The notes under the pieces are model-generated. The model searched no databases. It was given only the letters and a program-made list of their open reading frames with translations, and was not told where the DNA came from. This document shows positions 1 through 31,037 of a stretch of DNA of 31,037 bases, in pieces. The DNA is from a virus. Made by a program: the position numbers and the translations under genes. The stretch is from the IMG/VR virus record IMGVR_UViG_3300029787_000216, positions 1 to 31,037 of that record. One strand, given 5' to 3'. The stretch's first letter is position 1, and each line of letters begins with the position of its first letter.

Positions 1-297
1 AAAATTAATATTATGGGTGCTTCACAGTATGGTCAATTTAAATTTTTATTACCAGAACTTTCACAAATGATTTTTTCTCCAGGTCCACTTATATATAAGT
101 TGCGAAATGGATTAAGACATTTTAATAGTAAGGATTATTTACTACTTACAGGCGATCCTGCAATCATAGGTGTTGCATGTTCTATTGTATCTGATATTAC
201 AAATGGAAAATATAATTTACTCAAGTGGGATAAACAAGAAAGAAAATATTATCCTATTGAAATTAATCTATACGAGAAAGGAGAAATAGATGAGTAA
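1..297 (+). CDS. Conserved phage hypothetical protein, 5'-truncated by the window
   Basis: The reading frame is open from base 1, so the true start may lie upstream; the first ATG in frame is at 13 (94 aa from there). The product is a compact, soluble-looking protein with a GASQYGQF start, an LLLTGDPAIIGVA stretch and an acidic end. I recall similar proteins upstream of the replication module in marine alphaproteobacterial phages, but no function is known to me. Its 3' end overlaps the next start by 8 nt, so it is probably in the same operon as the replication genes. The coding call is solid; the function is unknown. Confidence 0.8.
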   Translation, partial: KINIMGASQYGQFKFLLPELSQMIFSPGPLIYKLRNGLRHFNSKDYLLLTGDPAIIGVACSIVSDITNGKYNLLKWDKQERKYYPIEINLYEKGEIDE

Positions 298-844
298 CAT
301 TAACTTTGAACAAGACAAAACAGATGTATTGGATAAAAGTGATAATCTTAAAATTTTATCTGATGAGGTGCAGAAGATGGAGTCTTTAGCAAAAGAAATA
401 GAAAATATAGAAGACACATTAAAAAGCAGAAAAAAAGATTTAGACGTTATCTCTGGTGAGGTAATTCCAACCATGATGTCTGAGATGGGTTTATCTCAAC
501 TCAAACTTATGGATGGTTCTACCATAGACGTCAAGCCGTTCTACAATGCTACGATTACACAGGCAAATAAAGAGGCGGCTTTTAACTGGCTTCGAAACAA
601 TGACCTAGGAGATATTATCAAGAACGAGGTGGTAGTATCTTTTGGACGTGGAGAAGATAACAAGGCAGCAGATTATGCTGAACTTGCGAGGGGTCAAGGG
701 CTTCAACCAACACAGAAGTTGAAGGTTGAACCCATGACTCTGAAAGCGTTAGTCCGTGAACGTATAGAGGCAGGTAAAGAAATGCCAGCGGAAATTTTCA
801 GCGTATTCGTTGGAAATAAAACAACAATAAAGAGGAAAAAATAA
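290..844 (+). CDS. Conserved phage protein with N-terminal coiled coil, replication module
   Basis: A 184 aa protein. Residues about 20-55 are rich in E, K, L and I with heptad-like spacing, suggesting a coiled coil. The rest is a mixed globular domain with a KLMDGSTIDVKPFYNATI segment and a basic C terminus (KTTIKRKK). AAAGGAG lies just upstream of the ATG. It precedes a second conserved protein and the primase, so a DNA-replication or DNA-binding accessory role is likely from context, but no catalytic motif is visible. Codon use here is less AT-biased than in the following primase and helicase genes. Confidence 0.87.
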   Translation: MSNINFEQDKTDVLDKSDNLKILSDEVQKMESLAKEIENIEDTLKSRKKDLDVISGEVIPTMMSEMGLSQLKLMDGSTIDVKPFYNATITQANKEAAFNWLRNNDLGDIIKNEVVVSFGRGEDNKAADYAELARGQGLQPTQKLKVEPMTLKALVRERIEAGKEMPAEIFSVFVGNKTTIKRKK

Positions 845-846
845 TC

Positions 847-1620
847 ATGAAAAATGAAACAAATATAGCGAAGAAGGAGGAAGCAGGTGCACTAGCTGTC
901 AACATGTTTGAAGCTGATGCAAATGCTGGCTCTCAGAACATTGGGCAAGACGATGTTGCCTTACCGTTTCTGAAAGTCTTGGGGCAACTGTCTCCAGAGA
1001 TAAACAAGAAGCACGCTAAATATGTCGAAGGTGCAGAACCTGGAATGATATTAAATAGTGTGACCAAAGAGTTGTTTGATGGAGATAAAGGAATAGAAGT
1101 TATTCCAGTTTTCTACAATAGAAAATATCTAGAATGGCAAGATAGAGGCGAAGGAGTAGGTGCTCCAGTCAATATCTTTACAATAGATGATCCTATTGTT
1201 AAGACAACTAAAAGAGATCAGTTCAACAGAGATAGATTATCTAATGGTAACTATCTTGAAAATACAGCAAATCATTTTGTTGTACAGTTAGGACAAATAC
1301 CTACTAGTGCTCTTATATCGATGACAAGAACGCAGTTAAAAGTTAGCAGAACTTGGAACTCAATGATGATGTCGATTAAACTACAAGGTAAGAATGGTCT
1401 GTTTACACCACCAACATTTAGCCACATCTATAAGTTAAAGTCAGTTCAAATGACTAATGACAAAGGAACTTGGTTTGGTTGGGATGTAAGTAAAGTTGGA
1501 CCTGTATCCGATCAAGGTGTTTATAAACTAGCAAAAGACTTTGCTGAAAAAGTAGGTAAGGGTGAGGTAGAGATAAAACACGAAACAGATACAGAGACTA
1601 CAGAGAAGTCACCATACTAA
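847..1620 (+). CDS. Conserved replication-module protein, possibly ssDNA-binding or annealing
   Basis: A 257 aa protein separated from the previous gene by 2 nt. It has DVALPFLKVLGQLSPE near residue 40, a central VIPVFYNRKYLEW segment and an acidic, disordered C terminus rich in E, T and K. An acidic tail following a globular core is typical of phage single-strand binding proteins such as T7 gp2.5, and the position just before primase, helicase and polymerase fits that role. I see no diagnostic motif, so this function is an inference. The gene is followed by a hairpin that may end an early transcript. Confidence 0.88.
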   Translation: MKNETNIAKKEEAGALAVNMFEADANAGSQNIGQDDVALPFLKVLGQLSPEINKKHAKYVEGAEPGMILNSVTKELFDGDKGIEVIPVFYNRKYLEWQDRGEGVGAPVNIFTIDDPIVKTTKRDQFNRDRLSNGNYLENTANHFVVQLGQIPTSALISMTRTQLKVSRTWNSMMMSIKLQGKNGLFTPPTFSHIYKLKSVQMTNDKGTWFGWDVSKVGPVSDQGVYKLAKDFAEKVGKGEVEIKHETDTETTEKSPY

Positions 1621-1634
1621 AGTATCCTAGGTAG

Positions 1635-1664
1635 TGGGCGGTAAAGGGAGACTGGAGCCGCCCA
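1635..1664 (+). terminator. GC-rich hairpin, possible terminator or attenuator
   Basis: A perfect 7-bp stem, TGGGCGG at 1635-1641 and CCGCCCA at 1658-1664, encloses a 16-nt purine-rich loop. It lies between the 257 aa gene and the primase. The following sequence is TTAATAATTATAAAGG, A/T-rich but without a clean T run, so termination would be partial. It also marks a drop in GC content between the genes on either side. Confidence 0.45.
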
Positions 1665-1689
1665 TTAATAATTATAAAGGTAAAAAGAT

Positions 1690-3210
1690 ATGGATGATTT
1701 TATAAAAATATTTTCAGGATTAGACCGTGCTCATGGTGTCACTTATGTAGATAGAAAAGGTTCTGATGGTCAAAAAATAAAAGGTAAATCTTTTGTACAA
1801 AGAGAGTTTGTTACAAATGAAATGTGGGAAAACCACTTAAAAGGTATAGAGCCTAGTCTTGGTATTATACCAATCACAGATGACAATACATGTAAATGGG
1901 GATGTATAGACATAGACTCTTATGCAGGTTTTGATCATAAAAAATTAATAGATAAAATAAAAAATTTACAATTACCATTATTAGTATTTAGATCTAAGTC
2001 TGGTGGTGCACACGTATTTTGTTTTACAACAGTTTCCGTTGAAGCAAAACTAATGCGAGATAAACTAATATCTGTTAGTGCAGTGTTAGGATACGGTGGA
2101 TCAGAAGTTTTTCCAAAACAAGTAGAATTAAAATCTAAAGATGATACAGGAAATTTTTTAAATTTACCATACTTTAATGGTAATAAAACAACAAGATATT
2201 GCTTTAATGAAAATGGTGAAGCTGTTAATCTAGAACGTTTTTATTTATTATATAATTTATATAAAATTACACCAGATCAATTAGAACAATTAAAAGTAAA
2301 AAGACCAGAGTCAGAATTTAGTGATGGCCCACCTTGTTTAGAATCACTAACACAATCAGATATTAAAGATGGCAGAGATAGAATACTTTATCAATACATA
2401 CAATATGCAAAAAGAAAATTTCCAGAAAGTTGGCAGGGAAAAATAAATGCATTTAACTATAAGTATTTTGAAAAGCATCCTGAAGGACCACTTGATGACA
2501 AGATAGTTCAAGGTAAAATTAAATTTAATGATGGTAAAGATTTAGGATTTAAATGTAATGAAGATCCTATGTGTAATCACTGTGATAAAAATTTATGTAG
2601 GACTAGAAAGTTTGGTATAGGTGGTGATGCAGTATTTCCAACACTATCTGATCTACAGAAAGTAGAATTAGATGAACCATATTATTGGGTCAACGTAGAT
2701 GGTGAAAGAGTTAAATTAGATAATATAGACTATCTAATGGAACAAAGATTATTTAGAAGAACTGTTGCAAAACAAATTAATAAAAAGCCACCACGAATCA
2801 CGGTTAAAGAGTTTGAAAAATATACAGATCAATTGTTACAAGGTGTAGAAATAATAAAAGCACCAGAGGGATCTTCTATTGTAGATCAATTAAAAGAACA
2901 CTTAGAAGAGTTTTGTACAAACAGAACTGCAGCAGAGACTACTAAGAAAGATATACTAAATGGGAATGTATACACAGAAGAAGGTAAACATAAATTTATA
3001 TTTCATAAGTTTTATCACGGACATTTACAAAGAAAGAAATGGCCAGAGAAACCACAAGTAACTCAACAGATGTTAAAAGAATACTGTAATTGCACTGATG
3101 ATAGAATTGTTATAGGTAAGAAAAGACCTACCATCATGGTAGTAGATGCTTTTGAAAAACCAGACAATACACATACGCAAAGAAAACTAAAAGAGAAGGA
3201 TCCATATTAA
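1690..3210 (+). CDS. Archaeo-eukaryotic-type primase (TOTE/AEP-like) with Cys cluster
   Basis: A 506 aa DNA primase of the archaeo-eukaryotic superfamily, predicted to make primers for the PolA encoded downstream. Visible motifs are the metal-binding hhDhD (D74-I-D76), the SGGAH nucleotide-binding motif (S104-H108), and a third motif region EVFPKQ (139-144) followed by GNFLNLPYFNG. This layout is like the primase domain of TOTE conflict systems. A C-x5-C-x2-C-x4-C cluster (C289, C295, C298, C303) followed by RTRKFGIGG probably binds Zn or an Fe-S cluster. The C-terminal 200 aa look helical and may be a primase C-terminal or DNA-binding region. AAAGG lies upstream; the stop overlaps the helicase start (TAATG). 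Confidence 0.85.
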   Translation: MDDFIKIFSGLDRAHGVTYVDRKGSDGQKIKGKSFVQREFVTNEMWENHLKGIEPSLGIIPITDDNTCKWGCIDIDSYAGFDHKKLIDKIKNLQLPLLVFRSKSGGAHVFCFTTVSVEAKLMRDKLISVSAVLGYGGSEVFPKQVELKSKDDTGNFLNLPYFNGNKTTRYCFNENGEAVNLERFYLLYNLYKITPDQLEQLKVKRPESEFSDGPPCLESLTQSDIKDGRDRILYQYIQYAKRKFPESWQGKINAFNYKYFEKHPEGPLDDKIVQGKIKFNDGKDLGFKCNEDPMCNHCDKNLCRTRKFGIGGDAVFPTLSDLQKVELDEPYYWVNVDGERVKLDNIDYLMEQRLFRRTVAKQINKKPPRITVKEFEKYTDQLLQGVEIIKAPEGSSIVDQLKEHLEEFCTNRTAAETTKKDILNGNVYTEEGKHKFIFHKFYHGHLQRKKWPEKPQVTQQMLKEYCNCTDDRIVIGKKRPTIMVVDAFEKPDNTHTQRKLKEKDPY

Positions 3211-4712
3211 TGAGAACAATAGTATTAGGACCACCAGGAACAGGTAAAACACATACTCTTTTAGAGAAGGTAGATGACTATTTAAAAACTACTAATCCAG
3301 ATAGGATTGGCTACTTTGCTTTTACAAGAAAGGCAGCTAACGAAGCAAAAGAAAGAGCTATGAAAAAATTTAATTTTTCAGAGGATGATCTACCACACTT
3401 TAGAACACTACATTCTTTAGCGTTTAGAACTTTAGGAATTAAAAAAGATCAGGTCATGCAGAAACGACACTACGAAGATCTTGGTAGAAAAGAAAATTTA
3501 TTTTTAGATTATAATGATTACGATGAAGAGGAGACTGGATTGTTTACTACAAAATCTGATTATCTTAGAATAATTAATCTAGCTAAACTTAGAAACATAA
3601 GTATTGATAGACAATACAATATGAAAGAACATAATCAAGATGTTGAATATGGAACACTAATTCATTTAGCCAACGAGTTAGAAAGATACAAAAAAGAATA
3701 TAATCTTATCGATTACAACGACATGATATTAAAATTTATACAGAAAGATATGTCACCAAACTTTGATGTTGTATTTATAGATGAAGCACAAGATTTATCT
3801 TTAATGCAGTGGAGTATGGTTAAGAACATATGGGAGAAAACAGTAGATTCTTATATTGCAGGTGATGATGATCAAGCAATATTTAGATGGGCAGGAGCGG
3901 ATGTAGATTCATTCATAGCACAAGAAGGAAAACCGCTACACTTAAAAGAATCAAAAAGAGTTCCTAGAAAAATACATGAACTAGCAAATGATATTATAGG
4001 TAGAGTTAATAATCGAATAGACAAGAGTTGGAATCCAAAGAAACACGAAGGTAGACTAACGCCTTATGATAACTTTGAAGATGTAGATATGTCTTCAGGT
4101 AAATGGTTAGTATTAACTAGAACAAGATCTATGTTAGATCCATTAGAAGACACTATAAGAGATAAAGGTTTTTATTATGAAAATAGATTTAAAAAACTTT
4201 ATGAGAAAGATATACAAGAAGCAGCCTTGAACTGGGAGCACCTAGTAGGTGGACAAATGTTGGATTCAAAACAAATAGAAAATATTTCTAAATATATTAG
4301 TAAAGTTAAATGGAATAAAGATAAATTAAAATCTATGGTTAAGAATGGTGTGTATAGCATAGAACAGTTACAAAAAGATTATGGGCTTGAAACAAAAGAA
4401 ATTTGGTATGAAGCTTTTGATCAAGCAGGACAAAAAAGAATTAATTATATAAGACGTATGAAACGTAATGGAGAGATGTTGAACAAAGAACCACGGATTA
4501 AATTATCTACAATACATAGTGCAAAAGGTGGAGAAGAAGACAATGTAGTTCTATTAACTGACCTTACATACAACACTAAAAAATCTTACGATAAGAATCA
4601 AGATGATGAAACAAGATTATTTTATGTAGGTGCAACTCGAACAAGAGAACACTTACACATTATAAGACCAAAAGATGATAACAAGTGTTACCCAATGCAG
4701 GAGGTTATATGA
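3210..4712 (+). CDS. UvrD/PcrA-like superfamily 1A DNA helicase
   Basis: A 500 aa SF1A helicase expected to translocate 3'-5' on ssDNA with ATP. The motifs in order are Walker A GPPGTGKT (7-14), FAFTRKAANEA (Ia), DEAQD (191-195, Walker B), GDDDQAIFRWAGAD (218-231, motif III), ESKRVP (IV), STIHSAKGGEEDNVV (V) and RLFYVGATRTREHLHI (VI, R477 and R479). It is shorter than bacterial UvrD (about 720 aa), so the 1B/2B subdomains are reduced, as in phage versions. With no DnaB- or gp4-type helicase in the window, it may be the replicative helicase. Its stop overlaps the next gene as ATGA. Confidence 0.95.
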   Translation: MRTIVLGPPGTGKTHTLLEKVDDYLKTTNPDRIGYFAFTRKAANEAKERAMKKFNFSEDDLPHFRTLHSLAFRTLGIKKDQVMQKRHYEDLGRKENLFLDYNDYDEEETGLFTTKSDYLRIINLAKLRNISIDRQYNMKEHNQDVEYGTLIHLANELERYKKEYNLIDYNDMILKFIQKDMSPNFDVVFIDEAQDLSLMQWSMVKNIWEKTVDSYIAGDDDQAIFRWAGADVDSFIAQEGKPLHLKESKRVPRKIHELANDIIGRVNNRIDKSWNPKKHEGRLTPYDNFEDVDMSSGKWLVLTRTRSMLDPLEDTIRDKGFYYENRFKKLYEKDIQEAALNWEHLVGGQMLDSKQIENISKYISKVKWNKDKLKSMVKNGVYSIEQLQKDYGLETKEIWYEAFDQAGQKRINYIRRMKRNGEMLNKEPRIKLSTIHSAKGGEEDNVVLLTDLTYNTKKSYDKNQDDETRLFYVGATRTREHLHIIRPKDDNKCYPMQEVI

Positions 4713-4963
4713 CACATAAAGATATATTTGAGGAGGCTTTTCCTCAATACACCCAGGTAGGTGGGAATCATTATACTAAGTTTCCCATACAGCCCTATGA
4801 ATTTATTTCAAAGAATGATCTTTCATTCTTTCAAGGAAACGTTATTAAATACGTTTGTCGTTACCAGAGGAAAGGAGGGATGGAAGATCTTAAAAAAATT
4901 GTACATTATTGTCAATTAGAAATGTTAAAGATGAAAGATGCCAGCACCAGCAAGAGTAAATAA
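4709..4963 (+). CDS. DUF3310 family small protein (T7 gp1.7-like)
   Basis: An 84 aa protein starting at the ATG that overlaps the helicase stop, with GGAGG nearby. An in-frame ATG 24 nt upstream lacks a good ribosome site and lies inside the helicase gene. The core VGGNHYTKFPIQPYEF, then FFQGNVIKYVCRYQRKGG and DLKKIVHY, is the DUF3310 signature. The family includes T7 gp1.7, a nucleotide kinase, but many members are uncharacterised. A nucleotide-metabolism role beside the polymerase is therefore plausible but not shown here. Confidence 0.9.
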   Translation: MTHKDIFEEAFPQYTQVGGNHYTKFPIQPYEFISKNDLSFFQGNVIKYVCRYQRKGGMEDLKKIVHYCQLEMLKMKDASTSKSK

Positions 4964-5153
4964 AAAAATTACAGTGAATAAAAAATATAAATTTTTTCTA
5001 GAAATTTATTTAGCACTAGAAGGACATGAAGATATTAGTTGGGAAATATTTCCTGAAGATTATCATTCAGCGTTGTACGCATTTTCTAACAAAGAAAAAT
5101 TAAACAAACTAATAAGGAAAAAATATCTTTATGAGCCAAAAACTAATATTTAA
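4938..5153 (+). CDS. Small conserved hypothetical protein
   Basis: A 71 aa basic protein overlapping the end of the DUF3310 gene by 26 nt and the start of the polymerase gene by 23 nt. The segment FFLEIYLALEGHEDISWEIFPEDYHSALY looks like a folded helical domain, and the protein ends in lysine-rich helices. The ribosome site is weak, so it is probably translated by coupling. I recall similar proteins beside PolA in marine phages. Function unknown. Confidence 0.78.
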   Translation: MPAPARVNKKITVNKKYKFFLEIYLALEGHEDISWEIFPEDYHSALYAFSNKEKLNKLIRKKYLYEPKTNI

Positions 5154-6984
5154 ACCACAGACAGAGTGGTTACCACCAGAAGAATTTCCGAATCTCAGTC
5201 AACACGATGAGATATCCATAGACCTTGAAACCAAAGATCCTGGCCTAACTAAAACTGGGTCAGGGTCTGTAACAAAAAATGGTGAAGTTGTTGGTATAGC
5301 TGTCGCTGTAGAAGGATGGGCTGGATACTTTCCAATAGCCCATGAAGGTGGTGGTAATATGGATAGAAACATGGTGTTACAATGGTTGAAAGATGTATTG
5401 AATACAACAGCCACAAAAATATTTCACAATGCAATGTATGACGTATGTTGGCTACGATCTATGGGTTTTACTATCAATGGTAGAATAGTAGATACCATGA
5501 TAGCTGCTGCACTATGTGATGAGAATCAGTTTCGTTTTGATTTAAATACTTGCTCTAAAAGATACACAGGATTAAGTAAAGATGAAACAGCTTTGTATGC
5601 TGCCGCAAAAGAATGGGGTGTAGATGCAAAAGGTGAGATGTATAAATTACCTGCAATGTATGTAGGTCAATATGCAGAGAAAGATGCATCTATAACTTTA
5701 CAACTGTGGCAATATTTAAAAAGAGAAATATCAAATCAAGATATAGAATCTATTTTCGATTTAGAAACCGAATTATTTCCTTGCCTCGTTGATATGCGGT
5801 TCTTAGGAGTTCGAGTAGATATTGAAGCAGCTCATGCATTAAAACAAGAATTAGTTCAAGAAGAAAAGCTATGCCTGCAAAAAGTGAAGACAGAAACAGG
5901 AATAGACACGCAAATATGGGCCGCACGATCCATTGCTCAAGTCTTTGAAAAGCTTTCTTTACCATTTGATAGGACTGAGAAAACACAGGCACCATCCTTT
6001 ACTAAAAATTTTTTACAAAACCATCCACATCCAATGGTTCAACATATTGCTAGAGCTAGAGAAATAAACAAAGCTCACACAACATTTATTGATACCATAT
6101 TGAAACACGAACATAAAGGTAGAATTCATGCTGAGATAAATCAGTTGCGATCTGATAATGGAGGTACGGTCACTGGAAGATTTTCATATTCTAACCCGAA
6201 CCTCCAACAGATCCCTGCAAGAAACAAGGAACTTGGACCACGGATCAGATCTTTATTTATACCAGAAGAGAAATGTAAGTGGGGAGTATTTGATTACTCA
6301 CAACAAGAACCACGTTTAGTTGTACACTATGCTTCACTACAAAACTTATATGGAGTTAATGATGTATTAGATGCATACAATGAAGGTGATGCAGACTTTC
6401 ATACAATCGTTGCTGATATGGCTAACATACCAAGATCACAAGCTAAAACAATTAATTTAGGATTGTTTTATGGTATGGGTAAAAATAAATTACAAGCTGA
6501 ACTAGGTGTAGATAAAGAAACTTCTGACGGATTGTTTAGACAGTATCACGATCGAGTACCATTCGTAAAACAACTAATGGATAACGTTATGCAAAGAGCA
6601 CAGCAACGTGGTCAAATAAGAACTTTACTTGGAAGATTATGTAGGTTTCATTTGTGGGAACCAAATATGTTTGGCATGCACAAAGCATTGCCTCACGATC
6701 AAGCACTCTTGGAACACGGACCAGGAATTAGAAGAGCATATACATACAAAGCTTTAAATAGATTGATACAAGGATCAGCTGCTGACATGACTAAGAAAGC
6801 TATGTTAGAATTATATAAAGAAGGAATCGTGCCGCACATACAGGTACATGATGAGTTAGATTTGTCTATTGAATCTCCAGATCATGCTGATAAGATAAAA
6901 GAAATAATGGAACATGCTGTTAGTTTAGAGGTTCCAAACAAAGTTGATTATGAGTCTGGTCCTAATTGGGGCGAAATAAAATGA
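5131..6984 (+). CDS. Family A DNA polymerase with 3'-5' exonuclease
   Basis: A 617 aa phage DNA polymerase I. The exonuclease has D31-x-E33 (SIDLETKD), FHNAMYD (D104) and YAEKD (Y181, D185), a complete DEDDy set, so proofreading should be active. The polymerase has motif A FDYSQQEPR (D388), the O-helix RSQAKTINLGLFYG and motif C VHDELD (H573, D574, E575). The residue matching E. coli Phe762 is Leu443, a variant common in viral PolA that is linked in the literature to temperate or slower phages. There is no 5'-3' exonuclease domain and no DnaJ insertion of the kind reported for phage HMO-2011. AAGGA lies about 12 nt before the ATG. Confidence 0.97.
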   Translation: MSQKLIFKPQTEWLPPEEFPNLSQHDEISIDLETKDPGLTKTGSGSVTKNGEVVGIAVAVEGWAGYFPIAHEGGGNMDRNMVLQWLKDVLNTTATKIFHNAMYDVCWLRSMGFTINGRIVDTMIAAALCDENQFRFDLNTCSKRYTGLSKDETALYAAAKEWGVDAKGEMYKLPAMYVGQYAEKDASITLQLWQYLKREISNQDIESIFDLETELFPCLVDMRFLGVRVDIEAAHALKQELVQEEKLCLQKVKTETGIDTQIWAARSIAQVFEKLSLPFDRTEKTQAPSFTKNFLQNHPHPMVQHIARAREINKAHTTFIDTILKHEHKGRIHAEINQLRSDNGGTVTGRFSYSNPNLQQIPARNKELGPRIRSLFIPEEKCKWGVFDYSQQEPRLVVHYASLQNLYGVNDVLDAYNEGDADFHTIVADMANIPRSQAKTINLGLFYGMGKNKLQAELGVDKETSDGLFRQYHDRVPFVKQLMDNVMQRAQQRGQIRTLLGRLCRFHLWEPNMFGMHKALPHDQALLEHGPGIRRAYTYKALNRLIQGSAADMTKKAMLELYKEGIVPHIQVHDELDLSIESPDHADKIKEIMEHAVSLEVPNKVDYESGPNWGEIK

Positions 6985-6993
6985 GGATAAATT

Positions 6994-7644
6994 ATGGCAT
7001 ACTTAAATGTAAACATACCACCAACTTATGCACAAATAAAAAGGGAGTATCTTTATGATCTTAATAAACATCATGGAGAAGTTGAAGACTGCATTATCTT
7101 TGGTCTTAGCGCTCTTACAGGTCGTGCTATACTATGGCATGCTATTATGGAAAACGGTGCAATATTTTATCGCTTACCAATTAGCGCGTTTATTCAAAAG
7201 GGATTTGACCTCGATCGAGTCCCCAGAAGAAGACTTGATGAACTACAGCTCTGGAATTGTTTTAGTTATTATCCTTCTGTGCATCGTTGGGATATCTTAG
7301 ACGGACAAGCAGGAAAATACATAGGTAAAGATAAAAAATGGCATCCAGGTAAATACTTATTTACTGTTGACTTTGCACATCCAGAGTCTAATATACTTGA
7401 CACTGATCATTCAGAGATTCCGCATGAACATAAGTGCGCTCACATAATTGCATTAGACGATGGCAATTTTGCAGCACAACCAAACAATCGATGTATATGG
7501 GATATACCTTCTTTCACTGTAAAAGATACTATTCCTGATTGGAAAGTGCAGACCTCTGAGTGGAATGTAGAAGATAGTAGAGCTTGGCGTACAGAAGATA
7601 CAGACAAGTTTTTCTATGAAATAGAGGAGAAAAAAAATGATTAG
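6994..7644 (+). CDS. Conserved phage hypothetical protein, 216 aa
   Basis: A soluble 216 aa protein with abundant Trp, His and Asp, including LSALTGRAILWHAIMENGA, VPRRRLDELQLWNCFSYYPSVHRWD and a His/Asp-rich region near residues 125-150 (FAHPESNILDTDHSEIPHEHKC). The latter could bind a metal. AGGA lies upstream and the gene sits 9 nt after PolA, so it belongs to the replication operon. I recall homologues in marine phages without a known function. The last 8 nt overlap the next small gene. Confidence 0.88.
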   Translation: MAYLNVNIPPTYAQIKREYLYDLNKHHGEVEDCIIFGLSALTGRAILWHAIMENGAIFYRLPISAFIQKGFDLDRVPRRRLDELQLWNCFSYYPSVHRWDILDGQAGKYIGKDKKWHPGKYLFTVDFAHPESNILDTDHSEIPHEHKCAHIIALDDGNFAAQPNNRCIWDIPSFTVKDTIPDWKVQTSEWNVEDSRAWRTEDTDKFFYEIEEKKND

Positions 7645-7738
7645 TAAAATTAAAAATAAAGCTTTTCATTACTGGCATAATCACAAGATTGAATCTCTTG
7701 TGTTTATTGTATTGATAGTAGCTTTGATAGTTAAATAA
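7637..7738 (+). CDS. 33 aa single-pass membrane peptide
   Basis: ATG at 7637 follows GAGGAG within the previous gene's end. The product is a basic N terminus (MISKIKNKAF) followed by a hydrophobic stretch SLVFIVLIVALIV ending in K. One membrane span with the positive end inside is likely. The stop overlaps the next start by one base (TAATG), and both neighbours are membrane-associated coiled-coil proteins, suggesting a small envelope-directed cluster. Confidence 0.6.
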   Translation: MISKIKNKAFHYWHNHKIESLVFIVLIVALIVK

Positions 7739-8049
7739 TGGATTTAGCAGCTTTATTAAAAAAGAACTTCGTATTAGTTCCAGTCGTGGCTTCGGTCTTG
7801 GTTGGAACTTTTACGGGTGTTAAGTATGTGGTGAACTTAACAGATACAATTAATGAAAATAAAGCACAAATAGAAAGCATTCAAAGAGATATGGCTGTTC
7901 TCACTGACAAAGTAAATTTAATTACAGGTAAATTAGAGAGAGCTGAAGGAACATGGGAAATGGCTGAAAATCTATATGAAGTTTTAGCTAATAAAGTCAA
8001 TGAAATGGAATGGGATATTAAAGATTTAAACAGAGAAATAAATTATTAG
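7738..8049 (+). CDS. Membrane-anchored coiled-coil protein
   Basis: A 103 aa protein. Residues about 9-32 form a hydrophobic segment (FVLVPVVASVLVGTFTGVKYVV), followed by a long helix rich in N, E, K, I and L (about 35-103) with heptad spacing. It resembles the neighbour at 8617-9042 in layout: N-terminal anchor, then a coiled coil. A lysis role (spanin- or holin-like accessory) or superinfection-exclusion role is possible from architecture alone; there is no diagnostic motif. Confidence 0.85.
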   Translation: MDLAALLKKNFVLVPVVASVLVGTFTGVKYVVNLTDTINENKAQIESIQRDMAVLTDKVNLITGKLERAEGTWEMAENLYEVLANKVNEMEWDIKDLNREINY

Positions 8050-8057
8050 GATGAACT

Positions 8058-8624
8058 ATGGAGACTGCCAGGATGAATTATTATTTTACAGGTATTCTTA
8101 TTCTAATGTTGACAGCTTTAGCTTTCTGCACAACTCCAGCGTATCCTAGAAATGAATATTTAAATTCTTATCCAAATGAATGTAGAACTGGTGAAGTAGA
8201 TGTATCTGTATCTCGTAGAGATTATGATTACAATAATTATGACAATTCTTGGAATGGTAGTGAGTCAGAAGAAGTAAGACTTACATTTAGAAAATATTTA
8301 GGTAACTTACAGTGTGATGAAAGAAACGATTTAGCATTAGAAAATGAAAAACTTAGACAACAATTAGAGTTAATGAAAATGTGTAATAAAGTAAATAGAA
8401 ATCCTACATTAAAACATAATGAAAATTTTGATTTATTGGTATCAAAATGTAGAGGTATTGTACCTGTAAATATGAATGAAGAAAGACCTGAACGTAAAAA
8501 TTTGTGGAAAGAAGAGAAGAAAAAATACTTAAAGGCTAATCCAGACGCTAAAACTATGGATAATACGACATTGAAAATGCCTCCAAAAAACTTTATACTA
8601 CCAAAACCAAAGCCAAATGAATAA
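8058..8624 (+). CDS. Exported protein with signal-like N terminus
   Basis: 188 aa. AGGA lies 7 nt before ATG 8058; a second ATG at 8073 would still leave the hydrophobic stretch intact. Residues 9-25 (FTGILILMLTALAFCTT) look like a signal peptide. There is a Tyr/Asn/Asp-rich region, then a helix DLALENEKLRQQLELMKMC and a basic Pro/Lys-rich tail. Four Cys residues in the mature part (near 42, 92, 113 and 130) could form disulfides in the periplasm. Function unknown; context suggests envelope interaction. Confidence 0.82.
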   Translation: METARMNYYFTGILILMLTALAFCTTPAYPRNEYLNSYPNECRTGEVDVSVSRRDYDYNNYDNSWNGSESEEVRLTFRKYLGNLQCDERNDLALENEKLRQQLELMKMCNKVNRNPTLKHNENFDLLVSKCRGIVPVNMNEERPERKNLWKEEKKKYLKANPDAKTMDNTTLKMPPKNFILPKPKPNE

Positions 8625-9042
8625 AAAACCTTTAAACATATCTGAAGAGGCTGCTGTGCAAATGCCAATGAAAACGGTGGCTTCGTTGATAATCATCGTA
8701 GCACTTGGCACAATGGGTTATTTTCAGATCATAGAACGCCTTAATGTTGCAGACACTCGTATACAGATAATGGAGAAAGATCTTGAAGAGAATACAGAGT
8801 TTAGAATCAAATGGCCACGTGGACAACTAGGTTCATTGCCCGCAGACTCGGAGCAATTTATGATGATCGAGGATTTATACAAGACCACGGACAAGTTAAA
8901 TGCACATATCGAAAACATGGCGTTAAACAAAGTTAATATAGAATTTTTAAGAGGACAGATGGATAAAGTTTTAAATGATATTGAAAAACTAAAGGATGCT
9001 AATCGAGAGATTGGTTACAAGAACGGGAGTTATTCACAATGA
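8617..9042 (+). CDS. Membrane-anchored coiled-coil protein
   Basis: 141 aa, overlapping the previous gene by 8 nt. Residues 18-38 (MKTVASLIIIVALGTMGYFQ) form one membrane span. The remainder has a short globular linker (FRIKWPRGQLGSLPADSEQF) and two helices with coiled-coil character. I recall this protein type as widespread in SAR11 phages, where it is left uncharacterised. The stop overlaps the next start as ATGA. Confidence 0.87.
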   Translation: MNKKPLNISEEAAVQMPMKTVASLIIIVALGTMGYFQIIERLNVADTRIQIMEKDLEENTEFRIKWPRGQLGSLPADSEQFMMIEDLYKTTDKLNAHIENMALNKVNIEFLRGQMDKVLNDIEKLKDANREIGYKNGSYSQ

Positions 9043-9119
9043 TAGGTTTGTTTTTTATAGGTGTTGTAGTTTCAATTATTACATTATCTATACTAATATA
9101 TGTGAGGAAATATGATTGA
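9039..9119 (+). CDS. 26 aa membrane peptide
   Basis: ATG overlaps the previous stop (ATGA), with GGGAG about 10 nt upstream. The product is almost entirely hydrophobic (MIGLFFIGVVVSIITLSIL) and ends IYVRKYD, a likely single membrane span. It overlaps the next gene by 8 nt. Very short, but the coupled start, stop and composition support translation. Confidence 0.5.
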   Translation: MIGLFFIGVVVSIITLSILIYVRKYD

Positions 9120-9327
9120 AAGTGTAGTAGCCCTTCTTATGTTCGTAAACGCAGAGATTAAAGAGGCCCGATTGCAAACTGAAGGTATGGCACAATGTTT
9201 ACGTGGCAAGCGTCATGCAGAGAGACAATTTTCAGAAAACGTAATGTACAAATGCTGGAAAGGTCAAGCAGAACTAGAAGATAATATAGATGGCTCAAAA
9301 TCAATCAAGAAACTCATCATCGAATAA
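9112..9327 (+). CDS. Small conserved protein with hydrophobic N terminus
   Basis: 71 aa. The first 14 residues (MIESVVALLMFVNA) are signal- or anchor-like. The rest is helical with two Cys (C28, C48) and ends NIDGSKSIKKLIIE. GTGAGGAAAT lies upstream. I recall this ending as strongly conserved in marine podovirus proteins of unknown function. The 3' part overlaps the next small gene by 38 nt in another frame. Confidence 0.8.
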   Translation: MIESVVALLMFVNAEIKEARLQTEGMAQCLRGKRHAERQFSENVMYKCWKGQAELEDNIDGSKSIKKLIIE

Positions 9328-9436
9328 AGTAGCTAAACATCTAAGAGATAGACGTTACCGTCAGATTGTGATAAAGAATAAGAAAGCATATGACAGGAAA
9401 AAAAATTCAATGGAGATTTACCCCAGAGGTAGTTAA
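9290..9436 (+). CDS. 48 aa basic peptide
   Basis: ATG at 9290 opens a frame encoding MAQNQSRNSSSNKVAKHLR, then RYRQIVIKNKKAYDRKK and a short tail. It is highly basic with the KNKKxYDRKK pattern I recall from small proteins of SAR11 phages. It overlaps both neighbours in a different frame, as is usual in this compressed region. A nucleic-acid-binding role is possible from charge only. Confidence 0.65.
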   Translation: MAQNQSRNSSSNKVAKHLRDRRYRQIVIKNKKAYDRKKNSMEIYPRGS

Positions 9437-9623
9437 TGGTGTATGTCCTACATGTGAGGAAGATACTTTATTAGTATCTATCACCACACAATACTATAGA
9501 TGTGTAACTTGCGGTACAGATTTAGAACAACATATTAATGGTAAGATAGTTTATATGCCCACTATAACTGGTAAAACATCACAATCTGAAGTAGAAAAAT
9601 TTTTAAAAAATGGCCAAACGTAA
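9390..9623 (+). CDS. Zinc-ribbon protein
   Basis: 77 aa with two Cys pairs, C19-x2-C22 (VCPTCEE) and C37-x2-C40 (YRCVTCGTDLEQ), a typical zinc ribbon. The following INGKIVYMP strand completes the fold. Such ribbons are frequent in marine phages and may act on transcription or serve as small adaptors; the sequence does not tell which. The 3' end overlaps the next gene by 14 nt. Confidence 0.85.
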   Translation: MTGKKIQWRFTPEVVNGVCPTCEEDTLLVSITTQYYRCVTCGTDLEQHINGKIVYMPTITGKTSQSEVEKFLKNGQT

Positions 9624-9744
9624 ATTTACAAACTTCGTACCAAGACCAAAACCACGTAAACGTCCACGACGTCACAAAAAATCATTATCAAAATCAGAAA
9701 AAAGAGATCATAAACCTTATAATCGTCAAGGCAGAAAACAATAG
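9610..9744 (+). CDS. 44 aa Arg/Lys-rich protein
   Basis: ATG at 9610 inside the end of the zinc-ribbon gene. The product MAKRKFTNFVPRPKPRKRP, RRHKKSLSKSEKRDHKPYNRQGRKQ has almost half basic residues and is probably nucleic-acid binding. I recall a very similar peptide in many SAR11 phages. The TTGACA of the next promoter begins directly after its stop. Confidence 0.7.
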   Translation: MAKRKFTNFVPRPKPRKRPRRHKKSLSKSEKRDHKPYNRQGRKQ

Positions 9745-9777
9745 TTGACATTAATTTCTAAATGATTATCCTATAGT
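9745..9777 (+). promoter_or_regulatory. Sigma70-like promoter, probably giving a leaderless mRNA
   Basis: TTGACA at 9745-9750 and TATCCT at 9767-9772 are separated by 16 nt; an overlapping TATAGT lies at 9772-9777. Counting 6-7 nt from TATCCT puts transcription start at about 9779, the ATG of the next gene. No ribosome-binding sequence precedes that ATG, so the transcript is predicted to be leaderless. Confidence 0.55.
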
Positions 9778-9778
9778 C

Positions 9779-10015
9779 ATGAAAGAAAAAATAATAACTA
9801 TAAAAGTAAACGGTGTTAGCTCTAAACAGTGGTCTAATCTATTGCTTGAATTAAATTTAATAAAGAAAGCGTGGAAACCATACGGTGTTGATATGCATTT
9901 GTCAGCACCAGGATTAAGATCTGTTTTAAACTGGGGGACTAAAGTAAATGATTACACAAGACCAACTAGACAAGTTAGCAAACGAGTACAACAAAACAAA
10001 AGATCCAAAGCTTAA
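9779..10015 (+). CDS. Conserved small hypothetical protein
   Basis: 78 aa. It begins MKEKIITIKVNGVSSKQWSN and continues LLLELNLIKKAWKPYGVDM, with a basic C-terminal tail. I recall the SKQWSNLLLELNLMKKAW motif in many marine phage proteins, always unannotated. It is the first gene after a strong promoter and lacks a ribosome site. The product may be an early DNA- or RNA-binding factor, judging only by size and charge. Confidence 0.78.
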   Translation: MKEKIITIKVNGVSSKQWSNLLLELNLIKKAWKPYGVDMHLSAPGLRSVLNWGTKVNDYTRPTRQVSKRVQQNKRSKA

Positions 10016-10151
10016 AAAACTTTGGTACGAGAAAGTAGAGGAGTGGGTAAATGGATCTTATAATTTTAAACGACGGAATGTATCAGTTAGTTCCGTTAAC
10101 AAAAACGATGATGGAACATATCTCGTTATTGGTAAAAGTAGATTGCTTTGA
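9948..10151 (+). CDS. Small hypothetical protein
   Basis: 67 aa. GGGGGA lies about 8 nt before the ATG. The N-terminal half (DQLDKLANEYNKTKDPKLKKLWYEKVEEWV) is a helical hairpin; the C-terminal half (NVSVSSVNKNDDGTYLVIGKS) looks like beta-strand. It overlaps the preceding gene by 68 nt and an alternative frame (10051-10257) by 101 nt. The first half is more convincing than the end. Confidence 0.6.
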   Translation: MITQDQLDKLANEYNKTKDPKLKKLWYEKVEEWVNGSYNFKRRNVSVSSVNKNDDGTYLVIGKSRLL

Positions 10152-10257
10152 CCTTTGTGATATTATACGTTTAGAATTTAGCACGTATCACGAATCATGG
10201 AACACGCATATCATGAACGATGGTAGTGGTTATCTTTACGGTTGTATTTGTAGATAG
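10051..10257 (+). CDS. Small hypothetical protein (overlapping frame)
   Basis: 68 aa, with GAGGAGTGGG upstream of ATG 10051. The product is MDLIILNDGMYQLVPLT followed by Cys-containing beta-like sequence and a WNTHIMNDGSGYLYGC end. It shares 101 nt with the 9948-10151 gene in another frame. Either both are used, or the two were once one gene joined by a frameshift near 10151. It is followed directly by a hairpin. Confidence 0.5.
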   Translation: MDLIILNDGMYQLVPLTKTMMEHISLLVKVDCFDLCDIIRLEFSTYHESWNTHIMNDGSGYLYGCICR

Positions 10258-10261
10258 ATAC

Positions 10262-10294
10262 ACCTACCCTTGAGAGGGAAATATAAGGGTAGGT
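10262..10294. terminator. 10-bp stem hairpin between convergent genes
   Basis: ACCTACCCTT (10262-10271) pairs perfectly with AAGGGTAGGT (10285-10294) around a 13-nt loop. It lies between a plus-strand gene ending at 10257 and a minus-strand gene ending at 10340. No strong T run follows on either strand, so this may be a weak bidirectional terminator or an RNA-protecting structure. Confidence 0.5.
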
Positions 10295-10339
10295 AATGGT
10301 GAGAAGATATTCACGCATTATCATTTATAATAATTAATG

Positions 10340-10552
10340 TCAAATTGTATCTGTAGGTGTGCAGTAAAACTTGATAAACATATTATATTTATTGACATCA
10401 TCAACACCTATGTCTTTCATTTTTACAATTGATTGTTTATATCCTTCCATTAAACAATCGTACTGTGTGTCAAACGTAACAGGCCATGGATATGGCTCTA
10501 AACACGTGCCCGCTACCTGTGAACAAATAATTATGCTTAGTAAAATTTTCAT
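10340..10552 (-). CDS. Small exported protein on the minus strand
   Basis: 70 aa from the ATG at 10552, with AGGA 6 nt upstream. The N terminus MKILLSIIICSQVAGTC is a signal peptide or lipoprotein-like leader. The mature part (LEPYPWPVTFDTQYDCLMEGY, then NMFIKFYCTPT) has conserved-looking Cys, Pro and Trp. I recall near-identical small proteins in SAR11 phages. It is the only minus-strand gene in the first 14 kb, and its start overlaps the -35 element of the plus-strand promoter. Likely periplasmic; role unknown. Confidence 0.8.
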   Translation of the reverse strand: MKILLSIIICSQVAGTCLEPYPWPVTFDTQYDCLMEGYKQSIVKMKDIGVDDVNKYNMFIKFYCTPTDTI

Positions 10553-10579
10553 TGACAATCCTACATATTACCCTATATT
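10552..10579 (+). promoter_or_regulatory. Sigma70-like promoter
   Basis: TTGACA (10552-10557), 16-nt spacer, TATATT (10574-10579). The spacer contains CCTACATATTACCC. The next plus-strand gene starts at 10601, with AAAGGA in the intervening leader. The -35 sits on the start codon of the minus-strand gene, so activity here could interfere with that gene's expression. Confidence 0.6.
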
Positions 10580-10600
10580 GTTTGTGAAAGGAAACAAGAC

Positions 10601-10774
10601 ATGACAGATATGACTAAGTATAGAAATGTTTCTCTAACAAAAGAAACATATAAGGTTTTAGAACAGTTGTCGAAGGTTATATTGCCTGATGCCAAACTGT
10701 CTATATCTAAAACAATTGAATCAATAGCAAACGAAAAAGCAAAAAAGTTGAACGGTAAACTAAAGAAAGAGTAA
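10601..10774 (+). CDS. Small ribbon-helix-helix-like protein
   Basis: 57 aa: MTDMTKYRNVSLTKETY, then KVLEQLSKVILPDAKLSISKT, then IESIANEKAKKLNGKLKKE. A short strand (YRNVSLT) followed by two helices, with the second introduced by LSISKTIE, is the pattern of Arc/MetJ-type regulators. It is the first gene behind a strong promoter, so it may regulate that promoter or the divergent minus-strand gene. The AAAGGA site and coupled TAATG stop-start to the next gene support translation. Confidence 0.72.
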   Translation: MTDMTKYRNVSLTKETYKVLEQLSKVILPDAKLSISKTIESIANEKAKKLNGKLKKE

Positions 10775-10953
10775 TGAAAAAGAATAGAAAGAAGATAATT
10801 TGTAGTAATTGTAAAGGAAATGGTTTCATTGTTATTAACAAAGACTGGAAGAATGTTAGACAATGCTGGATTTGTGAGTCTCGTGGAGAGGTTTATAAGG
10901 AAGAAAAACCTGATTTAAAAAACATGAAAGTAAGAGAGGAAATAAATATATGA
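10774..10953 (+). CDS. Small zinc-finger protein (DnaJ-like CxxCxGxG)
   Basis: 59 aa. C10-x2-C13-KGNG and C31-x2-C34-ESRGE match the paired cysteine motif of the DnaJ zinc-binding domain (CxxCxGxG). The N terminus is strongly basic (MKKNRKKII). Such stand-alone fingers are common in marine phages; they may bind nucleic acid or partner proteins. ATGA overlap with the next gene. Confidence 0.75.
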   Translation: MKKNRKKIICSNCKGNGFIVINKDWKNVRQCWICESRGEVYKEEKPDLKNMKVREEINI

Positions 10954-11360
10954 TAAAAGAAACTGAGATAGCTTATCTAGCTGGACTATTTGATGGTGAA
11001 GGATATGTTAGTTATAAGAAGTATCCAAAGAAAAGACCTAATAACAAGAAGCCCTATCAAACATGGAACATACAAATGGAAGTATCCATGACAGATAAAT
11101 CTATTATTAAATATATGCACGAGACTTTAGGAGTTGGTTCTGTAAACAAAAGACCACCACACAAAACATCCATGGGTAAAAAAATGCAATGGCGTTGGAG
11201 ATGTGGATATAGGGATGCATATAAAGTTTGTGTTTTATTTTGGCCATACTCTCATATTAAATTAGAGAAGATACAAAAAATTATAGAGCATTATTCTCAA
11301 GGTGAAGAAGCAGAGAATATTGTTGATTTAAACTTTTATAAAAAATCTAGATTACAATGA
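10950..11360 (+). CDS. LAGLIDADG-type homing endonuclease-like protein, first of a pair
   Basis: 136 aa with one LAGLIDADG motif near the N terminus (YLAGLFDGEGYV, residues 9-20); the acidic residue of the motif is present (FDGEG). A basic strand region, WNIQMEVSMTDKSIIKYM and a C-terminal helix follow. Single-motif family members act as dimers and cut long DNA sites. It stands free rather than inside an intron. It overlaps the next gene, a second single-motif protein, by 4 nt. Adjacent genes look intact. Confidence 0.85.
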   Translation: MIKETEIAYLAGLFDGEGYVSYKKYPKKRPNNKKPYQTWNIQMEVSMTDKSIIKYMHETLGVGSVNKRPPHKTSMGKKMQWRWRCGYRDAYKVCVLFWPYSHIKLEKIQKIIEHYSQGEEAENIVDLNFYKKSRLQ

Positions 11361-11785
11361 GAAGTGAATTAGAAAACTTAATATACTTTGCATCATTCAT
11401 TGATGCGGAAGGATATGTAGAGTATACTGTTCGACCAAAAAAGAATCAACGAGGAAAGATATATAATTCTCATTTTGTAAAAATAGAAGTGACTAATACT
11501 GACTTTGATATAATTTATTCTATGAAAGAATTTTTTAAAGATGGTTATACTTATATATGTAAAACTCGTAAGACTGCGAAAGGTCGAGACACTAAACCAA
11601 TTATAAGATATATTGTTCAATACTTTCAAGCGTATAAAATATTAAAAAAAGTATTACCTTATATGCGCCAGAAAGAAAAATTAGATAAGATTAATAAAAT
11701 AATTTGGTGGTATGAAAATGAAAACATGCAAGCAGTTCACCGAGTTCGTAAGTATCAATTAGAAATGAGTAGGTATCACCACTAA
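11357..11785 (+). CDS. LAGLIDADG-type homing endonuclease-like protein, second of a pair
   Basis: 142 aa with motif IYFASFIDAEGYV (residues 9-21), followed by a basic strand, EVTNTDFDIIYSMKEFF and a C-terminal helix EKLDKINKIIWWYENEN. The layout is the same as in the upstream gene but the sequence is clearly different. The pair could form a heterodimer, a split version of two-motif endonucleases, or may have been recruited as a regulator. ATGA coupling implies co-translation. Confidence 0.83.
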   Translation: MRSELENLIYFASFIDAEGYVEYTVRPKKNQRGKIYNSHFVKIEVTNTDFDIIYSMKEFFKDGYTYICKTRKTAKGRDTKPIIRYIVQYFQAYKILKKVLPYMRQKEKLDKINKIIWWYENENMQAVHRVRKYQLEMSRYHH

Positions 11786-11928
11786 TGATGTTTAAATTTT
11801 ATATATGGGTGATGGGTTGGTCTGGTGCGATAAATACTTGGGCTTGGAATAAACAAGTAGATATTGTCAGAGCCAATCAACGTAAAGAAGAGGAAGAATA
11901 TCTAAAGGAGTTAAAGAAAAAATTATGA
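11785..11928 (+). CDS. 47 aa peptide with amphipathic start and charged tail
   Basis: ATG at 11785 overlaps the previous stop, and its own stop overlaps the next start (ATGA). The product begins MMFKFYIWVMGWSGAINTWAW, hydrophobic and Trp-rich, and ends in a charged helix RKEEEEYLKELKKKL. It may be membrane-associated. Tight coupling at both ends supports a real gene. Confidence 0.55.
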   Translation: MMFKFYIWVMGWSGAINTWAWNKQVDIVRANQRKEEEEYLKELKKKL

Positions 11929-12593
11929 TAGGAGAAAAAATTAACGTAAGCACTTTTAACTGGGGACCTTGTGTCATTAAATTAAAGATAATTGATGAAT
12001 TTAAAAAATTATTATTAGAAGAGGGTAAAAAATCTAAAATAGATTTTAAAGATAAACTCGCAGGTATTATTGAAGATGAAAAAGGTTTTAACGAGGAAGC
12101 TAAAAAACAAGCGGTACCTTATATGTCTCAGTACCTTGGTATCTATGATCAAATGTATCAAAAATATGTTCTAAAACCTTACGATAAAAAACCAGAATAT
12201 ATATTGTCTGCGTTATGGATTAACTATCAAAAAGCTAATGAGTTTAACCCACCACACGATCATGATGGTAAACTATCTTTTGTAACTTATCTATCTATTC
12301 CTGAAGAACTTAAAAAAGAACACAAAGAATATGTGGGTAAGAGTTGTGGTCCAGGTGGTATACAGTTTATTTATGGTGATGGACCAAGAGATTGTGTAAC
12401 TTATCAATCATTTTTTCCTGAAGAAGGGGATATGTTTATATTTCCAGCGTGGTTAAAACATTGGGTAGCTCCGTTTAAGTCCGATTGTACCCGTATATCT
12501 GTGTCTGGAAACATTCACGACTCTGCGCCACTAAACGCTATCCAAAAGTTTGCTCCTGAATATTTAAAAGATAAAGATGAAAAAGCTAGATAA
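11925..12593 (+). CDS. 2OG-Fe(II) oxygenase-like protein
   Basis: 222 aa. The second half has the double-stranded beta-helix pattern: FNPPHDHDGKLSFVTYLSIP (His111 and His113), GGIQFIYG, GDMFIFPAWLKHWVAPF (His179) and TRISVSGNI (Arg190). These fit the two metal-binding His positions and the 2-oxoglutarate-binding Arg of phage prolyl-hydroxylase-like oxygenases. The N-terminal 100 aa are helical. The likely reaction is hydroxylation of a protein or nucleotide, with unknown substrate. The acidic metal ligand is not clearly placed (D112 or D114). GATAGGAGAAAAA follows the start, so initiation depends on coupling. Confidence 0.8.
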   Translation: MIGEKINVSTFNWGPCVIKLKIIDEFKKLLLEEGKKSKIDFKDKLAGIIEDEKGFNEEAKKQAVPYMSQYLGIYDQMYQKYVLKPYDKKPEYILSALWINYQKANEFNPPHDHDGKLSFVTYLSIPEELKKEHKEYVGKSCGPGGIQFIYGDGPRDCVTYQSFFPEEGDMFIFPAWLKHWVAPFKSDCTRISVSGNIHDSAPLNAIQKFAPEYLKDKDEKAR

Positions 12594-13320
12594 ATATAAA
12601 TATGTCGTTGGTAAACAAATAACGGGTGACGAATCACGGATCTATGATATAGCAGGACACCGTTTGCCAAGTGTCACAACGATACTGGATAAAACAAAAG
12701 ATAAATCATTTTTAACTCGATGGAAGGCCAAAGTTGGAGAGGAAGAAGCAGAACGAATCAAGAATCATAGTAGTCGGCGGGGAACTGCCATGCACAAGTT
12801 CATTGAGTCTTTTGTGGAAGGAGTTGGCTACGATGATCTTACAGGGATCGGACAGGAGGCGAAGCCCATGGCCGAAAAAATTATTGAAGTGGGTCTTGCT
12901 CCAGTGGACACGTACCTTGGATCAGAGATCATGTTATATTATCCTGGGCTATATGCTGGGTCTACTGACTTGGTATGTATTCACAATGGTATGGAAACTA
13001 TTATAGACTTCAAGCAAGCTAATAAGCCCAAGGACCAGAGATGGATTACTGATTATTACCTACAAATTGCGGCTTATGCCATGGCTCATGATTATGTATA
13101 CGGTAGTCAGATTCAACAAGGTATTATCATGGTTTGTACACCAGACTTATACTTTCAGGAATTTAGGTTCACGGACCATGAATTAAGGCGTTATAAGCAC
13201 GAGTTTCTAAAAAGGCTAGACATGTACCATGAGATCAAGTTTGACGAAAAGGAGCAGGCTCAGGTGCCTTTAAAAGGCCTTTTTGAAGAGGAGATAGCAA
13301 AGGAGAAAAAAGATGAATGA
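12577..13320 (+). CDS. PD-(D/E)XK nuclease, RecB/Cas4-like exonuclease
   Basis: 247 aa. RGTAMHKFIE (H73), GSTD (D131), IIDFKQA (D144, K146) and YYLQIAAYA (Q163, Y167) form the RecB-type nuclease core, in order and spacing. The enzyme probably degrades or processes DNA ends with a divalent metal, for host DNA breakdown, recombination or genome maturation. Cas4-type cysteines are absent, so it is closer to phage RecB-like nucleases. It overlaps the oxygenase gene by 17 nt. GC content is higher than in neighbouring genes. Confidence 0.9.
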   Translation: MKKLDKYKYVVGKQITGDESRIYDIAGHRLPSVTTILDKTKDKSFLTRWKAKVGEEEAERIKNHSSRRGTAMHKFIESFVEGVGYDDLTGIGQEAKPMAEKIIEVGLAPVDTYLGSEIMLYYPGLYAGSTDLVCIHNGMETIIDFKQANKPKDQRWITDYYLQIAAYAMAHDYVYGSQIQQGIIMVCTPDLYFQEFRFTDHELRRYKHEFLKRLDMYHEIKFDEKEQAQVPLKGLFEEEIAKEKKDE

Positions 13321-13537
13321 TCAACTTAGAAAGGTTCTAAACTGTAGATACCAGGCAGAAATAGAAGACGCCAAGTATAAGATAAAATGTTACAGTGAAC
13401 AGGAACTAATAATCCCTGAACACCCAGATATCACTGGAGAAGTGGATAAATTACTGTTAAAGATAGCTGAGGCAGAGGACAAAATGGCAGTAATGGAGCT
13501 ACATTATGGCAAAAATAAGACAAAGACAGTGCTATAA
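13313..13537 (+). CDS. Small helical hypothetical protein
   Basis: 74 aa, overlapping the nuclease end by 8 nt, with AAAGGAG upstream. The sequence is mostly charged helix (QAEIEDAKYKIKCYSEQEL, then EVDKLLLKIAEAEDKMAVMEL), likely a helical hairpin. It could be an accessory subunit of the nuclease judging from coupling only. It ends the plus-strand replication/nuclease block before a 254-nt non-coding region. Confidence 0.75.
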   Translation: MNDQLRKVLNCRYQAEIEDAKYKIKCYSEQELIIPEHPDITGEVDKLLLKIAEAEDKMAVMELHYGKNKTKTVL

Positions 13538-13637
13538 GAGATATCACAGATAAATTACACACACTTAAAAAAAACATAAAAAGTTTTTGTCTTTTTGTCA
13601 GAATGAACTAAAAGTGTTGGTATTACTAGCTAAAGTG

Positions 13638-13686
13638 GTGACAAAAATAGTGACAAAAACAGTTTTAGTGACATAAATTTATGTCA
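13638..13686. promoter_or_regulatory. TGACA repeat cluster with perfect 18-bp palindrome
   Basis: GTGACAAAAA occurs at 13638 and 13650, and GTGACATAAA at 13668, the last being one arm of TGACATAAATTTATGTCA, a perfect palindrome at 13669-13686. Further copies in the opposite orientation (TTTTTGTC) lie at 13580-13602. This arrangement is typical of a repressor or initiator protein binding site. Confidence 0.5.
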
Positions 13687-13705
13687 TATTACAGTAAATA
13701 TTAAT

Positions 13706-13737
13706 ACAGCAGTGCCTTCGCGCGCGCGTAAGGCTGT
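13706..13737. other. GC-rich hairpin with (CG)5 core
   Basis: GCCTT (13714-13718) and AAGGC (13730-13734) flank CGCGCGCGCG (13719-13728). Outside, ACAGC (13706-13710) can pair with GCTGT (13733-13737) as an alternative. Ten alternating C and G bases are very unlikely by chance in this AT-rich DNA. No T run follows, so it is not a standard terminator. Confidence 0.5.
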
Positions 13738-13791
13738 TATCTTATAGGTAATTTATCTGGTACATCTCTTATAGAGGTGTTATAGAATGAT

Positions 13792-14079
13792 ATGCCTAGG
13801 AAAAGAAGAAAAGCCGTTGCCTCAACTATAACTCCCGACATACCTTATCCTAAAGTCCGAGTGGAGTGGATCGACTGCGTGAGCGATTCGGGCTGGGCTA
13901 CTGAGAAAGAGTTTGATAGAATGAAATTAGCAAGACCAATTAACGAAGGTTGGCTGTATGAAAAAACAAAAGAACATATTAAATTATTTGCCTCTTACGA
14001 CAAAGACAGTGATGAGATCAGCTTTGGGGATCGGACAATGATTCCTCGTCAGTGGGTAAAGAAGATTCAGAAGATATAA
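13792..14079 (+). CDS. Conserved phage hypothetical protein
   Basis: 95 aa. It begins with a basic stretch (MPRKRRKA). The core YPKVRVEWIDCVSDSGWATEK, then INEGWLYEKTKEHIKLFASYD and MIPRQWVKKIQKI, matches a pattern I recall in many phages (W-x-D, S-x-x-GW, GW, IP) without assigned function. AGAGGTG lies about 13 nt upstream, so initiation is not ideal. Its last 62 nt overlap, tail to tail, with the small terminase gene on the other strand. Confidence 0.82.
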   Translation: MPRKRRKAVASTITPDIPYPKVRVEWIDCVSDSGWATEKEFDRMKLARPINEGWLYEKTKEHIKLFASYDKDSDEISFGDRTMIPRQWVKKIQKI

Positions 14080-14560
14080 CTTCGGATTCACCCTCAACAG
14101 TTTTAGCATTTAACAATGGTGCGTAATCCTCTAATATTTGTTTCATTTTGTTTTCTAGTTCTTGTTCTGATAAGTCCTCAAGCTTTCCTGTTTTTATTAT
14201 TTTCCTGTCTATGTATAGTCCTGCCGCTTTGCCTCTATTTGTCTCTGCGTTTACAGCGGAAGAAAAAGAACCCTTTTTCAAAGCTAATTCTTTAATACGA
14301 TCTAGTTCTGCAAGGTGTCCATCAAACGTCACCATATATTTTTGTATCTTTTCTTCTCTTAATTTACCAATGTAGTCTACAACTAGTGGATGTAATTTAG
14401 GATTGGTCAACTCATAGCCTTCTTGTCTACAACGATTAGGACTAAATCCTGCTTGTTTTGCGGCTTCTGTTTTTGTCACTGCCTTACCGTCTTTGTCACC
14501 AAACACAAGTATTTCAGCAAACTTTCTTTGCATTTCTGTCAGTCTTTTAGGTACGCCCAT
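14018..14560 (-). CDS. terS: Terminase small subunit
   Basis: 180 aa from the ATG at 14560. The N-terminal region LTEMQRKFAEILVFGD, TKTEAAKQAGFSPNRCRQEGYELTNPKLHP is the helix-turn-helix of the Terminase_2 family, which recognises phage DNA at the packaging site. A helical oligomerisation region follows, and then an acidic Ser/Glu-rich tail expected to contact the large subunit. Unusually, it lies on the minus strand, about 6.6 kb from the large subunit. Its promoter overlaps that of the divergent gene and would give an mRNA starting at or within 1 nt of the ATG. Confidence 0.85.
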   Translation of the reverse strand: MGVPKRLTEMQRKFAEILVFGDKDGKAVTKTEAAKQAGFSPNRCRQEGYELTNPKLHPLVVDYIGKLREEKIQKYMVTFDGHLAELDRIKELALKKGSFSSAVNAETNRGKAAGLYIDRKIIKTGKLEDLSEQELENKMKQILEDYAPLLNAKTVEGESEVISSESSLPTDEESLSDPQS

Positions 14561-14562
14561 AT

Positions 14563-14596
14563 TTGACAATTTAAGCTAACTATCCTATATTGTCAA
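14563..14596. promoter_or_regulatory. Overlapping divergent promoters within an inverted repeat
   Basis: TTGACAAT (14563-14570) and ATTGTCAA (14589-14596) are perfect inverted repeats. Plus strand: TTGACA 14563-14568, 17 nt, TATATT 14586-14591, predicted start about 14598, next to ATG 14599. Minus strand: TTGACA 14596-14591, 17 nt, TAAATT 14573-14568, predicted start about 14561, next to ATG 14560. Each -35 overlaps the other promoter's -10, so use of the two should be mutually exclusive. Neither gene has a ribosome site. Confidence 0.6.
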
Positions 14597-14598
14597 TC

Positions 14599-14817
14599 AT
14601 GAAAGTCTACAAGAGTCAGGAAGAGTTGCAAAAAGAAATAGAAATATTACAGAAAAAGTTGGATGCCTCTGAATTTTTTGAAAAAGAAATGAGGACAGAA
14701 ATACAATTTTGGAAACAAAAATGCTCTAAGTTAGAGGTCGCAGAAAATTTGTTGCATGGTTATAAAAAACTGATAGAGGAATTACAGAACAGGTTGAATA
14801 AAGTTAATGTACGTTAA
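14599..14817 (+). CDS. Coiled-coil protein
   Basis: 72 aa from ATG 14599 (an in-frame TTG lies 9 nt upstream, but inside the predicted promoter). Nearly the whole protein is a heptad-like helix: SQEELQKEIEILQKKL, FFEKEMRTEIQFWKQK, KLIEELQNRLNKVNV. It probably forms a dimer or binds a helical partner. It is transcribed divergently from terS, from the overlapping promoter, and is followed by two coupled genes. Confidence 0.72.
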   Translation: MKVYKSQEELQKEIEILQKKLDASEFFEKEMRTEIQFWKQKCSKLEVAENLLHGYKKLIEELQNRLNKVNVR

Positions 14818-15049
14818 GCACCTGCAAGAGTATTTAGACAAGTTTACTGAAGGACAACAAGGTCGTAGAGGTAATGCAGTCAGTGATGCAAAGATATATA
14901 TCATGACTCGTAAAGGCTACCTAGAGGAGATCAAACGGATTGAAGTTCACCAAAGTAATAATCCGATGGATAACTCCTTGCGTGTAGTGTTGAAACCAAA
15001 CCGAGAAGAAAAATTAATTTTACCACCTGGTTATGTAAGAGACTATTAA
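14807..15049 (+). CDS. Conserved small hypothetical protein
   Basis: 80 aa, overlapping the previous gene by 11 nt. RRGNAVSDAKIYIMTRKGYLEEIKRIEVHQSNNP and LRVVLKPNREEKLILPPGYVRD look like a small beta-rich fold. I recall the VHQSNNP and ILPPGWV segments as conserved among SAR11 phages. Unknown function; the position next to a nuclease gene is the only clue. Confidence 0.78.
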   Translation: MYVKHLQEYLDKFTEGQQGRRGNAVSDAKIYIMTRKGYLEEIKRIEVHQSNNPMDNSLRVVLKPNREEKLILPPGYVRDY

Positions 15050-15069
15050 CTAGGAGAAAACCCAATGCA

Positions 15070-15438
15070 ATGGGGCCAGAAGCTAAACTATATAAAAAAC
15101 TTAAAAACATATCTAAAACTATTTCTTGGATTCGAATTGAGAATTATAGCTTACTTGGGACTCCTGATTTACTGGGGTATAATGCTAACAGCTACTTTTT
15201 CACAGTAGAGTTAAAGGTGTCAAAAGGCAAGAAGGTTCGCCTGTCCCCTCACCAAATATCATTTCATGTCAAGCATCCCAAGAATACCTTTATCTTGGTT
15301 GAACATAAAGATAAGCATTTGTTATTCGAGGGTCATCAATCGCTTGCGCTTGTCGATTCTGGATTGTCCTCCTCGCTTGAGCCTGTTGCTTCTTCGCTTG
15401 AAGGTTCGGTATCTTTTTTGTCATCGCTTGGCGGTTGA
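15070..15438 (+). CDS. VRR-NUC/Holliday-junction-resolvase-like nuclease
   Basis: 122 aa. E4 in the first helix, LGTPDLLGY (D33), TVELKV (E47, K49) and LSPHQISFH (59-66) form a small PD-(D/E)XK nuclease core of the VRR-NUC type, which cuts structured DNA. The start at 15070 is set by frame; TAGGAG lies about 12 nt upstream. The C-terminal 34 aa (from SLALVDSG on) are Ser/Leu-rich. They contain five CGCTTG copies, all in the same codon phase (TCG CTT or GCG CTT), a possible later extension or repeat-driven tail. Confidence 0.78.
   Translation: MGPEAKLYKKLKNISKTISWIRIENYSLLGTPDLLGYNANSYFFTVELKVSKGKKVRLSPHQISFHVKHPKNTFILVEHKDKHLLFEGHQSLALVDSGLSSSLEPVASSLEGSVSFLSSLGG
15341..15430 (+). repeat. 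Cluster of five CGCTTG hexamers
   Basis: CGCTTG occurs at 15341, 15347, 15374, 15395 and 15425. Distances are 6, 27, 21 and 30 nt, all multiples of three, so each is read in the same phase, mostly as Ser-Leu. It is the first cluster of a hexamer that recurs 18 times on the plus strand between here and 19727. Confidence 0.75.
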
Positions 15439-15488
15439 TTCTTTTTGAGTTCTTTGTAATACTTTGGATGTTTAAACGTATGTGTCAC

Positions 15489-15671
15489 TTAATCTTCCAT
15501 ACAACTTTGTACTTTTTTATATGCAATAACTTTAAAATCATAACCAACTGTATCCCTATCTATTTTTAATTTCAATGTTTCTTGCCAATCAATTAAAGGA
15601 TTGCCCTTACAATCAAAGTCAATACCTATAAATTTAGGTTTCTTAAAACCTATCCATTTTTGTTTTTTCAT
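15489..15671 (-). CDS. Small hypothetical protein, last gene of the minus-strand operon
   Basis: 60 aa. GGAGG lies 7 nt before the ATG, the best ribosome site in this operon. The protein is basic at the start (MKKQKWIGFKKPKF) followed by IGIDFDCKGNPLIDWQ. No known motif. It overlaps the upstream gene as ATGA and ends 50 nt from the convergent nuclease gene. Confidence 0.68.
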   Translation of the reverse strand: MKKQKWIGFKKPKFIGIDFDCKGNPLIDWQETLKLKIDRDTVGYDFKVIAYKKVQSCMED

Positions 15672-15889
15672 TCTTCATCCTCCCATACATCATCAATTGT
15701 AAATCCACAGTCACTATTTTGTGATTGTAGTTCATCCCATTTTTCTACTGGAATTTTTAATGCCTCTTTTTGTGCTTCTGTTTCATCAACAGCTTCAACT
15801 TGTATTTCATACTGCTCGTACACCGTATATCCACCTCTTACGGTATATCTTTTCAATTCTTTACTTTGTGGGTAATCCTCTCCGTTCAT
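15668..15889 (-). CDS. Small acidic hypothetical protein
   Basis: 73 aa. The core YTVRGGYTVYEQYEIQVEA, DETEAQKEALKIP looks like a small alpha/beta fold of the kind seen in short marine bacterial and phage proteins; the C terminus is acidic (DDVWEDEE). GAGGGGGACGA precedes the ATG, and it is coupled by ATGA to both neighbours. Function unknown. Confidence 0.7.
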   Translation of the reverse strand: MNGEDYPQSKELKRYTVRGGYTVYEQYEIQVEAVDETEAQKEALKIPVEKWDELQSQNSDCGFTIDDVWEDEE

Positions 15890-16044
15890 TCGTCCCCCTC
15901 TTCATTCTCACAATATTCAGTTAAAAAATTATCAACACTTGAAGCCGTGTCATCATCAATATCTGTAATTGTTTCGGTATACCAAGTGCCGTCCTCTCGT
16001 TCCATAGTTGTGACTATTGCCCAACCCGTACATTTTTTTTTCAT
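15886..16044 (-). CDS. 52 aa acidic peptide
   Basis: Frame read on the minus strand from ATG 16044: MKKKCTGWAIVTTMERED, GTWYTETITDIDDDTASS, then an acidic end. GAGGGACGA is the ribosome site. Both ends are coupled by ATGA to neighbours, and GAGGG(GG)ACGA-ATG is reused at the next gene. Small and of unknown function. Confidence 0.62.
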   Translation of the reverse strand: MKKKCTGWAIVTTMEREDGTWYTETITDIDDDTASSVDNFLTEYCENEEGDE

Positions 16045-16241
16045 TCGTCCCTCTTAAAGTAATTTATTTTTTCTAGATACTCGTAAGCGTCATCCATTGT
16101 TGATCTAAAATGTTTAGTTCTATATTCGCTTGGTGTGTCTTCATCTGCTTGACAACACATACTAGCTAAATGATCTGCTAGTAATGTATTTTGCTTGGTT
16201 AATTCAGCAAGTCTATTTTTTAATGTTTCGTTTTCTGTCAT
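16041..16241 (-). CDS. Small coiled-coil-like hypothetical protein
   Basis: 66 aa. A leucine-rich helix (ETLKNRLAELTKQNTLLADHLASMCC) is followed by DEDTPSEYRTKHFRSTMDDAYEYLEK. The two adjacent Cys and the following acidic segment are notable. ATGA coupling on both sides. One CGCTTG (16127) falls in its Pro-Ser-Glu codons. Function unknown. Confidence 0.65.
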   Translation of the reverse strand: MTENETLKNRLAELTKQNTLLADHLASMCCQADEDTPSEYRTKHFRSTMDDAYEYLEKINYFKRDE

Positions 16242-16525
16242 AAATTATACTCTTTCTCTAAATGTGGATATGGATATTTTTCTCTCCAAAATCTTCCGTT
16301 GTAAGAAAAATGTCCAATATATTTTTTATCTTTATAAACTTTAGGTGGTATAAAATTTCCACTTCCTAACTCATACTCATCAATATAAGAATTTATTAAG
16401 TCCCTTAATTTTGAAAGTTTTTTATGTTTTATATCTACTAAAGTTTGTGTGCCGTATTTAACTTCATATGGGTTTTGATCAAAATCAATATTACCACAAT
16501 TAGTTAATCTTTTTATTTTATACAT
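16238..16525 (-). CDS. Small hypothetical protein
   Basis: 95 aa. It begins MYKIKRLTNCGNIDFDQNP; the middle has DIKHKKLSKLRDLINSYIDEY and the end GHFSYNGRFWREKYPYPHLE is aromatic-rich. Initiation uses AGAAGGGATAAT-ATG, the same cassette as the gene before it. No recognisable domain. ATGA coupling to the next gene. Confidence 0.66.
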   Translation of the reverse strand: MYKIKRLTNCGNIDFDQNPYEVKYGTQTLVDIKHKKLSKLRDLINSYIDEYELGSGNFIPPKVYKDKKYIGHFSYNGRFWREKYPYPHLEKEYNL

Positions 16526-16551
16526 ATTATCCCTTCTGCTTGCTCGCTTGT
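16523..16551 (-). repeat. Repeated initiation cassette, copy 1
   Basis: On the plus strand the unit is CATATTATCCCTTCTGCT, then TGCT, then CGCTTGT. Read on the minus strand it ends in AGAAGGGATAATATG, the ribosome site and start codon of the 95 aa gene. Copy 2 (16758-16782) is identical apart from the 4-nt insert. Confidence 0.75.
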
Positions 16552-16760
16552 TGATTTATTTGATATTCTAATTCTTCAATTGTATTACTACAAATATAAA
16601 AATAGTTATCATAACCATTTTTTGTTTTTATATAATCATCCCAATTTAAATATTTATTTCTAGGGTATTCATCCTCGCTTGTTCTCATAATGTAAACAAC
16701 TTGTTTTAATCTGGATAATCCAAATATTTTTAAATATTTACTTACAACATTATTTTTCAT
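16527..16760 (-). CDS. Small hypothetical protein, second gene of the minus-strand operon
   Basis: 77 aa from ATG 16760, chosen because it has the AGAAGGGATAAT site shared with the next gene; the frame is open 33 codons further upstream but there it is Arg/Lys-rich low-complexity sequence spanning a hairpin arm and CGCTTG repeats. The protein begins MKNNVVSKYLKIFGLSRLKQV and contains EDEYPRNKYLNWDDYIKT and an NYFYICSNTIEELEYQINQQ end. One base separates it from the next ATG. Function unknown. Confidence 0.66.
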   Translation of the reverse strand: MKNNVVSKYLKIFGLSRLKQVVYIMRTSEDEYPRNKYLNWDDYIKTKNGYDNYFYICSNTIEELEYQINQQASKQKG

Positions 16761-16782
16761 ATTATCCCTTCTGCTCGCTTGT
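16758..16782 (-). repeat. Repeated initiation cassette, copy 2
   Basis: CATATTATCCCTTCTGCT followed by CGCTTGT on the plus strand, identical to copy 1 except for a missing TGCT. It supplies the ribosome site and ATG of the 77 aa gene. It continues into three CGCTTG copies (16776, 16783, 16802) in the untranslated leader. Confidence 0.75.
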
Positions 16783-16807
16783 CGCTTGCGCTTAAGCTTG
16801 TCGCTTG
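16776..16807 (+). repeat. CGCTTG cluster in an operon leader
   Basis: Three CGCTTG hexamers (16776, 16783, 16802) and near matches CGCTTA (16789) and AAGCTTG lie within 32 nt between the GP88 gene and the 77 aa gene. Here the motif is probably untranslated, which argues against a purely codon-driven explanation. Confidence 0.7.
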
Positions 16808-16820
16808 TTAGTTTTAAATA

Positions 16821-16870
16821 TGGCGGTCTAAAGGTTCGCTGTCGTAAAGTACTGACCATCTAAACCGCCA
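16821..16870 (-). terminator. Inverted repeat just downstream of the GP88 gene
   Basis: TGGCGGTCTA (16821-16830) and TAAACCGCCA (16861-16870) pair with one mismatch around a 30-nt loop. The stem begins 15 nt after the GP88 stop codon. No T run follows, so it could limit read-through, stabilise the 3' end of the GP88 message or act as an operator. Confidence 0.4.
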
Positions 16871-16884
16871 CAATTCGCACAAAA

Positions 16885-17595
16885 TTAAACATCTTGCACA
16901 AATCCGTTAAAATCTTTTTTTGCTCTACCTTTAGCAATTAAACCTACTATAACTTTTTTAGGGTCTAAATGTCTTAAATCGTGTTTATCGCCGTTTATAA
17001 CCTTACGGCCTTTATATTTTTTTGGTAGTTTTTTTCTAAAAACAACCGCAATATTTGTATTAGTTTTTAATAATTCGCTTGTATCTTTTTGGTTAATCTC
17101 GCTTTGTGAAAATGTTAATGAATAGTTTTTAGGAAGTTCATTTTTAAATCTATTTCTAATTTTAGTATAGTCTATAAATTGTACGTTAGGATTATTTTCC
17201 ATAAGATTTAAACCGTTTTTTAGCTTGTATCTTTCAAATGGAAGATCGCTTGTGCCGTTCAATCGTACCGTGTATTTTAATTTTTTTCTTTTTGCTCTAT
17301 CGCTTGAGAGTTTTATTTCACGGTCAAGTTGTTCTAAAAATTTTTGTCTATCAGCTAAAAAATAATATTTTTTGTTTAATCTAGATTTTTGAACTATATT
17401 CATTTGCCCTCTTCCGCTTGTGTTTAAACATAAGTCTATACATAAAGGACTTGCATTAACACATATATTTACACCGCCTATATTTGAGGGTGCAAGGTGT
17501 AATATTTCGCTTAAATAATTATAACCGCTTGACTTCTCCATCTTGTAAGTTGAAGATCCTAATAATTTTTTTTGCTCTTTATATTTATATCTCAT
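16885..17595 (-). CDS. GP88-family protein (gene product 88 domain)
   Basis: 236 aa. It matches my memory of the GP88 family found on phages and plasmids: LAPSNIGGVNICVNASPLC, then DLCLNTSGRGQMN, RLNGTSDLPFE (111-121), FIDYTKIRNRF (140-150), SLTFSQSEIN (159-168), a NIAVVF strand and a GDKHDLRHLDP, VIVGLIAKGRAKKDFNGFV end. Cysteines C45-x6-C52-x3-C56 may bind metal or an Fe-S cluster. The family has no proven function that I know of. It is the first gene of a seven-gene minus-strand operon and the only one recognised there. The start codon has only a weak AGAAAG upstream. Confidence 0.85.
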   Translation of the reverse strand: MRYKYKEQKKLLGSSTYKMEKSSGYNYLSEILHLAPSNIGGVNICVNASPLCIDLCLNTSGRGQMNIVQKSRLNKKYYFLADRQKFLEQLDREIKLSSDRAKRKKLKYTVRLNGTSDLPFERYKLKNGLNLMENNPNVQFIDYTKIRNRFKNELPKNYSLTFSQSEINQKDTSELLKTNTNIAVVFRKKLPKKYKGRKVINGDKHDLRHLDPKKVIVGLIAKGRAKKDFNGFVQDV

Positions 17596-17610
17596 ACTTT
17601 CTTTTTTGCT

Positions 17611-17662
17611 AGGGTTGGTTGTAAATGTTCGAACCTTCTAGCGCATATTACAAACCAACCCT
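17611..17662. repeat. Long inverted repeat in the divergent promoter region
   Basis: AGGGTTGGTTGTAA (17611-17624) pairs with TTACAAACCAACCCT (17648-17662) with a single bulged base. Inside is the palindrome GTTCGAAC (17627-17634). It lies upstream of the GP88 operon and would be in its 5' leader or operator. It superficially resembles a tRNA acceptor and T loop but is only about 50 nt. Confidence 0.55.
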
Positions 17663-17714
17663 ATATTGCAAGGACAATAATTAAACAATTAATTGTCAAT
17701 TTTGTATATAAGGG

Positions 17715-17744
17715 CTTGACATTTATTTGTCAAGGGATTATGAA
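17715..17744 (+). promoter_or_regulatory. Promoter with operator-like inverted repeat
   Basis: TTGACA (17716-17721), 17-nt spacer, TATGAA (17739-17744); predicted start at about 17751, which is the ATG of the first plus-strand gene. CTTGACA (17715-17721) is mirrored by TGTCAAG (17728-17734), so a regulator bound to this repeat would cover the -35. A minus-strand TTGACA at 17699-17694 may serve the GP88 operon. Confidence 0.5.
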
Positions 17745-17750
17745 GGATTT

Positions 17751-17921
17751 ATGAAAGTAAGAAGTAAAAAAAACAACCTTTTAAATTATTTTATTTTTGA
17801 TGAAAAGGATTTATCAAAAAATTATGTTAGGAATTGCAAAAAATTTCTTAACTCGCTTTCTAATAATTTAAAAACAAAACAAGGATATAATAATGCAACC
17901 ATTAAGAAAAGATCACGTTGA
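17751..17921 (+). CDS. Small basic hypothetical protein, first gene of the plus-strand operon
   Basis: 56 aa from ATG 17751 (an upstream in-frame TTG at 17727 lies within the promoter). MKVRSKKNNLLNYFIFDEKD, then NYVRNCKKFLNSLSNNLKTKQ and a basic end (IKKRSR). GAAGGA lies close to the ATG, but the predicted transcript start is at the ATG itself. The last 29 nt overlap the next gene. Function unknown. Confidence 0.55.
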   Translation: MKVRSKKNNLLNYFIFDEKDLSKNYVRNCKKFLNSLSNNLKTKQGYNNATIKKRSR

Positions 17922-18477
17922 CTTTTATAAGTCATTTTGTTCAAAAAAAATAGAAGATCAAGAAGACAATATATTAACAGAAATTGAGATTAACGCTCAA
18001 GAACAAGCTGATCGAGATTTTAAAAATTTTCCTAAATTATTAAAACTCGATAAATCAATTTCAGTTTTTAAAAATAAAGTTAAAAAATATAAAGACTTTA
18101 TGAATAAGAAAAAACAATTAGAGGATCAATTCGAATATGAAGCGCAAAAAGTTGCTGATCAATTAAGTGATCAAATAAAAAATATAATGCGCGTTAGAAG
18201 ATCGGACATTAGTTTTGAAGGTATTCAAGTATCAAAACGTGATCCAATAGATTATGTTATGAAATACTTAAAAGATATTTGTTTTGAAGAGTGTAAAAAA
18301 ACAATGAAAAAAAGACATAAAATATTAAATGCTTTAGATCATAAAAGGGAACGTTGTAATCTAATATTACACACGGGATCACACATAACACCTGTTGTTG
18401 AAGCGTTAAAAGATGAACTACAAACGGCAGGGATTAAAATTGATATTCCGAATAATTTATTGTTGCCGTCTAAATAA
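17893..18477 (+). CDS. Helical hypothetical protein, 194 aa
   Basis: AAGGATAT precedes the ATG. The protein is highly charged and helical; residues 55-110 (SISVFKNKVKKYKDFMNKKK and following) suggest a coiled coil. A C-terminal part CNLILHTGSHITPVVEALKDE, IKIDIPNNLLLP may be a small domain. It is the largest gene of the plus-strand part of the island. I do not recognise it; a DNA-binding or replication accessory role would be guesswork. Confidence 0.72.
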   Translation: MQPLRKDHVDFYKSFCSKKIEDQEDNILTEIEINAQEQADRDFKNFPKLLKLDKSISVFKNKVKKYKDFMNKKKQLEDQFEYEAQKVADQLSDQIKNIMRVRRSDISFEGIQVSKRDPIDYVMKYLKDICFEECKKTMKKRHKILNALDHKRERCNLILHTGSHITPVVEALKDELQTAGIKIDIPNNLLLPSK

Positions 18478-18482
18478 ACAAG

Positions 18483-18517
18483 TTGACAATCACGGACAAT
18501 AGTTTATTGTCCGTGAT
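18483..18517 (+). promoter_or_regulatory. Promoter overlapped by a perfect 13-bp inverted repeat
   Basis: TTGACA (18483-18488) and TATTGT (18505-18510, 16-nt spacer) form a possible promoter. ATCACGGACAATA (18489-18501) and TATTGTCCGTGAT (18505-18517) are perfect inverted repeats with a 3-nt centre, covering spacer and -10. It may be a repressor operator, or a hairpin ending the previous gene, although no T run follows. Confidence 0.55.
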
Positions 18518-18550
18518 ATACAGAAATAAACTTATAAAGGACAATTTAAT

Positions 18551-18805
18551 ATGAAAAATGAATTAAACCCATTTGCAAATCAAGATGTTATTTTAAAAAC
18601 TATTAAAGAGACTATGAGACGCGAAAGTGAATTAAGAGGTTATGCAAGAATAAATTTTATTAATGATTTTTTAGGTCAATTGGCGTCAAATAAATTTAAA
18701 TCAAAACAAGACATTGAAAAATGGTTATTAAAACAAAAAGAAAATGCTAAAACTATAATTAAGCAAAATCAAATGTTTAAAGATCCATACGTTGACAAGT
18801 TATGA
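18551..18805 (+). CDS. Small basic helical protein
   Basis: 84 aa with AAAGGACAATTTAAT before the ATG. It starts MKNELNPFANQDVILKTIKE and contains RINFINDFLGQLASNKF and a basic helix DIEKWLLKQKENAKTIIKQN. It lies directly behind the inverted-repeat promoter, so it may be regulated there. No recognisable motif. ATGA coupling to the next gene. Confidence 0.68.
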   Translation: MKNELNPFANQDVILKTIKETMRRESELRGYARINFINDFLGQLASNKFKSKQDIEKWLLKQKENAKTIIKQNQMFKDPYVDKL

Positions 18806-18972
18806 CAGAATTAAAACAAGAGCATTTTGAAGTTATTGACAAGAATAAACAAAAAGCACATGAAGACCGCCAAAACATGAGAGATCAATTAGCGGTGTTT
18901 ATTTTAAATTGCAATGTTTATGAATTATCAAGGTTATATGATGAATATAAAAGACTTAAAAAAAACAAATAA
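18802..18972 (+). CDS. 56 aa charged helical peptide
   Basis: ATG at 18802 overlaps the previous stop. The sequence MTELKQEHFEVIDKNKQKAH, DRQNMRDQLAVFILNCNVYELSR, LYDEYKRLKKNK is a likely helical hairpin. It overlaps the next gene by 35 nt in another frame. Coupling and composition support translation; function unknown. Confidence 0.55.
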   Translation: MTELKQEHFEVIDKNKQKAHEDRQNMRDQLAVFILNCNVYELSRLYDEYKRLKKNK

Positions 18973-19123
18973 AATAGAGATAGTACATTATAAAAAAGAA
19001 ATAACAGAAGACCAAAAAGAAGACAATATGCTGTCTAATTTAGGGTTAAGTCGTGAAGATTTAGACGATAGTGGGGATATGCTTGAAGAGTTAAAAGAAA
19101 TAGTCGGTTTTTATGATGAATAA
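18938..19123 (+). CDS. Small acidic hypothetical protein
   Basis: 61 aa from the double ATG at 18938/18941, preceded by AAGG; an in-frame ATG at 18914 has no ribosome site. It begins MMNIKDLKKTNKIEIVHYKK and continues with an acidic helix-rich part (NLGLSREDLDDSGDMLEELKEI). ATGATGA overlap with the next gene. Function unknown. Confidence 0.6.
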   Translation: MMNIKDLKKTNKIEIVHYKKEITEDQKEDNMLSNLGLSREDLDDSGDMLEELKEIVGFYDE

Positions 19124-19340
19124 AAGACTTTTAACTAAAAAAGACTTTGTTGAAAAAATAATAGAACCGCACAATATAGACAAATTTAAAAAAATGAAAG
19201 TTTGTGAGTTGAGAGAATTATATCAAATGACACATATAATTGATAACAAAGTTGTTAATATGCAAGGTTATTGTTTCAGTTGTTTAAAACCTTTAAGACC
19301 TGATTATACTATTTATGAGAACTATTGCGCGGATTGTTAG
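19113..19340 (+). CDS. Small protein with C-terminal Cys pairs
   Basis: 75 aa. A helical N-terminal part (LLTKKDFVEKIIEPHNIDKF) is followed by GYCFSCLKPL and YENYCADC; the two CxxC pairs probably form a zinc site. The start overlaps the previous gene. The protein ends on its second CxxC motif. It may be a small DNA- or partner-binding protein. Confidence 0.68.
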   Translation: MMNKRLLTKKDFVEKIIEPHNIDKFKKMKVCELRELYQMTHIIDNKVVNMQGYCFSCLKPLRPDYTIYENYCADC

Positions 19341-19342
19341 TT

Positions 19343-19546
19343 ATGAGAAAAATTAGTAAAAAATATATTGAAAAATTAACACTTCAAGAGATATGCGCTT
19401 TTAGAGATAATAGAGATATGCAAGTTGTAAGTAGTTATTGGTTATGTAATCAAATAGGTTATATTAATGCTTTATTATTTCTACTTAATAGACATCAATT
19501 AATAAGTTTATTTGATGAAGTACATAATAAAATTAGAGATAAATAA
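19343..19546 (+). CDS. Small hypothetical protein, last gene of the plus-strand operon
   Basis: 67 aa from ATG 19343 (an in-frame TTG at 19325 is within the upstream gene). MRKISKKYIEKLTLQEICAF, then SSYWLCNQIGYINALLFLLN and HQLISLFDEVHNKIR. Helical throughout, with a moderately hydrophobic middle. No motif recognised. Followed by 327 nt without a gene. Confidence 0.62.
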   Translation: MRKISKKYIEKLTLQEICAFRDNRDMQVVSSYWLCNQIGYINALLFLLNRHQLISLFDEVHNKIRDK

Positions 19547-19873
19547 CCTTAAAAATTAATAGAGTTATTTATTAAATAAGTATTAATTAATATATATTTT
19601 CAATAGATTTTTTCTTTTTATCTTGCCGTTGCTTATAGGTTATTTACTTGCAAAAAGCCGTGATCCGTTGACCGCGCAAAACTTTTTGAGATCCGCTTGT
19701 CCATGATCCCTGAACCATGACCGCTTGTGCGTTATTGCGTGAACTTTTTAGCTTGTGCGTTGTAAAATAAAATAAAAATAAAAAATTTCTAAAACGATAA
19801 AAAAAGTCTAGATCTATTTTTTACTCGTTCAAGTTGTATGAGCCGTGAACCAATGGCCACGGCTCAAGGATCT
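19547..19873. other. Non-coding spacer between convergent island operons
   Basis: No convincing gene. There is an AT-only stretch (about 19550-19620), then a GC-richer block (19625-19765), an A-rich tract (19765-19800) and a hairpin (19840-19865). The GC-richer block has GATCCGTTGACCG, GATCCGCTTGTCC and GACCGCTTGTGC, near-repeats that share CGCTTG, plus two copies of ACTTTTT. The layout could be an origin, a packaging-type site or a small RNA locus. Confidence 0.5.
19840..19865. terminator. Hairpin beyond the convergent operons, likely bidirectional terminator
   Basis: GAGCCGTG (19840-19847) pairs with CACGGCTC (19858-19865) around a 10-nt loop. It lies 8 nt beyond the stop of the minus-strand gene ending at 19874. 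On the plus strand it is followed by AAGGATCTTTAATAATT. The T runs are short, so strength is uncertain. Confidence 0.55.
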
Positions 19874-20167
19874 TTAATAATTCTGAATTATTAATTTTTC
19901 AGAATTAGGTATTTTCAAAACGGTTGTTTTGTCTTCTAGTTCTTTAATCGTTTTAACATCATAATTGAGTTGAACGTCTTTAAAGCTGTCAAATTCTGTA
20001 TACTCACAGCAATACGCGATTGGATCAAATTCTAGTTCTTGATCCGTGTCTTCCTCAAATTGAGTTAAATGATCATATAAAACGGTTAAGCCGTCATAAC
20101 TAAAGTTTTGAGGCCTTATCTTTTTAAATTCGTTTTTAAAATCAAACTCATTCATTGTTTGTTTCAT
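19874..20167 (-). CDS. Conserved hypothetical protein, 97 aa
   Basis: Start at ATG 20167, with AGGACAATAAAC upstream; the frame extends further but without a site. The segments FKNEFKKIRPQNFSYDGLTV, LYDHLTQFEEDTDQELEFDP and AYCCEYTEFDSFKDVQLNY match a family I recall as common on marine phages, plasmids and bacterial genomes, with no assigned function. The conserved CCxxTE motif is present. It is the last gene of a three-gene minus-strand operon. Confidence 0.78.
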   Translation of the reverse strand: MKQTMNEFDFKNEFKKIRPQNFSYDGLTVLYDHLTQFEEDTDQELEFDPIAYCCEYTEFDSFKDVQLNYDVKTIKELEDKTTVLKIPNSEKLIIQNY

Positions 20168-20279
20168 GTTTATTGTCCTCACTTTCTTCGTTAGGGTTTT
20201 TAACTTTCTCACCACATTCAAGACATAACCAATCATTATTGATAAGGCCTATATTTTTACAATCACACTCATTATCCAT
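20148..20279 (-). CDS. 43 aa zinc-binding-type peptide
   Basis: ATG at 20279 with AAAGGACAATAAAC upstream. MDNECDCKNIGLINNDWLCL followed by ECGEKVKNPNEESE: C5-x-C7 and C19-x2-C22 suggest a small zinc knuckle. It overlaps the downstream gene by 20 nt and the upstream gene by 8 nt. Its codons include GAGGACAATAAACATG, which is also the initiation site of the downstream gene. Confidence 0.6.
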   Translation of the reverse strand: MDNECDCKNIGLINNDWLCLECGEKVKNPNEESEDNKHETNNE

Positions 20280-20460
20280 GTTTATTGTCCTTTCTAGTAC
20301 AATTTAAAATAATATGAGTTTTTAAACCTTTTAAAACTGATATTTTATTCAATCTTAAAATGGCTCTAAATACTGAGGCCTGATCTTCTATATTCTCAAT
20401 ATCATAGAATAGACGGTCAATATCATTTACAAGATCCATTTTCTCATAGTGCTTATCCAT
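20272..20460 (-). CDS. Small hypothetical protein
   Basis: 62 aa from ATG 20460 with AAAGGACAATAAAT upstream. MDKHYEKMDLVNDIDRLFYD, IENIEDQASVFRAILRLNKIS. A mostly helical protein with a basic C terminus. The three genes of this operon share the same GGACAATAAA initiation motif. Function unknown. Confidence 0.62.
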   Translation of the reverse strand: MDKHYEKMDLVNDIDRLFYDIENIEDQASVFRAILRLNKISVLKGLKTHIILNCTRKDNKHG

Positions 20461-20502
20461 ATTTATTGTCCTTTTTTTATTTTTATTTTATCCTTTATTA
20501 TG

Positions 20503-20535
20503 CTTGACACTATATTTAATTTTGATAATGTCAAG
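20503..20535 (+). promoter_or_regulatory. Promoter-like inverted repeat CTTGACA/TGTCAAG
   Basis: CTTGACA (20503-20509) and TGTCAAG (20529-20535) are perfect 7-bp arms. On the plus strand, TTGACA is followed by GATAAT at 20524 (14-nt spacer) or TAATGT at 20526 (16 nt). It lies between a minus-strand and a plus-strand operon, so the minus arm may also act as a promoter. Similar arms occur at 14563 and 17715. Confidence 0.45.
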
Positions 20536-20557
20536 TTAGAAAGTGAGAATAAAAAAC

Positions 20558-20731
20558 ATGGACAATAAAAAACAAAGTGAATACTCAAAAGCTGAGCAAC
20601 ATTTACAAGCTACAAATTGGAAGTATTATTTAAAAGCTTGTATTAAGACAGGGCTTGAAAGCCCCACGCCATATAAAGTAATTCCATATAAAAATGGAAT
20701 AGGCATTAAAAAAATAGAGTTTATTAAATGA
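20558..20731 (+). CDS. Small basic hypothetical protein
   Basis: 57 aa from ATG 20558 (a GTG at 20543 is an alternative). MDNKKQSEYSKAEQHLQATN, WKYYLKACIKTGLESPTPYK and a hydrophobic-basic end. No clear ribosome site. ATGA coupling to a membrane-protein gene. Function unknown. Confidence 0.5.
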   Translation: MDNKKQSEYSKAEQHLQATNWKYYLKACIKTGLESPTPYKVIPYKNGIGIKKIEFIK

Positions 20732-20904
20732 TAAAAGTATTATTATTAATAGGGCTTTTATGTGGTTTTGCTCTAAGTGTTTTAGGCGTGATCTTATCGC
20801 TTCACGCTTTTACAATTGGTCTTCCTTTTTGGATTGCACCGACTATAACTTTTATCGGTATATTTTTTATATGGCGGTATTTTAGTTATTTAGAAAATAT
20901 CTAA
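20728..20904 (+). CDS. 58 aa two-span membrane protein
   Basis: ATG overlaps the previous stop. Two hydrophobic segments are visible: VLLLIGLLCGFALSVLGVIL (4-23) and PFWIAPTITFIGIFFIW (33-49), with a short loop. The small size and two spans resemble class II holins or toxin-like membrane peptides, but there is no specific motif. A strong terminator begins 20 nt after its stop. Confidence 0.65.
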   Translation: MIKVLLLIGLLCGFALSVLGVILSLHAFTIGLPFWIAPTITFIGIFFIWRYFSYLENI

Positions 20905-20923
20905 TCTCTTTAGTTAGTTAATC

Positions 20924-20956
20924 AACGCGCCCTAAAATTTAGGGCGCGTTTTTTAT
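20924..20956 (+). terminator. Strong rho-independent terminator
   Basis: AACGCGCCCTAAA (20924-20936) and TTTAGGGCGCGTT (20938-20950) are perfectly complementary, followed by TTTTATTT. The GC-rich stem of at least 9 bp plus a T run makes this the clearest terminator in the window. It separates the accessory island from the packaging genes. Confidence 0.85.
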
Positions 20957-21143
20957 TTGTGGCGCGTGGTCAATTTTTCGTGGCGCGTGATTATCTTTTT
21001 TAATTGTCTATGGATCCTAAACCGCGCCCAAAAATTAAGAGTACGAAGTACCTTATACCCTCTTTACGTAGATAGGGATCCTAATGTATGTATATATATG
21101 CTTGATTTATATTGTCAGACCCTGTAAAAAACGTTTTGGTACC
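20957..21143. other. Repeat-bearing spacer upstream of terL
   Basis: GTGGCGCGTG occurs twice (20959-20968 and 20980-20989), 21 nt apart, i.e. on the same helical face. GGATCCTAA occurs at 21011-21019 and again at about 21077-21085. Between them are CCGCGCCC and TACGAAGTA. No gene is convincing. Iterated sites next to the large terminase gene could form a packaging or regulatory site. Confidence 0.45.
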
Positions 21144-22610
21144 ATGGACTTGAATCAGGTAGATATAAATAAATTACCTGCAGATGTGCGAAAGACCTTC
21201 AAACAACTTCAAGTGTTACATGCTGAAAAAAAGATACAGAATAAAGCTAAAGAAGACTTCCTATCTTTTGTCAAATGTGTGTGGCCAGATTTTGTAGAGG
21301 GGTCCCACCACAGGCACATTGCAGATAAGTTTAATAAATTGGCGACGGGTGAAATAAATCGTCTGATAATCAATATGCCTCCTAGGCATACCAAATCAGA
21401 ATTTGCATCCTATCTTTTGCCAGCATGGATGGTGGGCCGTGATCCAAAGCTCAAAATTATTCAAGCAACGCACACGGCAGAGTTAGCGATTCGTTTTGGT
21501 CGTAAGGCAAAGAATCTTATCGATTCAGAAAATTATAGAAAAATTTTTAAGACAGCACTTCAAGAAGATTCTAAAGCAGCAGGACGTTGGGAAACATCTG
21601 CTGGCGGTGAATACTTTGCAGCTGGTGTTGGCGGTGCAATCACGGGTCGTGGTGCAGATCTTCTGATCATTGACGATCCACACTCGGAACAAGATGCAAT
21701 GTCCAAAGTATCTTTAGAGCGAGCATACGAATGGTATACATCAGGACCACGACAACGTTTACAACCTGGTGGTAAAATTATTTTAGTAATGACAAGATGG
21801 AGCACGAAAGATTTAACAGGAGCGTTAGTTGCAAATCAAAAAGAAGCAAAGTCAGATCAATGGCACGTGGTCGAGTTTCCAGCGATCATGGATCACGAAC
21901 CAGTGTGGCCTGAGTATTGGAAGTTAGATGAATTAGAAAAAGTCAAAGCAGCTTTGCCTGTAACAAAATGGAATGCACAATGGATGCAACAACCAACATC
22001 TGAAGAAGGTGCAATCTTAAAACGTGAGTGGTGGCAAGAGTACGAAGGAGATGATATTCCTCAGATCTACCACGTGATACAAAGTTATGATACAGCGTTC
22101 TTGAAAAAAGAAACAGCAGACTACAGTGCGATAACGACATGGGGAGTTTGGTATCCTAGTGAAGACAGTGGGGCAAATTTAATATTGTTAGATGCAATCA
22201 AAGGTCGGTATGAGTTTCCAGAGCTTAGACGTGTAGCGTTAGAACAATATCGGTACTGGAATCCCGAAACAGTGATCATTGAAGCAAAAGCATCTGGTCT
22301 ACCTTTGACATACGAACTTAGAAAGATGGATATCCCAGTCATGAACTTTACGCCATCTAAAGGAAATGATAAGCATGCCCGTGTAAATGCGGTTGCACCT
22401 TTGTTTGAATCTGGTATGATATGGGCTCCTAAACAGAAGTTTGCTGAAGAGGTGATTGAAGAGTGTGCATCCTTTCCGTATGGGGATCATGATGACTTGG
22501 TTGACTCCACCACGCAAGCAATTATGAGATTTAGACAAGGTGGTTTGATTGAGCATCCAGAAGATTATGTGGATGAGATCAAAGAACAGAAACAACGAGT
22601 GTATTATTAA
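21144..22610 (+). CDS. terL: Terminase large subunit
   Basis: 488 aa from ATG 21144. An in-frame ATG at 21084 with AGGGA upstream would add 20 hydrophobic residues atypical for the family, so the later start is preferred. ATPase: MPPRHTKS (79-85, Walker A variant), LLIIDDPHS (D177-D178, Walker B), LVMTRWSTKDL. Nuclease: SYDTAF (D316), VIIEAKASG (E380), GDHDDLVDS (D450, D451). It packages DNA into the prohead and cuts it. It starts the plus-strand head operon. GC content is higher than in the island upstream. Confidence 0.93.
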   Translation: MDLNQVDINKLPADVRKTFKQLQVLHAEKKIQNKAKEDFLSFVKCVWPDFVEGSHHRHIADKFNKLATGEINRLIINMPPRHTKSEFASYLLPAWMVGRDPKLKIIQATHTAELAIRFGRKAKNLIDSENYRKIFKTALQEDSKAAGRWETSAGGEYFAAGVGGAITGRGADLLIIDDPHSEQDAMSKVSLERAYEWYTSGPRQRLQPGGKIILVMTRWSTKDLTGALVANQKEAKSDQWHVVEFPAIMDHEPVWPEYWKLDELEKVKAALPVTKWNAQWMQQPTSEEGAILKREWWQEYEGDDIPQIYHVIQSYDTAFLKKETADYSAITTWGVWYPSEDSGANLILLDAIKGRYEFPELRRVALEQYRYWNPETVIIEAKASGLPLTYELRKMDIPVMNFTPSKGNDKHARVNAVAPLFESGMIWAPKQKFAEEVIEECASFPYGDHDDLVDSTTQAIMRFRQGGLIEHPEDYVDEIKEQKQRVYY

Positions 22611-22750
22611 TGGTAAAGAAGCTCACGACCACAATACCCCCATTACGAGGACCTAACCCACAGGGGTTGAATGTTCCGTTAAAACAAGTTAAAACAGTCA
22701 GACTGGAGAAATTAAATGGCAGAAAAAAGATTCAAAAAAAGAAAAGATAA
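22610..22750 (+). CDS. 46 aa basic phage peptide
   Basis: TAATG overlap with the terL stop. MVKKLTTTIPPLRGPNPQGL, then NVPLKQVKTVRLEKLNG and a Lys-rich end. I recall peptides with PP-x-x-GPNPQGL at this place in related marine phages. It overlaps the next gene by 35 nt. Role unknown, perhaps packaging or head assembly given its position. Confidence 0.7.
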   Translation: MVKKLTTTIPPLRGPNPQGLNVPLKQVKTVRLEKLNGRKKIQKKKR

Positions 22751-22955
22751 AAATGATCGTAAGCTGAAGGAGTTTCAGAAAAATAGAAGAAAAAACCCAC
22801 CACCACCAAAAAAAGATGTTTTTGGTAATGTTATAGATGAAGGCATTTTAGATAAAATAAGTGATATTATTAATGAACCTTTTTTAAGATACACCAAAAG
22901 AGCAAAAGGTGGACTTATGAAAGGAAGACCTAAGTTAGCAAAAAAAGGATTTTAA
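22716..22955 (+). CDS. Small Lys-rich hypothetical protein
   Basis: 79 aa. It begins MAEKRFKKRKDKNDRKLKEF, then NPPPPKKDVFGNVIDEG and a C-terminal RAKGGLMKGRPKLAKKGF. The KGGLMKG ending resembles the KKGG-type proteins downstream. ACTGGAGAAATTAAAT precedes the start. It ends one base before the portal gene. Function unknown. Confidence 0.72.
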   Translation: MAEKRFKKRKDKNDRKLKEFQKNRRKNPPPPKKDVFGNVIDEGILDKISDIINEPFLRYTKRAKGGLMKGRPKLAKKGF

Positions 22956-25400
22956 ATGGCAGAAATAGACAAGTCGCTTCCAAACGAACTCAGAACAGAA
23001 ATAGAAATTCCATCTGAAGAAGTAGTTGAGGAAGAAGTAGTAGAAGAAAAAGGTCCTGTAGAAGTAACACCTGAAGAAGACGGTGGTGCAACAATTGACT
23101 TTGAACCAGGTGCAATCAATGTTCCAGGAACCGAGAATCATTTTGATAACTTAGCAGATATTTTACCCGATGATATTTTAGAACCACTCGGTAACGACAT
23201 GGTTAACAACTACATGGATTATAAAACATCCAGAAAAGATTGGGAACAATCTTACATACAAGGTTTAGATTTATTAGGATTCAAATACGAAAACAGAACA
23301 GAACCATTTCAAGGAGCAAGTGGTGCCACACATCCAGTGTTAGCAGAAGCAGTTACACAGTTTCAAGCACAAGCTTATAAAGAACTCCTTCCTGCAGAAG
23401 GACCTGTAAGAACAGATGTAATTGGAGTCGAGTCTCCACCTGTTCAACAACAATCAGAACGTGTTAAAGATTACATGAATTATTTATTAATGGATCAAAT
23501 GCAAGAGTACGAACCTGAGTTCGATCAAATGCTTTTCCATTTACCTTTAGCTGGCTCAACTTTTAAAAAAGTTTACTACGATCAGCTATTAGGGAGAGCG
23601 GTGTCTAAATTTATACCCGCTGAGGATTTGATTGTTCCGTATACGGCTACCTCATTAGACGATGCGGAATCAATCATCCACTCATTAAAAATGTCAGAGA
23701 ACGATTTAAGAAAACAACAAGTTAATGGTTTTTATTCTGATGTAGATTTAGGACCTCCAGGTGTTACTAGTAATGATGATCTAACTAAAAAAGAAAGAGA
23801 GTTAGATGGTACAAAGAAAACAGGTAAACAAGAACCTGTATATACTTTGTTAGAGTGTCATGTAAATTTAGACTTAGAAGGTTTTGAAGAAGTAGATGGT
23901 GAAGGTGAACCAACAGGAATTAAATTACCTTACATCGTAACAGTTGATGAAGGTTCAAGAAAAGTTTTGGCGATTAGAAGAAACTATGCCCCAGAAGATC
24001 CAAAGAAAAATAAAATTCAATATTTCGTTCATTTTAAATTTCTTCCAGGTTTAGGGTTTTATGGCTTTGGATTGATCCATATGATTGGCGGACTAAGCAG
24101 AACTGCAACTGCTGCGCTCCGTCAATTATTGGATGCAGGTACGTTATCTAATTTACCAGCAGGATTTAAACAACGAGGAGTTAGAGTTAGAGACGAAGCA
24201 TCACCAATACAACCTGGTGAGTTTAAAGATGTTGATGCTCCAGGGGGCAGTTTAAGAGACGCATTCTTTCCTTTACCTTACAAAGAACCATCACAGACAT
24301 TGTTACAGTTGATGGGAATCGTTGTAGGCGCAGGTCAAAGATTTGCTGCTATTGCAGATATGCAAGTGGGAGACGGAAACCAAGCAGCAGCGGTTGGTAC
24401 AACTATAGCGCTATTGGAACGTGGATCAAGAGTCATGTCTGCAATACACAAACGATTATATGCAGCAATGAAAAAAGAATTTAAGATTCTTGCTAAAATA
24501 GTTTCACAATATTTACCACCTGAATATCCATATGATGTTGTTGGTGGTGCAAGAACCATTAAGCAAATAGATTTTGACGACAGAATAGATATTATCCCTG
24601 TTGCAGATCCAAATATATTTTCACAATCACAAAGAATTACGATGGCGCAAACAGAATTACAACTAGCGCAATCAAATCCACAAATACATAACTTGTATAA
24701 TGCGTATAGAAAAATGTATGAAGCAATCGGTGTTAAAGACGTTAATCAAATACTACCACCACCAGCTCCAGTACAACCGATGGATCCAAGTGTCGAGCAT
24801 ATTAATGCAATGGCAGGTAAACCTTTCCAAGCTTTTCCTGGTCAAGATCACAGAGCACACATCACAGCGCACTTAAATTTCATGTCAACGAATATGGTTA
24901 GAAATAATCCTATGATTATGGCTGCAATACAAAAAAATATTTTAGAACACATATCAATCATGGCTCAAGAACAAGTACAATTAGAGTTTAGAGAGCAAAT
25001 GATGCAATTACAGTCACTACAACAGCAAGCACCAACGAATCCACAAGCTGCACAAATGCTACAACAGATGACACAACAGATTGAAGCTAGAAAAGCAGTG
25101 TTGATTGCTGAAATGACAGAGGATTACATGAAGGAAGAGAAGAAAATTACGTCTCAATTCGACAATGATCCACTATTGAAACTAAAATCTAGAGAAGTTG
25201 ACTTACGTGCCATGGAAAATGAACGTAAAAAACAAAATGATGAAGCTCAACAAGAGCTTGCAAGAGCAAGATTGCTACAATCAAGAGAAAATTTTGAAGA
25301 TAAGCTTGAACAAAACGATGATTTAGCTAAATTACGTGCTGGAGTCAGTCTTGCAAAGTCTGGTGTACAACAGGCACAAGTTATGATAGATGATAATTAA
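22956..25400 (+). CDS. Portal protein (SU10-like family)
   Basis: 814 aa. After an acidic N terminus (about 1-70), conserved-looking segments include NRTEPFQGASGATHPVLAEA, FKKVYYDQLLGRAVSKFIPAED, RRNYAPEDP, GFYGFGLIHMIGGLSRTATAALRQLLDAGTL, MQVGDGNQAAAVGTTIALLERG and a Gln/Glu-rich helical C terminus (about 640-800). I recall this layout from large podovirus-like portal proteins of the SU10/HMO-2011 type. It forms the ring through which DNA enters the head. It follows terL as expected. AAAGGAG opens the next gene. Confidence 0.9.
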   Translation: MAEIDKSLPNELRTEIEIPSEEVVEEEVVEEKGPVEVTPEEDGGATIDFEPGAINVPGTENHFDNLADILPDDILEPLGNDMVNNYMDYKTSRKDWEQSYIQGLDLLGFKYENRTEPFQGASGATHPVLAEAVTQFQAQAYKELLPAEGPVRTDVIGVESPPVQQQSERVKDYMNYLLMDQMQEYEPEFDQMLFHLPLAGSTFKKVYYDQLLGRAVSKFIPAEDLIVPYTATSLDDAESIIHSLKMSENDLRKQQVNGFYSDVDLGPPGVTSNDDLTKKERELDGTKKTGKQEPVYTLLECHVNLDLEGFEEVDGEGEPTGIKLPYIVTVDEGSRKVLAIRRNYAPEDPKKNKIQYFVHFKFLPGLGFYGFGLIHMIGGLSRTATAALRQLLDAGTLSNLPAGFKQRGVRVRDEASPIQPGEFKDVDAPGGSLRDAFFPLPYKEPSQTLLQLMGIVVGAGQRFAAIADMQVGDGNQAAAVGTTIALLERGSRVMSAIHKRLYAAMKKEFKILAKIVSQYLPPEYPYDVVGGARTIKQIDFDDRIDIIPVADPNIFSQSQRITMAQTELQLAQSNPQIHNLYNAYRKMYEAIGVKDVNQILPPPAPVQPMDPSVEHINAMAGKPFQAFPGQDHRAHITAHLNFMSTNMVRNNPMIMAAIQKNILEHISIMAQEQVQLEFREQMMQLQSLQQQAPTNPQAAQMLQQMTQQIEARKAVLIAEMTEDYMKEEKKITSQFDNDPLLKLKSREVDLRAMENERKKQNDEAQQELARARLLQSRENFEDKLEQNDDLAKLRAGVSLAKSGVQQAQVMIDDN

Positions 25401-25417
25401 TAAAAAAGGAGCAATAA

Positions 25418-25600
25418 ATGCAAAAACTTGATAAAATCAAAGAAGTTAAAGTTGCAGAGCAGAGTATTGAAGTAGATCCTAGATCTAAAACTACTGCTGA
25501 CCAAGCTTTTAACTACATTGCTACAGGAAAACCTGAAATGCCAGTTGGCGGTCAGAAAAGAATGTTAGCAGAAAAAAGAAGAAACTCTAAAGCGTACTAA
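25418..25600 (+). CDS. Small conserved protein downstream of the portal
   Basis: 60 aa with AAAAGGAGCAATAA upstream. MQKLDKIKEVKVAEQSIEVD, then TTADQAFNYIATGKPEMPVG and QKRMLAEKRRNSKAY. A basic C terminus and a position between portal and holin-like gene suggest a head-assembly accessory. I recall homologues in related phages but no function. Confidence 0.75.
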   Translation: MQKLDKIKEVKVAEQSIEVDPRSKTTADQAFNYIATGKPEMPVGGQKRMLAEKRRNSKAY

Positions 25601-25603
25601 ATT

Positions 25604-25993
25604 ATGTGGTTTAGTGCTCTAAAGTTAGGCTTAAACGCAGCAACGCACATCTATAAGAAAAAACAAGAGACAAAGATGGCGATGGCTGACGCTCAACACA
25701 TGCATGCCTCTAAGATGGCAAAAGGGGAGAGCGAATACCAAGGCAAATTATTAGAAGCTAGACAATCGGACTGGAAAGACGAGTTTGTTTTGCTTGTATT
25801 AACGGCGCCAATTTTAGTGATTGCTTGGGGGGTCTTCTCAGACGATCCTGGAGCAGCAGAAAAAATAAAAATGTTCTTTGAACAGTTCCAGCAGCTCCCG
25901 TCATGGTTCACAAATCTGTGGATCCTTGTCGTGGCAAGTATTTATGGTATAAAGGGTACACAAATTTTTAAAAACGGCGGAGGTAAAAAATAA
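25604..25993 (+). CDS. Putative holin, 3TM/GTA-type
   Basis: 129 aa. An amphipathic N terminus with MAMADAQHMHASKMAKGESE, then DWKDEFVLLVLTAPILVIAWGVF (one membrane span), a FEQFQQLPSWFTNLW turn and ILVVASIYGIKGTQIF (another span). WKDEF, PxW and the final span match the phage/GTA 3TM holin family, which makes holes in the inner membrane for lysis. Only two clear spans are seen, so this is family-level and not certain. TAATG coupling to the next gene. Confidence 0.7.
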   Translation: MWFSALKLGLNAATHIYKKKQETKMAMADAQHMHASKMAKGESEYQGKLLEARQSDWKDEFVLLVLTAPILVIAWGVFSDDPGAAEKIKMFFEQFQQLPSWFTNLWILVVASIYGIKGTQIFKNGGGKK

Positions 25994-26463
25994 TGCCAAA
26001 CAGATTATATAATAGACAAGTAACACCTAAAGGTTATCAAAAAGGTGGTTCAGTTAAACAAAGTCCAATGGGTAGTTCATCTACAAAAGGAAATATTCTT
26101 CGTGGAAAATTAAAGTCTCAAAAAGAATTAAAAAAAATAACAGGTAGCAAAAAATATAAAGACGCTAGTTATGATGAAAAAACTAAAATGTTAAACGTTG
26201 CAACTATGAATAAAGGTGGACCTGTTAAAAAACCAAAAGTTAGAAAAATTATGGCAGGTGGTGTAGGTAAAGCAAAAGATTATCCTGGCATTAAAGAAAT
26301 TATTAAACTGAATAAAAAGGGTAAGAAAAGATTTGGAATGAAAATGGGTGGTTCTTTAAAACCTGTTGATCCTAAAACTCAAAAAGGTTTATCTAAACTT
26401 CCAACTGAAGTAAGAAACAAAATGGGCTATATGAAAAAAGGAGGAAAGGTTCATGGCAAATAG
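25993..26463 (+). CDS. KKGG-type basic phage protein A
   Basis: 156 aa, about a quarter Lys. It starts MPNRLYNRQVTPKGYQKGG, and has further GG turns (NKGGPVKK, MGGSLK, MKKGGKV). The N terminus is nearly the same as in the next gene, indicating duplication. Such glycine-lysine proteins are common in the structural modules of SAR11 phages; a DNA- or capsid-associated role is inferred from charge and position only. TAATG start; overlaps the next gene by 11 nt. Confidence 0.8.
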   Translation: MPNRLYNRQVTPKGYQKGGSVKQSPMGSSSTKGNILRGKLKSQKELKKITGSKKYKDASYDEKTKMLNVATMNKGGPVKKPKVRKIMAGGVGKAKDYPGIKEIIKLNKKGKKRFGMKMGGSLKPVDPKTQKGLSKLPTEVRNKMGYMKKGGKVHGK

Positions 26464-26971
26464 ATTATATAATAAACAAATATCTCCTAAAGGATATAAA
26501 AGAGGCGGTGGTGTAACAGGTAAAACCACTACAACTAAAACTACTACAACTACAAAATCTGAAAAGAAACCTGGAATTATTAGAAGAGCTATTGGTAGTG
26601 TTAGAAAAAAATTTTTACCAACGTTTGATGAACAGTTTTCAAAAGCTAGAAAAAATAAACAAAAAACTTTTACATCTACTAGAGATGATACTAAAAAAGG
26701 TAAACTAGAATATTCTACAAAGACAGCAGCAGAAGTTAAAGCAGCTAAGAAAAGAATGTCTGACAGAGAAAGAGCTCGTGTTGGAGATAAAAGTAAACAG
26801 CTTTCTGAAAAAGGTGCAGCTTTTAAACTTGCTAGAAAAATGGGTAAAAAAACTTTTACACACAAGGGTAAGAAATACACAACATTACTAAAAGGTGAAA
26901 AACCAGATAAAATTATGCCTGAGCTATCGGGTAAGACTTCTAAAAAAATTAAAAAATTTGTAGGAGCGTAA
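26453..26971 (+). CDS. KKGG-type basic phage protein B
   Basis: 172 aa. MANRLYNKQISPKGYKRGG parallels the start of the previous gene. A Thr/Lys low-complexity run (KTTTTKTTTTTK) follows, then a basic helical region and a C-terminal GKKYTTLLKGE, KIKKFVGA. GGAGGAAAGG is the ribosome site. Probably a paralogue that has kept only the N-terminal segment. Function unknown, probably virion- or DNA-associated. Confidence 0.8.
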   Translation: MANRLYNKQISPKGYKRGGGVTGKTTTTKTTTTTKSEKKPGIIRRAIGSVRKKFLPTFDEQFSKARKNKQKTFTSTRDDTKKGKLEYSTKTAAEVKAAKKRMSDRERARVGDKSKQLSEKGAAFKLARKMGKKTFTHKGKKYTTLLKGEKPDKIMPELSGKTSKKIKKFVGA

Positions 26972-27285
26972 TGACTAAACTTTGTCCTAGAGGTAAAGCA
27001 GCAGCCAAAAGAAAGTTCAAAGTATATCCCAGTGCATACGCGAACGCATATGCTTCTAGAATTTGTGCAGGTAAAATTAAAGATCCATCAGGTGTAAAAA
27101 GAAAAGATTTCAAAGGACCTAAAAGAGCCATGGGTGGTATGATAAAAAGAGCAACTTATATGGGTGGTGGATTAGCTGAAGCTACTCAAAGATTAAGAAG
27201 ACAAGGTTTAAAAGAAGGTGGTAAGGTTGCCAGAGGTTGTGGCGCTATCATGTCTAACAGGTCAAAGAAAACAAAAACATTTTAA
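26971..27285 (+). CDS. Conserved basic protein (LCPRGKAAAKRKF type)
   Basis: 104 aa. MTKLCPRGKAAAKRKFKVYP and SAYANAYASRICAGKIKDPSG are segments I recall as highly conserved across cyanophages and SAR11 phages. A glycine-rich MGGGLAEATQRLRRQGL part follows. Two N-terminal-half Cys (C5, C33) may bind metal. Role unknown. TAATG coupling with the previous gene; 4 nt before the next start. Confidence 0.83.
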   Translation: MTKLCPRGKAAAKRKFKVYPSAYANAYASRICAGKIKDPSGVKRKDFKGPKRAMGGMIKRATYMGGGLAEATQRLRRQGLKEGGKVARGCGAIMSNRSKKTKTF

Positions 27286-27289
27286 TGAC

Positions 27290-27577
27290 ATGGCAAAAAA
27301 TGGACTTGATAAATGGTTCAAGCAAAAATGGGTAGATATTGGGAGCAAACGAAAGGATGGTTCGTTCGCAAAGTGTGGCCGTTCAAAACAAAAAGCGGAT
27401 GCCAAACGGAAGTATCCAAAATGCGTGCCACTTGCAAAAGCCACACGGATGACCGACTCGCAAAGGGCGAGTGCTGTCAAACGAAAAAGAGCAGTAGCTC
27501 AAGGAGTGGGTGGCAAACCAACTAACGTTGCAACATTTGCTAAAAGAAAGAAGATGGGATTTGGAGGTATAGTTTGA
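27290..27577 (+). CDS. DUF5872-like protein
   Basis: 95 aa from ATG 27290 (the frame continues upstream as a shadow of the previous gene). GLDKWFKQKWVDIGSKRKDG, SFAKCGRSKQK and RKYPKCVPLAKATRMTDSQR match my memory of DUF5872, found in phages and large viruses. Basic, with two conserved Cys. GC content is visibly higher and A/T bias lower than in the flanking KKGG genes. Function unknown. Confidence 0.82.
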   Translation: MAKNGLDKWFKQKWVDIGSKRKDGSFAKCGRSKQKADAKRKYPKCVPLAKATRMTDSQRASAVKRKRAVAQGVGGKPTNVATFAKRKKMGFGGIV

Positions 27578-27855
27578 GAAAACAAGATAGAATGCCTGCC
27601 AAAAATAAAAAGAACTTCAGATCAACGAAGTCTGGAGCAGGGATGACACGAGCTGGGGTCGCTGCTTACAGAAGATTAAATCCTGGTTCAAAACTAAAAA
27701 CAGCGGTCACTGGCAAAGTCAAACCAGGATCAAAAGCTGCTAAGAGACGTAAATCGTTTTGCGCAAGAAGTGCAGGACAAATGAAAAAATTTCCTAAAGC
27801 CGCTAGAGATCCTAATTCAAGACTTCGTCAAGCTCGTAGAAGATGGAAATGTTAA
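27574..27855 (+). CDS. DUF6321-like basic protein with TTG start
   Basis: 93 aa. GGAGG at 27562-27566 lies 7 nt before TTG 27574, and TTGA overlaps the previous stop, so TTG is preferred over ATG 27592. SGAGMTRAGVAAYRRLNPGS, KLKTAVTGKV and RRKSFCARSAGQMKKFPKAA, NSRLRQARRRWKC are the features I recall from the DUF6321 family of phages and large viruses. Very basic, with a conserved Cys and a C-terminal WKC. Function unknown. Confidence 0.8.
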   Translation: MRKQDRMPAKNKKNFRSTKSGAGMTRAGVAAYRRLNPGSKLKTAVTGKVKPGSKAAKRRKSFCARSAGQMKKFPKAARDPNSRLRQARRRWKC

Positions 27856-27856
27856 T

Positions 27857-27994
27857 ATGAAAAAAGCAAAAGCAAAAATAAAAAAAGTAATGAAGGGTTT
27901 GCAGAAAGCATCTAAAACACATGCTGCTCAAGCAAAAACTTTGAAAGGAGTCTTACATGGCGGATCCAAAAGTAGGAACGGGAAAAAAGCCTAA
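27857..27994 (+). CDS. 45 aa Lys/Ala-rich peptide
   Basis: ATG at 27857, 1 nt after the previous stop. MKKAKAKIKKVMKGLQKASK, THAAQAKTLKGVLHGGSK and a basic end. I recall peptides with KVMKGLxKASKTHAxQAKTL in many SAR11 phages. It overlaps the next gene by 38 nt. Probably DNA- or capsid-bound given its charge. Confidence 0.72.
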   Translation: MKKAKAKIKKVMKGLQKASKTHAAQAKTLKGVLHGGSKSRNGKKA

Positions 27995-28241
27995 AGGCTC
28001 TGGCAGAAGACTTTACACGGATGAAAATCCTAGAGATACTGTTAGTATAAAATTTGCTACACCAGCAGATGCAAGTGCCACAGTTGCAAAAGTAAAACGT
28101 GTAAGTAAACCTTTTGCTAGAAAAATACAGATATTAACTGTTGGAGAACAGCGTGCCAAAGTTATGGGAAAAAATAAAGTCGCTGCAATTTTTAAGAAAG
28201 GTAAAGATGCAATTAGAAGACGTCATAAGAAAACTAATTAA
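27957..28241 (+). CDS. Conserved basic protein (GKKPKGSGRRLYTDENP type)
   Basis: 94 aa with AAAGGAG upstream. MADPKVGTGKKPKGSGRRLY, TDENPRDTVSIKFATPADAS are segments I recall from T7-like cyanophages and SAR11 phages. The C terminus is helical and basic. A structural-module protein of unknown function, overlapping the next gene by 35 nt. Confidence 0.82.
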   Translation: MADPKVGTGKKPKGSGRRLYTDENPRDTVSIKFATPADASATVAKVKRVSKPFARKIQILTVGEQRAKVMGKNKVAAIFKKGKDAIRRRHKKTN

Positions 28242-28434
28242 GTTTTTAAATACTAGATTAGAAGCACTATCCGTGACAATAACCTCTGGGGGTGTTGACA
28301 CAATGGAAAATTACAAGTATATAATAGGACAAATAAATGGCTTAGAAGCCACAAGACAGGAACTCTCTAACCTGCTAGATAATAAGGAGCAAAAAAATGA
28401 AGGAACAGTCATCAATATTAACACCAAACAATGA
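28207..28434 (+). CDS. Small conserved helical protein
   Basis: 75 aa from ATG 28207; a longer frame from 28141 lies within the previous gene. MQLEDVIRKLIKFLNTRLEA, VTITSGGVDTMENYKYIIGQ and INGLEATRQELSNLLDNKEQ match a family I recall upstream of head genes. Probably a helical bundle. The gene overlaps the GroES-like gene by 38 nt. Function unknown. Confidence 0.78.
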   Translation: MQLEDVIRKLIKFLNTRLEALSVTITSGGVDTMENYKYIIGQINGLEATRQELSNLLDNKEQKNEGTVININTKQ

Positions 28435-28801
28435 TTTAATTGGTGTAAAAAAATCAAAAACAGAAGAACCAAAATTACCAAAACCAACTGGGTGGAGACT
28501 TTTAGTTTTACCTTTTAAGATGAAAGAAAAAACTAAAGGTGGAATACATTTAGCTGAAACAACTTTAGAGAGACAACAAGTTGCATCACAAGTTGGTTTA
28601 GTGATGGCTATGGGTCCAGATTGTTATAAGGATAAAGAGAGGTATCCTGATGGTCCGTGGTGCAAAGAGAAAGATTGGGTTATGTTTGCAAGGTATGCAG
28701 GTAGCCGAATCAAAATAGATGGTGGGGAAATGCGTCTGCTAAACGACGATGAAGTGTTAGCAACAATTGATAGTCCAGAGGACATCTTGCATGAGTTTTA
28801 A
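28397..28801 (+). CDS. GroES-like co-chaperonin
   Basis: 134 aa. After an extended N terminus of about 30 aa, PTGWRLLVLPFKMKEKTKGG, IHLAETTLERQQVASQVGLV, MAMGPDCYKDKERYPDGPWC and KEKDWVMFARYAGSRIKIDG, GEMRLLNDDEVLATI follow the Cpn10 fold. The GGIHLAETTLERQQ segment would be the mobile loop that binds the host GroEL. It probably helps capsid protein folding, like T4 gp31. AAGGAGC lies upstream. Confidence 0.85.
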   Translation: MKEQSSILTPNNDLIGVKKSKTEEPKLPKPTGWRLLVLPFKMKEKTKGGIHLAETTLERQQVASQVGLVMAMGPDCYKDKERYPDGPWCKEKDWVMFARYAGSRIKIDGGEMRLLNDDEVLATIDSPEDILHEF

Positions 28802-28816
28802 CATAGGAGGATAACT

Positions 28817-29809
28817 ATGCCAGAAGAAGCTAAAACTGTCGATATTGATACATCGGGTCCTGGTGCAGAAATAAATCTGCAAGAGGATAAAAAAGAAAAT
28901 GAAATAGAGGTATCTAATGAAACAGTTGAAAACAATACTGAGTCCAATGATTCATCTGAGGAATCTAATGAGCAGTTGGATGTTCAGTCTAATGAACAAG
29001 AAACAGAGAAAAAAGAAGAAGTAAAAAAAGAAGACGATAAATTAGAAGAGTACAGTAAAGGTGTTCAAGCACGTATTGCTAAACTTACTCGTAAGATGAG
29101 AGAAGCAGAACGTAGAGAACAAGCTGCCGTAGAGTATGCAAGATCAGTTGAAGAAAAAAGAAAACAAATGGAAACTAGTTTTCAAAAATCTGATTTAGCT
29201 AACTTAGAAAGATTTGAAAAAAACATTGATGCTGGATTACAAGCTGCAGAACGAGAACTAGCAGCGGCAATTGAATCAGCAGATGCTAAAGGTCAAATCG
29301 CAGCTAACAAAAGAATAGCAGAACTCTCTTTTGAGAATGCTAGAATAAAACAAGCAAAACAACAAAGGGAACAGGTTAAAACAGAAGAATCTGTAAAACC
29401 CGCTGACAGTGGAAACATTCAACAGAATCAGCTTGAAAATACACCAATGCCAGATCCTAAAGCTGAAGCTTGGGCTACTAAGAACACATGGTTTGGAAGT
29501 AATAGAGCCATGACTAATACAGCCATAGCTCACCACCAGGATTTAGAAAATGAAGGATATGACACAACTTCAGATGAATACTATCAAGAAATTGATAGAA
29601 GGATGAAAGTTGACTTTCCTGCTAAATTTGGTAATAATCAAGCAGAGAAAACGTCCGCTCCCGTGCAAACGGTTGCATCGGCTTCACGAAGCGTAAAACC
29701 TGGACGCAAAACTGTGAGACTCACTTCTTCTCAAGTAGCAATAGCTAAAAAATTAGGAGTGCCACTCGAAGAGTACGCAAAACAATTAAAAACCACGAAG
29801 GAGGCTTAA
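28817..29809 (+). CDS. Probable scaffolding protein
   Basis: 330 aa, AGGAGG upstream. A strongly acidic, disordered N terminus (1-85) is followed by a long charged helix (about 85-190), then a segment DPKAEAWATKNTWFGSNRAM (210-235), an ordered region to 265 and a basic C-terminal helix-turn-helix-like end (SSQVAIAKKLGVPLEEYAKQ). This composition and its position before the capsid genes are typical of scaffold proteins, which shape the prohead. No protease domain is visible. Confidence 0.8.
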   Translation: MPEEAKTVDIDTSGPGAEINLQEDKKENEIEVSNETVENNTESNDSSEESNEQLDVQSNEQETEKKEEVKKEDDKLEEYSKGVQARIAKLTRKMREAERREQAAVEYARSVEEKRKQMETSFQKSDLANLERFEKNIDAGLQAAERELAAAIESADAKGQIAANKRIAELSFENARIKQAKQQREQVKTEESVKPADSGNIQQNQLENTPMPDPKAEAWATKNTWFGSNRAMTNTAIAHHQDLENEGYDTTSDEYYQEIDRRMKVDFPAKFGNNQAEKTSAPVQTVASASRSVKPGRKTVRLTSSQVAIAKKLGVPLEEYAKQLKTTKEA

Positions 29810-29813
29810 GCGT

Positions 29814-30272
29814 ATGACAAAAGAAAATCAAACTTCCCGTGCGAATCAAACTAGGTCTAAAGTTGAAAGACCAAAAGTTTGGGTTCATCCATCAGCTCTA
29901 GATGCACCCCCTGCACCTGACGGATTCAGGTATAGATGGATTAGAGCAGAGAGCGTCGGCTTTCAAGATACGAAAAATATATCTGGACGTTTAAGAGAAG
30001 GATATGAACTAGTTCGTGCCGAGGAAATCGAAAATGCATCTGACTATCCAGTTATTGAAGATGGAAAATACAAGGGAGTCGTTGGAGTTGGAGGCCTTCT
30101 ACTTGCGAAGGTACCTGAAGAGATTGCGAAGCAGAGACAAGACTATATGACTAATCGTCATCAAGAGCGAAGCGAAGCTGTAGAAAACGATCTAATGAAG
30201 GAGCAAGACCAGAGGATGCCAATCAATGTTGAGAGGCAGTCTCGTGTAAGCTTCGGTGGTACGAAAAAATAA
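29814..30272 (+). CDS. Conserved head-module protein
   Basis: 152 aa. GGCTTAAGCGT precedes the ATG. The core DGFRYRWIRAESVGFQDTKN, SGRLREGYELVRAEEIE and YKGVVGVGGLLLAKVPEEIA is conserved in my memory of related phages. A basic Gln/Arg-rich tail follows. It lies between the scaffold-like and capsid-associated genes, so it is probably a capsid assembly factor. Function unknown. Confidence 0.82.
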   Translation: MTKENQTSRANQTRSKVERPKVWVHPSALDAPPAPDGFRYRWIRAESVGFQDTKNISGRLREGYELVRAEEIENASDYPVIEDGKYKGVVGVGGLLLAKVPEEIAKQRQDYMTNRHQERSEAVENDLMKEQDQRMPINVERQSRVSFGGTKK

Positions 30273-30334
30273 TTTTTTAATTATTTCTATATCATCGGAT
30301 TAAATTAACATTGTAATAGGAAAAGGAAAAAACT

Positions 30335-30907
30335 ATGGCTAATAGAAACACAACAGGTTTTGGACTTATCCCAGCTGGAAGATTAGGTGGTGGACCATCT
30401 ATCCAAGGTCAAGGAAAATACAAAATCGATGCTGGCCACAGCACAACTATTTACAATGGCGAAGCTGTTAAGATCTCTAGCGGTTATGTAGTAGGCGGAC
30501 AAGGTTCTGCTGCAGATACTTTAGGTGTTTTGAACGGAATATTCTACAACGATGCTTCTACTTTGAAGCCAACGTTTGCGAATTTCTACAAAGCAACTAT
30601 TACTCCCGCTAACAGTGAAGACACTACAGCCTTTGTAATAGACGACCCTTTCCAGCAATACGTGGTTGCAGCGGATGCGGCAACTGGAGTTACAACATTT
30701 CTAGAAACATATGACATGAATACATCAAGTGGTGATGACACTACTGGTAAGTCAGATGCCACTCTAGACATTGGAACAACTTCAGCGAACGGTAAACAAT
30801 ATAGAATGTTAAGATCAGCAGAGGATCCTGAAAATGAAGATGCTGCTTCAGTCAGACATTCAGTAGTTGTTGTATCGAACCTAAATTCGTTCAACGGCCA
30901 CAATTAA
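30335..30907 (+). CDS. Capsid-associated structural protein, possible decoration protein
   Basis: 190 aa with AGGAAAAGGAAAAAACT before the ATG. It starts MANRNTTGFGLIPAGRLGGG, then KIDAGHSTTIYNGEAVKISS, and is beta-rich with many Gly, Thr and Ser and a low Cys/Lys content. Size, composition and the position just before the likely capsid gene suggest a head decoration or stabilising protein. Not a motif-based assignment. Confidence 0.75.
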   Translation: MANRNTTGFGLIPAGRLGGGPSIQGQGKYKIDAGHSTTIYNGEAVKISSGYVVGGQGSAADTLGVLNGIFYNDASTLKPTFANFYKATITPANSEDTTAFVIDDPFQQYVVAADAATGVTTFLETYDMNTSSGDDTTGKSDATLDIGTTSANGKQYRMLRSAEDPENEDAASVRHSVVVVSNLNSFNGHN

Positions 30908-30923
30908 TAGGAGCAATTAGACT

Positions 30924-31037
30924 ATGGCAATATCACGATCACAGCTAGTCAAAGAACTAGAACCAGGCCTGAATGCACTATTTGGGCTGGAATATAAAAG
31001 GTATGAAAATCAGCATGCTGAAATTTATACTAACGAA
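30924..31037 (+). CDS. Major capsid protein, 3'-truncated by the window
   Basis: Only the first 38 codons are present: MAISRSQLVKELEPGLNALF, GLEYKRYENQHAEIYTNE. I recall this N terminus from capsid proteins of HMO-2011-like phages. TAGGAGCAATTAGACT precedes the ATG. The frame is open to the window end. The assignment rests on N-terminal similarity and order after a scaffold-like gene. Confidence 0.8.
   Translation, partial: MAISRSQLVKELEPGLNALFGLEYKRYENQHAEIYTNE

Follow-up and report, generated by a model that had tools for sequence, protein, structure and literature searches.

The island between the terminase genes

The window, i.e. the whole stretch of 31,037 nucleotides analysed here, is a fragment of an HTVC023P/HTVC027P-type pelagiphage in a 31-kb virus record, and its terminase large subunit (TerL) shares 68.5% identity with that of Pelagibacter phage HTVC027P. 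A motif island bounded by the genes for the terminase small subunit (TerS) and TerL contains a nuclease-like gene, leftward cassette genes and a gene of the GP88 family (Table 1). The nuclease-like gene is convergent with the leftward operon and has its tail taken over by repeats, and arrays of CAAGC heptads are found in relatives at the place matching this terminal cluster. The leader array immediately precedes the ribosome-binding site of the gene that follows GP88, and at the matching position the relatives L003, L012, L015, L024 and L030 have longer arrays with steps of 6 or 7 nt. The spacer of the predicted GP88 promoter contains one CAAGC (GCTTG at 17714-17718), a layout that is also predicted from the sequences of L003, L005, L012, L014 and L018. 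The non-coding pair of hexamers is followed by a third CAAGC 28 bp further, and this block is kept in the clade of the window, while its surroundings are variable.

Table 1. Features of the motif island and its boundaries in the window.
Feature	Position	Strand	Evidence
TerS gene, left boundary of the island	14018..14569	-	phrog_51 2.5e-08
Small nuclease-like gene (resolvase/VRR-Nuc-like)	15070..15438	+	phrog_2165 1.5e-12, phrog_5702 7e-4
Terminal cluster, five CAAGCG over the nuclease 3' tail, end of leftward operon	15341..15430	-	counts; arrays of relatives
Single copies in leftward cassette genes (16127, 16545, 16676)	16127..16681	-	counts
Leader array, three CAAGCG with CAAGC and AAGCG variants	16776..16807	-	sequence, relatives
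GP88 family gene (PF17338) with five in-gene copies (17076, 17247, 17301, 17415, 17526)	16885..17595	-	Pfam E 9.6e-40
Likely GP88 promoter (predicted)	17705..17733	-	TTGACA 17728-17733, 17-nt spacer, TATATA 17705-17710
Non-coding block, three CAAGC at 28-bp steps	19694..19755	-	GCTTG at 19695, 19723, 19751
TerL gene, right boundary of the island	21084..22610	+	phrog_38 2.5e-105
Copies of CGCTTG	15341, 15347, 15374, 15395, 15425, 16127, 16545, 16676, 16776, 16783, 16802, 17076, 17247, 17301, 17415, 17526, 19694, 19722	+	exact count

Exact counting found 18 copies of CGCTTG on the plus strand between 15341 and 19727 and none of CAAGCG in the same interval, and every coordinate listed in the earlier note turned out to be exact. 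In the rest of the window CGCTTG is absent and CAAGCG occurs three times (at 9207, 11627 and 12108), the number that had been estimated by eye. The hexamer is extended to TCGCTTG in 13 of the 18 copies and to CCGCTTG in four, and the transcribed leftward strand reads the element as CAAGCGA. As had been described, it is present in plus-strand genes, minus-strand genes and non-coding DNA: five copies fall in the 3' tail of the nuclease gene (four of them in the frame TCG CTT Gxx), five in GP88, one in the ORF at 16041-16241, two (at 16545 and 16676) in the ORF immediately downstream of GP88, three in the intergenic leader and two in the non-coding block. The leader copies appear coding only if that downstream ORF is started at 16859; its start is likely near 16763, which leaves them intergenic. 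In the 15-20 kb region CGCTTG is the highest-scoring hexamer (z 26). The estimate that composition would give less than one copy agrees with 500 dinucleotide-preserving shuffles of the interval, which contained 0.36 copies on average and four at most. The excess also survives a look-elsewhere correction, because the best z over any hexamer averaged 5.5 in the shuffles and reached at most 9.7, against 28.4 observed.

The element in relatives and across the phage family

Searching for GP88 yielded 39 loci. In 33 of them GP88 is about 80% identical or more, and nearly all of these are rich in CAAGCG on the GP88 strand with few or no reversed copies; sites are sparse in L023, which has three, and in short pieces like L009 (802 bases) and L022, which have two each. 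The loci with GP88 of 51-58% identity, in contrast, have no such enrichment. Homologous islands therefore do carry the hexamer. Inside the GP88 genes of 30 relatives there are 87 sites, none of them reversed, against 22.6±4.1 after synonymous-codon permutation (at most 35 in 500 permutations); neither this permutation nor the dinucleotide shuffles give similar counts, so that an effect of composition, to which similar counts would have pointed according to the earlier note, is rejected. The positions of the in-gene sites vary among relatives, and the sites arise partly by synonymous choices (TSG, TSD, SSE) and partly by amino-acid changes (VKQ to TSE). The serine codon AGC accounts for 7/16 in GP88 but 10/195 in core genes. 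Codon preference had been offered as a partial cause of the hexamer; the preference exists, but in view of the permutation result and of the amino-acid-changing gains it is a consequence of the sites and not their cause, and these comparisons of sequences indicate that selection on the sites acts at the nucleic-acid level. At the junction after GP88, the relatives have arrays with 6- and 7-nt steps directly before the ribosome-binding site.

An unanchored scan for three nearby copies of CGCTTG, from which family contigs were chosen by protein matches, added contigs that have the TerS, nuclease and exonuclease of this pelagiphage family and lack the GP88 type of the window. Some other contigs in that scan, L106 and L126 among them, have steps divisible by nine; these look like coding or protein repeats and were set aside. 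The added contigs and HTVC027P itself bear runs CAAGCNNCAAGCNN, and gp33 of HTVC027P, the gene adjoining the runs, is a member of the GP88 family (Pfam 2.5e-28). CGCTTG is the form that a family-wide element takes in the clade of the window; in this element CAAGC recurs at 7-nt intervals, and the two bases that separate the copies are free. A scan for (CAAGCNN)4 found at least 109 new viral loci, as frequencies from scans of the collection are lower bounds, and 107 of the 109 encode proteins of the pelagiphage family (for one of these, L181, the link is a weak 29% TerL match). In a motif-independent sample of 80 loci collected by TerS alignment alone, 55 have the 3' end of the nuclease gene in view; the element is present in 51 of these 55, with 589 heptad pairs in sense and none in antisense, and no heptad pair lies downstream of TerS in the 55. 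Counted over family contigs that are mostly short fragments and over homologous loci that are not independent, the step from CAAGC to CAAGC is 7 nt in 1449 cases, the spacer dinucleotide takes all 16 values, a unit flanked by two CAAGC units is CAAGC again 867 times, and each of the 152 loci has the motif on the same strand as its GP88-type gene. In most relatives the common places of the arrays are the leftward GP88-type promoter and the 3' end of the convergent nuclease gene.

The fixed 5-mer core in a 7-nt register with a free spacer argues for selection or recognition rather than slippage. An artefact of composition, codon usage or slippage could draw on the frequent reading of the hexamer as xCA AGC GNN and on the fact that slippage can expand tandem copies, but we regard it as extremely improbable: both kinds of randomisation fail to reproduce the counts, the free spacer bases rule out simple slippage, and the strand bias is strict across non-homologous genes. 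Two further suggestions of the earlier note are not supported either. A different origin is at odds with an element native to the whole phage family, and an uptake, Chi-like or primase signal would be genome-wide or two-stranded, whereas the arrays are absent downstream of TerS and follow the strand of one operon, and the hexamer is not spread over the rest of the window. We found no prior description of CAAGC repeats in the open-access literature, although one may exist elsewhere; the seven-base register with free spacers makes an easily recognised marker of this phage family.

Coupling to promoters and possible functions

Among 605 distinct arrays, 79 end exactly at TTGACA (CAAGC followed at once by TTGACA), with the TA of a -10 box 17 nt on, while the reverse control, TGTCAA at the array end, gave two cases. 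Since the array ends at the -35 box, the abutting copies would lie outside the transcript of that predicted promoter. In L563 the array and the promoter are kept, and they are followed by an unrelated ORF of 89 aa instead of GP88; therefore, the array goes with the promoter rather than with GP88. The promoters of gp33 and gp34 of HTVC027P both bear arrays, and these two genes form a temporal cluster of their own at 6-9 h in RNA-seq (PMC12753301). The transcriptomics of HTVC027P thus supports, as a correlation, a special timing of leftward genes with array-bearing promoters.

We propose, with the chances about evenly balanced, that the CAAGC sites are asymmetric, strand-oriented operators of the leftward accessory operon in HTVC023P/HTVC027P-type pelagiphages, read by a putative DNA-binding regulator. 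Such a regulator would read the sites side by side, usually in a register of 7 bp. Bound adjacent to the leftward promoter's -35 box it would set initiation, by activation or repression, and on oriented sites inside or at the end of the operon it might affect elongation or halt read-through into the convergent nuclease gene. Among the options that the earlier note had listed, a protein-binding signal is the best supported, by the 7-nt register, the use of all 16 spacer dinucleotides and the arrays that abut the -35 box. The operator reading is supported by the strand exclusivity of the element (589 heptad pairs against 0, in 51/55 loci), the free spacer and fixed core together with the abutment (79/605 against two), the agreement of the motif strand with the GP88-type gene (152/152) and the array beside another gene in L563, the synonymous and amino-acid-changing gains of sites inside GP88, and the own temporal cluster of gp33 and gp34. 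It is weakened by the clade of the window, where the arrays are not beside the -35 box and the sites lie in the operon and beside ribosome-binding sites, by the lack of exact abutment in half of the gp33 upstream regions (39/83), by the terminal array, after which there is no promoter, and by the correlative nature of the temporal class.

The sites could also act at the RNA level, where an RNA-binding protein (a TRAP-like or antitermination factor) would read CAAGC in the leftward transcripts and control translation or termination. The layout of a 5-mer and a 2-nt spacer fits recognition of a single strand, and in the clade of the window nearly all copies, including the arrays by ribosome-binding sites, can fall in leftward transcripts; the arrays of the sister clade, however, stop right at the -35 box and thus precede the transcript that this promoter would give, and Rfam has no match for the element. 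Because the sites of the window's clade have moved into the operon and none is arrayed at a -35 box, an RNA-level role retains some plausibility in this clade, though we consider it rather unlikely.

Packaging and replication signals are disfavoured. That the element is a pac signal read by TerS seems unlikely, even though it lies in a single orientation between TerS and TerL and the motif type tracked the TerS type in a first comparison, which was partly biased by motif-based sampling. Five loci (L516, L520, L522, L523 and L527, one of them a 53-kb record) have a TerS about 75% identical to that of the window and neither GP88 nor heptad pairs, the arrays still follow the gp33 gene in L131, where TerS is turned round, and exact coupling to -35 boxes is unexpected of pac. 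The same array-less relatives and L131 weaken TerS as the reader of the motif. Iterons of a replication origin or a partition centromere, to which short tandem direct repeats beside structured non-coding DNA might point and for which omega heptads, serving also as parS, give a precedent, are quite unlikely, as the element is absent from near relatives including the 53-kb record, the in-gene copies are dispersed in the clade of the window, and no ParA-, RHH-type or omega protein was recognised with Pfam and PHROGs among the neighbouring HTVC027P proteins scanned.

Lineage-specific motifs and comparison with known systems

The sister lineages keep the positions of the sites and differ in the motif, even where GP88 is 87% identical. 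Where TerS is of the 023Pt type, contigs lack heptad pairs on the sense strand and carry a strand-biased GCGAGC instead, and upstream of GP88 the HTVC023P-type loci have TTGGTCC (74 against 1) and GGCAGC (110 against 16). GP88-type proteins that are 87% identical have CAAGC as their neighbour in L166 but GCGAGC in L161 and L399; therefore, the reader of the motif is probably encoded elsewhere than in GP88. GP88 is disfavoured as the reader on this ground and by the arrays of L563, which have no GP88 in view. The GP88 profile had no match among solved structures, its AlphaFold model (pLDDT 83) had no significant fold match (best E 0.16), and no repressor-like family was found with Pfam and PHROGs among the neighbouring proteins scanned, which are a part of the phage proteins. 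That the repeats are recombination boundaries for swapping accessory cassettes would agree with the same array and leader being followed by different genes (including L563) and with the movement of GP88-type genes between backbones. Nevertheless, after an exchange the gene is flanked by the resident motif type and not that of the donor, and the -35 coupling, free spacer bases and in-gene copies are left unexplained, so that we consider such a role very unlikely. Returning to the operators, we tentatively suggest that their code may be replaced wholesale between sister lineages (TTGGTCC/GGCAGC, GCGAGC or CAAGC heptads), with up to 87% identity retained in the GP88 gene under its control and with an invasion of coding sequence by oriented sites in the clade of the window, which would be a fast-evolving, heteroimmunity-like control in lytic ocean phages with a new kind of DNA-binding protein as the reader.

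SAR11 is a dominant bacterium of the ocean. HTVC023P-type viruses are described as widespread phages of SAR11 in a paper that reports 80 complete podovirus genomes (PMC9599517), and a transcriptome study of HTVC027P found no early gene of known function (PMC12753301). With its conservation and its countable sites, a cis-code at the promoter of the most distinctively timed genes offers a handle on gene timing in these phages, and the motif swaps between lineages provide natural experiments for finding the reader protein.

CAAGCNN heptads also occur in Pseudomonas and other bacterial genomes, often as near-identical units and in several cases together with a reverse-complement run, a hairpin-like arrangement. 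Among the matches listed, TTGACA follows within 40 nt in 0 of 125 and none is from Pelagibacter; these heptads look unrelated. TRAP-binding repeats are tandem copies of a short fixed core, set apart by 2-3 nt of free sequence, with an RNA target in leaders; the core and spacer layout is alike, but the CAAGC arrays also end at -35 boxes. The pac hexamers of phage P1 are likewise clustered short repeats, in two clusters around the cleavage site, whereas CAAGC is promoter-coupled and absent from close relatives. The stoperators of cluster A mycobacteriophages (L5, TipsytheTRex) are short asymmetric sites that occur in large numbers both in promoters and along genes, with an orientation tied to the direction of transcription, and reversing a site abolishes repression (PMC9283540). 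The CAAGC sites similarly lie at the promoter and within or after genes, in 152/152 loci on the strand of the GP88-type gene. Stoperators, however, are 13-bp sites spread genome-wide and read by the immunity repressor of temperate phages, while CAAGC is a 5-bp core, often spaced in steps of 7 bp, that is restricted to a single island in phages described as lytic. The heptads of the omega (ParB) repressor of plasmid pSM19035 are non-palindromic repeats of 7 bp, each with a short core, that follow one another without gaps and overlap promoters (PMC9499535). Contiguous 7-bp direct repeats over promoters are seen here too, but in the sister clade and not in that of the window; the omega core is WATCACW in both orientations, whereas CAAGCNN has one orientation only. 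Neither system has the CAAGC core, and the proteins scanned yielded no homologue, so we file the element under neither, and we regard stoperators and omega heptads as the closest parallels to the way in which it may function.

Accessory genes behind a common leader

The same leader precedes accessory genes without relation to each other in the window and in five related viral loci, which suggests that cassettes are swapped behind a constant leader. The structure predicted for GP88 is confident (pLDDT 83); in it helices alternate with strands, and it gave no significant match in the PDB; the family, which has two invariant cysteines, is probably enzymatic. In another related locus, L018, TerS is matched in two separate pieces (4873-5411), as if by a frameshift or sequencing error.

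Features of the window and related loci
Feature	Window position	Other loci	Sequence
Common leader	16518-16544; 16753-16779	L003, L012, L015, L024, L030	...CAAGCGAGCAGAAGGGATAATATG
GP88 (PF17338)	16885-17595		
Palindromes over likely promoters	17714-17733; 18478-18520; 20500-20540		CTTGACA...TGTCAAG; ATCACGGACAATAG...TATTGTCCGTGAT

Hairpins and palindromes near promoters

Large repeated hairpins (arms CTGATCCCTGGTCCAT ... ATGGACCTGGGATCAG) occupy several hundred non-coding bases immediately upstream of the CAAGC array and promoter in L563 (1500-2000), where another gene replaces GP88, and 5' of the gp34 promoter in HTVC027P (L159). This region may be a structured RNA or a piece of the array/promoter control region. 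TGGTCC is also a strand-biased motif in HTVC023P-type loci. In Pseudomonas and relatives (L281-L339), CAAGCNN runs are followed by reverse-complement GCTTG runs, resembling long hairpins, in several intergenic regions. The window's palindromes at likely promoters resemble the usual operators of dimeric proteins, here those of a putative second regulator.
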